In this document: positions 1 through 64,000 of the stretch, piece after piece | How positions within the stretch are numbered: the first letter of the stretch is position 1 | Layout: the number at the start of each line of letters is the position of its first letter | Assembly (NCBI GenBank): GCA_001600635.1 | Contig: BCKL01000011.1 | Span: 767,762-831,761, forward strand | Length of the DNA: 64,000 nucleotides | Origin: Leucosporidium creatinivorum | Lineage: Eukaryota; Basidiomycota; Microbotryomycetes; Leucosporidiales; Leucosporidiaceae | Reading direction: 5' to 3' | Translations under genes and position numbers: made by a program | The notes under the pieces: generated by a model | What the model saw: only the letters and a program-made list of their open reading frames with translations | Database searches by the model: none | Told to the model about the DNA's origin: nothing

Positions 1-656
1 TCGAAAGGTGCGGTCGTCCAGCCCTCGGTTCCAATCCTCGACAGCCTTCCGTCGGCGCTCAAAGTTGGCTTCGAAGACGTCGGCGAGATGAGCGGCCTCT
101 CGCGAAGCGTCCATCCTGGGGAGGTCCGTCTCGGCGAGCTCTCGCTTGAAGCCGAGGACGAGGAGCGGTTGGATCCACCCTGCGGGAGCCACACAGAGTC
201 AGCTCTACTCGTAAGTGTGGAGGAGAACGTCGATCTCTTACAAAAGGTCAGAATGGAGAGCAGGGAAGCCGACGCGAGTCCTATCTCCGGCGCATCTTCC
301 AGTGAGGCGGGTGGTGGTGCTGGTGGGCCGCTGAACGGAGCGAAGATGGTCCTGTAGTGATGTCAGAAGTTCCAATTACTTCAAAGCCGACGATCTCGAA
401 CAGCGAAGCCGACGCACCACTTGTTCTTGATCTTCTGCACCGACACACCTCCCTTCTCCGGATCATCCTCAGCAGCAGCGTAGAGTTCTTTCTCGTGCAG
501 TGTACTCCCTCCCGTGTCCGACCCATCCTTCTTCTCCTCGACCGCCGCGTGCTTCGCAGCTTGCTCAGCTGCTCCCACCTCGCTTCCGGCGGCGATTGTC
601 TGTAGGTTGTCTGATGGCTCTGCGTGGGTCGGGTTGACACCCTTGTCGTCCTTCAT
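1..656 (-). CDS. ABCC-subfamily ABC transporter (Yor1/MRP-like), N-terminal part only
   Basis: The gene reads leftwards off the window edge, so only about the first 176 residues are present. Three exons fit in phase: 656-418, 351-242 and 179-1. The introns at 352-417 and 180-241 have GTGCGT/GTAAGA donors, a CTGAC branch site and a CAG end. Exons 2 and 3 join to give a TFWWIQPLLVLGFKREL segment followed by ETDLPRMD. That is the typical entry to the first membrane domain of MRP/Yor1 exporters, where an FWW-x-PLL-x-GYKRPL-x-x-DL motif precedes the first transmembrane span. The residues before it are hydrophilic and Glu/Lys-rich, as expected for the cytosolic N-terminus. Family members export drugs or glutathione conjugates at the plasma or vacuolar membrane; the substrate cannot be told here. 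The start at 656 was preferred over an in-frame ATG at 734 because the extra residues look like untranslated leader. Confidence 0.72.
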
Positions 657-1264
657 CGTCCTGGACGCGGTCGTTGCTGTTGTCAACGAGAAGCAGCGAA
701 GAGCAGGAGACGAAGAGTCGAGCCCGGCACCCACGGCGGACAGTCAGGCGGTCGGACCCATTTGGATCAACCCGAACGGGTAGTCACGCTGCTGAGTGAA
801 TGGCAGAAGTCTCACGGCTGTCCCGCTTGTCTATTCTTAGCCATTTGGTGCATGTTGTTGGCCAGCAGAGCTCCTCAACTGCCGAGCCGAGCGCCGAAGC
901 TCGTGGTGGCTCAGCTGCAGGCGAGGTTGGGCTGGACATGAGGGCAGGCTCTACTACAATGCAGCTTCGACAGCCTGCTCTCCATGACTTGTGCAGAGAT
1001 GTGGGAGAAGCCGAAAGATCAAGCACCTGGGTCGGCGCTCGGCGCTCGGCGCTCATCGATGGACTCGGCTTTCGCGAGCAAGATGCTGACGTGTAGCTGC
1101 CTCTTCACTTTTCGCTCGAGAACTCGCGTTCAAGTTGAGTGTGGTAAGGATGAAGTGTTGCAAGTATTGTAGACAGAACATGGAGGGGTACTAAGCGAGA
1201 GACAGTGGGGAGTCGGTCCTAAGGCTACAGGGGTGATGAGTAATGATAGAGAACAAGACTAAGG
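657..1264. other. intergenic, no gene seen
   Basis: This stretch lies between the 5' end of the ABC transporter and the 3' end of the coiled-coil gene. It should hold the transporter promoter. It contains a short tandem run of the 7-mer GGCGCTC (three units near 1032-1055). No reading frame with recognisable protein features or consistent splice signals was found. Confidence 0.5.
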
Positions 1265-3190
1265 CTACAGTCCGAGTCCCAAGCCCGAAGACATCGACAA
1301 CGGCCTCACACTCTCCTTGAGGAAGCCCTTGGTCGAGGGGTAGGTGAAGTTCTCGGCGGTGGCCAAGACGATCTCGGGCTCCTGGGAATCCAGCAGGTCG
1401 TCCTCATCATCCTCGTCATCCTCGATTGGACTGGTGGAGCGCGAAGAGTCGGAGGAGGCCGAAGTGAGGGAAGGAGCGGTGGAGGAGGATGACCCGCGAG
1501 CGGGGGAGAAGTCGGCGTTCTGCATCTGAGGCGAGGGGTCGGAAGGGAAGGACGACTGGAAGGCGCCGCTCTCGCTGGTAGGTCCTCCCATGGTAGGAGA
1601 GGTGTCGCCGTCGACGACGGTCGAGGAGCGCGAGACGAGGGCCGAGAATGAGAAGCCGCCGAAGATGGGAGCTCCGCTGCTGGCGTTCGGTGTGGTGGCG
1701 GGGAGAGTGGAGGAGAAGGAGGAGCTCGAGTTGTTGGAGGTGCGACGAGTGTAGGTGGTGAGGTTGGGGGAGGTGGAGGGTGCTGGAGAGGAGGAGCGCG
1801 AGCCGCCGAGCGAAAGCCGAGGAATCGACCAGCGCGAGCGTGAGCTGTTGCGACGAGGAGCGTCGGGCACGTCCGAATCGGTAGGCAAAGGAGGGAGAGA
1901 GATGTTGGCGTCGGGGTGGGTGGTGATAAAGTCCTTGAGCACCTTCACGCAGTGCTCGCTGGCGCGCCGGCCCTCCTCCGACTCGGCGAGCTGGATCCTC
2001 AGACCCTCGAGCTGCATCAAAAGGCGCTCATCTCCATCGGCCGAGGATTGCGACGAGTAGTCGCCAGCCGCGCTGCCGGTAGCGAAGGGAGGGAAGGAGT
2101 AGCTGCCGCACGAGGAAGTCGAGGAACGGCGACTCCAGTTTTCGAAGACGGCGACCGAGTTGTTCCGTCCACCGAGACGAAGAGGTGCGGAAGGAGGGCG
2201 CTCGAAAGGGTCCTCGTTGATCGATCCACGCCGTCCCATGGTGAATCCGGGCAGAAGCTTGCGGTCGGCGTCGAACTCGAACTCGCCGAGGCCGAGGAAG
2301 TCGGGGAGGCCGTTGGCGAGGGATCCTCGACGACTGGCGACCTTGGTGGTGGTGACTCCGAGCCTGAGATCGCGAAGCTTGGCAGCGCGATCCTCCTCCT
2401 CCCGGTTGTCAGAGTTGACGTAGAGGGAAGTCGAGCCTCGGCGGTGGGCGAAGCGGTGGAGAGGCGAGGGCTTGCCGGAGGGGCTAGTGGAGAGGGCGGA
2501 GTAGTTACTGACGGGAGACTCGACAGCGAGACCGAGGCCGACACCCGAGACGGGAACGGGGACGGCGACGGGGAGGCCTTGGGGAGGGAGACCGAGTGAA
2601 GAGCGACGACGAGGGGCCGAGTCGAGTGTGGAGGCGCGGCGAGGACCCATGGGCAATGTGTAGTCGGTCGAGACGCGACGTTGTGACTCGTTCTGTAGGC
2701 TCATCAACGCCCGGCGAGACTCCTCCATCTTGGCGCGAAGGGTTTGCACCTTGCTCTCCTCCTCCCGGCGCTGCTCCTCGGCCTCAGTCGCGCGATTCTT
2801 CTCCACCTCGAGCTCGGACGCGAGGGTGGCGAGCGAAGAGCGCAGGAGGTCGAGCTCACTGGACTTGTCTTCGGCGGCGTGGGCGACGATGGTGGGGTGG
2901 GAGGTGCGAAGGGCTTGAAGCTCGCGCTCGGCTTGGACTTGAGCAGCACGAGCGGTAGCGAGTTCAGTGGCGAGGTTGGCGGCGTCGACCTCTGTAGGAG
3001 AGAGGACCTTGACGGCGGGAGCATGGGCCTGCGCGGCGGCGAGCATGGCGCGGAGGCGAGCGTTCTCCTCCGAGAGGGAGAGGACGTCGGCGAGTCCAGC
3101 GTCGATGGCAGCGAAAGAAGCGTCACTCCTATGGTGTAGTATATCGTTAGCTGTTGGTCTCTTTTGCTGGCGGCAAGTCGGAGCTCACAT
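1265..3190 (-). CDS. coiled-coil, Ser-rich protein with many RRxS motifs (unknown function)
   Basis: I do not recognise this as a named family. The main exon runs 3128-1265. An intron at 3129-3188 (GTGAGC donor, CTAAC branch, TAG end) precedes it, and joining it to the upstream exon creates an ATG split by the intron (AT at 3190-3189, G at 3128), giving MSDASFAAIDAGLADVL. The frame stays open further upstream (to 3257), but the next upstream intron cannot be joined in phase, which favours the split ATG as start. The first 150 residues form a heptad-rich coiled coil rich in Ala, Glu and Leu. The remainder is low-complexity Ser/Pro-rich sequence with at least eight RRxS-type sites (RRAST, RRRSS, RRGST, RRGSL, RRGSI, RRSST, RRNSS, RRTSN), an acidic stretch near the end and a Gly-Leu C-terminus. 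RRxS is the protein kinase A consensus, so a phosphorylation-controlled scaffold is a reasonable inference, not a demonstrated role. Confidence 0.65.
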
Positions 3191-3257
3191 ATTGAGACAG
3201 GCGAAGGCGGAATGAACGGGAGAGGTGAAGGAGCGGAGAAGATGGAGCTCTACGGCT

Positions 3258-4449
3258 CTGTAGTAGAAGGATAGACGGGTGTCAGGTTTGCTGCTCTAAA
3301 GTGTACGATTACACTGATCAAGCTACTCACCAAGCGAATGCGTCTAGCGGTGCTCAGACGAGTGTAGAAAAGGCGACGGCGAGAGGAGCGAAGCGAAGAG
3401 GCTGACCGGAGCGGGCGAGGTAGTGGCAGGAGGAAGAGGTGTAGATCCGAGTTGAAACTTGGACGGAAGCTGAGAAAGATGGGATAAGGCTGGCTGGAGC
3501 CTGGCGAGTCGAAACCTGCGACTGTGAAGCGGGAGATAATGCGGGGGGCGAGGAGGAACGGTCGAGGCGAGATGGCTGGCCGAGACCGGGGAGCGCTGCT
3601 CTGTTGCTGGAGGAGAGAAAGTGAAAGGGAGAGAGGAGGATGTGATGGGAGGTGGTGAAGGAGAAAGAGTGCTGTCGGGACAAGAAAGGGAGCTGAACGT
3701 CAGGGGGGGGGGGGAGTGAGGGAGGCTGCCGGCCAGACATCCTCGACGAGGAACCGACCGAGAGCCCCGGCCTTGAATCCCGCTCTGGGAAGGTTTTACA
3801 TCTCCCTCAGCGAGGATCTCTGCTCGCGTGTATGTCCATGCGCCGCGATGGGAAGTACTTGGAGCTGTGAAGCCCCCCTTCCACCCAAGGCCCCTGCCGA
3901 CTGCGAGCAGGCGTGGCTAACCTTCCATGTCTCATCTCTATCTGCTTCCTTGCGGCCGAAGCGAGGAAAGCTCCTCCTCGCTCCAAAGCCTCCCTTCTCC
4001 CGCAACAGTCCCATCCTAGACGAGCCGAGCTGATGCTTCGGTCTTGCGAGATCATCGCCGAGAGGCGACTGGAAGGCGGCTGGAAGATCTGCTGCTCGTG
4101 CTGATGCATCCTGCGATGAAGCTACGGCTAGCACTCCCGAGACGCTCTGGCTATTCAAGACGTGGCCCTTCATCCTTCAAGCGGCGGCGACGTCCCGACC
4201 CTTCCGACTTGACTTTGTCGGTTGCCAGGTCGCCGAGCGCTCTAACACGTCGCCAGCGGCGTCATGCACTTTGGTACAAATTCATTGCAAGGACTTTGTG
4301 GAGTCACTTGCATCTGCAGGCCGGTCACTCGTGCATCTGAAAAATCCCGGCATGGCATTGGCTGGCAGGTGGCGCCAAATAGCTCGGCGCTGGCTGAAGC
4401 TCGGCGAAGTCAGAGAAGAGTCGCCGTCACTCCCCAGCGGACTGTCACG
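3258..4449. other. 5' leader/promoter and intergenic, no gene seen
   Basis: The part nearest the coiled-coil gene carries plausible leader exons and at least one leader intron (acceptor near 3258, donor near 3330). A run of G residues lies near 3704-3715. A frame of about 128 codons at 3354-3740 (minus) is Ser/Pro-rich and could not be joined in phase to the downstream gene; I read it as leader sequence. Nothing else is supported up to the repeat at 4450. Confidence 0.45.
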
Positions 4450-4865
4450 AAGGTGAGGTGTCGTGTAGCTCACAAAGAACTCTCGAAGACTCTTCCACGC
4501 AAGCTGGGAGCAGGAGGACATCTGGCGCGACCCTCGAGCTGAGCTCTCCAGGCGAGCGGCTCACCACCGGGCGGGTCTTGCGGAGGAGGTTTCCTGTTCG
4601 AATTCATCGCAAAGAAGCAGTGCCGGCGCACCAAGTTTACTGTACTGCCAGTAATCAGCCTCAGCGACCGAGGAGAAGGCGCCGAGGTCCTGGAGTAGGC
4701 TCTGGAGCGCTGAAAGGGAGCGCCGGGAGCGTGGAAACCGGGGGGTGACTGAAGTGAGGGGAGAGAAAGCTCCGGGTGCAGCGTGCACCTCAGTAAGAGC
4801 ATAACAGGGTGCAGCAATGCCAAAGCTTTGATATTGTACAGACAGTTTGGAAAATCAACAAAGAA

Positions 4866-4938
4866 GCCCGGTTAGCTCAGTCGGTAGAGCACCAGACTCT
4901 TAATCTGGTGGTCGTGGGTTCGAGCCCCACATTGGGCG
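4866..4938 (+). tRNA. tRNA-Lys, anticodon CTT
   Basis: A complete cloverleaf can be folded by eye. The acceptor stem GCCCGGT pairs with ATTGGGC (two G-T pairs), the D arm is TAGCTCAGTCGGTAGAGC, the anticodon stem CCAGA/TCTGG encloses the loop CTCTTAA with anticodon CTT, and the T arm carries GGTTCGAGCC as the B box. The predicted discriminator base is G at 4938. There is no intron and CCA is not encoded, as is usual for a eukaryotic nuclear tRNA. It decodes AAG, the preferred lysine codon of this GC-rich genome. A T-rich run follows immediately. Confidence 0.95.
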
Positions 4939-4948
4939 TTTCTTTTTG
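4939..4948 (+). terminator. RNA polymerase III terminator of tRNA-Lys copy 1
   Basis: TTTCTTTTT directly follows the tRNA 3' end, matching the oligo-T signal used by Pol III. The same run follows the second tRNA copy. Confidence 0.75.
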
Positions 4949-5361
4949 CATATCTGCNCTCTGTTCTGTATCCATCACACACACCGCTGTAGTATAGGCA
5001 GGAGCAGCTGAACCTCTTTTTGCCGCCGAGTGATTTGGAGGGAGGGGGGTGAGGCTCTCGCTGCGTGAGGAGGGGACCACGGCGCAGGGCACCATACGAC
5101 AGCCTTCTACACCGCCCACCATTTCGCTCGTTACGAGGAGGCAGGTGGAAAATCGAGACGCTGAACTTGGACTTCTCAGACCTAGGCTGGCTTCGGCTCA
5201 GCGCTGGTCGCCCTCGCGCGAGTCCGATCCTTCGCGCTCGTCGGAGGGAGCAGCATCTCTGGCTCGCTCAGCAGTCGTATTTGCACGTCAATCACAGTCG
5301 TATTTGCACGTCAATCAATACGACTGCGCTACAATTTGATGGCATGAACATCCGAGCCTAT

Positions 5362-7312
5362 CTACACTTTCTCCACCCAGAGCTCGCCGTTTTTGACCGT
5401 CCCCTTCGGCACCCTCCTCTGTTTCAGCTTCACGTCCTCCTTCGGCTTCTCGTCGCCGAGGATACTATTCTTCTGCTCTTCTCGCTGTTCCTTCCTGACC
5501 TGCACCGCTGTCTGCTGCAAGAAGGAAGCGACTTGCTCGACGGCGTAGCGCTTCTCTCGGTCGGGACCCTTGCTGTTGGTGCGGTAGGCGAGGGGGACAA
5601 ACTGCGAAGATGTGGAGGTAAGCAAGGTCGGGCGCCTGGTTCTTGGCTCGCCGAGCGAAGTCTGAGCTACTCACCGAGTCCGAGAGCACCCAGTCATGAG
5701 CGCCGAGAGCCTTGTAGAGCGGGGTGGGAGCCACTCCAGACTGGGGGTTAGAGGAGGGTCAGTAAGCGCCTGGAAGAGTACTTTCCTAGCGAGGAAGAGC
5801 GCCTACCTTCTCGAGGATCTCAACGAGCTGCTCAATGTCGTCGCTGAAGATCTCCTTGCCGCCTGCGAAGTCAAGAAAAGACGATCAGCTCGGCCCTCGC
5901 ACTAGCGCACACGCGTTCGTCACTCACCCCAGGTCACCATAGTCCTGCCGTTGGGAGGGCAAGCCTCCTTCCACCACGCCTCGTCCGTGCAAACGATGGG
6001 GTTGCAGTACGGCGAGTCAAACAGCGCCAATCCTTCTCCCTCCTGACCAGGTACAAACGCCTTCCGTCCTGGGACAAGCGAGCGAGGTGGCGAAGGATTA
6101 GGGAAAGAGACGAAGTGAATTGGGCTAAACGAGGGAACGGATTGGCGCTCGGGGACGAGGCCGACGTAGTCGTGAGCGGCGCGGTAGGCTCCTCCATCGT
6201 CGATGAAGTCGAAGGGGAGGTTGGTCTTGCGAGAGGGGGTATGCGAGACGAGGTTGACGAAGGGCGAGATGAGGATGGCGGACTGCGAAGACGAGACGCG
6301 GTCAGCTTGGCGAAGGGGGGAATTGCAAGGTGAGCGAACTCACTCCAGGTCGACGAGGCGTAGGGCCAAGGTTGGCCGGTACTTTGATAGCAGGATTGGG
6401 ACGAGCGAGATGAAGAAGGAATCCCGTCGCGATGTTTCCTCCCGCCGAGTCGCCAGCGAGGCAGATCTTCTCCTCGGCGATGCCCACCTCGTTGACGAGG
6501 TAGTGGTATCCAGCCAGCGTCTCGATGAGCTGGGAAGGGTACTTGAACTCGGGTGCAAGCTCATAGTCGAGGCAGAAGACCGAGAATTGGACGTTGCGCT
6601 TGGGGTTGAGGCTCTTGGCGAGCGAGAGGAAGAACAGTTGGGCCTTGCCGGCGGTGTCGAGGCTGCGGGCGAGGGGAAGGTCAGCAATCTTGCTACTCTA
6701 GAGCAGAGAGACGGCAAACCTACAGGAAGCCTCCACCTGTGAAACGAAGCGAGTCAGCTCCGATCCGAACGCCGAGCTTCGAGACAGCGCGACTTACCGT
6801 GCACAAAGTACAAACAGACCTCATCCTCACTCCGCTTAGTCCCAGGAGGAGCGATCCAACGTCCCGTAGTCCCCTTGACATCGACATAGCTCACCCAGTC
6901 GCGATACCCTTTGAAGGGTCGCGAAGCGTGAACTTGATCGTAAGCCCGAGTGCGGTTGAAGATGATGCGAGCCTGAGGTGCGGTGAGACGACTGAGGATG
7001 TATTGCGAGGTCTTGACGACGGCGTCGGCGAGAACGGGGCGGCCGACGACTTGGACGATGGGAGAGCTCCAGCGGGCGATCAAGTGGTTCCACAACAGCG
7101 AGATGGGGAGGGTGATAACTGTGAGAGCAGGAGGTCAGTTATGATCGTCTACCGGATACGCTGAACGTACAGAGGTGCGGCAAGAAGACCCAGAGAAAGT
7201 GCAGCGCGAGCAGCAAGCTCATCCTCTGCGGCTTTGCGCCCGAGACGAGGCCCAAGTGACGCTTGTTGGCGGGAACGGGTGTAGTCCCAGCAGTATCGAG
7301 TGCCTTGGTCAT
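5362..7312 (-). CDS. alpha/beta hydrolase, hormone-sensitive-lipase family (copy A)
   Basis: An esterase/deacetylase-type hydrolase of roughly 470 residues, split by about nine short introns. The start ATG at 7312-7310 begins MTKALDTAGTTPVPANK and is followed by a hydrophobic segment (LLLALHFLWVFLPHL) that can anchor the enzyme in a membrane. The oxyanion-hole motif HGGGF is assembled across an intron. The nucleophile motif GDSAGGN lies near 6440-6470, followed by FLLHLARPNP and PTPRRP. VTWGGKEIFSDD and GAHDWV near the C-terminus provide the likely catalytic Asp and His. These are the hallmarks of the HSL/arylacetamide deacetylase group, which in yeast includes the sterol deacetylase Say1. 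The C-terminus is a charged Lys/Glu-rich tail ending VKNGELWVEKV. Copy B lies just upstream with the same order of motifs and matching intron positions, so the pair arose by tandem duplication. The substrate is unknown. Confidence 0.85.
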
Positions 7313-7464
7313 GTTGAGCAGCACTGAATGCGGTAAGAAGTCAACCTTGACGCCGACCTTTCGACCCGGGCTTCTCGACGTAGCCGTTCTCGCCGCTCGC
7401 GCGTGATTATGAACATTTTGGACTAGACACAGGCGAGGCAACAAGCTACAGACAGTCACAGAGC

Positions 7465-9328
7465 TTAGACGCGTCGACGAAGAGTCGACTTGGAAGCTGC
7501 CCCCTGTCCACTGCTCGTCGCCGACCTCGCCGAGCTGCCAAAGTGCTCTAGGAGAAAGGCGGCCACAGAATCGACGCCGTACTCCTGGTAGCTGTCAGGT
7601 CCCCTTGATGCGGTCTTCCACAGGCCCGGCACGCTCTGCAAAAAAGAAGCGAGTGGATCAGCTCGGCGCCGAGCTCCGAGGCAGCAAAAGCGACTGACCG
7701 AGTCGAAGATGACCCAATCATGGGCACCGAGCTCCTTGAAGAGCTTGCTAGGTGCGACGCCGGCCTGTCAAGCAAGCGAAAGCTGTCAGCTACGCTTTGC
7801 GACCAGAGGTCGACTCTCGGCGCACCTTCTGCAGCACGCCGAACAGCTCCTCATCATCGTCAGCGAAAATCTCCTTGCCACCTACAGCGTGCGCCATGTC
7901 AGCTTTGCGTTCAAGTGAGCTGAGAGCACAAGACTCACCCCAAGTGACCAACGTCTTGCCGTCCCCGGGCATCGCGGTCTTCCACCACTCAAGATCCTCG
8001 CACCTCGACGGATTGACATAAGGCGAGCTCAGCATCTTCACTCCAAATCCTTCCTCTTCCGCCTCGAACGCTCCCGTCTCCTTGATGAAGGGAAAGTCCT
8101 TCGGGGGAGGGTCGTTGGGATAGCCTCGGGCGAGGAAGAGAGGGTTGAGGGAAGGAGCCGAGCGACAGGACGAGGGAACGGGGGCGTTGACGTAGTCCAG
8201 GGCCGCTTGGAAGCAGGAGCCGTCGTCGATAATGTCGTATGAGGCGTTGGAGGAGCGGGAGGCAGTGAAGGAGACGAGATTGTTGAAGGGCGAGATGAGG
8301 ATGGCGGCCTGCGGGCGCAAGACTTCGTCAGTGGGGATGTCGAGCCGCCCAGTTGATGAACACACAGCTCACAGCAGGACGACGAGGCGTAGGGCCGAGC
8401 TCGGCGGGCACCTTGATGCGAGGGTTCGGCCGAGCGAGGTGAAGGAGGAAAGCGGTCGCAAGATTGCCTCCCGCCGAGTCGCCTGCGAGTACGATCTTGT
8501 CTTCCGAGACGCCGAGAGTGTTGACGAGGTAGTGGTAGGCAGCGAGCGTCTCGATGAGCTGCGAGGGGTACTTGAACTCGGGCGCGAGCTCGTAGTCGAG
8601 GTGGAAGATGGAATAGCGGAAGCCTTCGTCGAGGTTGAGCTTCTTGGCGAGCTCGATATGGAACGGAATACCGTTCCCACCACAGTCCAACCTGTCAGAG
8701 CGTAGGTCAGCTCTGGCAGCTTCGCTCGAGCATCGCCGAACTGCTCACGTGAAGCCTCCGCCTATCCATGGCAAGTGTGAGCTATCGCACAGAGTCTTGC
8801 GGGAGAGAACCAAAACTCACCATGAATGTACAACATCACCAAGTCATCCTCATCTCTCTTGGTTCCAGGCGGCGCGATCCAGTAGCCCGTCGTCCCATTC
8901 GACTCGACCCACTGCACCCAATCCGCCGACATTCCAAGTCGAGCGAGTGTCTTGGAAATGAGACCAGCGTACGCTCCATGATTGAAGACGAGCCGTGACT
9001 GGCTCGTCGAACAGCGGCCGAAGAAGTGAACGCCGGAGAGGGCGCTGACAAGACCTTGGGGCGTGCGACCCATGGCCACGTAGGGAGATGACGAGCGAGC
9101 AAGAACGTATTCCTTGATGAGCTTGAAAGGGAGCGAGACGACGACTGTACAGCAGCAAGACGGTCAGCTCGAATCAAGATTGAAAGTGTGGGGCAGCTCA
9201 CAGGGAACGACAAGGACGAAGGCAAAGTGCAGCGCTTGGAAGAGGGTGACTTTCTGTACGGGAGCTCCAGTGACTAGCCCGAGCTTGACCTTGCTCGGCG
9301 GGACGGTCGCAAGTTGTTGGGAAGGCAT
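7465..9328 (-). CDS. alpha/beta hydrolase, hormone-sensitive-lipase family (copy B)
   Basis: This is the tandem paralogue of the hydrolase at 5362-7312, about 440 residues, with the same architecture. The ATG at 9328-9326 starts MPSQQLATVPPSKVKLG, then a membrane-anchor-like stretch (FQALHFAFVLVV). HGGGF is made across an intron, GDSAGGN lies near 8470-8490, and VTWGGKEIFADD and LGAHDWVIFDS supply the rest of the presumed triad. The end was set at the TAA at 7465-7467, giving the C-terminus KSTLRRRV. The two copies share exact peptides such as YELAPEFKYPSQLIETLA and FLLHLARPNP, yet the region between oxyanion hole and nucleophile and the C-terminal tails differ, so they have probably diverged in substrate. 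It is divergently transcribed from kynureninase with 230 bp between start codons. Confidence 0.85.
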
Positions 9329-9558
9329 TTCGAAGCGATGCGGAGGAGGGAGAGTCGCGGGAAGCGGAGGGCTGCGCTCTTGGTCGAGCGAAGCTGAAAA
9401 GGGTACAGAGCAGCCGAGCACTGCTTCAGATATTTGAGAGCTTTCCTCGCTAGGCTATCCTCCACAGCAGCTCGAAGGCCGTTCCAGGGGCCTCATAAAG
9501 TCGCCCTCTCCTCTCTTTCCCTTCTTCTCCTCGCTCGCTTCGTCTTCTGCACCTCATC
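9329..9558. promoter_or_regulatory. divergent promoter, hydrolase B / kynureninase
   Basis: This is the 230 bp between the two opposing start codons and must contain both promoters. A pyrimidine-rich run (TCTCCTCTCTTTCCC and further CT tracts, about 9505-9540) precedes the kynureninase ATG, a common core-promoter/leader feature in fungi. No specific factor site is claimed. Confidence 0.5.
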
Positions 9559-11489
9559 ATGTCGCGCGATCAAATTCACGTCTCGGCAGACAAGCGATTG
9601 GCACGTCGATTCGCTTCCTCCGGCGCCAAATCCCTCGTCGACGAGACCTTCGCTCAGTATCTCGACCAGGCGGATCAGCTCGCTCGCTTCCGGGACGAGT
9701 TCTCGCTGCCAACGAACGAGGCGGTGTGGCCAGAGCTCTACGTGAAGTACCACGGAGATATCACCTTGATGGATCAGCAGCCTGCCGTCTACCTCGCTGG
9801 CAATTCGCTCGGACTCATGCCCAAGACGACTCCGATGCTCCTGCAGCAAGAGCTCGAGGTCTGGAGCAAGTAGTGAGTTGCTCCCGACATACAGAGCTGC
9901 TCGCTGGTGCCCAGAGAGCTCCTCCGAAGCCCTTTACGCAGCTGACTGTGGTCCTCTCTGACTTCAAGCGGCGTCCTCGGTCATATGCAGCACACCTACC
10001 AGCGCCCATGGGTCAAGATTGACGAGCATGTAACCGAAGCGCTTTCCAAGATTGTCGGTATGTCTTCCGACCCTTCGTGTGGCGTGTACGAGCTGACCGA
10101 TCCTCCTCGCCAGGCGCCAACCGCTCCGAGGTCGCCTGCATGGGATCTCTTACTTCGAATCTGCACACTCTGTTCACCTCCTTCTACAAGCCTACACCCA
10201 GGCGGCACAAGATTATGTTCGAGGGCAAGGCGTTCCCCTCGGATCAGGTGCGAAGCTCCCCCTCCGAGATCGAGACGTCTTCGCCTGCTAACCTCTGCAT
10301 CACAGTACGCTTTCGCTTCGCAAGCCGCTCTCCACGACTACCCTGCATCATCTCTTCTCCGCGTCGACCCCTTGGCTGGAGAGTACACCATTCGCACCGA
10401 GGAGATCCTCAAAATCATCGAGGAGGAGGGCGAGTCCATCGCCATCATCTGCTTTGGAGCAGTCCAGTTTTACTCGGGAGAGTTCTTCGACATGGAGGCT
10501 ATCACCAAGGCTGGGCACGCCAAGGTAAACTCCCCTGGAATACTCTGTCTGACCGCGAGAAGCTGACTCGGTGTTCGCTTCACAGGGCTGCCTCGTCGCT
10601 TTCGATCTCGCGCACGCCGTGGGCAACGTGCCCATGTCGCTCCATGACTGGGGTGTCGACTTCGCTTGCTGGTGCTCGTACAAGTACCTCAATTCGGGTC
10701 CAGGAGGAATCGCAGGAATCTACGTCCACGAGCGATGGGCCGACAAGCACCGGTGAGCTTCTGTAGCCCCTCGGACGAATATCCCACCAGGACTTACGCC
10801 ATCTTCTCACTGACAGCCTACAAGGATGGTGGGGCCACAACGTCGAGACCCGCTTCGCCATGTCCTCGACCTTCGACCCCATCCCCGGCGCCGGCGGCTG
10901 GCAATTTTCCAACCCGTCTGTCCTCGACGTCGTCGCCCTCATGTCGTCGCTCGAGATCTTCAAGAAGGCAGGTCGGATCGCCCCCGGCAAGCTCTCAGGC
11001 GGCCAGCAGTCCCCCTCGTCTCTTCCCATCCTCGGCGCCCTTCGCGAGAAGAGCGTCGAGATGACCCTCTTCCTCGAAACGCTGCTCAAGGCTAGCCGGA
11101 ACTACCTCCCCATCGACAAGCTCTCGATGGGTTCCTCGAAGGGCGCCAGCTTCACCATCATCACCCCCTCCGACCCAGAACGACGAGGCGCTCAGCTCTC
11201 GCTCCTCTTCCACCCAGTCGAGGCCATGGATCCCATCTTCGAACGTCTGCGCGAGGGAGGAGTACTAGGCGATGAAAGGAGACCAGGCGTCATTCGCTTC
11301 GCGCCTGTACCAATGTACAACTCGTTCGGTGATTGCTGGAAGGCGGCGCAGGTGCTCGAGAAGGCGCTGAAGGAGTACCCGGCGTGGCTGAGGGAGAGGG
11401 ATGAGGAGCTTGCGGTGCAGGCTGACGCTAAGCAGAGGAAAGTAGAGCAGACGGTCGGACACGGGAGCGAGGACGGCGTGAGGAGATAG
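9559..11489 (+). CDS. BNA5: kynureninase (L-kynurenine hydrolase)
   Basis: Cytosolic PLP enzyme that cleaves kynurenine or 3-hydroxykynurenine to anthranilate or 3-hydroxyanthranilate plus alanine, in tryptophan breakdown and de novo NAD synthesis. Six exons join in phase: 9559-9872, 9969-10057, 10114-10247, 10306-10524, 10586-10752 and 10817-11489, giving 531 residues, slightly longer than the 450-480 usual for the family. Recognisable landmarks in order are [13 protein letters not shown] near the N-terminus, [18 protein letters not shown], the PLP-ring Asp region [12 protein letters not shown], and the Schiff-base lysine in [13 protein letters not shown], followed by GWWGHN and a [10 protein letters not shown] substrate-binding stretch. 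The C-terminal 25 residues are a charged extension not needed for the fold. The assignment is firm. Confidence 0.95.
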
Positions 11490-11778
11490 AGGTGAGCGAG
11501 AAGCGACGGACGATGAGCTCGGCGATATCCCAGCTGACCTCTTTCCCCGAGCAGATTAGCACTGTACATCCTCAGCACTTCGGACCGCAAGCGAGCAGCA
11601 TGCTACCTAGCATATCTCTCGCCCTACCGAGCTACAAGTCGCAACTGTGTCCGCGGCCTTTCTCTCGCTTCGCGACGACCTCTCGCTGGTTGCCGTTGCT
11701 TCGCCTTTCACCATTCAGCTCGTTTCTTCCTCCCGCCACCTGACTCGCGCAAACACAGTACACTAGATTGCATCAAGA

Positions 11779-13256
11779 ATGTCCTGTCTCGACCTACCGC
11801 CCTACAGCTGCACCTCTACCACCTCGGCTGCACCTCTCGTCCGACCCAGCTCGGCGACGCCCCTCAGCACTTCCAACACCACTCCCGACCTCCCCTACGA
11901 CGTCCTCTTCCACGTCTTCGACCTCGCAGTACACGACCTCCCGCCTGCCCCGCCCAAGGGCGCCTGGCCCTCCAACGAGCGCATCTCGCCGAGCGCCCGA
12001 GTCTCGCGCTCTTGGCGGATCGCCGTCTCAGCCGTCCTTTGGCGCTCGTGCTCCCTCGTGTCGGGAAAGCAGGCTCGCTCGTTCATCAATGCGGCAAGGG
12101 AGCGACCGGATTTGGCGAGTCGAGTGACCAGCCTCATCATCGGGCTCGGCGACGAGGAGCAGGAGCAGCAGAGCTCGGAGGAGCAGGCTTCGGCGTCAAA
12201 GGCGCTCGTCGAGGCTTTGGAGCAGTGCAGTCAGATCAAGCAGCTGGAGGTGAGGTCACTGCATGGAGCTGCGAGGGAGGACTTCATCGCCGTCCTGGCT
12301 GGTTGCTCGAAGCTCGAAACGCTCGTAGCTTCGCCGAGAGTGAGGCAAGGAGGAGATTGGAGCAACCCCGAGGCGATCCTGCGGCGAGACGACTTCCCAC
12401 GACTCATGCAAGCGCTCCCAGCACTGCACAAGCTCGACCTGGACGCCTGGCTCTACTCGTTCGACTGCGACTCGACCGAGCCCGGCGCTCGCTCGGGCTT
12501 CTACCTCCCCTCCGTCGCCGGTCTCAGTCTACAAGCTCCTCTCCCACATCCACATATCGTCACTCATCTCGTCGACCTCCGCCTCCGCTTCAACATCGCC
12601 GACGTCGACCTCTACGCCCTCCTCGCCTCTTCGGGACCGACTCTCGAGCACCTCGACGTCTACACCGAGCACGTCCTCTCCCCTACCCTCCTCTGCGCCT
12701 CCCTGACACCATCACTCGATACCGTACGCTCGCTCAAGTGGACGACCAATCCGCCTCTCGACGTGCGCTGCAACTTCGACGAGCAGCCGACATTCGATCG
12801 TCTCCTCCCTCACTTCGGCAAGCTCGAGAGCCTCAGCATTTCGGCAACGGACGTCTCGTGGAACCTACTCGCACTTCTGCCACCTTCTCTGCGGCATCTC
12901 GAGGTGCAGGCCTTCACTTACCAGTGAGTCGCCCTTCCGCTCACTTTCTCGGCGATGAGCGCTGACCTTCCCCTCCAAGAACGCCCTTCCACTTCTCCGA
13001 CGCCATGATCGAGGTAGATGGTGCTCAACCCTATGGATGCCCGCCCGAGCTGACCCCACATATCTTCCTACAGACCCTCGCCGACCAATCGCGCGTCTTC
13101 CAGCTCGAGACCCTGATCGTTCGCGATTCAGGCGATGTCTGGAGCGCCGAGCAGGTCCTTCTCCTGGGTCTCGCCTGCGCTGCAAGAGACATCGACTTCA
13201 CCTTCATCGCCGACGAGGATGTGGCCGAGTACGCGCTGGGATTTGAGGGAGCTTAG
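11779..13256 (+). CDS. F-box-like/leucine-rich-repeat-like protein
   Basis: Two exons, 11779-12923 and 12980-13256, give 473 residues; the intron has GTGAGT, a CTGAC branch and an AAG end. Residues about 35-90 look like a degenerate F-box: LPYDVLFHVFDLAV, then an insert, then SARVSRSWRIAVSAVLWRS. The rest contains recurring LxxLxL segments (for example LHKLDLDAWL, LVDLRLRF, LEHLDVYTE, LESLSIS, LRHLEVQ) typical of irregular LRR regions of fungal F-box proteins. Such proteins act as substrate adaptors of SCF ubiquitin ligases; the F-box is weak, so SCF binding is inferred. Its target is unknown. The start ATG is the first in the frame and is followed by a Ser/Thr-rich leader. Confidence 0.7.
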
Positions 13257-13986
13257 AGGTGGGTTCGGTGCTCGGCGAGGGGAAGATGGAGAGCTGACCT
13301 CTTCGTTCGTAGCGAGGCAGCAGACTTATGCTTAGCGATAAGATCAGATATCTTCACATTCTCCTACACATGTGCAAGCTACTCGATATCGAGTGAGCCC
13401 CTGACCGCCTGCGAGACTTCGAGCGCGAAGCACTTTCGCCTCTCTCCTTCCTCAACCAACCTCGCCATTTCTGATCCCGACTCGGCAACCGGCCACTGCT
13501 TCCTCCCAGCACTCAGCATCTGGCACTTGAACTCTCCTGCTCCTCAAAATCGTCGCTCGACGCCTGCTCGACCTTGGTAGCTCCCTCCATCCTCCCTTCC
13601 CAACCGCCAGCCCCGGATTTTTAGACACACAACAGCTCCCTGCAGCGTGCGCCTTAACGGACCGGGGCGAGATTCCTCTTCCTTTGCCACCCCCTCCCTT
13701 CGCGCACCCTCTTCAGCGGCTGCAATTGCCAGAACCTTTTCCTCTCCAAAACCCGCCCGAGTCGAGAGAGCGTCCCTAGCGAGTAGCGGTGTGGAGCGAA
13801 CAATGTGGTGACGAGTGGGAAGCATGGTGCAGAACGGAACGGCCATGCGAAGGGAGCGCAGGCGTCGGCGGAGGAGAGTTGGCGGAGCTCGAGGGAGTGG
13901 AGGGACGGCGCGACGCGGATGGTACAGCTACATGGTATTGCGAAATCGACACGGCATAATCCTCTCCTCCCTGGTACTGCTAGCGA
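13257..13986. other. intergenic between convergent genes, nothing seen
   Basis: The F-box-like gene and the RFA3 gene end toward each other here, so both 3' untranslated regions fall in this stretch. The longest frame (13544-13846, minus) has no recognisable protein character. No RNA gene or repeat was recognised. Confidence 0.5.
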
Positions 13987-14738
13987 TCAATCGCTGGAAG
14001 GGAAGATGTCGGGGAAACGGTGCTGTTGCGAAAGGCCAGAGGTCAGCGAGCTTGTCTATGAAGCGTTGAGGGGCAGCAGCCAGCTCACGGTGAGATCGAC
14101 AGTCTTGTCTAAGAGCTCCATATCTGCGAAACGGCAGGAGAGGTCAGCCTACAGCCCTGAAGCGAGAGAAGACGCGCTGCTCCGCCGGCGCCGAGGGACT
14201 GAACCGAGACGTACCAATCTTGTCGCCCATGTTGATGCTGGGGAGGGAGGAAGGAGCAATCAGCTACCGTTCAAAGTTGTTTCGAGCGAGCTGCGACGCA
14301 CCTGGCGAGCTCGGTGATGCTCAGATCCTCGCCGACCCTGCCAATCACCTCAACGTACACGTCGGCGAAGTTGCTGGTCTGTGGTAGCAGGAGAGCATGG
14401 GTCAGACTTGTTGGTAGCAATGGTGAAGCGCCTAGAGCCTTACACGGCTGAGCTTGACGGTGACTTGACCCTTGTCGCTCGTCTCGAGCAGCGCAGACTC
14501 GCCGTCGAGCTGTAGGGCAGCAAAGAGGGTCAGCTATCAGGACGCACTCGTTTGGGATATCCACTCACGCTGATGACCTTGCCGATGAGACGAACAGTCT
14601 TGCCGACTGCATGCGGGAGAGGGAGAAGTCAGCGCGCGACGCGTCGACCAGCGCTTGAAAGGCTGCAGAGCTAAGAGAGAGCAGCTTACCGTGATCTTGC
14701 AGACGGGCAGAGTTAACTCGAGGTGTTGGTCGTTCCAT
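13987..14738 (-). CDS. RFA3: replication protein A 14-kDa subunit
   Basis: Smallest subunit of the heterotrimeric single-strand DNA-binding protein RPA, needed in nuclear replication, repair and recombination. Seven small exons separated by six introns of roughly 55-90 nt encode about 107 residues, the normal size for this subunit. The product begins MERPTPRVNSARLQDH and continues VGKTVRLIGKVIS, LDGESALLETSDKGQVTVKLS, then NFADVYVEVIGRV and ITELASINMGDKIDMELLDKTVDLT. This is the expected single OB fold, with the V-G-K-x-V-R-x-x-G-K-V start and the FVEVIGxV central strand characteristic of Rfa3/RPA14. The last exon ends HRFPDIFPSSD at a TGA (13987-13989). The CorA-type gene ends 226 bp upstream on the same strand. 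Confidence 0.9.
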
Positions 14739-14963
14739 TTTAAAGCAGACGAGAGCGAAGCAGCGAGATGAGGTTGATGGCCAAGGGCGCGTTGAAGCTG
14801 AAGCTCGCGCTTCGACTTGGGCTTCGCAGGAGAACGAGAGGAGCTGTAGATGAGGTATAAGATGCCGGTTCGATTACTACTGCTACAGAAATGAATGCGT
14901 TGCTAAGACACAGAGAAACTATGATCCTACAACCCTGCCGAAACCCTTCCCTCGTTCTATCTA

Positions 14964-17900
14964 TCAGTGGTCGGTCGGCAGCCCCTTCTTCTTGAACTGT
15001 CGCTTCGACGTCTTGAAGATGCCCCAAATTAGCAGCCACATGAACATCATGACGCCGACGACTCCTCCGATGACGGCATAGAAGAGTTGGAAGCCCGCAA
15101 GACTGCCGTCGGCGAGGGTGTGGTCATATCGCGAGCCGTTGTGTGGGACCATGCTGTTGCCTGAGAAGAGGCCTGCGGCGAGAGGTAGGTCAGTGAGGTG
15201 TTCGATTAGCAGTGAGATAGGTCGGCGTACCGGTAAGGATGTTGAGAGGGAGGAAGGTGAGGGTGACGATGGTGAGCTTGACGATGGCCATGTCGGTTCC
15301 TCCCTTCGCGCCCTTGAGGGAGAGGTTGAGGATGCCAATGTACGCGGGATGGTCGTGCGAGAGGATGGCGTCGTAGAAGTTGAGCACTTGCTGCATGGAC
15401 ACGATGTGGTCTGCGGAGCGTGAAGAACGAGTCAGCCATCGCCGAGCTTTCAGAGCTGAGAAGTGGGAACAAGGCGCACCGTAAAGGTCGCCGATGTAGA
15501 TGGCGATATCTTGGCGAGCGTCACTGGTACCGAAGAGCGCCGCGTCGTCCTTGGTCCGCTTCCTCAGGCCACGCACGACGTCCATCTTGGGTCCAAGGAT
15601 GCGACTGAGGCCGGTGATGAGCTTGCGAGTATCGGCGATACGCCTGAGCATGACTCCGCGGTCGAACTTGGTGTCTGCAGCGAAGACGTCGTCCTCGTCC
15701 TCGCGAAGAGCGACGCCCTCCACGGGCAGGCTGCTCGAGAGCGGGTAGAGCTTGTAGCCCTCGCCGTCGACGAGCATGGTCGACTCGAAGGTCCTGGTCG
15801 TGCGCATGGCCCATGAATCAGGGAGAATGCGGAAGGCGAAGTTGGGAAGTGGGAGAGCGGGGAGCCACCGAAGGACGGAGGTGGTAGCGTTGCGCCGAAC
15901 GGTCGCTTTCTTCATCGAGAAGGAGGCGCCGGCGCCGAGGTTGCCCTTGGCCTTCTCGTCGGAGGTGGGCTGCTCGATGACGAGACCGACGACATCCTCG
16001 TCGTAAACGCGGCGACCGGCGACGTTGCCAACGCCGGAGGGAGCGACTTTGGTCGGGACGGTGGAAGCGGCTTGAGGGTTGAGAGGGTCGGAGAGGAAGG
16101 TGTCGACCTCGTTGGACTCGCTCTCAATGTAATCGATGAGAGGGAAGAAGGCGTCGACAATGGAGTCCATGAGACCGTAGGCGATCCAGTCTGTCGAAGG
16201 GGGAGAGGGTCAGCTCGGCTCGCGGCGAGAAGATGGAGTCGGAGAAGCGGAGTCGGAGAAGCAACGCACGAGATGACATGGTGCGTGAGAGGCCGACTGA
16301 TTGCAGCTTGCCTTGAACGCGCTCGACGTGCTTGGTGATGTCTTCGAAGTGGAACTGCGAGACCCAACGAGGGGATTAGCTTCGGCGCTACAGTCTCGAC
16401 GAGCGAGAGAGACTCACGGACAAGATCCCATCGCCAAAAACGACGAGATACAAGTTGACGGCACCGACTCCGACTCCCTCGACTCCCTCCTTCCCTCCCA
16501 CGCCCTCGACAATGTCCAGCCGTCCCCTCCTCCCCGAGCTAGCGCCCGGAAGCTGCTCTCCCTCCTTCTTACTACGCTCCTTATCCTTGTCCCTCTCTCC
16601 ATCGCCATCCCCTTCTGCTCCATCGCCGACATCCTCGGTACTGGGCGAAGGCGTGACGTCCGGCGATGTGTACTGAAAGTAGGACTCGTCGAGGGCACGG
16701 AAGACGATGAAGTAGTAGCCGAGGGAAGGGAAGGATTCGATCTTCTCGCGCGTCTCCTGGTGGAGAATATCCTCCATGGTGAGAGGATGAAGCGGGAGGA
16801 TCTGCAAGCGGCAAACGAGAATCAGCACTCGCTCGCGACCGTCGATCTGGGGCGAGACGGAGACGAGACTTACCTTCCTCAGCTCCCTCATATCTGCCAC
16901 CGAAGGACACATGACATCCAACCACCACGCCGGGCCTTCCTCCATCCCCGACTTGCCCTTGCCCAACCGCTTCTCCTCGGCTTTCGCCGCCCTCACTTCT
17001 CCTCGCAACTTCTTCGGTCCCTCGTGCGCGCTCGGGGTAGTCGGCAGCCCCGGCGTAGCGAAAGGCGTACTCCCTCCGCCCAAATCGCCGTCTTCGAGAT
17101 CGCCGCCCGGCCCATCCCCCATCGAGGGGAAGTAGCCTACATCGTCCATCGTAGGAGGGGCGTTCATCCCATCCGCTACTCCCGCTCCCAGGTCGCCAGC
17201 GACTCCATCCTCCTGACGCCGCTCGAGCCAGAACTGCTGCAACCGCTCGAGCGCAGGAGCGAGCGTCGCGGTATTGAGGAGGTCGAACGCTGGCGCAGCT
17301 CCTACGTTGGGCATGCCGTTAGCGTCGTGAGGAGTAGGTGGAACCGAAGCGCCCGAGAAGAGGTGGGAAGGGTAGGCGTGTTGGGATTGGCGAGCGAGGA
17401 AGGGGGTGAGGAGGGTGAAGTGAGGGGTTGGAGGCTCCCACTCTGAGTCGGAGTCGGAGTCGTCGGATGAGGAGGAGCCGGAGGAGGAGTTGCGCCAGAA
17501 GCGCCAGCCTGCCCAGGTCGAACTGGACCGAGATGAGCCTTGGGTCGAGGAGCCGGAGGAACCGGTCGAGGAGGAGGAGGAGGAAGAGGATGAAGAGGAG
17601 GAGCTGCCGTTGTAGTGAACGCGATGGGAGCGGTGTCGCCGACCCTTTCGACGAACGTGACGCCAGGCCGACTTGACTCGCGACCGAGCCGACCGACTCG
17701 AGCGACCGGATCGTCCTGAGCGTTGCGAGGCGACCGAGAGTGACTTCCGACGCCGCCGCCGACGACTGCGACGTAGGTCGGGGGTGTAGAGTGGGTGAGG
17801 TGCGCGATCTCCGCGATGGGTGCGCTCGGGATGGGGCTCGTCGTCGTCTCGAGGGGCGAAGGCAGGCTCGGGCGAGCTGCCTCCAGAACGAGGGTCGCCT

Positions 17901-18493
17901 CCTTCTTGGCGGTGGATCGACTCGGCGATATCCTGCTCTTCGGTTGGTATTGGCCGAAGAGCAGCGGGTGAGGCGGTTGACGGAGGAACGAGGATGGGGC
18001 GAAGGGGGATGCCGCCCGACCCTGAGGGACTCTGCGACGGCGAGTTGGAGAGGTCGAATCGAGTACGAGGGGAAGGGTTGCTTCCGAGCCTGGGCGAGCT
18101 CATGGCCATGGCTCGTCGGTCCATGTTGGTGATGGGCCGAGCGGCTGCACGAGACTCTTTGGTCCGAGCCTTGGGGAGGGGGGCGAGAGCTGGTTGAGGC
18201 AGCTCCAGTTCAGGGAGGGGTAGGTCGAAGGAGAGGGCTCGAGCTTGGCGTCCTGCTAGTGGTGAGACGTCGGCCTCGTCGTCCGTGTCGAGCGCAGAGC
18301 CGAAGGAGGGGTACTGGCTCAGATCCGCTTCGGCGACGCTGTCCCCTCGCCGTCGACCATGGTGCGGTCCAGGACGCTCCTCCTGCTGCTCCGCCGTGTC
18401 CTCTTCTCCTTCCCTGATGAGCACCTCCCACCTGTCCTCCTCCTCCGGTCTGGGAGCGTGAACTCCCATGTCTCCAAGCTCGCTGCCTTCCAT
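14964..18493 (-). CDS. CorA/Mnr2-family magnesium transporter
   Basis: A metal-ion channel/transporter of the CorA superfamily, closest in layout to fungal Mnr2/Alr proteins that move Mg2+ across vacuolar or plasma membranes. The long N-terminal half is low complexity: acidic and Pro-rich first, then a basic region and an uninterrupted serine tract of about 13 residues. The conserved core starts near 17000 with WWLDVMCPSVADMRELRK, then ILPLHPLTMEDIL, REKIESFPSLGYYFIVFRAL, LYLVVFGDGILSFHF, and SIVDAFFPLIDYIESE. It ends with two membrane helices (AIVKLTIVTLTFLPLNILTG and a second at FYAVIGGVVGVMMFMWLLIWG). About five introns interrupt the core. The residues after helix 1 read GLFSGNSMVPH where the family normally has GLFGMNV, so the signature GMN triplet is altered. 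The stop is at 14964-14966. Confidence 0.85.
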
Positions 18494-19323
18494 GATGCCA
18501 GCTCTAGCCCATCAATTGAAGGGCCGACAGTCGCTCTGAGGCGGCAGAGGGCTGGACAAGTGTCCTGAGGTACACGCGGGATCGCCTGCAGAGCCAATTC
18601 TGGTCAGCTTCAGGCTCGTTACGCCAAGCGCCTGCTCCTGCCCCAGTCAACAAGCTGCTTCCTTGCAGCGAGGCGAGCACGCTGTACTCTGTAGCAGCAG
18701 CTCAGGACTCACGATGGTAGCCAACTTGCGCGAACGGCGAGCAGAAGCACTCGAAAAAGAGACGGCTAAGGATAGGCTCAAGCGACGAGGGACGAGTTTG
18801 AAATGGGCAAAGGTGATGCCCTGTAGTGCTGTAGATGAGGCGCAAGTGGCCTGTGCCCTGGAGGCGGAAACGGGGCTGGTGGTAGTTGTGCGCCGTCGAG
18901 TTGAAAGCTGAGCCGAACGAAGAGGTTGAAGCGAGAGCTGCGAACCGGACCCTCTCAGGCGAAAGTCGCTTTCGCACGTGGGAAAATGTAGGGCGTCAGG
19001 GAATCCCAAGCCGGCCATCGGAGCCTGCTTGATATCTCTGTACAGCTGACTTTGGCTTCTCGGGCCATGCAGCTCGGCGGTTGAAGCAGCTCGGCGCTTC
19101 ACAGGGTGAGGCTCCCCTCGCGAGGCCGTCCCGAATTCGACTGAGACCGTGCGAGAGCTCGTAGGAGCAGGGGCGTATGAAGAGCTGTAAAATACATCGC
19201 TTCCTTGGGTTCGCACGCCTTCGGAGGCTATATGAAGCGCCGGAGCTGGAATCGCGCTGCTCTCCCTGCGCCGAGCTGGCCCGTATGTTGCTAAATCTCG
19301 ACATTCCATCGCCATATATCCGT
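18494..19323. other. intergenic/5' region of the CorA gene
   Basis: About 830 bp upstream of the CorA-type gene and downstream of mL59. A likely leader intron of the CorA transcript ends near 18590 (CTGAC followed by a CTGCAG acceptor on the minus strand). A 222-codon open frame on the minus strand (18647-19315) shows no domain, no biased composition and no consistent context, and is not called. Confidence 0.45.
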
Positions 19324-19987
19324 CTAGAATGGTAGTGCGGGCTTGCTCTTGCTGCGCTCCTCCGCCTTGGACTATATAGGTGCAAATCGGGGTCAGCTCT
19401 CGCGCGCATCCTCCGCCGACTGATCAACTCACCTTCTTCCATGCCGCCGCCTTGTCGTCTGCCAGCTCCACCGCCTTCTTCAACTCTGCCTGCCTCGACT
19501 CGAACTTCCTCTCCCAAATCTTGCCCTTGAACGCTGCTCCCTTCCTGCCGGCGTAAGGGCCCTTCTTCTCCAATTCCAGCTCGTCCAACACCTTGGTCGC
19601 GGGGATATGTGGGCTGGCGCGGTACAGCTGAGGTGTCGCCTTTGTGGCTGCTGCTGCTGGTGCACTGAGCTTGTCGACGGAAGGCGGGAGAGCGTCCTCT
19701 GGCCAGAGGGCCTCTTTGGCGAGTTTCCTCAGGACCTTCTGCCGCCTGATCGAGTACTTTGGCGGTGTCCACGAGTTGGCCTCGGGGAGCTTGGTAGGTG
19801 CGAAAGGGTTGGACTCGGACGTCGAAGCGAACGGGCCGAGAGGGAGGTCGAAGGGGGAGGCAGGGACGGTGGAAGGCGACTCGCGGGCGAGGAAGGAGAG
19901 GAGGGGATCCTGTCGTGCTGCAGCTTTAACGCCGTTGGCTCGAAGTGCTTTGAAGACCGGGCGACCGCTGGCGAGAGCGCGAGACAT
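19324..19987 (-). CDS. MRPL25: mitochondrial large ribosomal subunit protein mL59
   Basis: Fungal mitoribosome protein of the mL59 (yeast MrpL25) family. Two exons: the first starts at 19987 and ends before a GTGAGT donor near 19434; the second encodes SKAEERSKSKPALPF and stops at TAG (19324-19326), for about 200 residues. The first 35 residues are poor in acidic residues and rich in Arg, Ala and Ser, fitting a mitochondrial targeting peptide. The core PPKYSIRRQKVLRKLAKEA, then PPS-VDKL, KKGPYAGRKGAAFKGKIWER and a Lys/Ala-rich C-terminal helix match the family signature (SxRRQ, GPY-x-x-RKG-x-FKG-x-x-WER). Confidence 0.82.
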
Positions 19988-20119
19988 GATGAGCGAGTGG
20001 TGGGAGGAGCGAGAGCTGCCTCAGCGCTCAAAAACGCGCGGTAAGGCGGAGGAGTGAGGGAGCGTTCGGTCGAGCTTCGCTCCTGATGGTCTAGTGAGGT
20101 TTGCAGCAGTCTATATATC

Positions 20120-22801
20120 TCAAGTATGTCCATCGCACGCTTTCTTGTCGACGGTATCCAGGTCGGTAGGGAAGAAGCCCGCCTTGACCGATTCCTGCGA
20201 AAGGCGAAGGACGATGTGAGCTTTGCTACAGGACTGCGCTACGACTTCGACATACCTGATAGCTCCATCTAGGATCTCCGAGCTCGGTCTTCCCTTTTTG
20301 GGCGTTAGAGAATGGGTCAGCAGCGATTCTCGAGGCTCGGCAGGCTCGGCGAAGCCTTACACGACCAGAAGACCCATCCCCTGCAGCGGAATCGTCAGCG
20401 AGTGGACTTCTTAGAGCGAACTCGAGTACTCACACTCCCTTTTCTGCCGAGAGAAGCTGAGCAGCCGCAAATTGCTTGTAGAAGGCGGTTGCTCCGGCCG
20501 AGTCGAGCTTGAACTCGGCGTTTCTGCGCGGCGAAGGTCAGTGCTCTTGTCCCTTGGGAATGCAGGTTGGAGAGATATCAAGCTCACTTGTCCTCCATTG
20601 CCGACAGGGACCACTCTCCGACCATGATGGGCGACATGTCGGCTGCTCGGCGAGGTCACGGTCAGCTCGGCGGCTGTTGACAGCGGTCGGCCAATGAACT
20701 CACTGGAGCGAGTGTTGGTGCAGAGATAGTTGAGATATCCATTCCTCGACTGGTCGGTAGCGATCCACTGGGCGTAGCCGTGGTCATCCCAGACGATGTG
20801 GTTGGCTTTGACGTCGTCGAGGTGCGAAGTGGGGTCTCCGCTTCCCCAGGCTGCGTCCATGTCTATGTGGATGCGGTGGTCAGCGGATCAGACGGTGACG
20901 AGGAGGTGAGGCTGGCGAGGCGGAGGGGAAGTCGGAGAATGAGGAGATGAGCGAGCGAGCCGACGAACATTGAACGCCGAGGCAAGCGTAACTCGAGTCG
21001 TCTCATTTGATCTGCGGGTGTGGAGGCGTTAGCAGCACGCTCTCGAAATAGTTTAGTATGCGGACGTACACCAAGCGCCTTTTCCGCGTCTCGTACAGCC
21101 TTGAGGGCGTCCGGGTAGAAGTCGGAGAGCATGGTGCTGGCTGCAAAGGGCGGATGGGTCAGCATATTGCTCGTTGACAACAATCTGAGTCGCTTTACCA
21201 GCGGAAGCATCTTGCAGTGGCTCGTTGACGACCTGGAGCATGACCACTGTCAAGCGAGACAACGATGAGTGAACACGCTCTCGACGATGAAGAACCTCGA
21301 CGGCGCTCACCTGTCGAGAAGATCTCGTTCGTATGCACCTCGGTGGTCCAGTTCGACAAGCAGTCGATCGCTCGCTTGAAGTTGTTGGGCGTATAGAACT
21401 CTGCTTTGTCAACCGCTGCTCGGCGAGGCGAGAAAAGTCAGCTTGTGCTGGCGCCGAGGCGGGGACAGCCCACGCACAGTGGCCGGTGAATGACTGAGCG
21501 ACAGTTTGAGACCCAGGTGCTCCGTGGAGGTCGAGAATGACGTAGAGACCCGCCTGCAGAGGGGAGGGGTGAGCGAGCGAACGAAAGGGGAGCAGCAAGG
21601 AGCGCCGAGAACTCACCTCCTTGGCCCAGCCGACGACTTGCTTGACATATTTCCAGCTGCCTTTCGGAAACTTGTCGTCTCCGATCAGCGAGTCGACTGT
21701 CCAGACTGTAAACGAGGGAGTATGAGCGAGTGGACAAGGGAGTGAGATCTTGGTCGACTCGCAGCCGAGAGGGATTCGAACCAGATTGAGCCCGACGGCA
21801 GCCATCTCCGTGAAGTCAGAAGCTGTGTAGAATGTATTCCTATGGATGAGGGTGAGCACACGTCGAGCGAAGTACCAGCTTAGCTCACCAGTGATTCTCA
21901 AAGCCGGCTTGTACCTTGTCGAGGCCGACCGCTTCGATGCACTGCCACTCGCTGTCGTAGCCTTCGCATCCGATCTGCAGACCAAGAGTCAGCCGCAGCT
22001 GAAAGCAGCTTGCGCAAGTGGCGCGGTACCGTCTTCCAAGAGTTCTTGGCCATCCACTACGGGCGAGAAGGATCAGCTCGGCGCGAACCTCCAGCTCGGC
22101 CTGGGCGCGCTTACCGGCTCGAAGACGAAGAGAGAGCCAAGGTTCACTCCCCTGACCTTCTTCACGGGGATCCAAGCGGTAGCAGCAGACGCAGTCGAAG
22201 CGCCAGAGATGGCTGCAGGCGAGGCGGATGTGCTCGGCGCCGAGCTGGCTTTGGACGCCGTGCCCGAGGAGGCCGCGCCGGCTGTCGCTTTGGGGGTACT
22301 GTGGGCACTGATGAAGGTTCAATGGCGTCGAGGAGAGCTGATGATACGTCGGACTCGCCTTGTCTTGTCTGAATTGACGGCGTTTGCCGGTTTGGAAGTG
22401 CTCGGCGTCGAGCTCGAGGCGACATCCTGCATCTCATACGTAGCGATCCCAGCCGCAACGAGCAGTAGCATGATCCCTCCGATGACCAGCACGACCATCA
22501 GACTGGGCTTCCGCCTCCCCCTCCCTCGTCGAGCTCTCGGCGATCCTCCCCCTTTCTCCGAATCGGTACTCGACCAGCTCGAGCTACTACTGCCATCGCT
22601 GTCACCGCTCTCTTCATCTGCATCTCTTCCTTGCCTCCTCCCTGATCTCGAATCCTCAGAAGACGCGTCGCTGTCTTCGTCGTCGCTCAGTCCTCCTCGA
22701 GCAGCTGGCCGGTGCCGTCGGCTCCTTTCCCGTTGTGGCGACCTATAGTCGTCCTCTGAGCTGCTGCTGTCGGTAGACAGCGGGTCTGCTCGATGGCGCA
22801 T
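20120..22801 (-). CDS. membrane-anchored exo-1,3-beta-glucanase, GH5
   Basis: Cell-wall glucan hydrolase of glycoside hydrolase family 5 (Exg1/Xog group) acting outside the plasma membrane. The N-terminal 95 residues are cytosolic, rich in Ser, Asp, Glu and Arg, followed by one transmembrane helix (SLMVVLVIGGIMLLLVAAG, about residues 100-120) and a Ser/Thr/Pro/Ala linker, giving a type II membrane protein. The catalytic domain follows with RGVNLGSLFVFEPWM, FTEMAAVGLNLVRIPLGYW, AGLYVILDLHGAPGSQ, the acid/base Glu in VVNEPL, and the nucleophile Glu in MVGEWSLS. It ends GWVFWSWKTEL, RWSYQESVKAGFFPTDL and stops at 20120-20122. More than ten introns split the gene. The start at 22801 was preferred to an ATG 36 bp upstream because it begins the charged tail directly; the choice does not change the topology. 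Confidence 0.88.
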
Positions 22802-23073
22802 GTCGGTGCAGCAGCTCAAGATGCACCCGCTCGGCACGGACGAGGACTGAGCTCCGAGGGTACGGGTCGGAGTAGAAGATGTCCGAGCGGGAGGAGGGGA
22901 GCTCGGCGAAGATGTTGTAGCAGACTAGCCCTGCTCTTGAGAGGTAGAGATTAGCCCACATGAGCGAGGGGAGAGACGGTAAAAAGAGCCCAAGCCGAGC
23001 TCGAATCACGAATCTCATCTCTTGCTCCTCCCATTCACTCGTCTCTGGCCTTCTCGCCTTCTCATCGATTGAC
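22802..23073. promoter_or_regulatory. divergent promoter, exo-glucanase / UBL-RING protein
   Basis: 272 bp separate the two start codons, so both promoters and leaders overlap here. A CT-rich run precedes the plus-strand ATG. No specific operator is identified. Confidence 0.45.
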
Positions 23074-26000
23074 ATGGACGATAGACCTACAGTGAAGGTG
23101 CTCATCACCGGTCTCGCCCCTCGCTCCGTCCCTCAGGCTCCCCAAAGCAGCAGCGAGACGGCTTCAGCTCAGCCCGGCAACGAGGCGACTACGACGACTC
23201 AAGAGCTCACCTTGCCTGCAAAAGCGGCCTTGGTTGATGTATACGAGCAGCTGAGCCTTCTCGGTGAGTCGTGTAGGCTATCAGGGCTCGTGGCAGGGGA
23301 CTCCGAGGGCTGACGAGCGAGCGCGACTGAGTTCACAGGCCACCGCGTCGACGACCTCTTGTGCAAGGTCAGCAGGGATGTGGCGGTTGCTGGGGGAGAT
23401 GAGTCTGTCTACGATCAAGGTGCTCCTGGTGGTCTCTCGATTGGAAGGTGCGGTCCTGCTCGCTCTCGCTCTCCCGCGCGCGAGATACTCAGTTCGGCTG
23501 TGCAGGAACACCACCCTCGTCGCATACAACCACACTCTACAGACCAGCTCCGGCGCGAGCAAACACGCCGAGGACGGCAAGAGCGCCGCTACGACGACTC
23601 TCGGTGGCCTCAAGATGGGCGACGTCTCGGTCAAGTTCCACCGCACCCTGCCCGTCCCTGACAGCACCGATACCCATCTCCTTCCTCCTGTACGCCTCTC
23701 ATACCTTTCTCCCGTCTCTCTCACTCCCGCTGACTACCTGCACGCTCCACAGGGCCTCGGTCACTTCCCTCTCAAGCCCATCTCGGAGTGCAAGAACGTT
23801 CCCACTTCCGTCGCCGCGCGCGCAGGTTTTATCCTTCCCATCACTCAGCGCGAGGCGATGTGGATGAGCCTCGCGACGCAGCGCCGTAGGCATGCCGTCA
23901 AGGTGCACGTCGGAGGTGAGCGCTGAGTTCGGTGTGAGGGGCGCAAGACGGCCGTGCTGAGGCTTCTCGTCGGTTCTCAGTCTCTCGATAGGCATCAACG
24001 CTCTGTCGGGTCTCCCTCGCGACGCCGACGAGTCCCAGGTCGACCTCGAGCTCCAGGACTACATCGTCGCCGGCAAGCAACCCTGGCTCGACGGCATCTG
24101 CACCGAGCCCGGAGTCGTTCGTCAGGTGAGTGAAGGGTCAATAGAGCGGCTCTCTTGCTGAGGTCCACGGCCGAGCTCACCTCGGGTCTCGCTTCCCCAC
24201 TTCGTCGCCAAGCCCCTTGGCAAAGGCTACACCGTCGAGGAGCAACTCACGGGCAAAGCCGAGGTCGGAGGCATCCAGTTCGATATCTTCGAGCGCCTCT
24301 ACAACGCGTTCGACGTCGTGGCTCAAGATGCCGAGGGCGAGGAGCTCACTACCACCGGCGAGGACCGCTTCAAGACGCCCGCCGAGCTCGAGCTCGACGG
24401 CCAGTTCAAGCTTCGCTACGAGTAGGCAGCCTCCCCCTCGTACTAGAGCGGTCTCCGTAGCTCCAGGAAGCTACTGACGCTCACCTCCTCACAGCTGCGG
24501 AACGTCGGGGGCGCTTCGGCTCAGAGTCTCGCTCGCCGCTATGCAGTCGTTTCAACAAGGGGCCGAGCCGCTCACGCTCGAGGCTAAGCGCATCGCCAAG
24601 CCCGCCAACCACTCGAAGGCTCGCACCGTTCAGCCTACGTACACCGGTCCCCCTACTATGGAGCTGTACGTCAAAACGTTGACGGGCAAGACGATCACCG
24701 TCGGCGTTGCTCCCGCCAACTCGATCTACGACGTCAAGATCAAGCTCCAGGACAAGGAGGGAATCCCTCTCGATCAGCAGCGCCTCGTCTTCGAGGGCGT
24801 CGGGCTGCTCGAAGAGGACCGTACTCTCGCCGGTTCGTCCTGCTCGCTCTCGGATGTACATGTTCGGCGTCGGTCGCTGATACTCGCGCTCCTTCCCGCA
24901 GACTACAAACTGCTGTTTGCAGTCGAAGAACTGAGCTGCAAAGGCTTCCACGAGTGCGACTTGGCGAAGCGAGAGATCTCCGCCCGTGCGAAGCTCGCTC
25001 TTTGTTCTCCGACCAAATCGCTCTCTCGCTCGCCTAGTCTCTGCTCTCGTACAGAATCAGAAACACCCGCCCACCATCCCCTACAGCACCCTAGCGGCTA
25101 GCGCAGCTGAACCAGAGCCAAGCTCGGCGCCGAGCCTGGCAGCAGCCACCACTGAGGCCAGCCGACTGGTCAAAATCGCAAGAAGCCACCGAGAGATGGG
25201 AATTCTCTGAGAAGCCCCGCGAAGGGGGTGAGTCGCGCTGTCGGCTCCCTGCGCAGGCCTCCCAGAGTCCGAGGAACTGATTCCTCTTCGCCCAACCAGC
25301 CATCATCTCTCAGTAGCAAGCTGCTGCAACGGAGGACAATCGTGGATCAGGATCAGACGACCATCCATCTCGTCCTTTGTCTCAGGTGGGTGCATCCTCA
25401 AGCCGCTTCGCTCCCCGCTGACCTTGTCAAGCCATCTGCAGGGCAGGCGGTTCCCGACGGACCCGACCGGCGACGCTCGGGCTCACCGCTGGCGGCAAGA
25501 TCAAGCAGAAGATCAACAAGGACAGCCTTGGTCCTCGCGCGTACTCCAAGGAACCCATTTCCCGTATCTTTGTGCACACCGTCGACTCGGCGGCGAGTTT
25601 CAATACTTCACCTTCTCGCTGCTCGGCGCTGACTCCGTATTTGGCTCCTTGCAGATATGGGAGCTCTTGACTGGCACCATCGCACCCTCCAGTCGCATCT
25701 CGCCTACGACCTACAAGGAGAACAATCTCCCCTGGTTCGACCTCTACTCGGAAGCGCCCTCGACCGAGCAAGCGGGTCAATTCGCCAGCGTCCAATCGCT
25801 CGCCGAGGTCGACGCCATCGTCGCCAATTCACTCACCGCCGAGAAGGCCGGTCGCGCTCCCCTCCACCAGCTCCTTGACCCCGCCAATCCTCCGCCCTGC
25901 TCGGCCCACTCGAACACGCTCGCCTCGTGCGTCTACCGCCCCTGCGGTCACCTCGCCTGCGACGACTGCCTCTTCAAGCAGCTCGACAAGATCAGCCTCG

Positions 26001-26224
26001 ACGTCACGACGAAGAGCACGAACGGCTGCGATCTCTGCAAGAGCGAGATCGAGCTCTACGTCGGCTTCCGCAGGCCCATCGACGAGAGGAAGCTCGAGGA
26101 CCTCAAAGCGATGGAGGGCGAGAAGGAGACCAAGGGCGTCACCGTCGAGCAGAAGAAGGATCCCAACGTCTGGACGATCCACCTCGAGCAGGACCGCGTC
26201 GGAGGTTTGCACAGCAAGAAGTGA
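23074..26224 (+). CDS. protein with internal ubiquitin-like domain and C-terminal RING-like domain
   Basis: An intron-rich gene for a multidomain protein of unknown function. The start ATG at 23074 begins [19 protein letters not shown]. The middle contains [17 protein letters not shown] then [22 protein letters not shown] recall this VRQFVA-PLG-GYTVE block from a widespread uncharacterised protein family found beside ubiquitin-like domains. A ubiquitin-like domain follows (24658-24833 and about 25340-25386): [17 protein letters not shown], then [15 protein letters not shown] and TIHLVLCLR; splicing then gives LRAGG where ubiquitin has LRGG. Next come [17 protein letters not shown] and a C-terminal Cys-rich module ([20 protein letters not shown]) that resembles a RING finger. 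Intron 25593-25654 uses a GC donor. The stretch from about 24909 to 25310 inside the ubiquitin-like domain could not be resolved into exons. A ubiquitin-linked role is inferred. Confidence 0.7.
25593..25654 (+). other. GC-AG intron in the UBL-RING gene
   Basis: The reading frame is kept only by joining GTC-GAC-TCG-GCG to ATA-TGG-GAG, which places a GCGAGT donor at 25593 and a GCAG acceptor at 25654. A CTGAC branch site lies at 25629-25633. GC-AG introns are a known minority class. Confidence 0.7.
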
Positions 26225-26447
26225 GCGAGGGGGAGAGCTGGGTCGGTGGCTCGGCGAGGATAGCGCTCGAGGCGGCTCGGTGGCTTGTCGCTTTTGCCTG
26301 ACAGATTTCCGTCGTGTCTGCTCAAGGCGCTCACAGCTCGTGAGAATCGAGCGCGATCGTGTGTAAAGCGCCGGTAGGCTAGCGCTCGGCGAACTTCGAA
26401 GTCGAAGACGACTCATCGCTCGCCACTAGTGGATTGTGGTGAAAGCA
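26225..26447. other. short intergenic region before repeat copy 2
   Basis: Contains the 3' untranslated region of the UBL-RING gene. No feature was recognised. Confidence 0.4.
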
Positions 26448-26878
26448 AGGTGTCGTGTAGCTCACAGAGAACTCTCGAAGACTCTTCCACGCAAGCTGGG
26501 AGCAGGAGGACATCTGGCGCGACCCTCGAGCTGAGCTCTCCAAGTCTCGGCGACGAGCCAGGTGAGCGGCTCAGCGCCGGGCGGGTCTTGCGGAAGAGGA
26601 TTCCCGGACTTAATCCGTCTCAAGGAAGCAGCGCCAGCGCACCAAGTTTACTGTACTGCCAGTAATCAGCCTCAGCGACCGAGGAGAAAGCGCCGAGGTC
26701 CTGGAGTAGGCTCTGGAGCGCTGAAAGGGAGCGCCGAGAGCGTGGGAACCGGGGGGTGACTGAAGTGAGGGGAGAGAAAGCTCCGGGTGCAGCGTGCACC
26801 TCAGTAAGAGCATATAACAGGGTGCAGCAATGCCAAAGCTTTGATATTGTACAGACAGTTTGGAAAATCAACAAAGAA

Positions 26879-26951
26879 GCCCGGTTAGCTCAGTCGGTAG
26901 AGCACCAGACTCTTAATCTGGTGGTCGTGGGTTCGAGCCCCACATTGGGCG
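26879..26951 (+). tRNA. tRNA-Lys, anticodon CTT (second copy)
   Basis: Identical over all 73 bases to the tRNA-Lys at 4866-4938, with the same CTCTTAA anticodon loop, GGTTCGAGCC B box and G discriminator. It lies in the duplicated segment and has the same downstream T-run, so it is expected to be functional. Confidence 0.95.
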
Positions 26952-26961
26952 TTTCTTTTTG
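26952..26961 (+). terminator. RNA polymerase III terminator of tRNA-Lys copy 2
   Basis: TTTCTTTTT immediately after the tRNA, same as copy 1. Confidence 0.75.
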
Positions 26962-27206
26962 CATATCTGCNCTCTGTTCTGTATCCATCACACACACCGC
27001 TGTAGTATAGGCAGGAGCAGCTGAACCTCTTTTTGCCGCCGAGTGATTTGGAGGGAGGGGGGTGAGGCTCTCGCTGCGTGAGGAGGGGACCACGGCGCAG
27101 GGCACCATACTACAGCCTTTGACACGCATTTCGCTCGTTACGAGGAGACGCTGAACGTGGACTTCCAGACCTAGGCTGGCTTCGGCTCGGCGCTGGTCGC
27201 CCTCGG

Positions 27207-27819
27207 CGCTGGCCTTTCGTACGTCCAAGACTACCCACAGCCCCTAAGGTGATACTCGTAGCTCGATTCCCGACACTGCACGTCCGACTGCAGCGAGTAG
27301 CATCAAGAGCAGCCTCGTTCGAGCAATTCGAGCCAACGCGGCGCTTCCAGCCAAGCTACAGGTACCGGAATGCGATAGAGATAGGGTAGATTGTCAAGTC
27401 TACCACTCGACGAGCTGTTGACTTTCAGGGCGCTTGGTGACGAGGAAGCATGATCCGTCGAGCCTTCGCCGAGCAGGATTCCTCGGAGGTTGCTTCCCTC
27501 TGAGCGAGCGTGTCGCTCACCCATGATTACCAGACAGAATTCAGATATCGTGAGGTAGTTCCTGGAGGGTCGAAGCTCTCCGATGAGCTACAGAGCGAGG
27601 ATTCGGCCGATGTCGCCGAAAGGGACTTCTGTACCCTGTACAAGGGTATGCGACATCTACAGACTTCATGCAATGTATCTGAAAAGAGCCATCAACAGCC
27701 CGCTGCCAAAAAATGTAGCGGATGCGCCGACTCGAACTTCAACTCGGGCCACGACCGAGACGACTTGAGCTCGACAAGGCGGTGAGGCCCTCTGCCACCT
27801 CCCACACGCTTCGAACGAC
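27207..27819. other. upstream region of the intersectin gene
   Basis: About 610 bp between repeat copy 2 and the intersectin start codon. It should hold that promoter and leader. Short open frames here show no protein character. No second EH domain is encoded here. Confidence 0.45.
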
Positions 27820-30800
27820 ATGTCGTGGCTCAATCAGCCCTATCAAGGGGGCTACGGACAGCAGCAAGGCTATCCGCAGGGTCTGCAGCCCCAACAGACT
27901 GGCTATGCACCTCAACAACCGCTGCAGGTGAGCTCAAACCCGCGCTCGTCACCACCCACGCTGACCTCGTCTCGCTCTCGTGCAGGGTCAGCGCACCGGT
28001 TACCAGCCCCAGCAGCAGTTTCAGGTGAGTGCAATCAGCTCACCGCTACTCTACTGTAGCTTACCTCCTCGGCAACCCCTTACAGCAACCTCAGCCAACC
28101 GGCTTCATGGGCGGTGGACTGCGCCCTCAGATGCCCCTCCAAGGCCAGCCGACAGGCTTCGCTCCGATGCAGCGACCTATGGCTACAGGATACCCTCAGC
28201 AGCAGTCCTTCCAACAGCAGCCCCAATTCCAGCAGCCCCAGCCTACAGGCTTCGGTCAGCCAACGGGGGCATTCGGTGGGGTGGGCGGAGGCGCCATCCA
28301 GTCTCAGTTTGTCTCGACCTTCATGCCGGCGCCCAACACGCAACCATCGCCCTACATGGACCCTTCTCAGATGCAATTCGCCACCGCCAACCCCGGCCAT
28401 TCGCTCGAGCAGACGTTCCAGCAACAGAACCAGGCTCAGACGGGCCAAGCCGCCGTGCCCATCCCTTGGGCGCTCACCGCCGACGAGAAGAAGCGCTACG
28501 ACCAGATCTTCCGTGCGTGGGATCAGCAGGGTACCGGCTTCATCGAGGGTCGCGTCTCCAAGGAGGTCTTTGGCCAAGCGGGGTTGGACACGAATGATCT
28601 GATGGCCATCTGGTGCGTTTGAACCGACTATTCGAATGTACGACATCACTAACATATCCTAACGCCATCAATAGGAACCTCGCCGACGTCGCTGATCGCG
28701 GCAAGCTCAACATTGACGAATTCCACGTCGCGATGGGCCTCATCTACCGCCGTAAGTAGCCCTATACAGTCAATGTGCAAAGGATTATCTACTGACTGCT
28801 CCACCGCACTACAGGTCTCAACGGAAACCCCATCCCCCAGACGCTCCCAGCGGAGATGGCCCCTCCCTCGGCGCGAGATCTCGACGACTCGGTCGGCTTC
28901 CTCACCAACCTCCTCAAGAACGACACGAACCAGCGCTCCACCAACCGAGACGACTACGATGGAGGACGCGGCTCGATGGCCAAGGCTCGGTCGCTCCATG
29001 AGACGGCACCTCACGCGAACCGCAAGGATGCCACCGTCTTCCGCAACAACGACAACGAGACGCCCGTCTACAAGTCGAGCTCGCGCCATCTCAATCGCGA
29101 TGACGTTCGGAGCAGGAGTGACCGAGACTCGCCCAGCTCGGACCTCGACGACGTCAAGCAGCGCCTCAAGAACACTCAGAGCGTTCTCGACCGCTCGAGG
29201 GACCAGGATGACGAGGAGGAGGACCTCAAGGACGACCTTCGCAACATGACTCGCAGGATTCAGCGCGTGCAAGACGACCTCGAGTACAACTTGCGCAGCG
29301 GACGTCGATCCTCGGCCAAGGACGATGAGCGGCGGAAGCTGGAGCGCGAGCTGCTCAAGCTCGAGCACGAGGAGCTACCGGCTCTCGAGCGACGACTCGG
29401 GGACAAGGAGCGCGAGAAGCGACGGGACAAGCAGAAGTACGCCTTGGAGCGCGATTCGAGGAACGACAAGCACGACAAGTACCGCGACGATCGCTACTCG
29501 TCTCGCGGCGGGTCGGGCTACAACTCGGATAGTCGCAGATCGCCCGAGCGAGGCTACCACCGCGGCACCTACGACTCGCGCGACGATCGAGATTCCTCGA
29601 AGGATCGCAGCCGCTACTCGTCCCCTCCTCGCCGTGGCTCTCCTCCCCCTCGTTCCAGGACTCCCCCTCCCCCTCCTCCTCCTGCACCAAAAGCCGCCAC
29701 CCCTCCTCCCCCTCCTCCCGTTCCTGTAGCAGCACCAGCCCCCACCGCCTCGCCCGCTGCCGACCTCAAGAGCATGACTGTCGAGGAGCGTGCTGCCCAT
29801 CGCCGTGCCGAAGCTCAGCGCAGGGTGCAGGAGCGCCTTCGTGCCCTCGGAGTCGCTGCTCCCTCCAGCGGTGACTCGCCCGTCGACACTACCGTCGCTG
29901 ATCGCCTGGAGCAGGACCGACGGGAGGCAGCCAAGAGGGCCGAGGCAGCCGACGAGGAGATCAAGACCAAGGAGATCGAGCGCAAGGCTAAGTTGGAGAA
30001 GGAGCGGCTCAAGGGCGTCGCCATCGAGCAGGCCATCAACCAGAACAGCGCCGCTGCCGTCGAGCAGGTTCGCGAGGAGGTACACGCCGCCCACTCTGCA
30101 GCCCCCATCGAGCAGGCTGCCAGCGCGCAACTCGACGCCGAGGAGGAGGCTCTCGCTAAGAAGGAGGAGGCGTTGAAGCGCGAGAAGGCGGAGCGACTCG
30201 CCCGGATCGAGAAGCTGGAGCAGGAGGCGCGTGAGGCAGAGGAGAACATCGCCAGGAGTCGGGCGATGTTTGCTGCGAAGACGGCCAAGGTCCCTCCTCC
30301 CCCACCTACTTCGCGCTCCCGCCCAGCACCTCCTCCTTCGCGCTCCAAGGCCGCCGTCAGCACCACCGACGACGACGACTTTTCTCCTCCCCCCCCGCCC
30401 GCACCTCCCGTCGCCTCGCCTCCTGCCCTCTCGCCACCCGTCGCCCGTAGCGACGCAGCCACCTCGCCTGGCGAGAGCAAGAACCCTTTCCACCGCCTTC
30501 AAGGCAACGCTCCCTCGCCCGCTCTCCCTTCACCCATCACCTCTCCCGGCGTAGCGAAGCCCAACCCCTTCTTTGCGGCCCCCACTCCTCCTCCTGCACC
30601 ACCTGCACCTGCCGCCCCTCCAGCACCTGCGCCGGTCCGCCAGCAAGCTCCCGTCGCCAAGCCCGCTTACCGCCCTCCGCCTACCGACGACGACTGGGAT
30701 GCAGGAGGACTCGAGAAGGACGCCGACGAGAGTGACAGCGACGATGAGGGTGGTATCGGAGGAAGGGCCAAGCAGGCCAACCTCGCCGCCAACCTATTCC

Positions 30801-33800
30801 GTGGGCTTGGACTCGGCCCTCCCGCTCGACCGGCTTCGGCGCAGGCGTCGACTCCCTCTCGCAGCGCAGCAGCTTCTCCCGCCCCTGTTGCTCCATCGCC
30901 TCCCCCTCCTCCTCCAGCTGCACCCGCTGCACCTGCCGCTCCTCGCGCTCCCGCTGCAGTCAGTGCTGCTCCTGCAGCGGCGCCCAATCGCTCAGCTCTG
31001 CTCGGCGCCATCCAAGGAGGTCTCAGGCTCAAGAAGACGGAGACCAAGGACAAGAGCGGTCCGGCGGTCGCAGGCGCCGTCATCGGCGACGCTTCCCCTC
31101 CCGTCCAGGTTTACCAGGCGCCTTCGCCTCCTCCTTCGCCTCCTCCAGCTCCTCGCGCTCCTTCCCCTCCTCCTGCGCCTCAAGAGCCCTCTCCCGAGCC
31201 AGTCACCAACGGCTCCCACTATGCGCCGCTCGAGGAGGAGTCTGCTCCCGTCGCCGAGGAGGCAGCGCACGAGACACTCCCCGCCATCGCCGACGAGGAT
31301 CCCATGGCAGCCGTCGACTTGACTACGAGTGAGCTCGCGTATTTCCCGACTGGAGATGTCTCAACTGACCGTCCCCTTCTCCCAGCCCACCGCATGCTCT
31401 CCGTCTACGCGTACGAAGGACAGCGTCCCGAGGATCTCTCCTTCCCCGAAAGCGTCGTCATTCTCGCCAACCCCGCCAAGGACGAGTCCAGCGATTGGTG
31501 GTACGGCAAGCTTGAGTCGTCGGGCGAGGCTGGATGGATCCCCAAGGCTTACATCGAGGCCATCAAGGGTGAGTTCGGCGACGATCGCCTCTCAGCCGAG
31601 CTTGACTAACATCTCCTTCGCTTCACAGCTCAATCCGCAACCGCTCTCTACGCCTACACGGCGGCATCGGAGGAAGAACACTCATTCGAGGAAGGCGACT
31701 CGCTCACCATCGTCGACAACTCGGACGAGAGCTGGTGGAAGGCGGAGCAAGGAGGTGTCATCAGGCTCGTCCCAGCAACCTACGTCGAGCTCAGTCAGTA
31801 ACCTCCCTCGCCCTCTACCACCCCCCACCTTATTCCATTCCCCTTTCTTGTCCTCCTTGGCTTCCGCTCGCAATAAACGAAGAAACGATTTCTCATACCC
31901 GCGTCTACCCTCGCTTGCAGATACAAGCGAGGCGTCGCCCGCTCCTCCATCTGTCGCAAAGCCTCCAGCTCCCGCTCCCGCTGCCGCTCCATCACCGCCC
32001 TCGCTGCTCCCGGCCGTCGAGACAGTCGACCTCGAACGATCTGCTCGCGAGTCCGATTCTTCGGACGATGACAGCGATGCTGAGTCGCCGGAAGGTAATC
32101 GCGATCCCAAGGAGCGCGAGATTGAGCGCTTGCGAGTACTCGAGGCTGCCGGTCTTCTCATCCGAGATGGAACGCCGAGCAAGAGAAGGACGATGAGGAG
32201 GGCAGCACCGGCTCGACCACCTAGACAGACGCTTCCCGCTCTTCCTTCGACTGCCGAATCGGAAAACGAGGAGCCTACACTTGAGGATGAGGAGGAGCCT
32301 CCCATCGAACCCGAGGAGCAGGAGGAGCGGATGGAGGATGCGTTCGACGTGAGCACAGGTTCTCGTCTCCGCACTCGGCAGACGCTGATGGACTTCCATT
32401 GCGCAGATGTATCAACGGGCGATGCGAGAACTCCCCGCCGTAAACGCCAACAACCGTCTCTCCGTCGCATCATTTGACACCACCACCTCCTTCTCGCCGA
32501 ACCCCGCCAGTCGTCTCTCGCCTCCTCCCTCGCCCTCTCCTTCAGCTGCACCATCAACAGCTTCAGCGCTGAAGGACACCTGGCACTCGACCGCATCCAG
32601 CCTTCGCGCCAAGATGGGTCGAAACCCGAGCAGCGCGCAAGGCGAACGAGTGAGGCCCGTCGTGAGCGGCCCCATGCCTACAACGCCGGTGCCCGAAGAC
32701 GCCAACGCTAGCTCGACTTTCGGTACTGTGGGTGCCGAGATGTTGCTGTACTCGAAGCCCGTTGCTGACCGCTTCTTTCCTCAGTCTTGGTCCAGCCTCG
32801 TCGACCCGTCGGCGCTCGAGAACATGCCCGATAGCGAGCGGAAACGCCAGGAGAGCATCTTCGAGTTCATCACGACCGAGCAAGCCTATGTTCAGAGTCT
32901 GCAGCTCATCATCGAGGTGAGGTCGAAGCGTGGCAGGCCAGTGTTGAGCTTCGGCGCTGACTTTGCGCTGCTCGTACAGGTTTTCTTCACCGCGTTGCAG
33001 CCCGTGCTCGCCGACAAAGCGTCTCAGGTCGTCTTCGCCAACATCGAGGATATCCTGATGTTCAATACGGTGAGTCATATCCTCCTTCACCTCTCCAACG
33101 CCGACGACTAACTTCCCGCTCGCAGATCTTCCTAAGCGAGCTCGAGGATCGGCAACGCACCGCTCGCCTCTACATCAACACCATCGGCGATGTCATTAAG
33201 ACGCACATGAAGGGTCTCGACGTCTACCGCGGCTACTGTGTCAACCAGGCCAACGCCGCGCGAACGCTCGCCGACCTCAAGGCCTCAGATCCGTCGCTGA
33301 GGGCGATTCTCGACGTGAGTGACCGTCGACTTACTTCTCAGACGTATACTGAACTTGTTCATTGAACATTGCAGGGCTCTCGAGTCAAAGGCCTCGAGCT
33401 CGAGCACTTCCTCCTCGAGCCAATGCAACGCCTCACTCGCTATCCTCTCCTTATCAACCAGGTCAGTCCTTCTCGGTCCTCGTCCACCGCTGTTGAGGCT
33501 AACGCGTTCTCGTCCCTCAGATCCTCCGCTACACCGAAGCCGACCACCCCGACACCCCGGCTCTCACTCGCAGTCTTCAAATCGCCGAGGGCACGCTGGG
33601 CGGCGTCAACGAGACGATGCGCATCAACGAGAACGAGGAGAAGCTCGCCATGCTTACCGATAGTCTCGAGTTTGCCGGCGTCGAGGGAGTGAGTCGCGTC
33701 TCTCAACTCGTCCGCCTCCCCTCGAAGCTGACTTGTCTTCCTCATCTCGCAGCGGCTCGACCTCACCGCCCCAACTCGACTCCTCGGCGCTCGCAAGATC

Positions 33801-34182
33801 CTCAAATCTGGACCTCTCGCCAAATCCAAGAGCGGCCGCAAGCTCAACTGCTACCTCTTCAACGACCTCCTCCTCCTCACCGAGAGCCGAGCAGGGAACG
33901 TCGAATCCGTCTACCGCTACGTGCGCTTCACTCTTCTTCTTCCCTCATCTTTGACCATTTCACTGATCATCTGACTCGAATCTACAGCCCATGCCCCTCG
34001 AAGAAGTCTCCGTCCGCGAGCACGCCCGAGACGACCTCGGCTTCCAAATTGCCTACCGTGGAGACTCCGTCAATGTTCGTGCGGCGAGCGCGCGGCAGTG
34101 TATCGCTTGGACCAAGGAGATCGAGCAAGCGAGGAGGACAGCGTTGGCTGCGTTGCAGAGGAGGAGAAACTCGAGGGCTTAA
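27820..34182 (+). CDS. CIN1: intersectin-like endocytic scaffold/RhoGEF
   Basis: Large endocytosis and actin adaptor equivalent to Cryptococcus Cin1 and related to Pan1/intersectin. The start [15 protein letters not shown] opens a Gln/Pro/Gly-rich region with repeated QPTG-type peptides. Then follow one EH domain (about 28470-28830; [39 protein letters not shown]), a charged coiled coil (about 29140-29480), proline-rich stretches, a WH2-like actin-binding motif ([18 protein letters not shown], about 30985-31045), two SH3 domains (about 31390-31570 and 31629-31797; [19 protein letters not shown] in the second), an acidic linker, a Dbl-homology RhoGEF domain (about 32840-33690; [35 protein letters not shown]) and a PH domain (about 33750-34170; [13 protein letters not shown]). 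Roughly a dozen introns lie at the two ends; the middle is one long exon. Only one EH domain is visible, whereas the Cryptococcus protein is described with two. Likely acts at endocytic sites linking clathrin adaptors, actin and Rho GTPases. Confidence 0.88.
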
Positions 34183-34839
34183 AGGAACCGGAGCGAGCGA
34201 AGTGTGTGTGAGTTTTGCGTCGAGGAGAGAGAGAGAGGGGACGCTGGCTGATTTCTTGTACCGACAGATATACCCGGGTTTGTAGCCTCACCACCTGCCA
34301 GACGACCTCACTCCGTACCCTCTCATGCCTAGTTCCTCACGCCGAGCATTTTGCAATTCCCAGCTCGAGCGGACATTGACACTTGGCTCGCCCACTCGCT
34401 CGAGTTCCTCTCAGCGAAGCCCAACACTCTTCCCGTAATTCGCCTCGCTTGTCTCTCGCTCGCTATGTCTCTCGTAAAGCCGTTCGGCTCACGGCTCACT
34501 CGGCTCAAGAATTCGGCGCAGGACGATTTCTTACAGCCCCATTGAAAGCGAGAGAGTGTGTAGACGATGTATCGTATAGGGGAAGAAGAGTTCTGTATGG
34601 GTAGGGAAGCCTCTAGTGGCCTCCTGTTTGTATGTTCGGAGAAGTCTAAGCGAGAAAGGAAGGCTGATGGAACAAGCAAGGACGGAGAGGGTCGGGGAGA
34701 CGAAGCTACAAAGTGATGGTGGTGGCAATAAGTACTAAAGGTGACTACGTGAAACGGTGGTAAGCGAAGAAATGTAGGTGGGAGAAGGAGTGGATGGGCG
34801 CCGAGCTGTCGAGCGGAGGCACCGAGGCTGAGGCTGAGC
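34183..34839. other. intergenic between convergent genes
   Basis: Contains the 3' ends of the intersectin gene and of the minus-strand gene at 34840-36070. A GAGA-rich run lies near 34220-34240. No gene or RNA recognised. Confidence 0.45.
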
Positions 34840-36070
34840 TTAGACGCGGCGACGGCGCTGTAAAGGGGTAGAAGAGTCAGTATACTATCGGCGAGAGAAG
34901 CGGGAAGCAGTAGAGCTCACCTTGACCGAAGGGGTAGGAATGGGGATGAAAGCTTGAGTCGACCTCGGCGAAGAGAAGCCCAGTCCAAGCGAGTTCATCC
35001 GGCTCTCCTCTTGTTCAACGGCATGACTCATGGGAAGAGCAGCAGGGAGCGTAGGAGGAGAGGGCGGAGGTGGGGAGAGTTCGACCCTGGAGGAGATGGG
35101 CCGCTCGATGGCGCATTGAAGAGCCGAGGTGAAGCGGGTGAGGGTAGGAGGGAGGGTCGAAGGTGCTGAGATGGGAGTGGTAGGGAGAGATGGCAGAGGG
35201 ATGGAAGGTCGGCGGAGGGACTTGAACGGCGTGCCGAGTGTGAGGGGGAGGATTGGAACCTCCCATCCCGACGGCTCGGACTCGTCGCCTTGCGACCGCG
35301 GTGGCGTGGGAAGAGCGGTGGCTGCTCGTCGTTTTCGGGGTTGAAGGGAGAGTTGCTCCAAGATGAGAGCGACGGGGGATGGAGGAGGGGCGGCGAGAGG
35401 AGTGGGCTGAAGGAGGGGCGAGGAGAAGCCGGCGAAGGGGCTCAGCTCGTCGGATTGCTCCAAGTCCTCATCGAACTGGAGTCCTAGTGCCGAGTAAGTT
35501 GGCGTCATGCTGCGATCCACTGGGCGCGACTGGTCGAAAGCGCCGGGGAGAAGCATCTCCTCGTCCTCCTCGTCGCCCTCGTCGGAGGAGACCAAGCTCG
35601 GCGCTCGAGTCCTGGTCCAGTCGGGCATGGCTACAGCTTCCAGTCCGAGCGAGTTGACTGATGTAGCTGATCCGTAAGGTGTGCACTCGATGTGAACGAC
35701 GTCTGTTGGAGCAGAAGATGGTCCTTGGCATTAGCTTTAGCTTCGCGCCCAAGCCGGCAGTCCCGGGAGGAGGGAGGGCAAGGGGTTGTGAGAAAGGGAG
35801 AAGGAGCAACGCACCGAGTGAAGAGGACTGCTCGTGCTTCTCGAGGGGTACATCCTTGCAATCCCACCAAGGCCTGCCACCAGCGCTGAGCCTGAGGCCA
35901 CGGCCGTCGAAGAAGGAGTTGGAACCGAGGGCTTCGTGGGACAGCTCGGCGAGGTTGCGAGCGGCGGGGGCAGCAAAAAGCTGAGCGGGAGCGGCTGGCA
36001 ATCTCGGTGCGCTACAGGGGAAGGTGTAAGGTGTGTGCTGGCTGCTGCTGGACTGAGCGAAAGTGGCCAT
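34840..36070 (-). CDS. uncharacterised Ser/Pro-rich protein
   Basis: I do not recognise a family. The start at 36070 gives MATFAQSSSSQHTPYTFPC. A first intron (GTGCGT donor near 35819, CAACAG end near 35703) joins LEKHEQSSS to DVVHIECTPYGSATSVNSLG in phase. A last intron with a CTGAC branch adds only RRRRV before TAA at 34840-34842, an unusually short terminal exon. The protein of about 350 residues is low in predicted order: an acidic patch (SSDEGDEEDEEM), many Pro-Ser runs and a basic KRRA segment. A short conserved-looking block, FFDGRGLRLSAGGRPWWDCKDV, stands out in the first 75 residues. Composition suggests a regulatory or scaffold protein; nothing more can be supported. It is divergently transcribed from the NDUFAF8-like gene. 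Confidence 0.6.
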
Positions 36071-36372
36071 GAGAGCGTCGGATTGTTGTTGGCTCTAAGA
36101 TCGAGGAATCGCTGGTGATGGGCCTGCGCTGCGAAGTCCGAGATGGGATGGAAAGAGAGAGGCGGGCGCTGGGCGAGGGAGGCGAGGGGCTGCAAAGGTG
36201 CAGGAAGGTATGAAGGAAGGAAGAAAAAGAGCAAACGAGAAGGCTCGAAATCAAGGAGGAAGCGCCGGCGCAGAGGCGATCTTGGGGACCTGAGCAGACG
36301 TCGATGAAATGGACGCCGAACCTGCTCTCCAGCTTTCTCCCTTTGACCACATTTCTCGCCCTCTGCTTGACG
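36071..36372. promoter_or_regulatory. divergent promoter, Ser/Pro-rich protein / NDUFAF8-like gene
   Basis: 302 bp between opposing start codons. No specific regulatory sites identified. Confidence 0.4.
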
Positions 36373-36872
36373 ATGACCACCTCAACAGCAGCAATTCGTC
36401 GGCCTCTAGCCCAGCTACCTACAGCTTTCGCTGCTTGCTCTGTACAGGTGAGCCACCTCTCACTTCTCCCGCGACCCTGCCAGGCCTTGCTCGCTCGCCC
36501 AAGCGCTCCGAATCTGGGGAGGACTTGCAAATCTCTTCGAGACTCTCTGGCTAATTCACTACACAAATCTCCTCGCTTCCCCCCCATCTTTCTGTACCCC
36601 ATCCTCGCCCCCCCCTTTCCTGCCTCGCCGGCTCGCCCGCCTTCCCGCTCGCAACCCGTCCCCCTTTCGCTCGCCGAACGCGCAACAGAGCATCGCTTAC
36701 GGCAAATGCATTGGAGCAAAGTACACCGATGCAGAGCGAGGCATGTGTGATCAAGAGTTCCGTGCTTTCAAGGCGTGCATGAAGGATGCTGTAGGTCGTC
36801 TCGCGCTGCTCCCATCAGCTCGAGCAACTTGGCTGACCGCTCCTCCTTCTGCTGCAGATGAAGCGCAAGTAA
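36373..36872 (+). CDS. twin-CX9C mitochondrial protein, NDUFAF8-like complex I assembly factor
   Basis: A 63-residue protein from three exons (36373-36447, 36689-36790, 36858-36872), all in phase. The sequence carries two exact CX9C motifs: C-SVQSIAYGK-C and C-DQEFRAFKA-C. This is the helical hairpin fold oxidised in the mitochondrial intermembrane space by Mia40. The AYGKC start of the first hairpin end and the C-x-x-EF-x-A-x-x-xC second hairpin resemble human NDUFAF8 (C17orf89), which works with NDUFAF5 in complex I assembly. The first intron is 241 nt, far longer than the typical 50-90 nt here, and very pyrimidine-rich; the last exon encodes only MKRK. Other small twin-CX9C families remain possible, but spacing and flanking residues fit NDUFAF8 best. 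Confidence 0.75.
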
Positions 36873-37291
36873 GCCGCGCTTCAAGGCGGGCTATCAATTC
36901 CGACGGGTACCGGTCCCCCCTTCCTGCTCGCTTCGTGGACGAGAGAGGTGAGGGATGATTTCCGTCGGCTCAAACGTCTCGACCAGCCAGGCTCACCTTT
37001 CGCCTTCTTTTCCCCAGTCTCTCGCGATGGATGGATGGGAATCACCCGCCTTCACACCACGGGAATTACGGGCGGAGAAAACGGAGCAGAATTCTTTGAT
37101 CCTGGGTGATCCTGCCTTTGCAGCGATCTGCCGAGGAAAGGGAGGCTCGCCTCGGTCGGGGGGAGAAGTTCGGCGCAGGCGGGTTTGATTGACAAGGTGC
37201 AACGAAGTGCTCGTGCACCCTCAACCGCGGCCGACTACGAGAGGGACCTATACCAAGATTACAACACGACAAAAAGTCTGCACCGTACTGC
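36873..37291. other. intergenic, convergent 3' ends
   Basis: 3' regions of the NDUFAF8-like gene and the minus gene ending at 37292. Nothing else recognised. Confidence 0.45.
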
Positions 37292-40200
37292 TCATCGCCT
37301 GCCGAAGCCAAAGATCCCTCCTCCGCCTCCTCCATCCTCCTTCCCTCCCTTCTTCAGCTTCGCATTCCGTTCCTTCTCCTTCTCTGCACTTGACTGGGAA
37401 GGACTGGATCCAAAGACGATAGGAGGGCGGATGGGAGGTTTGGGGGGAGCAATCTTGGGGCGGTAGTTGGGGAGGAAGGAGGCGAGGTCGTCGATTCGCG
37501 AGAGGTAGATCTTGATGGAGGTGGGGGTGGCGTCTGTGTGTTGGGAGAGTTCAGTGGAGTACAGAGGGAGGTGTCCATCGACTGTAGTGCTCACACTTGT
37601 CGCTCGAAGACCTGCGACAGAGAGGGAACGAAGGTCAGCGTTGGCTCGTTCAAGCCGAGAGAAGGCAGCAAAGACCTTACTTGGCACCATCGTCGTCGAT
37701 GAACTGCTTGAGCTCTTCTCCACTAGCCTTGTACCTCTGTCGCTTGACCGTCTCAGCGAGCGCGACGACATGAGGGACGATTTGAGCAGATTGGCCGATG
37801 AGGAGGATCCAGAGGAGCGAGTCGTCCTGTTGAGCAAGCGACATGGGAGGCGAATCAGCTTCCGAAGCTAGACATACGAACAGAGAGAAGGGCTGACTCA
37901 CCTCCAACAACTTCAAACACCTCTGCACATCCTCCTCCCGCCTCGCCGGATCCCTCACCTCAATCTCATTCGAACTCAGCCCACTCATCGGCGACGGACT
38001 ATTCCCCACCCTCCCGCCCGCGCCACTACTCTGCTTCACCGGATGAGCCTGACCTCCCGAGCTCCTCCGTGGCGGTGTAGGAGGTTCGGGGTGTCCTCCG
38101 CCTCCGCCGAGCGCGAGCGCAGCTAGACCGTTCTCGAAAGGTGAGTTGTCGGCGGAGGGGCGAGTGCGAGCGAGGTGGGCTTGGGTTAAGGGATCCATAC
38201 TCGAGGATGCGGCGGTGATGGTGGGTGATGCTGAGGTGCCAGGAGCGAGGAAGAGGTGGTCGAGGAAGGAGAGGAGGGAGAGGATTGTCATGATCTCGAA
38301 GCCTGCGAGCAGGGAGGACGGATTAGCTGGTGTTCGAGAAACAGCAAGGTAATTTCAGCTCTCGCCTTTCTTGTCGTCTATCCTCGGCTCGACACGCTAT
38401 GTGAGAGGGCATCAGCACCATTCCCGGCCGAGACGAGCTGCGAAGGAAGCTCACGCTGAGATTGTAGTCCAAGAGCTGCACGGCAGCCGGTTTGCGCTTG
38501 CTCGCCGGTGAGAAGATGCATACAGGAAAATCGGGGTCGGGTTTCATAGACTGTAGAGCTCAGGAGCGTGAGTGATCCTCCCCGAGAGCTTTCCGCGAAG
38601 CGACTCACCACCGAAAGCGTGTAAGACCTCTCTCCACCGAGCAGGCTCGTCGCACTGCGCTCCCACTTGTACTCGTGCTCCTCGAATCGGAACCGCCATT
38701 CCCAGCCGAGGTTCCCTGTGTTCTTGCACTCGACCAGCGCTTCGGGTTGTTCGAAAGTGACGAGTCGGAGCTTCGGTGATAGGATGGAGAGCGAGGCGTA
38801 GAGCGTGTCGTCGGTCCAGGGATCTGTAGCATGCTACTGGTGAGCTGCTGCAATGCTGGAGGAGCGAGACGAGCGTACCGAGTAGCTGGATCCTGTCTCC
38901 TTCCTGTTGTTGTCGAGCTGCGAGTCAGCGAACGTCTACAAGCTGTAGCTGGACAGAGCTCACCTTGCGAGCAGTGTAGATATTGTCGGTCTTGGCCTCT
39001 TCCCTGAAGTCGAGGGTCGCCGAAGCGCCTGGTCGAGGATGGAGCGCGAGGACGTACACTGCGTGAGGTACAGCATGTCAGTCAACGTCGCGCTAGCGAG
39101 CAGCAGAGCAGCGTACAGTTCGCATCTAACGGATGGTGAGTCGAGTAGCGAGTCGAAGTGCACAGAGACGAGCGAGGCGGAGAGAGCCAAGCCGCGAAGC
39201 TCGCAGTAGTGCACCACGCTCGAGTCGTCGGCCAGCTCGTCGGCCAGTCTGCTCTCGAAGGTGCACTGAAAAGGGTCAAAGTACATCACAGTCAAAACAG
39301 ATCCGAATTCTGCGGCTCCAGCCTCGCTTCACCCAGCCTCTCCATCAGTTCGGCCTCAAACCCCTTGCTCGGCGTTCGTCAAGTCGGCGACCGTCATCGC
39401 CTGCGACTTCGCCATCAGGCGCTTGGACTCGATGGCACGGGCCTGTAGGATAAGGATTATCAACGGCTAGCTTCGAGCCTGGTGTCACGACCTCACCTTG
39501 TCCTGCTCACGCGTGAGTCGGCAGAAGATCGCCAACGGGTCGTCGTCGCCGATCTTGGGGCACTGTGAAGGGTGAGGGAGGTCAGCAGGAGATCGAGAGC
39601 AAGCTGCAGCATCAGATGTACTTTGGAGAGGTGCTCTGAGGGGTTCAGGGGTCGAGGTTAGCTTCATCTCGCAATCTGCGCCGCTCGGCGATGGTAAGCC
39701 CACCTCGAATGACCGCAGGTCGCTTGTAGCCAAGACGATTGCCGGTGCGCCAGTGGAAGCCGCACTCGCACGGATCGCCCGAGACTTGTCCTTTGATCCA
39801 ATTGTTGCCGTTCTGTCGAAGACAGACGAGTGAGCGTGCGCCGAGCAAAGAGCTCAAAGCCGACTCACGCCAGTCCACGGAAAGATCTCGTGTTTTTGTT
39901 CGTACACGCGGACCCATTCACCTGCGATAACTCGGTCACCGCTCGGCTCATCGTGGTGGGGCGATCTGCAGACTCACGAGCAGGGAAAGTGATGAGGACG
40001 ACTCCTTCTCCTTCGGGGGCGCCGAGCGAAACGCTGGAGCTGTGAGGGAGTCAGCCCTAATCGTAAAGTGACAATGTCGAGTCGACATACGCTTCTCTGC
40101 ACTGTCCCGTCTGGGTACAGAAGTAGATGGCGAGTGGAGTGTCTGCCAAAGCCGAGGAGGTCAGCTCTTCCGCCATCGCCGAGCTCTTCCCAGTTTCACT

Positions 40201-40897
40201 CACCAGCAACGGGAGGCGCAGCTTCTGCGTATCCTGCCAGATCCACATTACTCGCTCCCATCACATCGTGTCCGCTGGGCCTCCAACTGCCGGGGCTTTG
40301 CTCTAGCGCCTGACTGAGCCCTCCCGCTTGGACGAGCCCTCGCGCCGAAGCTGCCCCGCGGCCTCCGCCATCTGCACTCTTCTTGACGTTGGCGGATGTC
40401 TTTGAGCGTGGTGTTTTGCCGGGAAGCGAAGGGAGAGGAGGAAGGGGAGGTAGAGGGCGTCTGCCAGCACCGTCGTCGTAATCCGCTTCCGACGGGTGGG
40501 CGTGGGAGTGAGCGTGAAGACCGTCCTCTTGAGGATGCCACAGAGGTAGAGGCGGCGGGTAGTGGAAGTGCTGATAGGGCGGAGGAGGGCCATAGTTCGT
40601 CGGGCGTCTTTCGTGGAGGACGGCGGACGAGCGGGGCGGCGGATAGGGAGCCCAGCGAGAGGAGGGCGGCGAAGGGGCTTCATGCGAAGGTACACCCGAG
40701 TAGGTGTAGTGGTGGTGTGTGTGGTTATAGTGCTGTGAGTCGCTGAGCGAGTGAAGGAGAGGCGAGTAGGCTCGTCGCTCCTGCGCCTGCTCCGAAGCGG
40801 AGGTCGAAGCGCCGAGCTGGGCTGGCGTGGGAGCTGGTCCTGGAGCCGGTGGTGCGAATTGCCCTGCTACAGGCTCTTCTGCTGTAGTGTCAGTCAT
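37292..40897 (-). CDS. uncharacterised multi-exon protein, Pro-rich N-terminus
   Basis: I do not recognise a family. The ATG at 40897 starts MTDTTAEEPVAGQFAPPAPG, followed by about 230 residues rich in Pro, His, Tyr and Ser. The body is spread over at least ten small exons joined by CTGAC-type introns and reads as a folded protein: TPLAIYFCTQTGQC, VVLITFPA, EWVRVYEQKHEIFPWTG, NNWIKGQVSGDPCECGFHW, RTGNRLGYKRPAVI, ATLDFREEAKTDNIYTARK, VECKNTGNLGWEWRFRFEEH, YKWERSATSLLGGERSYTLS and LLDYNLSVSSRID. The C-terminal part has a disordered Ser/Pro/Gly region, then LLWILLIGQSAQIVPHVVALAE, and ends with IKIYLSRIDDLASFLPNYRPK and a Gly-rich GIFGFGRR tail. No membrane span is clear. Exons are approximate; they were linked by phase and splice signals, so a split into two genes near 38300 cannot be fully excluded. 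Confidence 0.55.
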
Positions 40898-41672
40898 CTC
40901 AGCACTCAGTCGCTGTTGTTGAAAACTCAACGCGACGGTCGAAAGGAGAGAGAGACGGACGTACCGCGACCGCGGCGCTCGAACCCTCCTTCGAAACAAC
41001 CGTCCAGCAGACCATTCCTCAGACTCTGTAGGCTAATTTGGGTCGTCCCAGCTGCCGAATGCACCTCGAGAGCATCTTTACAGCGATCAAGCGACGTCGC
41101 GAGAAGAAGAGGCATCGCCTCGGCGAAGGCGATTCGACGGGAGGCGGAGATCGGTGCTCTAGAAGGTGAGCTGCAGCGGCTCAGCGGCGGACGTATGGGT
41201 GCGCTGAGATGCAGGAAGCTCACTTCGGGTCTTCAGCAGCTTGAAACGAGGTGCAGGAAGGCGAGCGAGAGAGAGCGAAGTCGAGGTCTGGAACCGTCGA
41301 AGTCGAAGTAGCTCGCGAGGTGCTCTACACTGTCTCGGTGGAGGAGGGTGTGATGTACAAAACGTCAGACTGGGCTGGGGAGGACCTGCGAGTCGTCTCC
41401 GGGAGCCGGTGTCGAAGACTCGGCGTCGTCGGCGAAGCGATGAGCAGCCGAGGTGCTCGGCGGAGGCAGAGTCGGAGCGAGGACGGACCATCAAGCTACA
41501 GAAGATCTCTGCAGCCGTATACAGGGCATCAGCCCCCACCCGCGAGCCGAGAAGAAGCTGTGCATCCGTCTACTCCCTCTCGGCGCTGTGCTGAGAGCTT
41601 CCTCTTCGTTCGACCCACACTGCCATGCTATGTAACATCTTAATTCATTTCTTTCTACCTCAATAAGACCCT
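40898..41672. other. intergenic, nothing supported
   Basis: Upstream of the Pro-rich-protein gene and downstream of ADE1. Open frames on both strands here lack protein character. It should include the promoter and perhaps leader introns of the gene at 37292-40897. Confidence 0.45.
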
Positions 41673-42884
41673 CTACAGACCCGCACTGAACTTCTTGCCA
41701 GTGAGGAGCTCGAACGCCTCATCGTACTTGGCCCAAGTCGCCTTGACAATGTCCTCCGGAATCTCGACGCCGTCCTCCTCGATTCCTCCACCCTTCTTGC
41801 CAAACCCTCCTCCTCCCGACTTGAGCCACTCGCGCAAGAACTGCTTGTCGAATCCGACCATCTTGTTGCCCTCGGCCCAAGTCGCGGCGGGCCAGAAGCG
41901 CGAAGAGTCGGGGGTGAGGCACTCGTCCACGAGCATGAGGGTAGGCGCGGCTGTAGGGTCGGATGCGGGAGGGGGAAGGAGCCCGAACTCGAACTTGGTG
42001 TCGGCGAGGATGAGGCCGTGGGCGAGCGAGTGCTTGGCGGCGGTGGAGTAGAGGGCGAGGGCGTAGGACTTGAGAGGCTCGGCGAGGGCGGGGTCGGGGA
42101 GGTGGTCGCGCACTGTGGATGTAGAGGGAGAGATGAGCTTCGTTCGGATGCTGAAGGAGCGAGAGAGGGTCTTACTCTGATCAGGGTGAATGTTCTCGTC
42201 CTTGTCGCCAATCTCGGCCTTGGTGGAGGGGGTGAAGAGGGGAGGGATGAACTGGGTCGACTCCTTCATGCCCTCGGCGAGCTTCATGCCGTGCATGGTG
42301 CCCGACTTTTGGTACTCTCCCCAAGCAGATCCTTTGAGAAGGGCGGAAGAGAGAGGGATCAGCTCGGCTCGGCTCGGTCGAACTCGACGAGAGCAGCTCA
42401 CCGGTGATGTAGCCACGAACGATAGCCTCAACAGGAAGGACCTGGGCCCTGCGAACCCAGATGGCGCGGCCGTCGAGCTGGTCGGCGTAGACCTGCACCT
42501 CCTCGGGCATCTCGCTCAGCTTGCTGGTGATGACATGGTTGGGGATGTGCTTGGTCTCGGGGGCGGTAGCGAGGTAGTTGAAGAAGAAGAGCGAGAGGGC
42601 CGTGAGGAGCTTGCCCTTGTTAGGAATTCCCTGCGAACGGCGAAGAAGGGAGAGGAAAGGTGCGAAAGAGTCAAGTTTGCGTGGTGAGCGAGCGTTTCCT
42701 GCGAGCTGTAGTACAGGAGAGAGTAGCTCACGTTCTTCATGATGACATCGAAAGCCGATACGCGGTCCGTAGCGACGAAGAGGAGTGCTTCGGGGTGGTT
42801 GGGAACCTCGTAGATGTCGCGCACCTTGCCTCGAGCGAGAAGGGTGAGGGTCGGGCAGTCGGTGTTGAGTAGTGCGGTAGCCAC
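41673..42884 (-). CDS. ADE1: SAICAR synthetase
   Basis: Phosphoribosylaminoimidazole-succinocarboxamide synthase, the cytosolic purine-biosynthesis step joining CAIR and aspartate with ATP. Four exons with three short introns give a protein of about 310-320 residues, close to yeast Ade1 (306). From [20 protein letters not shown] the order is KVRDIYEV (ATP-binding start), [55 protein letters not shown] (the family's VE-IVRGY-GS-W signature), [27 protein letters not shown] and [16 protein letters not shown] with the conserved [10 protein letters not shown]. The C-terminus is KKFSAGL. Confidence 0.95.
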
Positions 42885-43318
42885 TGCAGGTAGGTCATGT
42901 TAGCGAGCCTCCTGCTGTGCTCAGGCGCTCCAGCTATGTACTTGTGAGATGAGATGCGAGAGAGCGAAGGGAGAGAAGGGGCGCGGTCAAGTTCGCGGAG
43001 GTAGGCAGGCGTGGAGCAGAGGTCAGATGTAACCTGTTGGCTGAATGGCAGGTAGCTCGAGATGCAGAGTAGCCGTGTAGCTGAACAGAGACTGTCTCTT
43101 CCTGATCCGCGATGCACCTCCTGCGTTCGCCGAGGCCGAGGCTTCAACGCCGCCGAAGGGGTACTTGTCGTCGCCCAAGTCGGACACTGCTGCCGCAGAG
43201 GTACACTCTCGTCGCACTAGATCTATAGACGGCTCGCTAAAACTCGTTGCACGGACTTGACAGGTCTGCGGCAGTGGAAACGGCCTTCTTAGCATTGCTG
43301 AACGATTCGGCGAACTCC
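42885..43318. other. intergenic, ADE1 promoter region
   Basis: Between the ADE1 start and the UTP4 stop, both on the minus strand. A frame at 43023-43295 is not supported by splice context or composition. No purine-response element was assigned. Confidence 0.4.
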
Positions 43319-46300
43319 CTATGATCCGAACTCTCCAGCCTTGACGAAAGCATCCACCAGTCCCCTAGAGAGATCGAACCAAGTCCGCTCGACAGCGACG
43401 AGCTCTCCCTGTCCAACGAAATCGAAGAGCACCAGAGGCTGGTAGCGCCTCGTCGTCCGGATGTCGAGCTGCGGTGCTCCCTCGACCGCCTTCCTGGGGA
43501 TCTCATCCTCCTCTTCCTCATCGCGCGCCCTCTTGCGATCCGCATCCCTCCTGACCGGCTGCTTTTTGCTCACGCCCTCGCCCGAGCCAGTTCCTCCATT
43601 CCGCACCTGATCCAAATCAATCTTGGCGACCCAGTTGGCGCCCCACACGACGGCGATCTGGTCGTTCCACAGAGTGGCCCGACGCGACTCGTGTACCTTG
43701 GCGACGGCCGAGTCGTCCCTTGGCTCGAAGGTGACGCCGAGAACGGGCTCGCGGATGTCCATGAGGGTGTTGGAGTGGAGGGAGGAGAGGGGAAGAGCCC
43801 AGGGGTGGAAGCGGAGCGAGTCGAGGCCGAAGAGAGTGATGGCGTTGGTAGGGAGGGCGACGAGGAGGGTGGGCTCGGTCTCGGTGGAGGTGGGGAGGAA
43901 GGAGACGGCACTGGGGACGTGTGCGGGGGTAGGGAGGGTGGTGTGGTGCTGTAAAGGAGAAGAAGTCAGTACGAGAAAGACATCTGGGCGCTGTGAGGAA
44001 TCTCACCTTGAGGTCCTCGAGATCGAATACGCAGACCTTGCGCTCGAGGTCAGCGCTGCCGAGCCACTTGCCGTCCGACGAGACGGCAAGGCAAGTAACG
44101 GTCGCGGGCTTGTTGGCTGACGATCCCGAGTTTCCATCATCCGACTCGTCGTCATCCTCGTCCGAATCCTCCGAGTCGTCGTGCTTGCCGTTGACTCCGT
44201 TCATAGCGACATCGCCATCGACATCACCGTTGACCTTGCCATTGGCAACCTTGCCACGCAGCTCACGTCCGCCATCCCTCTCGCCGTGCTCGCCAAAGAC
44301 CTTGACGACCTCGAAGTCCTCGTCGCGACCGGTAGGCAGCTCGACGACAGCGATGGATGAGCCGAAAGAAGTGGCGAGAATGAGGCGACGAGAGTCGCGG
44401 GTGAAGAGGAGGGAAGAGGATCCGGTACCGAGGGACGTGGGGAGGGCGTCGGAGAGGTGAGTCGAGAAGGTCTTTTGGCGCCGAGGAGTGAGCTCGCCGT
44501 TCTTCTGCGAGGGGAGGAAGAGTCAGCGTTGAGTACGAGATGCACGAGACCCGAAGACCTACGGTCTGAAGACGGAAGAGCTTGGTCTCGTAGAGGTCGG
44601 AGACAGCGAGCCATCGACCATCGCTCGAAACGGCGCTGGCGATGAGGTTGGTTTGAAGCTGTGTGGTAGCGAGGTCAGTTGATCGCTCTCGAATGAGGAG
44701 AGCACAGAAGCCCACCTTCAGCTCCATATCGACAGCCTTGGACCACCCAGTAGTCTCTTCCACAACCTCCTCATCGACATCCTTTACGCCGAACGCCTCC
44801 CTCCTCGACTGCCATCCACTCTTGCCCTTGCTCTCCTGCTTGGAGCTGCGAGGATCCTCGAGCTTCCAGATGCCCACACTCCTTTCCCGCCTGCACACCA
44901 GTAGCCTCGCCTCGCCCGAGACGGCGAAGGGCTTCGAGCGCTGAGGAACATAAGCCGCTCGTCGGTGAATGGTCGTCTCAAACTCGGTCGAAGGAACGTC
45001 GGAGACGGGGTTCTTGAGCTGGGGTTGCGAGCGGGCGGAGGAGAGGGAACGCGCGGGAGCGGGAGAAGCGGCGACGATGATGAGATTGAGGTCGAGGCCT
45101 CCGGAGGTGAGGATGGGGACTTGAGGTGCGGCGGTAGGAGTGAGAGGGGAGGGAGTGGGGAGGGGAAGGGTGTAGGGAGGCGACATAATCATGGCGCGGA
45201 CGTCGTGAGAGTGGAGACGACGGCCAGAGGCTTGGATCCAGCGACCGGTGGGAACGCCATGAGCGCGGGAAGAGGAAACGGTGACGAGGCGGAACTCGGA
45301 GGTCTTCTGGTCCACGCCCGAGGTGAAGACTGAGGTACCATCCTGTAGGAGTGAAGCGAGGGTCAGCCACGGCGCTTGCGACGAGAGGCAAGTCCGAAGC
45401 CTCACCGAACCGACAGCGAGGCAGAGGACGTCGGCCTTGTGACTCTTGAAGCTCTGGCTCTGAGTCCCCATCTCGCCATCCCAGAACTTGACGTTGCCCA
45501 TGGAATCTCCACTGACGATCGTGCCGTCCTTGAGGACAGCGACAGCCCAGACGACCGTGTGCTCGCCCTTCAGCTGGTCAACGGTCAAGCGGTGGACTCC
45601 CCGCCAAACGCCGACAACCGAGCCGGAGGTAGGGACGTCAAAGCGACGGATGGACGAGTTGGAGCATCCGGCGACGAGGTAGGTGTCGCGAGGGGTGGCA
45701 AAGTGCGCGGGGAGGGTCGATTCAGGCGTGTCCTCTGCGAAGGCGAGTAGAGGGTCAGCTTTGTCCGCCGTTCAGCGCAGCGGAAGCAGCATACCTCGTC
45801 CCTTGCCCTTTGTTGGCGGCTTGGGGTTGGTGAGAGGGCCCCAGGCGAGCGACAAGGCGCGAACCTTGCCCGGTCCGCCGACCTCAATCTTGGAAACGAG
45901 CTCGAGCTCATCATCCATGATGTTGAGGATGCGGATGGTGGAGTCCTCGCATCCAACAGCGAGGGCGGAAGATGACCGAGAAGCGGCGAGGGCGAAGATG
46001 GGAGGAAGAGTAGGAAGAGTCGACTGAAAGGAGGGGCAGGGTCAGCGCCAAATCCAGGTCGGAAGGGAGCCAGTACTGCTCACCTTGACGCGGCCAACCT
46101 CCTTGGTAGATCCGGGTCCTCCCCACTCCCACTCTACGAGCTCACTGCCGACTCCTCCTACACCAAAGAGCCTCACGCCTTCGCGCTGAAGCCTTCGCAC
46201 TTCGTGCTCGGCGCCGGGGACGTCGCCTTGGTAGAGGTCGAGGTCGGAGTCGGAGAGGGTAGTCTGATGGGTGAAGACGAGATGGGAGAGAAGCGAAGTC

Positions 46301-46749
46301 GGCTTCTTCGAGTTGCGATGTTGAGGCAGAGGGAACGAAGAAGGAAGCGTCTGCGAGAGGAAGGTCGAAAGGGTCAGCTTGCGAGTCCAGTACAGCTGCA
46401 GTCGAAGCAGCTCTGATGCTATACAGCTTCATGCAAGCCGAGCGCAACTCACCCTCCATGAAACCCATCCTTGGTGGCCTCCCCAGAGCATCAGCTCGAC
46501 ATCTCCGTTGGCTCGCCCGACTCCCACGACTCCTCGCTCGGCGCTGCTGCCGCCAAAGCCGAGGAGACCAGCATCGAAGCTAGTAGGAGTGATAGTGAGA
46601 GCTGCGATGGCCGAGGGTGTCCAGTCGGGAAAGCGGCAGCGGTGAGTAGGCAGCGCCTTGCGTTTTCGCTGCCCTGCGCCGGCGAGGGAAGGCATCGTCG
46701 AGTTGGAAGGGGAGGCTACAGAGCCGCTGTCGACCGAATCGATGTCCAT
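43319..46749 (-). CDS. UTP4: U3 snoRNP / t-UTP complex WD40 protein Utp4 (cirhin)
   Basis: Nucleolar WD40 protein of the small-subunit processome, required for early 18S rRNA processing and pre-rDNA transcription. The N-terminus MDIDSVDSGSVASPS leads to HRCRFPDWTPSAIAALT, the F-x-x-x-P-x-x-I-x-x-x-x family opening. WD-type segments follow: GVGRANGDVELMLW, FALAASRSSSALAVGCEDST, YLVAGCSNSSIRRFDV, TVVWAVAVLKDGTIVSGDSM, GNVKFWDGEMGTQSQSFKSH, ADVLCLAVGSDGTSVFTSGV and, in the C-terminal half, IASAVSSDGRWLAVSDLYET, TCLAVSSDGKWLGSADLERK. An acidic insert (EDSDEDDDESDD) precedes the last propeller part. It ends with YQPLVLFDFVGQGELVAVER and a conserved-looking W-FDLSRGL segment. About ten introns. Length (about 900-950 residues) exceeds yeast Utp4 (776) because of the inserts. 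Confidence 0.88.
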
Positions 46750-47241
46750 CTTGCTACAGCTGGTTCGGCGAGGTGGCAGAAGCGAGGCCAAAGGCGAGAA
46801 AGAGGTGAAGAGGAGAGCTCAGAAAGCGCGTTTCGAAGAAATCATCCTGCGTCGGCAGATCAGCGGAGTGAGCCTTGCAGCTCTTGGAGAGCTGCAGCCT
46901 GACCTGAAACATAGAATGATCTCCGGAAACGCCGACCCTGCTTTCGTATAGCTTTCGCTGAGCTCGGCGGCTGTTTCGGCTCGCCTGCGAAGCTCGAGTC
47001 GCATCTCGGCTCGAAGGCTTCGCTCACCAGTAACAGCTGTTCTCGAATACTGGATACTCTAAGATCACGCGGCTTCTCCCATGCGAAAGGTCCCGAGCGA
47101 TATGCCTGCACAAAGGCTGCTCAGGGCCCAGCTTGACAGCCTTCACCGAGCGCCGAGTTAGAGCAATTCGCCTCGCTGCTCACGCTGTTACAATCTATCG
47201 GGCTGCTTTTGCATGCTACAAGAAGATACAGAGCGATCCGA
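46750..47241. other. intergenic, UTP4 promoter / helicase 3' region
   Basis: Between the UTP4 start and the helicase stop, both genes on the minus strand. No feature recognised. Confidence 0.4.
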
Positions 47242-50200
47242 TTAGGCGTAGACGGCGCGGAACCTCTCGGTAAACTCAGCCTGCAGCTCGGTGATGGCAG
47301 AGTAGAGGCGCCAGTCGGCTGCGAGGCGACAGAGGCAGAGGTGAGCTTCGGCTTGATCTCGCGAAGGGAACGCAAAGACTCACCATCACTGACACCGGCA
47401 GGACGCTCAATCTCGTTCTCCTTGGGCGCATCATCATCTCCTCCTCCTCCTCGGCGGTCGTTGCCGTCGTCCGAATCGTTGTCGTCGTCCCGCTCCTCGC
47501 CGGTGCGCTGGAGCAGGGTCTCGATGGTCGTCTTGACCGAGACGAGAGCCTTGTCGAAGTCCTGGAGGTAGTACCACACGCGAGACCTCTGTTGCGGATG
47601 AAAGCGGGCGTCAGCAAGCGAAGAAGAGGCGAGTAAAAAGAGCACAAGCGCACCGAGATTCCGTTATCGCGCACGAGAACATCAAGCGATCCGTGCTTGA
47701 AGAAGTCGACGACGAAAGCGTCGAGCTGGTGCTCGTCGCTGCCGAGGATGGGCGAGGTCAAGGAAGGGATTGCCTGCTGCTGGATGGCGACGCCCTGCCT
47801 CGAGGTGTCGACGAGCTCCTTGGGGTTCTGGTACAGGTCTCCATGTCCGGACGAGGCGACAAAGAGCGACCTGCTCTCGATGGGGATCTCCGACTGCCTG
47901 AGCTTGGAAGCGAAAGCGCTGTCGGCCGACTCGGCGCCAGCGACCTTGCGACCAGAGACGGGGAGCTTATCGTCGGGTCCGAGCTCGGTCGAGTGCTGCT
48001 GAGCGTACTCCTTGGCGTAGGCAGAGAAGATGCTGGTGATGGCCTCCTCGTGGCGGTTGAGAGCCTTAGCGATGCCCTCGGGCAGGGGAGGGAGGACCAT
48101 GATCGAGCTCGAGTTCCTTGCGACGGCGCGGAGAGTCGAGCGGTTCTGCTTGCGACGGTGGACCGTACCGAAGAGCGAGGCGAGGACGGTGAGGAGAGCC
48201 TGGAGAGTTCCCTGGGGATCGGTGTCGAGGTTCTTGACGAGCTTGTGAAGCTCGCCCGAGCGGTAGAGGGCGACGAGTGCGAAGTTGGAAGGCTCCTCGG
48301 GGTATAGGCCGGCGGCGGTGCCGAAAAGGTTCATCGGGCTGTGAGGTGGAGCGAATAAGCCACGACGTTTGAACGAGCGAGGGGAGCGGAGAGACTCACC
48401 GTCCAGTCTCGTCGAGCAGACCCATGCGGCGCAAGTACTCGACGCTGAAGCGAACGAAGTGGCGAACGAGAGCACGCTCCGACGAGTCGCTGACCGACAG
48501 CTGAGGAATCGTGAGGAGCGTCTCGATGTTCTGCGAAGGCAGGGCGGCGCTGTCCGAGCCCCAGAGGAGGTTCTGCAGGCGGAGGACGAGTGTGGTGGTA
48601 AGAGGGAAGGTACCGGCCTGTAGAGGAGTAGAAGAGACGTCAGTTGAAGCTCGCAAGCAACGCGAGGGGCGGACTGACCAGCTTGGGAAGCTTCGAGAGC
48701 AACAGGCGCTCGATGCGGTCAAGCCTGATGCCGACGAAGAGGACGTTTCCAAGGCTGCAGGGTCCTGTCAAGGTCAGCTACCGTAAAGGGCTAGCGCAAC
48801 GATGACTGCTCACGTGTCGAAGCCACGACGTCCAGCACGTCCAGCGCATTGACGGAAGTTAAGGGCCTGCGGGAGAGTGAGTGAGGTGAGCGAGGGCGCT
48901 GTGTAGTGACGGCTGAGAAAGCTTACGTTGAGAGCGACAGAGTCACCACCGAAGACGCTGTAGAGGAAGGAGAGTCAGCCTTGCAGCCCGCCGAGCGAGC
49001 GAGAAGGGAAGAACGAACGCCGTGCGGGCGGGAGCGTTGATTCCAAGGGCGAGGGTCTCAGTCGAGATGACGACGCGAAGGACACCACGACGGTCTGTGT
49101 AGGGAGATGGTCAGTTGGCGAAACGCGAGAGCGACAGCGAGGCCGAGCTCACAGAGGTTCTCGACGAGGACACGGTAGCGCTGATCGGGTCGGGAAGTCA
49201 GCGGCAGTCGGAAGGACGAGAGACAGGAAGCGACTCACCCTGGTCATACCAGAGTGATGGATTCCAACTCCACGGCGGAGAGCCGACATGAGCCCTGCGA
49301 GAATGGAGGGACGGGTCAGCTTCTAGCTGAGCCGCTGAGCCGCTCGGGCGAAACACACAGGGCGACAGATTGAGCCACGCGAGATCGTCGACCTCCTTCT
49401 TGAACTCGACTTGCGACAATCCACGACCGACAAAGGAGAACTCCTCCGAAGGGTCGTCCGGGTTGAAGAGGTTGGCGCCCTCCTCCTCTGCTCCTCCACG
49501 GTCATCGTCGTCGTCCTTCTTGTTGCGCGAAGCCGACTCGGCAGCCTTCGCCTTCTTGGCGGCGAGCTTCTCGTCCTCCTTGGCCTTCTGCAGCTTGAGC
49601 TTGTAGGCGGGCGAGCTGGCACGCCAGCGAGTCTCGGCGGCCTCGAGGTCCTCGAGGATACGCTTGCCGAGGGCTTCGACCTATTGGGTGAAATGGTACA
49701 TCAGCTGACGGCTCTGGCCGAGAACAGAAGCGATAAGAGCGTACCTTGTCGCGCGAGAAGTTGAAGATGATTGCGGGAAGGTTTCCCTGGGCGTTCAGGT
49801 CGGCAAGGAGAGGAAGGAAGAGGGCGTTAAAGTCGTCGTCGGTTCCCTCCTCGATCTCCTTCTCGGGCTCCTCGAGAGCCTGCCTCAAGGGGGCCTCGAG
49901 CGCCTTGACCACCTTCTGGAAGGGGCTGCTCTCCTCGACCGACTCGGGCGCCTCCCTCCATTCGACGAGGACCTTCTTGAGCTCTTGCTCGTAGCCGATG
50001 ACATCCCTAATGGCGATGGACGGCGTCTTGGCGAAGTAGATATTGGGAGTGAGGGCCTCGTCGAGCTTGGAGACCGAGTTCATCGCCTGCCAGAGGGACA
50101 GGCAGTCGCGAGGCTCGAGGGCGAGATCCGAGGGGAGGTTGGGATCTCCGAGGGCGAGGGCGGCGATGGGGTGCACGGGAGCGAAAGCGCCGGCGCGGGG

Positions 50201-53200
50201 CACGTGATCGTTGAGCGAGCCGATGGCCTTGACGGGGAAGGTGGGGGCGTAGGCGAACTTGCGCAGAGCGTTGAAGCGGTGGTGGCTAAGGAAGGAAGCT
50301 AGTCAGCGACTGTAGTGGAGTCACGGGCGCCGAGTTCAGACTCACTGCTGCACGAGCGAGTACTTCCTGCCGCAGCTCTCCTCGACCGAACCGAGCCAGT
50401 TGGAGAACCTCTCGGGGTCTCCAACAGTAGCTGAGAGACCGATGATGGGCGCAGGATTCATGAGGAGGACTTGTCTGCGAGTGAGAGTCGAGGGCAAGGT
50501 CAGCCTCCGCCAAGCAGAGAGCGCAGGAGCAAAGCTACTCACTCCCAAAGTCCTCCTCCCTCTTCGGCGATGGCGTGGATCTCATCGACGATGATGCGAC
50601 GAATACGAGGAGTCCAGACGCGAGCGAGAGCAGGGTTGAGCAGCATCTCGGAGAGGACGTGCGGGACCTGTCGAATGGAAGAGGGTCAGCTCGGCTGTTT
50701 CTGATCCTTCGGCGACAGGCGATACTCACCGTAACGAGGATCTGACAGTTCTGAGGGTTGTTGATCTTGTAGTCTCCGGTATGAATAGCCCACAGACTCT
50801 GACCAGCGACCTCCTTGCTGAAGCGAGCGAAAGCCTCGGCGGCGACCTGGTTGACCAAAGCCTTGGAAGGGGCGACGTAGACGACGACGCCTTCGTCCGA
50901 CTCGCGGAGAACGCGCTCCATGGCGGCGAAGGAGATGAAGCTGTGGGTTGTGAGTAGACAACGAGGTCAGCGAGAGAGCGCCGAGTGATGGAGAAAGGTG
51001 AACGCACGTCTTTCCGGACGACGTGGGGGCGATGATGAGCATCGACTCGTCGGCGTCGATCTTGTCCAGGACCTGTTGGTAGTGAGAGGACGAAGCGGCT
51101 GGTCAGCACTCTCGCTCGGAGCGGTAAGGCGAGGGGCTCAAGCTGGCCGTACCTCGCGTTGCCAGGCATCGGGGTCGAAGTTGACACTGTGAGTAGGCGA
51201 GAGTCGTAGAGAAAGGGAGAGGAGAAGGTCAGCAGCCGATTTTCGACGTCGAGCGAGGAGAAGCGAGAACTCACCGAGGATCGGGCCTGCTATCCAACTC
51301 CCTCGCCATGAACTCGCCCATGCACCTCAACTGCCACTCGAGGGGATCCTCCCCAATCTTCATAAAGCCATAGTCGCCCTTCTTGAAGCTCACAAACGAG
51401 AAGCTCAACTTAGCTCCCTTATCCTCCTTCTCCTCGTCCTTGCTCTTCTTGCCGCCGTCCTTCTCCTTCTTCCCTCCACCCGCCTTCTTATCGTCCTTCT
51501 TTCCCTTGCCTCCCTTAGCGCCCTTCGACTCGGCAGCCTCCTTCTCCGCCTCGGCCTCCTTGCCAAAAGTGATCCCCTCAGGAATCAAGCAACCAAGGCC
51601 CATCGCCTCGAGCGTCCCGACCAACGCCCTCCCCTGCCTCTCATTAATCGTCGCAGCACCCTTCTTAGCCTTAGCCAACAACGGCCCGACCGTCCTCGCG
51701 ATGAATACGCGGTACGCGTCGGCCACCTCGGGCTCCTCCCTCCTCTCGTCGGCGATCCAGCGACGGAGCTCCAAGTCGATGCGCTTGAGGAGCATCTCGG
51801 TGCCGAGCCAGCGGTCCGAGGCGCGACGGTTTTTGAGGTAGGCGGTGAGTTGCGAGATTTGAGACGAGGGGGTGAGGGGCTTGAGAAGAGCGAGCTTCTC
51901 GGTCCACCAGAGGACGTTTTGGGCGCCTTCCTCGGCTTGCCTGGGGTGGTGGTAGCGAGGTGAGGGTGAGGGGAAGAGAGGGCATGAGAGAGAAGGTCAG
52001 CTCCCCGTCCTCGGCGACCCTTCCACTTCACAGATCAACTCACTTCTTGGCCGCATTCTCAGCCAACAGCTTCTCCTTGCTCGTCAGCGCCTTGCCTCCC
52101 TTCGGCTCCTTCCTCGCCGCCTGCACCACAGCAGGTCTCTTTTCCAACTCCTTAGCAGCAGCCTTGGCGACCGATACCGAGCGCTTGCCGACAGCGGGGA
52201 TGGCCTGCTGCTTGAGCGAGGTGCCCATCGCGCCGGTGAGGGAGGCGGCGGACTTCTGCATGGCGGCCACTGTGCGCGAGGGTCGAGGGTTAGCGAATGA
52301 ATGAGAGGGAGAGAGGGGGAGATGGGAAGAACGCACTGAACCTCTGCTCCTTCCTGTCCCTCTTCTTCCTCGCCCTGTAATCGAGCGCGGCAGGAGCGGG
52401 TCCACCCAGATGCGTAGGCAGAACGGGTTTGGGGTTCTCCCAGTAGGGCGTATCGCCGAGGTTACTGCTTCCATCGAGGGCGTTCTCGATCGTCGCGGTG
52501 GTGGGAGCGGGCGAGGACGAGACGTGCACCGAGGTGAGGTAAGGGTCGATCGTGGGGTTGGAGAAGGGGAGGACGGAAGGTGTTGCTTCGGTGGAGGATT
52601 GGGTAGGGACGGCGGGGGAGAGAGTCGAGGTAGTGAAATCCGAGCCGACCGAGGACTTGAGCGCCGCGAAATCGACGGGCGATTGGCCGAGAGTGGACCA
52701 GAGGGCGTCGACTTGAGCCGCGACGGTCGGTCCGAGGAGCTCTCCTACATTCTGCGCGTCCGAGCCGAGTACCTCGAGGAGAAGGAGGTAGAAGACCCGA
52801 CCGTCGATATCGAGCTGCTCGACCGAGTCCTCGAGGGGGAGGGCCGAGATGGCGGAGGTGAAGGAGGCGTAGAGGGGAGTGAGGAAGGACTCGAGAGTCG
52901 AGCTGAGGGTTGCTGAGGGGAGGGAGATACGTTGAGCGCGCGAAGCGAGGGGAATGGTAGGGAGGAGGAAGGCGTGCGAGAGGAAGAGGTAGAGAAGGGC
53001 CGATGAAGCGGGCGAGGGGCTCGAGGACGCGATCTGTGATGCCAGAGGGGTCAGCAAACGATCGGTCATCCGATGCAGAAATAGCGAGACGCACGAAGCT
53101 CGAAGCGGCGGCCTTGAGCACATCCTCCAAGCTCGACGAAGCGGGCGCGGCTCCCTCGATGGGGGCCGGTGTAGCAGCGGCGAGGGCCGCGAGGGCGTTC

Positions 53201-54321
53201 TCTCCAGCGAGCGAGATGGAGGCGGGGAGGTAGTACCTCTCGGGATCGTAAAGGTATGTCATGACCTGTCGGGAATCGTCGTTAGCTCGGCTCGGAGATC
53301 TCGACCGAACCAGATGGCGAGCGAAGACCCACCTTGGCATCCTTGTACTTGGCAGCCTGAAGAAGCACAAAGGTGATCTTCTGCGCCGTAGCAGCGACGA
53401 TGAACTGCCTCTGAATGAGGATCCTCTCGGCCTCCAATTCCGTGGGGTCGGCCCCGTCAGTGGTCAATCCACCATCGTATCCCATGATGAACATGGGTCG
53501 CTTGTGGTGGTAGTAGTCGAGCCACTTGTCGTCGAGGAGCGAGGCAAAGTTGAAGATCTCGACGGAGGAGAGGTTAGCTCGGCGCTGGAGGACGGCGCGA
53601 GCGAGACGGCGGGCGGCGACGATGTAGGGGTCGGCACCGGCGTGGACGGAGGCGTAGGACTGGCCTGTAATGTGACAAGTCCTGGTCAGCTTTCTTGTCG
53701 GTGATCTCGCCTTTCCTCGTACGCCTAGCGCATGCAGCGTCTCCTTCCGCCGCGCCGAATCGCGAAAGAAGCCACTCACTGTCGAAGAACACGACATCAA
53801 ACACGCAATCCCTCCTCTGCAACTCCTTGATCGTGTGCTCGAGCTTCCAGGTCGCGTGCAAGAGCTGAAGCGAAGGGTCGCCCTTGCGGCCAAGAGCCAA
53901 AAGTTGGTCGTCGAGGATGTGGGAGATGAGGGCGTCGCCTGGGGGTGGTATGGGATGGAAGAGGGAATCGAGGAGAGTGGTGTGGTGAATGTGAGAAGGA
54001 GCGAAACGGAGTCAGTGAGCTGTTGCGAGCGTCTGAAGCGGCACGACGAGCGGGAAAGCGCAATGTACCCTCAATCACAAACCTTTCCTGGCCTGCGTAC
54101 GACACAATATCGCAGTAAGCTCCATGCAGAGTAGTGTACCATGCTCTGGGGGAATGTAGGGACCGTCAGCGAAGAGAGAGACGGGCGCAAAGACGAGCTG
54201 ACGTCGTGGAGCGATTCGAAGGGTGTACTCACGAGTCGAGATCATGCAGGGCACTTAGAGCAGTAGCAGAACCATTTGTAGTGAATTGCTCGTCATCAGA
54301 CGAGTCGTTGGGTGAAGCCAT
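47242..54321 (-). CDS. DDX60-like superfamily 2 RNA helicase
   Basis: A very large Ski2-like helicase, estimated at about 1,900 residues over more than 15 exons. The ATG at 54321 gives [13 protein letters not shown], followed by a PIN-like region ([39 protein letters not shown]) typical of DDX60 N-termini. Helicase motifs are clear: motif I APTSSGKT (about 51010-51040), [20 protein letters not shown], motif II VDEIH (about 50575-50590), SAT (about 50420-50440), and [15 protein letters not shown] (48818-48864). The C-terminal part ends [20 protein letters not shown] and stops at 47242-47244. A Lys-rich/Asp-rich insert lies near 51420-51560. In animals DDX60 promotes RIG-I-like antiviral signalling; fungi lack those receptors, so a role in RNA surveillance or decay is inferred only. 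Confidence 0.9.
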
Positions 54322-54563
54322 AATGTGGTAGCAGGGAGAGAAGCGGAGGGGGCGATTTTGGGACTCAGCGAGATTTGGACGTGGAGAAGGAGCGACACGG
54401 GTTGGCTTCTGCCATCTCACTTGTTCAAAGCGATTCAACCCACTACTATCGACCTACAGAGCTATAGACTCTAGAGAACCACCCTACACCCTTACCACCT
54501 CATCACCCTCTCACTCGCACTCGCGCCCGCTTTCATTCAACCCGCGCCGCGCCAGCAACAGCG
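54322..54563. promoter_or_regulatory. divergent promoter, DDX60-like helicase / SNF2 ATPase
   Basis: 242 bp between start codons of two nucleic-acid-dependent ATPases transcribed in opposite directions. CT-rich leader sequence (about 54480-54540) precedes the SNF2 ATG. Confidence 0.5.
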
Positions 54564-57500
54564 ATGGAACGCGTTACAGCTTGGAGAGAAGGATTAGGAG
54601 GACAGGACGATACTAGAGCTAGTACTACTAGTAGTAACAACAATTCGGCCCGCCTCTCGTCCAACATTATCGACCTCACCTCCGACTCGTCCCAGGACGG
54701 ATCTCCCGATTCTGTTCGCATCGTCAATCGCGCCCCATCTGGTCCAGTACAGCAACAGCAGCAACCTCGTCCCAAAGCGCTCGCCTCCATGTTCCTCCCC
54801 CGTCAGCAGCAACCTCTCCGACCGCTCAACAATCAACAAGCTGGTCCCTCGGGCCAACAACCCGCCTTCGCCTTCGCCTCGTCCTCAGCAGCTTTCGGTC
54901 AGCCCAACCGACTCACAGGCATGCCTCGCATCCCCAAGAAGGCCCCTCAACCCCGCTTCGAAGTCGACGACGACGCGAGCCCAGAATCGCCCGCTTCGAC
55001 CTCGTCCATCCAAGTCTCTCAGCCCAAGTTCGCCTCCTCGAGCAAGGCTTTCCAATCCAGCAACAATGAAGCGCGTAGCAGTGCCGGCAACTTGACCTCG
55101 AATGGTGGAACCAGCTCCTGGGGAAGGCCGTCGACCAGCGGAGCTTCGGCTTCGACGATGGGAGTGGGAGCTAGTCAGGGAGGGTTGAATGTCAAGCAGA
55201 GGATCGCGTTGGCGATGCAGAAGGAGGCCAAGAGCAAGGGACTGACGATGGGCACGCCGATTGCCGTTCCCAAGAACCCAGTCAGGACGGCGCCGAAGCC
55301 TGGTGAGTTGGTCCTTCTGCTTCGTCGTGCTAAAGAGCTTGCTGATCATGTCTTCCCCAACTCTCACCACCTCCTCCTACCCTCTCTCCCATCGAACAAC
55401 AGCCGCGCACGCCCGCAACTCCTCCACCTCGGACCCTCTCGCCGAGGAAGCCCTCCCCGACCTCGGCTTCAGCGACAACCTTGCGCCCGCGGACCAAGAA
55501 GCCGCTCTCGCCGAACTCCTCTCCACAACTCTCGACCTCTCGGCAGCCTCGACCCTCGCCTCCGACACTCCTTCCTCCCTGCTCTGCTCGCTCCTCCCGC
55601 ATCAAGTGCAGGGATTGCATTGGTTGAAGGACCGCGAGAAGGGCAAGAAGAGGGGTGGGATCTTGGCGGATGATATGGGGTTGGGCAAGACGGTGCAGAT
55701 GCTGGCGTTGATTTTGGCCAACCCGAGCGAGGGGGAGACGGCGGTCAAGTTGAGCACGGGGAGAAGGTGCAAGACGACTTTGGTGAGTGGTTTCGCTCAC
55801 TCTGCTGAAGCAGAACATCGCTGATGAGGATGGTACAACAGATCATCTGCCCCGTCGCCCTCATGCAGCAGTGGAAGACCGAGATTGAAACCAAATCGGA
55901 CGCTGGGCTCACCGTCTGCATTCACCACGGCACGGGCAAGAAGTCGGGTACGTCCAGCTCGCTCTTCCTTCTCCCTCATCTCCATTCGAGCCCTCACTGA
56001 CTCGCTCCTTCCCCATCTCTCTTCCCTCTCTCACGGTCCCCCTCGCCACCCACCCACAGCCCGCCAACTCGCCAAGTACGACATTGTCCTCACTTCCTAC
56101 AACACCGCCGCCGCCGAATGGGTCGACCCCAAGCCCAAGCGCAAGAAGAAGGGAGCCAAGGACGACGAGGAGGAAGGCGGGAGCGATGATGGAGCTGTGG
56201 CTGTGGTGGAGAAGAAGGAGAGGGGCGCGCTGTTTGGGGTGGAGAAGTGGTATAGGAGTGAGTGCTTGCCTTTGATGGAGGAGTGTAGAGCGGAGGAGAT
56301 GAGATGAGAGCCGAGCTGACCGACCGTCTCTTTCTCGCCTAACAGTTATGTACGCCGAGCTCCGTCTTAGAGTCGCCTTCGGAACCCTCGCTAACCTTTC
56401 CTTATCTCTAGCCTCGACGAAGCTCACTCGATTAAGGGCCGCACGACCAAGTGAGTTTTTACTCGCTCCCGCCGAATCAAATCGAGCTCGAGCTGACCTC
56501 GCCTTCCCGTGCATTCGTGCAGAGCTCACAAGGCTTGTTGCGATCTCGTTGGTCACTACAAGTGGTGCTTGTCTGGTACTCCGTGAGTTCGATCTCTCTG
56601 CTTTTGGCTCTCGTCGCTCTCGGTCGTTCGCGCCGCCGCAGCTGACCTCTCATTCGCTCCTCCACCTCGCCTCCTCCACTCCCACCGAATTCCTCCATCC
56701 CATCTCCCTCTCCCACCCCAGCATCCAAAACGGCGTCCTCGACCTCTTCTCCCTCTTCGAGTTCCTCGGCAAGATCGTCAACCCGCTGCACGACTTTTCC
56801 GAGTTCAAGCTCAAGATCTCGGACCCGCTCAAGAACAAGAGGACAAAGATTGCCATGACCCGTCTCGCTGTCGTGCTCAAGGCGGTGATGCTGAGGAGGA
56901 CCAAGACGATGATGATTGATGGGAAGCCGTTGCTTGCTTTACCGAAGAGGGAGGTGATTGAGATTAAGGGACCGTTCTTGGATGAGTGAGTGACCTCTCC
57001 TTCGCTTCTTGTGATGTCGAGTGCTTGGTGCGGCGGGGATGGCGGAGTAGAGCTGACCGACCGGCTCCCCCTTTTCAACCCGCAGAGACGAGCTCGCCTT
57101 CTACAAGGCCGTCGAGGAGAAGATGACGCTCACCATGAACGCCTTCCTCAAGGCCGGTACCGCCATGTCCAACTACACCTCGGTCTTGATCCTCCTCCTC
57201 GTATGTCGCGCGCTCGCATCTCCCTCCTCCTCTGCGGCCGCTGACCTCTCTCCTTCTCTCCCCAACAAATCTACAGCGCATGCGCCAAGCCTGCTCCCAC
57301 CCCTCCCTCATCACCAGCTCCAACGCCGCCCTCGACCGCGAAGCCCTCGCCGACCCTGACCCCGCCTCCGCCGCCGCCGCCATTCCCGAAGAGGACGACC
57401 TGTCGTCCCTCCTCTCCGGCCTCGAATCCCTCAGTGTCGCTCAAGGTCGGCAGTGTGCGCTGTGCGATCAGAGCGCAGAGAAGGGCGAGGAGGAGCCGTA

Positions 57501-58620
57501 TTGTCGGAAGTGTAGGGAGAGCATGAGGGGCTTGGGAGGCGTTAAGATGAGTACGAAGGTCAAGAAGATGTTGCAGGTGTTGGAGGGGATCAGGAAGGAG
57601 GATCCGAAGAGGAAGACGATTGTGTTCTCGCAGGTGAGTTTGAGTTTGAGAAGGGGAGGGAAGGAGAAGCTCGAGCTGACCCGAGATAACGCCCACAGTT
57701 CACGAGCATGTTCAACGTCATCGAACCCTTCCTCAAGACCGCTGGCTACAAGTTTGTCCGCTGTGAGTAGCTCGTTGCTCGTCCCTGTGGAAGAGAGCCG
57801 AGTTGCTGATCTCGTTCTCGTTCGCCGCTTCTCTCTCTATAGTCGACGGCAAGCTGAACGCCGTGCAGAAGGAGGCGGCGCTCAAGAAGATCCGCGAGGA
57901 CCCCAAGACGACCATCATCCTCATCTCGTGAGTCGCCTGGCCATCGTTGACGAGCTGGGCGCGGGTAGACGAGCAGAGCTTACTCGATCTCTTGTATCTT
58001 CCACCACCTACAGCATCAAGTGTGGCTCCGTCGGACTCAACTTGACTGTCTGCAGTCGTGTCATCTTGCTCGACCTCTGGTGAGTCTCGAGACTTTAGCG
58101 CCGAAGTGGCTCAACGAAGGTGACACTCGCCCTTCTCTTTGGTGCAACAGGTGGAACCCTGCTATCGAGTGCGCTTTCTTCCTTCCGACTGCTTGTAGCT
58201 TTCGCTGACCTCTCCTTCCCTCTCTTCGCCTCGCGCAGAGCCCAAGCCTTCGACCGGTTCGTCTGCTTGCTCTCTTCCTCTGTCCTCCCTCCCTGCGACC
58301 TCCTTCTACCCATCCGTCTTCTCTTTCCAGCACATCATCACTGACGCTCTCGCTTCTCTCGTAGTGCTCACCGCTTCGGCCAAAAGGAGGACGTCAAGAT
58401 CTATAAGATCACCGTCGACAACACCATCGAAGACCGTATCCTTATGCTCCAACAGGAGAAGGCCGAGGTGGCCAAAGCCGCCTTGGAAGGAGGCGATATG
58501 ACCAAGGCCAACAAGCTGTCGATGAGGGACATGTTGTACCTGTTCCGGGGCGATGGGGAGGGTGCTAGGGAGGGGAAGAGCAAGGGGAAGGGAAAGGCGA
58601 GGGAGGATGAGAGTGATTAG
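54564..58620 (+). CDS. SNF2-family ATPase with four-Cys insert (Rad5/Rad16/Uls1 group)
   Basis: Nuclear DNA-dependent ATPase of about 1,000 residues with a dozen small introns after a long first exon. The N-terminus carries IIDLTSDSSQ, a SUMO-interaction-like acidic/hydrophobic motif, then a Gln/Ser-rich disordered region. Helicase blocks: LLPHQVQGLHWLKDRE, ILADDMGLGKTVQMLALIL (motif I), IICPVALMQQWKTEIE, YDIVLTSYNT, LDEAHSIKG (motif II, near 56415), CLSGTPIQN, then LRMRQACSHPSLI, KTIVFSQFTSMFNVIEPFL, LISIKCGSVGLNL, VILLDLWWNPAIE and AHRFGQKEDVKIYKI. Between the two ATPase lobes, where Rad5/Rad16/Uls1 carry a C3HC4 RING, only C-ALC and YC-RKC remain (about 57453-57515), so ubiquitin ligase activity is doubtful. 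Closest known relatives would be the S. pombe Rrp1/Rrp2 and Uls1-type translocases; the exact orthologue is not settled. The stop is at 58618-58620. Confidence 0.85.
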
Positions 58621-58927
58621 AGTTGAGAGGGAGTTGGGGAGCGGGGGAGCGAAGGAGGGAGGCGGCGAGGGAGGGGAGGGACGACTACTGCTCGGGATCC
58701 GCTTTACACTGTCTTGGTTGTGCACTAGATTACGCATTTGCTTTGTCAACACGCCGCAGCACTGAGAGGGTGCAAGACTGGAGGCGAACGTCTTATCCTT
58801 CGGCGCTCGGTGAAGGCTAAGCTGGAAGGGGGACCGCTTGCAGCGTCTCGTCGTCAGCTAGCGCGGGGCTTCAGGATTACGAGATGCGTTGGCGCGTAGT
58901 CTTACTCTTCGAGCGCAGCCGCGCTGC
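58621..58927. other. 3' region of SNF2 gene
   Basis: Purine-rich near the SNF2 stop codon; no gene recognised before repeat A. Confidence 0.4.
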
Positions 58928-59278
58928 TGGAGGAGCAGGAGCACGAGCACCTCGGCGAAGAGGTCTGGAGAGAACAGGACGGTCCAGCGAGAGCTCAAGA
59001 GCGGAGTTGGAGCCTGGTCGATTGTACACCAGTAGAATCGTGCGATTTGGAGCTCAGTCGAGCGCGAGCTCTCGGCGCTGCTACTAGTAGTGAGCTCGGA
59101 GCGAACACCGACCTCCTNTCGATTCAGGCAGCCCTCGCCGGCTGCCTCTCGAAAGCTCGAAGGCGAGTTTCCCCTTTGCCTCTTTGTATCTACTCGACTC
59201 CATCAAGAAGACACGTAAGGCGCTGTCCATCACCTTGTACCGACTATCCAGCACCTACCCACGACCCGCCCTACCGCC
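58928..59278 (+). repeat. inverted repeat A, left copy
   Basis: About 350 bp that recur in reverse orientation at 61543-61900. The inner 260 bp are nearly identical; the outer (left) end carries substitutions and 1-2 base indels. Homology stops sharply at CGCCCTACCGCC (59278). It reads as a fragment of a spliced gene: GAGGAGCAGGAG..., a possible intron ending CGATTCAG, and a peptide YLLDSIKKTRKALSITLYRL whose family I do not recognise. Confidence 0.8.
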
Positions 59279-59479
59279 TGGGCCGAGCCGGTTCCGAGTC
59301 CGAGTCCTCTGCCGCGAGCTCTCGCCTCTCATGATGCGCGTCGGGAAAGCTGGCAATGCTGGAGATGCGCTGAAGCTGCTGTTCCTGCTCTCCTTCTCGG
59401 CAATGTACGAAATGTCCCCCTTTGCTTGGGTGGAAGCCTCGGCGCTCCTCACGAACTGCCATTTCTGAGTGCGCTGCAC
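59279..59479. other. unique segment between repeats A and B
   Basis: About 200 bp not shared with either partner repeat. The left boundary follows CGCCCTACCGCC and the right boundary precedes the SHE9-like fragment. No gene can be supported. Confidence 0.5.
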
Positions 59480-59726
59480 TGCGAGCTTGTGCGAGACGTT
59501 CTGTATTGACACCGCGCGGTGGTACTTTGGTGGAGAAGGTGGACTCGGTGTGAGGCGGCGGCGGCGGAGGAGCAGCAGGCTCGGGGCCAGCGAGACGAGG
59601 GGTCGAGGAGCTGAAGCAGCGCCGGGGCGAGGCGGCGAGCTGTAGGAGGGTAGTCGATGTAGATGTAGCTCTTCTTGACGCGTAGATGCAAGCGAGGCAG
59701 CCCCGAACAGGACCAGCGGCGAACAT
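59480..59726 (-). pseudogene. SHE9 5' fragment (truncated duplicate)
   Basis: On the minus strand this encodes MFAAGPVRGCLACIYASRR and the following mitochondrial presequence of the SHE9 gene at 63005, up to ERLAQAR. After that the reading frame continues into unrelated sequence and lacks the coiled-coil and membrane parts. The nucleotide match to 63005-63251 is high but drops in the last 90 bp (several substitutions, for example VPPRGVN against APPRGVT). It lies just downstream of intact RPS4 on the same strand, as the left copy of inverted repeat B. It may still be transcribed, since it keeps the SHE9 leader. Confidence 0.8.
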
Positions 59727-60246
59727 GCGAACCGACCGAGCGAGCGGAAGGCAAGGAGGAGCGGCGGCGAGCGCGACCAGCCCGAGACTTGGCCTGGGAG
59801 AGACTTCGACCGACCTTCGCAGTGAGGCAAATGTTCACCTCAAGACATCTGGGACTAGACACAGTGACATATTTCGAAAGAGAGAGCTGGTTTTGCAATC
59901 CCTTCCACCCTCACACACAGACTCGTCGAAGCCACAACGAACAATTAAGCACGCTGCTTCTCGGCGATCTTGCGCCTCTGATCACGCTCCTCAGTGATAG
60001 AGAGCTTGACACCCTTGCCCTTGGGAAGCCTGTGTAGCGGAGAGCAGAGCGCGGTCAGTGGAGGCCCGCCGTGATGGACAGCTTGTGGCTGCCCGACTCG
60101 CTCGGCGATGATGGAGGTTNAACTCACGAGACCCAGGCCTTGTTTCCCTGTCCAGTCACAAACACGTTTCCGATGCGGGTGGCGAACTCGCGGTCAAGAA
60201 CGTCACGGACGTGGATCTGTGGTAGCAGCGCGGGAGGAGGGTCAGC
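59480..60246 (-). repeat. inverted repeat B, left copy (RPS4 3' end plus SHE9 5' end)
   Basis: 767 bp whose reverse complement occurs at 62485-63251 with no insertions or deletions: paired positions always sum to 122731. It includes the last two RPS4 exons with the intron between them, the RPS4-SHE9 spacer, and the SHE9 presequence. It is essentially identical except in the final 90 bp within SHE9. Confidence 0.9.
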
Positions 60247-61260
60247 GTTCTGCTCGAGGCAGGCAGCGCCGAGGGAAGGTCGAACGCACGATGTCGAAAC
60301 CTCCGAGGTGACGCTCCCTGTGAACGATAACTCCACTCCTGCCCATGTTGCGTCCTCCGGTAGCCATGACAAGGTTTCCGGCCTCGAACTTGATGTGGTC
60401 GACGATCTTCTGCTCGACGAGGTCGAACTTGACGGTGTCGTTGACCTTGATGGCGGGGTCGGGGTAACGGATGGTGCGGCCATCGTGGGTGACAATGAAA
60501 GGAACACCCTTGGCGCCGAGCTGAACCTTCTTGACCTTGAGGAGCTTGTAGGTAGCCTCCTCAGCGGTGATGCGGTGGATGGCGAAGCGTCCCTTGACGT
60601 CGTAAAGGAGACGGAAGTGCTCTCCCGACTTCTCAATCGAGATAACATCTGGTGTACGCACACGAGGGTCAGCCTACTGCTCGACTCGGTGCAGCCGAAC
60701 AAGCTCCCAAACTCACCCATGAATCCAGCGGGGTAGGTCTCATCGGTGCGGACCTTGTTGTCGACCTTGACAAGACGCTGCTTGACGATGAGAGTGACCT
60801 CACGTCCGGTAAGAGCGTACTTGAGACGGTTGCGGATGAAGATCTGAGGGAAGGGGAGCTGGGTCAGCTTGACGGCCCTGCTCGGCGAGTGGTTGTTGTT
60901 GCGTTGCGAAGGCTGTGCGGCGCTGTTCAAGTTCACCAAACGGCGATTCCCTCCCCGTGCATTCTTGTGCATTCATCGGTGACGCCTGCGACTCGTCTCG
61001 TCCCTTCTAATAGCTCCTTCGAGCCTGACGCGGCGATGGAAGAGTTGTGCTCACAGTAAGGGGGAGGCACTCGCGGAGCTTGTGGGGTCCGGGCGAAGGC
61101 CTGGGGGCGTAAGTGCCACCGAGCTTGTCCAGCATCCACTGCAGAGAGATGTATCGGGTCAGCTTGCACGTCCGGCGGTCGAGCAGGGGGACCTTCTCTC
61201 GGTACTCACGCTGGAGGGGGCTGCCAAGCGCTTCATGTGCTTCTTAGGTCCGCGTCCCAT
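59945..61260 (-). CDS. RPS4: 40S ribosomal protein S4 (eS4)
   Basis: Complete small-subunit ribosomal protein of about 260 residues. The first exon (61260-61210) encodes [17 protein letters not shown], then [20 protein letters not shown] and LRECLPLT, then [134 protein letters not shown] and [20 protein letters not shown], ending [20 protein letters not shown]. This matches eS4 throughout, including the S4 RNA-binding and KOW parts. Six or seven exons. A leader intron (61262-61352, GC donor) ends one base before the ATG. The 3' end lies in inverted repeat B, and a truncated SHE9 follows on the same strand. Confidence 0.95.
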
Positions 61261-61261
61261 G

Positions 61262-61352
61262 CTGTAGTATAGTCGAAGGTGCGGGTGAAGGGAAGGAGAT
61301 GAAGGGAAGGATGGGCGAGCAAAGGGTCAGCTTCAAAGTCCGGCGAACTCGC
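61262..61352 (-). other. GC-AG intron in the RPS4 5' leader
   Basis: On the minus strand CAG/GCGAGT at 61352 is followed by GCTGACCC and a TACTACAG acceptor ending at 61262, one base before the start codon. Leader introns are common in ribosomal protein genes of fungi. The GT nearest this point gives no comparable donor. Confidence 0.55.
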
Positions 61353-61542
61353 CTGACTTGGCCCTCCTTCTGTAGACGACCAGCAGTTCCCGCGACATCC
61401 TGCAAGCCTGCATATTCTTCCTCCTAGTCGTCTGCACTGCTTCCCACTTTCCCAGCTGCTCTGCAACGCTTCAGCAGCCTTCTCCTCCTCCCTCGACGAA
61501 AACTTCCCTCCCTCGCTCTCTCCCAGTGCCAGCAAAGTGTAG

Positions 61543-61900
61543 GGCGGTAGGGCGGGTCGTGGGTAGGTGCTGGATAGTCGGTACAAGGTGATGGACAGCG
61601 CCTTACGTGTCTTCTTGATGGAGTCGAGTAGATACAAAGAGGCAAAGGGGAAACTCGCCTTCGAGCTTTCGAGAGGCAGCCGGCGAGGGCTGCCTGAATC
61701 GATAGGAGGTCGGTGTTCGCTCCGAGCTCACTACTAGTAGCAGCGCCGAGAGCTCGCGCTCGACTGAGCTCCAAATCGCACGATTCTACTGGTGTACAAT
61801 CGACCAGACTCCAACTTCGCTCTTAAGCTCGCTGGACCGTCCTGTTCTCGACACGCCTTCGCCGAGGTGCTCTTGCTCCTGCTCCTCTTCCATCAACGCT
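61543..61900 (-). repeat. inverted repeat A, right copy, with uncharacterised gene fragment
   Basis: Reverse-oriented partner of 58928-59278 (paired positions sum to 120821 over the inner part). On the minus strand it could encode MAQQAALMEEEQEQEHLGEG, an intron ending CGATTCAG, then SFPFASLYLLDSIKKTRKA and RLSSTYPRPALPPYTLLALG. Beyond the repeat the frame stays open to the RPS4 leader (SEGGKFSSREEEKAAEALQ). I do not recognise the protein. The two copies differ in frame in the first exon, so at least one is a broken fragment; this right copy looks the more complete. Confidence 0.6.
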
Positions 61901-62484
61901 GCCTGCTGGGCCATGGGGTATGTACGAAAGTCGTTTTACTCGAACATCGGAGCTCCACGCAAGGTTTTCAGGCGTCGAGAGCTGTTTGCCCAGGCGAGCT
62001 CAGCCTTCGCCGAGCGCCGAGGGTGACCTCGCCCTTCGCGTGCACCCTCTCGGGACAGTTGAACGGCGGAACACCAGAACATGCACCTTAGTATGCAGCC
62101 AAGGGAATGTAAGACTGTAAGAATCGCGATAGGTCTGCAGCCTCAGCTCGCCTCGCGTCCGGCCTTCGCCCCTCCTCATGTCGTTCCCTCCCGCTTCCAT
62201 TTCCCTCTGCCGTGCTCAAGCTTGTTCGGCGTGAGTTAGAAAGACATTAGTGGGCTTGAAATCGCTGTCAAATCGTGTACATCAGCCCGTGGCTCGGCAC
62301 GTGTGCGCCGAACGTCCGCTACTAACTCGGCCCTTGACCTCGAATGTAACCTGTAGACTCCTTCTGCGGGTCCAAACGTCGCTCGTGTTGGTTTAAAAAG
62401 TGCTTTGGGGTCTCTTCTGTAGACTGGGTTGGGGGAGGTTTCGACATCGTGCGTTTTGGTCTTTGCTCGGCGCTGGGCTCGGAA
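61901..62484. other. unique segment between repeats A and B (right side)
   Basis: About 580 bp without a supported gene. It contains CTCGGCG words common in this genome. The rearrangement breakpoint upstream of the partial RPS4 copy lies at about 62484. Confidence 0.45.
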
Positions 62485-63251
62485 GCTGACCCTCCTCCNG
62501 CGCTGCTACCACAGATCCACGTCCGTGACGTTCTTGACCGCGAGTTCGCCACCCGCATCGGAAACGTGTTTGTGACTGGACAGGGAAACAAGGCCTGGGT
62601 CTCGTGAGTTNAACCTCCATCATCGCCGAGCGAGTCGGGCAGCCACAAGCTGTCCATCACGGCGGGCCTCCACTGACCGCGCTCTGCTCTCCGCTACACA
62701 GGCTTCCCAAGGGCAAGGGTGTCAAGCTCTCTATCACTGAGGAGCGTGATCAGAGGCGCAAGATCGCCGAGAAGCAGCGTGCTTAATTGTTCGTTGTGGC
62801 TTCGACGAGTCTGTGTGTGAGGGTGGAAGGGATTGCAAAACCAGCTCTCTCTTTCGAAATATGTCACTGTGTCTAGTCCCAGATGTCTTGAGGTGAACAT
62901 TTGCCTCACTGCGAAGGTCGGTCGAAGTCTCTCCCAGGCCAAGTCTCGGGCTGGTCGCGCTCGCCGCCGCTCCTCCTTGCCTTCCGCTCGCTCGGTCGGT
63001 TCGCATGTTCGCCGCTGGTCCTGTTCGGGGCTGCCTCGCTTGCATCTACGCGTCAAGAAGAGCTACATCTACATCGACTACCCTCCTACAGCTCGCCGCC
63101 TCGCCCCGGCGCTGCTTCAGCTCCTCGACCCCTCGTCTCGCTGGCNCCGAGCCTGCTGCTCCTCCGCCGCTGCCGCCCCACACCGAGTCCACCTTCTCCA
63201 CCAAAGCACCACCGCGCGGAGTCACTACAGAACGACTCGCCCAAGCTCGCA
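62485..63251 (+). repeat. inverted repeat B, right copy
   Basis: Partner of 59480-60246. The homology starts within an RPS4 intron, at GCTGACCCTCCTCC just before the acceptor of the penultimate RPS4 exon, and ends in SHE9 exon 1 at CAAGCTCGCA. Three ambiguous bases (62499, 62611, 63146) fall in this copy. Confidence 0.9.
62515..62786 (+). pseudogene. RPS4 3'-end duplicate (last two exons only)
   Basis: Exon 62515-62603 encodes [19 protein letters not shown] and [10 protein letters not shown]; after an intron (62604-62701) the second exon encodes [19 protein letters not shown] to KIAEKQRA and stops at 62784-62786. The sequence equals the RPS4 3' end at 59945-60230. There is no RPS4 coding sequence upstream of 62485, so this copy cannot make S4 on its own. 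It is followed after 218 bp by SHE9. Confidence 0.88.
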
Positions 63252-64000
63252 CGCAGGCCCAGCTGCAGCTCAACGCCCTCCTCGCGACCCTCAACTCGAC
63301 CGCCCGGAAACATGGAAGGTCCTGGGCAGCGGCTCTGGCGGCTCTGGAGCTCGAGCGGAAGCTCAGGGAGGTCGGTGGCAAGATCAATCAAGCTACAGGC
63401 TATGAGGAGATTGAGCGGTTGAGGCTGGGAGTCGCAGACAGAGGTGCGTGCGAGCTGTCGCGTCGAACGGCGGGGAGCTGACCCTCTGGCTGAGAGGACA
63501 GAGAAGGCGCTGCTAGCAGCACGGGAGCAAGCTGCGCTGAGCAAGAAGGCTTATCACGCTGCTGTTGCCGTTCGCGCGGATTCGCAGAAGGAGGTCAACG
63601 ACTTGCTTCAGCGGAAGTCGAGCTGGCAGTCCGCTGATGTACTCAGGTAAGGTCTTTCGCTTCGGCTCAGATAGCGTGACAAATGCTGACCGCTCTGTCT
63701 CCAGGTTCACCGAGCTCATCCAGCAGGATCACGAGAACGAGCGGGCCGAGTCGCAGGCGAAGACGGGCATGGACGAGGGTGAGGAGAAGGTCGAGAAGGG
63801 CTTCTCAGGTATGTCGTTCCGATGCTGTCGGAGACTAGAAAAGATGCTGACTTTGCTCTTCGCCCAGACCTCATGCAGTCGATCCTCGAGCGCTATCACG
63901 AGGAGCAAGTCTGGAGCGACAAGGTGAGCCTTCTCGGCGCAGGACAATAGGCCGTCGGCTGACCCGCTTCTGCGCAGATCCGGTCTCTCTCCACCTACGG
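63005..64000 (+). CDS. SHE9: mitochondrial inner-membrane protein She9/Mdm33, 5' part
   Basis: The gene runs off the right edge. The start MFAAGPVRGCLACIYASRR opens an Arg/Ser/Ala-rich mitochondrial presequence with RCFSSSTPR. The coiled-coil body follows: KINQATGYEEIERLRLGVAD, AREQAALSKKAYHAAVAVRA, SQKEVNDLLQRKSSWQSADV, LRFTELIQQDHENERAESQA, DLMQSILERYHEEQVWSDKI and RSLSTYG. This is the She9/Mdm33 signature (GYEEIE, R-x-S-Q-x-EVN-LLQRK-SW, RYHEEQ-WSDKIRS). The family controls inner-membrane morphology and fission in yeast mitochondria; its two membrane helices lie beyond the window. Introns are at about 63650-63700, 63810-63867 and 63924-63978. The first intron (donor at about 63442) does not join in phase to the next exon as read, which could be a sequence error close to the N at 63146 or a genuine one-base change. 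Confidence 0.85.

What the first reader, a model, noticed from the sequence alone, without database searches (positions are those of the whole stretch)
59480..63251. RPS4-SHE9 junction duplicated as an exact 767-bp inverted repeat: a possible flip-flop inversion
The left copy (minus) joins intact RPS4 to a truncated SHE9; the right copy (plus) joins a truncated RPS4 to the fuller SHE9. Position pairs sum to 122731 across the repeat with no indel. Recombination between the copies would invert 60247-62484, moving the RPS4 body to the plus strand beside SHE9 and leaving a 3' stub on the left; in both states one full RPS4 is rebuilt. The likely ancestral order is RPS4 then SHE9 on one strand.
Basis: partly seen in the sequence, partly recalled or inferred. 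Interest (0 to 1): 0.8.

Follow-up and report, generated by a model that had tools for sequence, protein, structure and literature searches.

The report
Inverted fungal gene with duplicated ends
In what looks like a fungal genome, a ribosomal-protein gene appears to have been turned around in place with both ends of the turned piece duplicated; the copies are still nearly identical, so the gene could in principle flip or revert, but nothing here shows that it does.

Summary
Together they read X-A-[B M A]inverted-B-Y, where X is an SNF2-type gene, M the RPS4 body and Y the SHE9 body. That is what an inversion of RPS4 with both breakpoint regions duplicated would leave, starting from X-RPS4-SHE9 on one strand. 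The repeat cores are identical apart from N sites, while A's outer flank matches in 275 of 326 aligned columns with 109 gap columns: an old duplication with homogenised cores, most likely by gene conversion. Flipping through either pair keeps RPS4 intact on paper. But either flip makes the other pair direct repeats, and a deletion between those gives X-RPS4-SHE9 with single copies. Survival of the old structure therefore argues against frequent crossing-over. All 7 N of the window lie in repeats, so reads may have been pooled between copies and core identity overstated. New member of a known kind; active flip-flop is not shown.

The parts
56348..58619 (+). 3' part of gene X (SNF2-family); stop codon read at 58617-58619. 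The start given is that of one ORF with the domain, not of the gene, and exons were not modelled
   Evidence: SNF2-rel_dom PF00176 E 8.2e-08 in ORF 56348-56989; stop read from the sequence
58764..58990 (+). diverged outer part of repeat A (gap-lenient alignment carries it to about 58625)
   Evidence: 275 of 326 aligned columns match and 109 gap columns in bins 58600-58999; score 171 against 29.9 +- 4.4, 0 of 200 resampled sequences reach it
58991..59278 (+). repeat A, left copy (between X and the duplicated SHE9 start)
   Evidence: inverted copy at 61543-61830; 3 clean mismatches + 1 N; 59014-59278 identical apart from the N
59279..59479 (.). junction filler 1, 201 nt, no convincing match elsewhere in the window
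   Evidence: alignments against SHE9, M and filler 2; BLAST of the window
59480..60246 (-). repeat B, left copy: RPS4 3' end (exons 5-6), intergenic DNA and truncated SHE9 start
   Evidence: 59561-60246 identical apart from 3 N sites
59945..61260 (-). RPS4 (eS4), intact, 6 exons: 61260-61210, 61138-61055, 60843-60717, 60648-60290, 60216-60128, 60029-59945
60247..61542 (-). M: single-copy RPS4 body and proximal upstream region
   Evidence: lies between the B and A arms
61543..61830 (-). repeat A, right copy, upstream of RPS4; diverged continuation to about 62051 or 62208
62209..62433 (.). junction filler 2, 225 nt, no convincing match elsewhere in the window
62434..62786 (+). RPS4 3' stub: last 15 nt of exon 4, diverged intron 4, exons 5 and 6
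   Evidence: read from the sequence
62485..63251 (+). repeat B, right copy
63005..64000 (+). SHE9/MDM33, fuller copy, runs off the window
   Evidence: Pfam PF05546 E 8.4e-47

Best explanation
A past inversion of the RPS4 segment in which both breakpoint regions were duplicated in inverted orientation. Ancestral order, inferred: X - A - RPS4 - B - SHE9, all on the plus strand. Present order, shown: X - A - filler - [B, RPS4 body, A] inverted - filler - B - SHE9. The likely origin is two staggered breaks (or an equivalent repair copying event): the single-stranded overhangs, spanning A on one side and B on the other, were filled in, and the middle was rejoined backwards. Because the duplicated B carries both the RPS4 3' end and the SHE9 start, the inversion cost neither gene. 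Afterwards the arms diverged at their edges, while the cores were kept identical by gene conversion between the copies (inferred). A rare crossover between arms could flip RPS4, and a flip followed by deletion between the then direct repeats would restore the ancestral locus (computed on paper, not observed).
For: Two interleaved inverted repeats with different sums, order A B A' B'. Each copy continues into a different gene as the model requires: left A abuts X, right A abuts RPS4, left B abuts the RPS4 body, right B abuts the SHE9 body. Core against flank: bins 59000-59278 match in 276 of 279 columns without a gap, bins 58600-58999 in 275 of 326 with 109 gap columns. All 7 clean B mismatches fall in the outer 81 of 767 nt (naive probability 1.5e-7; computed after seeing the pattern). 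RPS4 intact. The model yields one and the same ancestral sequence by both routes, with one A core, one B core, and RPS4 exons in order ahead of SHE9 (the identity of the two products follows largely by construction from the identical cores).
Against: No relative could be found to show the ancestral order (no match), so direction and mechanism are inferred. Junction fillers of 201 and 225 nt are unexplained. All 7 N of the window lie in repeat copies, so core identity may partly reflect pooled short reads. A two-step origin (inverted duplication, then deletions) gives the same map. A flank identity is from a gap-lenient alignment and is an upper estimate.
Confidence: 0.65

Rival explanations
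1. Active flip-flop: the arms recombine often enough that both orientations of RPS4 coexist in the culture or population.
For: 686-nt B core and 265-nt A core without a clean mismatch; a flip through either pair leaves the RPS4 coding sequence unchanged.
Against: Either flip makes the other pair direct repeats 1910 nt apart, and deletion between them removes the structure; a structure old enough to have a diverged A flank would probably not last if crossovers were frequent. In the S. cerevisiae chromosome XIV case no change of orientation was seen in about 53,800 mitoses and 950 meioses (PMC9731477, passage). No reads available.
Confidence: 0.12
2. Assembly artefact: a short-read assembler joined reads from repeats or two haplotypes wrongly, so that the inverted layout, or the identity of the cores, is not real.
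For: All 7 N of the window fall in repeat copies, which cover about 4193 of 64000 nt (naive probability 5.2e-9), and two N pairs sit at mirrored or matching positions (60120/62611, 4958/26971). A DISCOVAR artefact with very long inverted repeats is described in PMC6692504 (passages).
Against: The copies have distinct, diverged edges and two different fillers, which mis-joining of one sequence does not make. No N occurs outside repeats, so there is no sign of a second haplotype. The published artefact repeats run to the contig ends; these do not.
Confidence: 0.13
3. Two-step origin: an inverted duplication or triplication of the whole A-RPS4-B segment by template switching, followed by deletion of the surplus RPS4 bodies.
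For: Gives the same final map; junction fillers are compatible with repair by template switching (inference).
Against: Needs several events, each sparing one complete RPS4; no remnant of a second RPS4 body was found in the window.
Confidence: 0.1

Closest known systems
Drosophila inversions with inverted duplications at both breakpoints (2h and 2q of D. mojavensis; PMC3355041, passages seen)
   Same: [quoted passage not shown] 2q has about 1 kb and 4.3 kb duplications, one per breakpoint.
   Different: Here the inverted piece is one gene of about 2-3 kb in a fungus-like genome, and the repeat cores are identical while at least one flank is much diverged. Ancestral order not checked in an outgroup.
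Saccharomyces chromosome XIV flip/flop region (PMC9731477; abstract, passages and Discussion seen)
   Same: Inverted repeats kept alike by gene conversion, with occasional crossovers proposed to flip the segment between them.
   Different: One pair of 4.2-kb repeats around 24 kb with 15 genes, both orientations documented in strains; here two interleaved short pairs and one orientation seen in one sequence.
Flip/flop mating-type switching in budding yeasts, FF1 and FF2 (PMC6692504, passages seen)
   Same: Recombination between inverted repeats inverts a segment; FF2 species such as Komagataella phaffii have two repeat pairs.
   Different: Those serve mating-type switching, and the paper speaks of an outer and a second repeat. 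Here the pairs are interleaved, the segment holds RPS4, and no mating-type domain turned up among the ORFs scanned (29 of 51 listed ORFs plus 5 other proteins).
Recurrent mammalian X-chromosome inversion with homogenised repeats (Caceres et al., seen only as cited in PMC9731477)
   Same: Homogenised inverted repeats and repeated inversion.
   Different: Not examined here; known to me from the citation and recall only.

Membership tests
Inversion with duplicated breakpoints (staggered-break type) | Single-copy DNA present in inverted orientation at both ends of the inverted segment | tested here: met
   A/A' and B/B' pairs, interleaved
Inversion with duplicated breakpoints (staggered-break type) | Uninverted order present in relatives | not testable with these tools
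   No eukaryote collection; scans of viral contigs and genome contigs found no relative; no whole genome held
Inversion with duplicated breakpoints (staggered-break type) | Duplicated DNA originally single-copy, not a transposon | tested here: inconclusive
   No further copy of A or B in the 64-kb window; the rest of the genome is not held
Flip/flop inversion system | Near-identical inverted repeats flanking the segment | tested here: met
   686-nt and 265-nt cores without a clean mismatch; 3 and 1 N sites
Flip/flop inversion system | Both orientations exist in cells or strains | not testable with these tools
   No reads and no second strain
Flip/flop inversion system | Genes remain intact after inversion | tested here: met
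   RPS4 coding sequence unchanged in both computed flips; the SHE9 start lies outside the inverted segment for the crossover points chosen
Mating-type flip/flop (FF1/FF2) | Mating-type genes in or beside the invertible segment | tested here: not met
   The segment holds RPS4; no mating-type domain among hits for 29 of 51 ORFs of 150 codons or more plus 5 other proteins; 22 listed ORFs and short exons were not scanned

The most novel reading that the evidence does not exclude
Two interleaved inverted repeats make RPS4 a small reversible rearrangement cassette: two flipped isomers and a single-copy pop-out state coexist in populations, maintained by ongoing recombination between the arms, with RPS4 either convergent to X or running in tandem ahead of SHE9.
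Probability: 0.1. Interest if true: 0.65.

Novelty: new member of a known kind. Interest (0 to 1): 0.38.

Why it matters
Small, one-gene inversions are a regular part of gene-order change in fungi, and their mechanism is seldom visible. Here both duplicated breakpoints can still be read, and one of them shows how an inversion through two adjacent genes can spare both. The interleaved layout also makes a sharp prediction: crossovers at either pair lead through direct repeats back to the ancestral order, so persistence of the structure measures how often conversion proceeds without crossing-over. If strains with different isomers were found, this would be a very short natural flip-flop.

Tried and rejected
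Chance repeat: rejected; the homology of A's diverged outer part alone scores 171 against 29.9 +- 4.4 in 200 first-order Markov resamplings, none reaching it.

Fillers as eroded remains of SHE9 or X: not supported. Ten alignments (filler 1 and filler 2 against SHE9 downstream DNA, the X 3' region, M and each other) gave scores that 26 to 191 of 200 resamplings reached. BLAST of the window gave only matches of 12-14 nt, and the best tblastx match had E 0.010.

Transposon or dispersed repeat: no further copy of A or B in the window; the rest of the genome could not be searched.

Relatives: SHE9 and RPS4 proteins found nothing in viral contigs, SHE9 nothing in genome contigs. These collections hold viral, bacterial and archaeal DNA, so the absence says little.

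Mating-type link: PMC3236058 (section 10 read) reports three identical repeats of about 280 bp in the mating-type region of Rhodotorula graminis, one inverted. The size resembles repeat A, but no mating-type domain was seen among the ORFs scanned, and sequences were not compared; left open as a coincidence.

In print: searches listed no paper that by title or abstract start describes this locus; two searches showed 12 of 356 and 10 of 131 papers.

Full report
What is there. The reported inverted repeat exists: 59480-60246 and 62485-63251, 767 nt, no indel, sum 122731. It is not exact. Seven clean mismatches lie between 59490 and 59560; three more position pairs carry an N in one or both copies. 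The inner 686 nt (59561-60246) have no clean mismatch. Gapped homology continues inward to 60304/62434, which brings the last 15 nt of RPS4 exon 4 and a diverged intron 4 into the right-hand stub.

A second pair was missed. A (58991-59278) and A' (61543-61830) are 288 nt, sum 120821, with three clean mismatches at the outer edge and one N; 59014-59278 (265 nt) has no clean mismatch. Beyond 58990 the homology goes on in diverged form: 275 of 326 aligned columns match with 109 gap columns in bins 58600-58999, against 276 of 279 and no gap in bins 59000-59278. The alignment allows gaps cheaply, so 84% is an upper estimate; BLAST stops at 58764/62051.

Genes. RPS4 on the minus strand is complete: six exons, 264 aa, S4e-type Pfam domains, best PDB match an eS4 at E 1.2e-133. 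The right SHE9 matches She9_MDM33 at E 8.4e-47 and runs off the window. The left SHE9 copy keeps the first exon up to ...ERLAQAR and then runs into filler; it gave no Pfam match. Upstream on the left lies an SNF2-family gene X whose stop I read at 58617-58619. That the genome is fungal, probably basidiomycete, is my inference from gene families, dense introns and 60% G+C (base counts); no call names the organism.

Reading the map. X-A-filler-[B M A]inverted-filler-B-Y is the product expected when the segment between A and B is inverted and both A and B are duplicated. The junctions fix the ancestor: A stood between X and RPS4, B between RPS4 and SHE9, all on the plus strand. [quoted passage not shown] Steps shown: the layout and the homology. 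Steps inferred: staggered breaks, direction of change, gene conversion.

Age and homogenisation. The cores are alike while the outer flank of A is strongly diverged, and the B mismatches cluster at its outer edge. The A core and the 218 nt between RPS4 and SHE9 within B are non-coding on my gene models, so selection on protein does not explain their identity. Gene conversion does. Against this, all 7 N of the window fall in repeat copies (repeat copies make up 4193 of 64000 nt), which suggests that reads were pooled between copies; small differences in the cores could be hidden. A duplicated tRNA-Lys region 22 kb apart (4866-4938 and 26879-26951) shows the same picture, an identical centre with diverged edges and N at matching positions, so either conversion or pooling is general here.

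Can it flip? On paper, yes. Inversion through B (at 59900/62831) or through A (at 59150/61671) leaves the RPS4 coding sequence unchanged. But after a B flip the A copies are direct, and after an A flip the B copies are direct, 1910 nt apart. Deletion between them gives in both cases the same 62,090-nt arrangement, with one A core, one B core and the six RPS4 exons in order ahead of SHE9 (the equality is largely by construction). So frequent crossing-over should remove the structure. Its survival with a diverged flank points to rare crossovers, to selection for it, or to a population mixture that one assembly cannot show. PMC9731477 (abstract, passages, Discussion) is the nearest yeast parallel: repeats homogenised by conversion, about 4% of conversions resolved as crossovers by its citation, and no flip seen in about 53,800 mitoses and 950 meioses.

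Verdict. Observation partly confirmed, interpretation partly supported: a past RPS4 inversion with both breakpoints duplicated and cores homogenised; flip-flop is possible but unproven. Interest moderate.

Noticed in passing
4456-5219 and 26448-27209: Direct duplication around two tRNA-Lys(ctt) genes (4866-4938, 26879-26951): identical centre, diverged edges, and an N at matching positions 4958/26971.
   Followed up: partly
6339-6623 and 8368-8652: Direct repeat of 285 nt at 77% identity, 2029 nt apart; the nature of the repeat was not worked out.
   Followed up: no
4958, 26971, 59118, 60120, 62499, 62611, 63146: All 7 N of the window lie in duplicated DNA, none in the rest, which looks like reads of paralogous copies pooled by the assembler.
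   Followed up: yes
59271-59726 (-): The truncated SHE9 copy reads on through filler 1 without a stop into A: a 151-aa frame with the SHE9 start and a new tail. About 11% of shuffles of the filler lack a stop in that frame, so it may be chance; no Pfam match.
   Followed up: partly
59279-59479 and 62209-62433: Two junction fillers without a convincing source in the window; they might match elsewhere in the genome, which is not held.
   Followed up: partly
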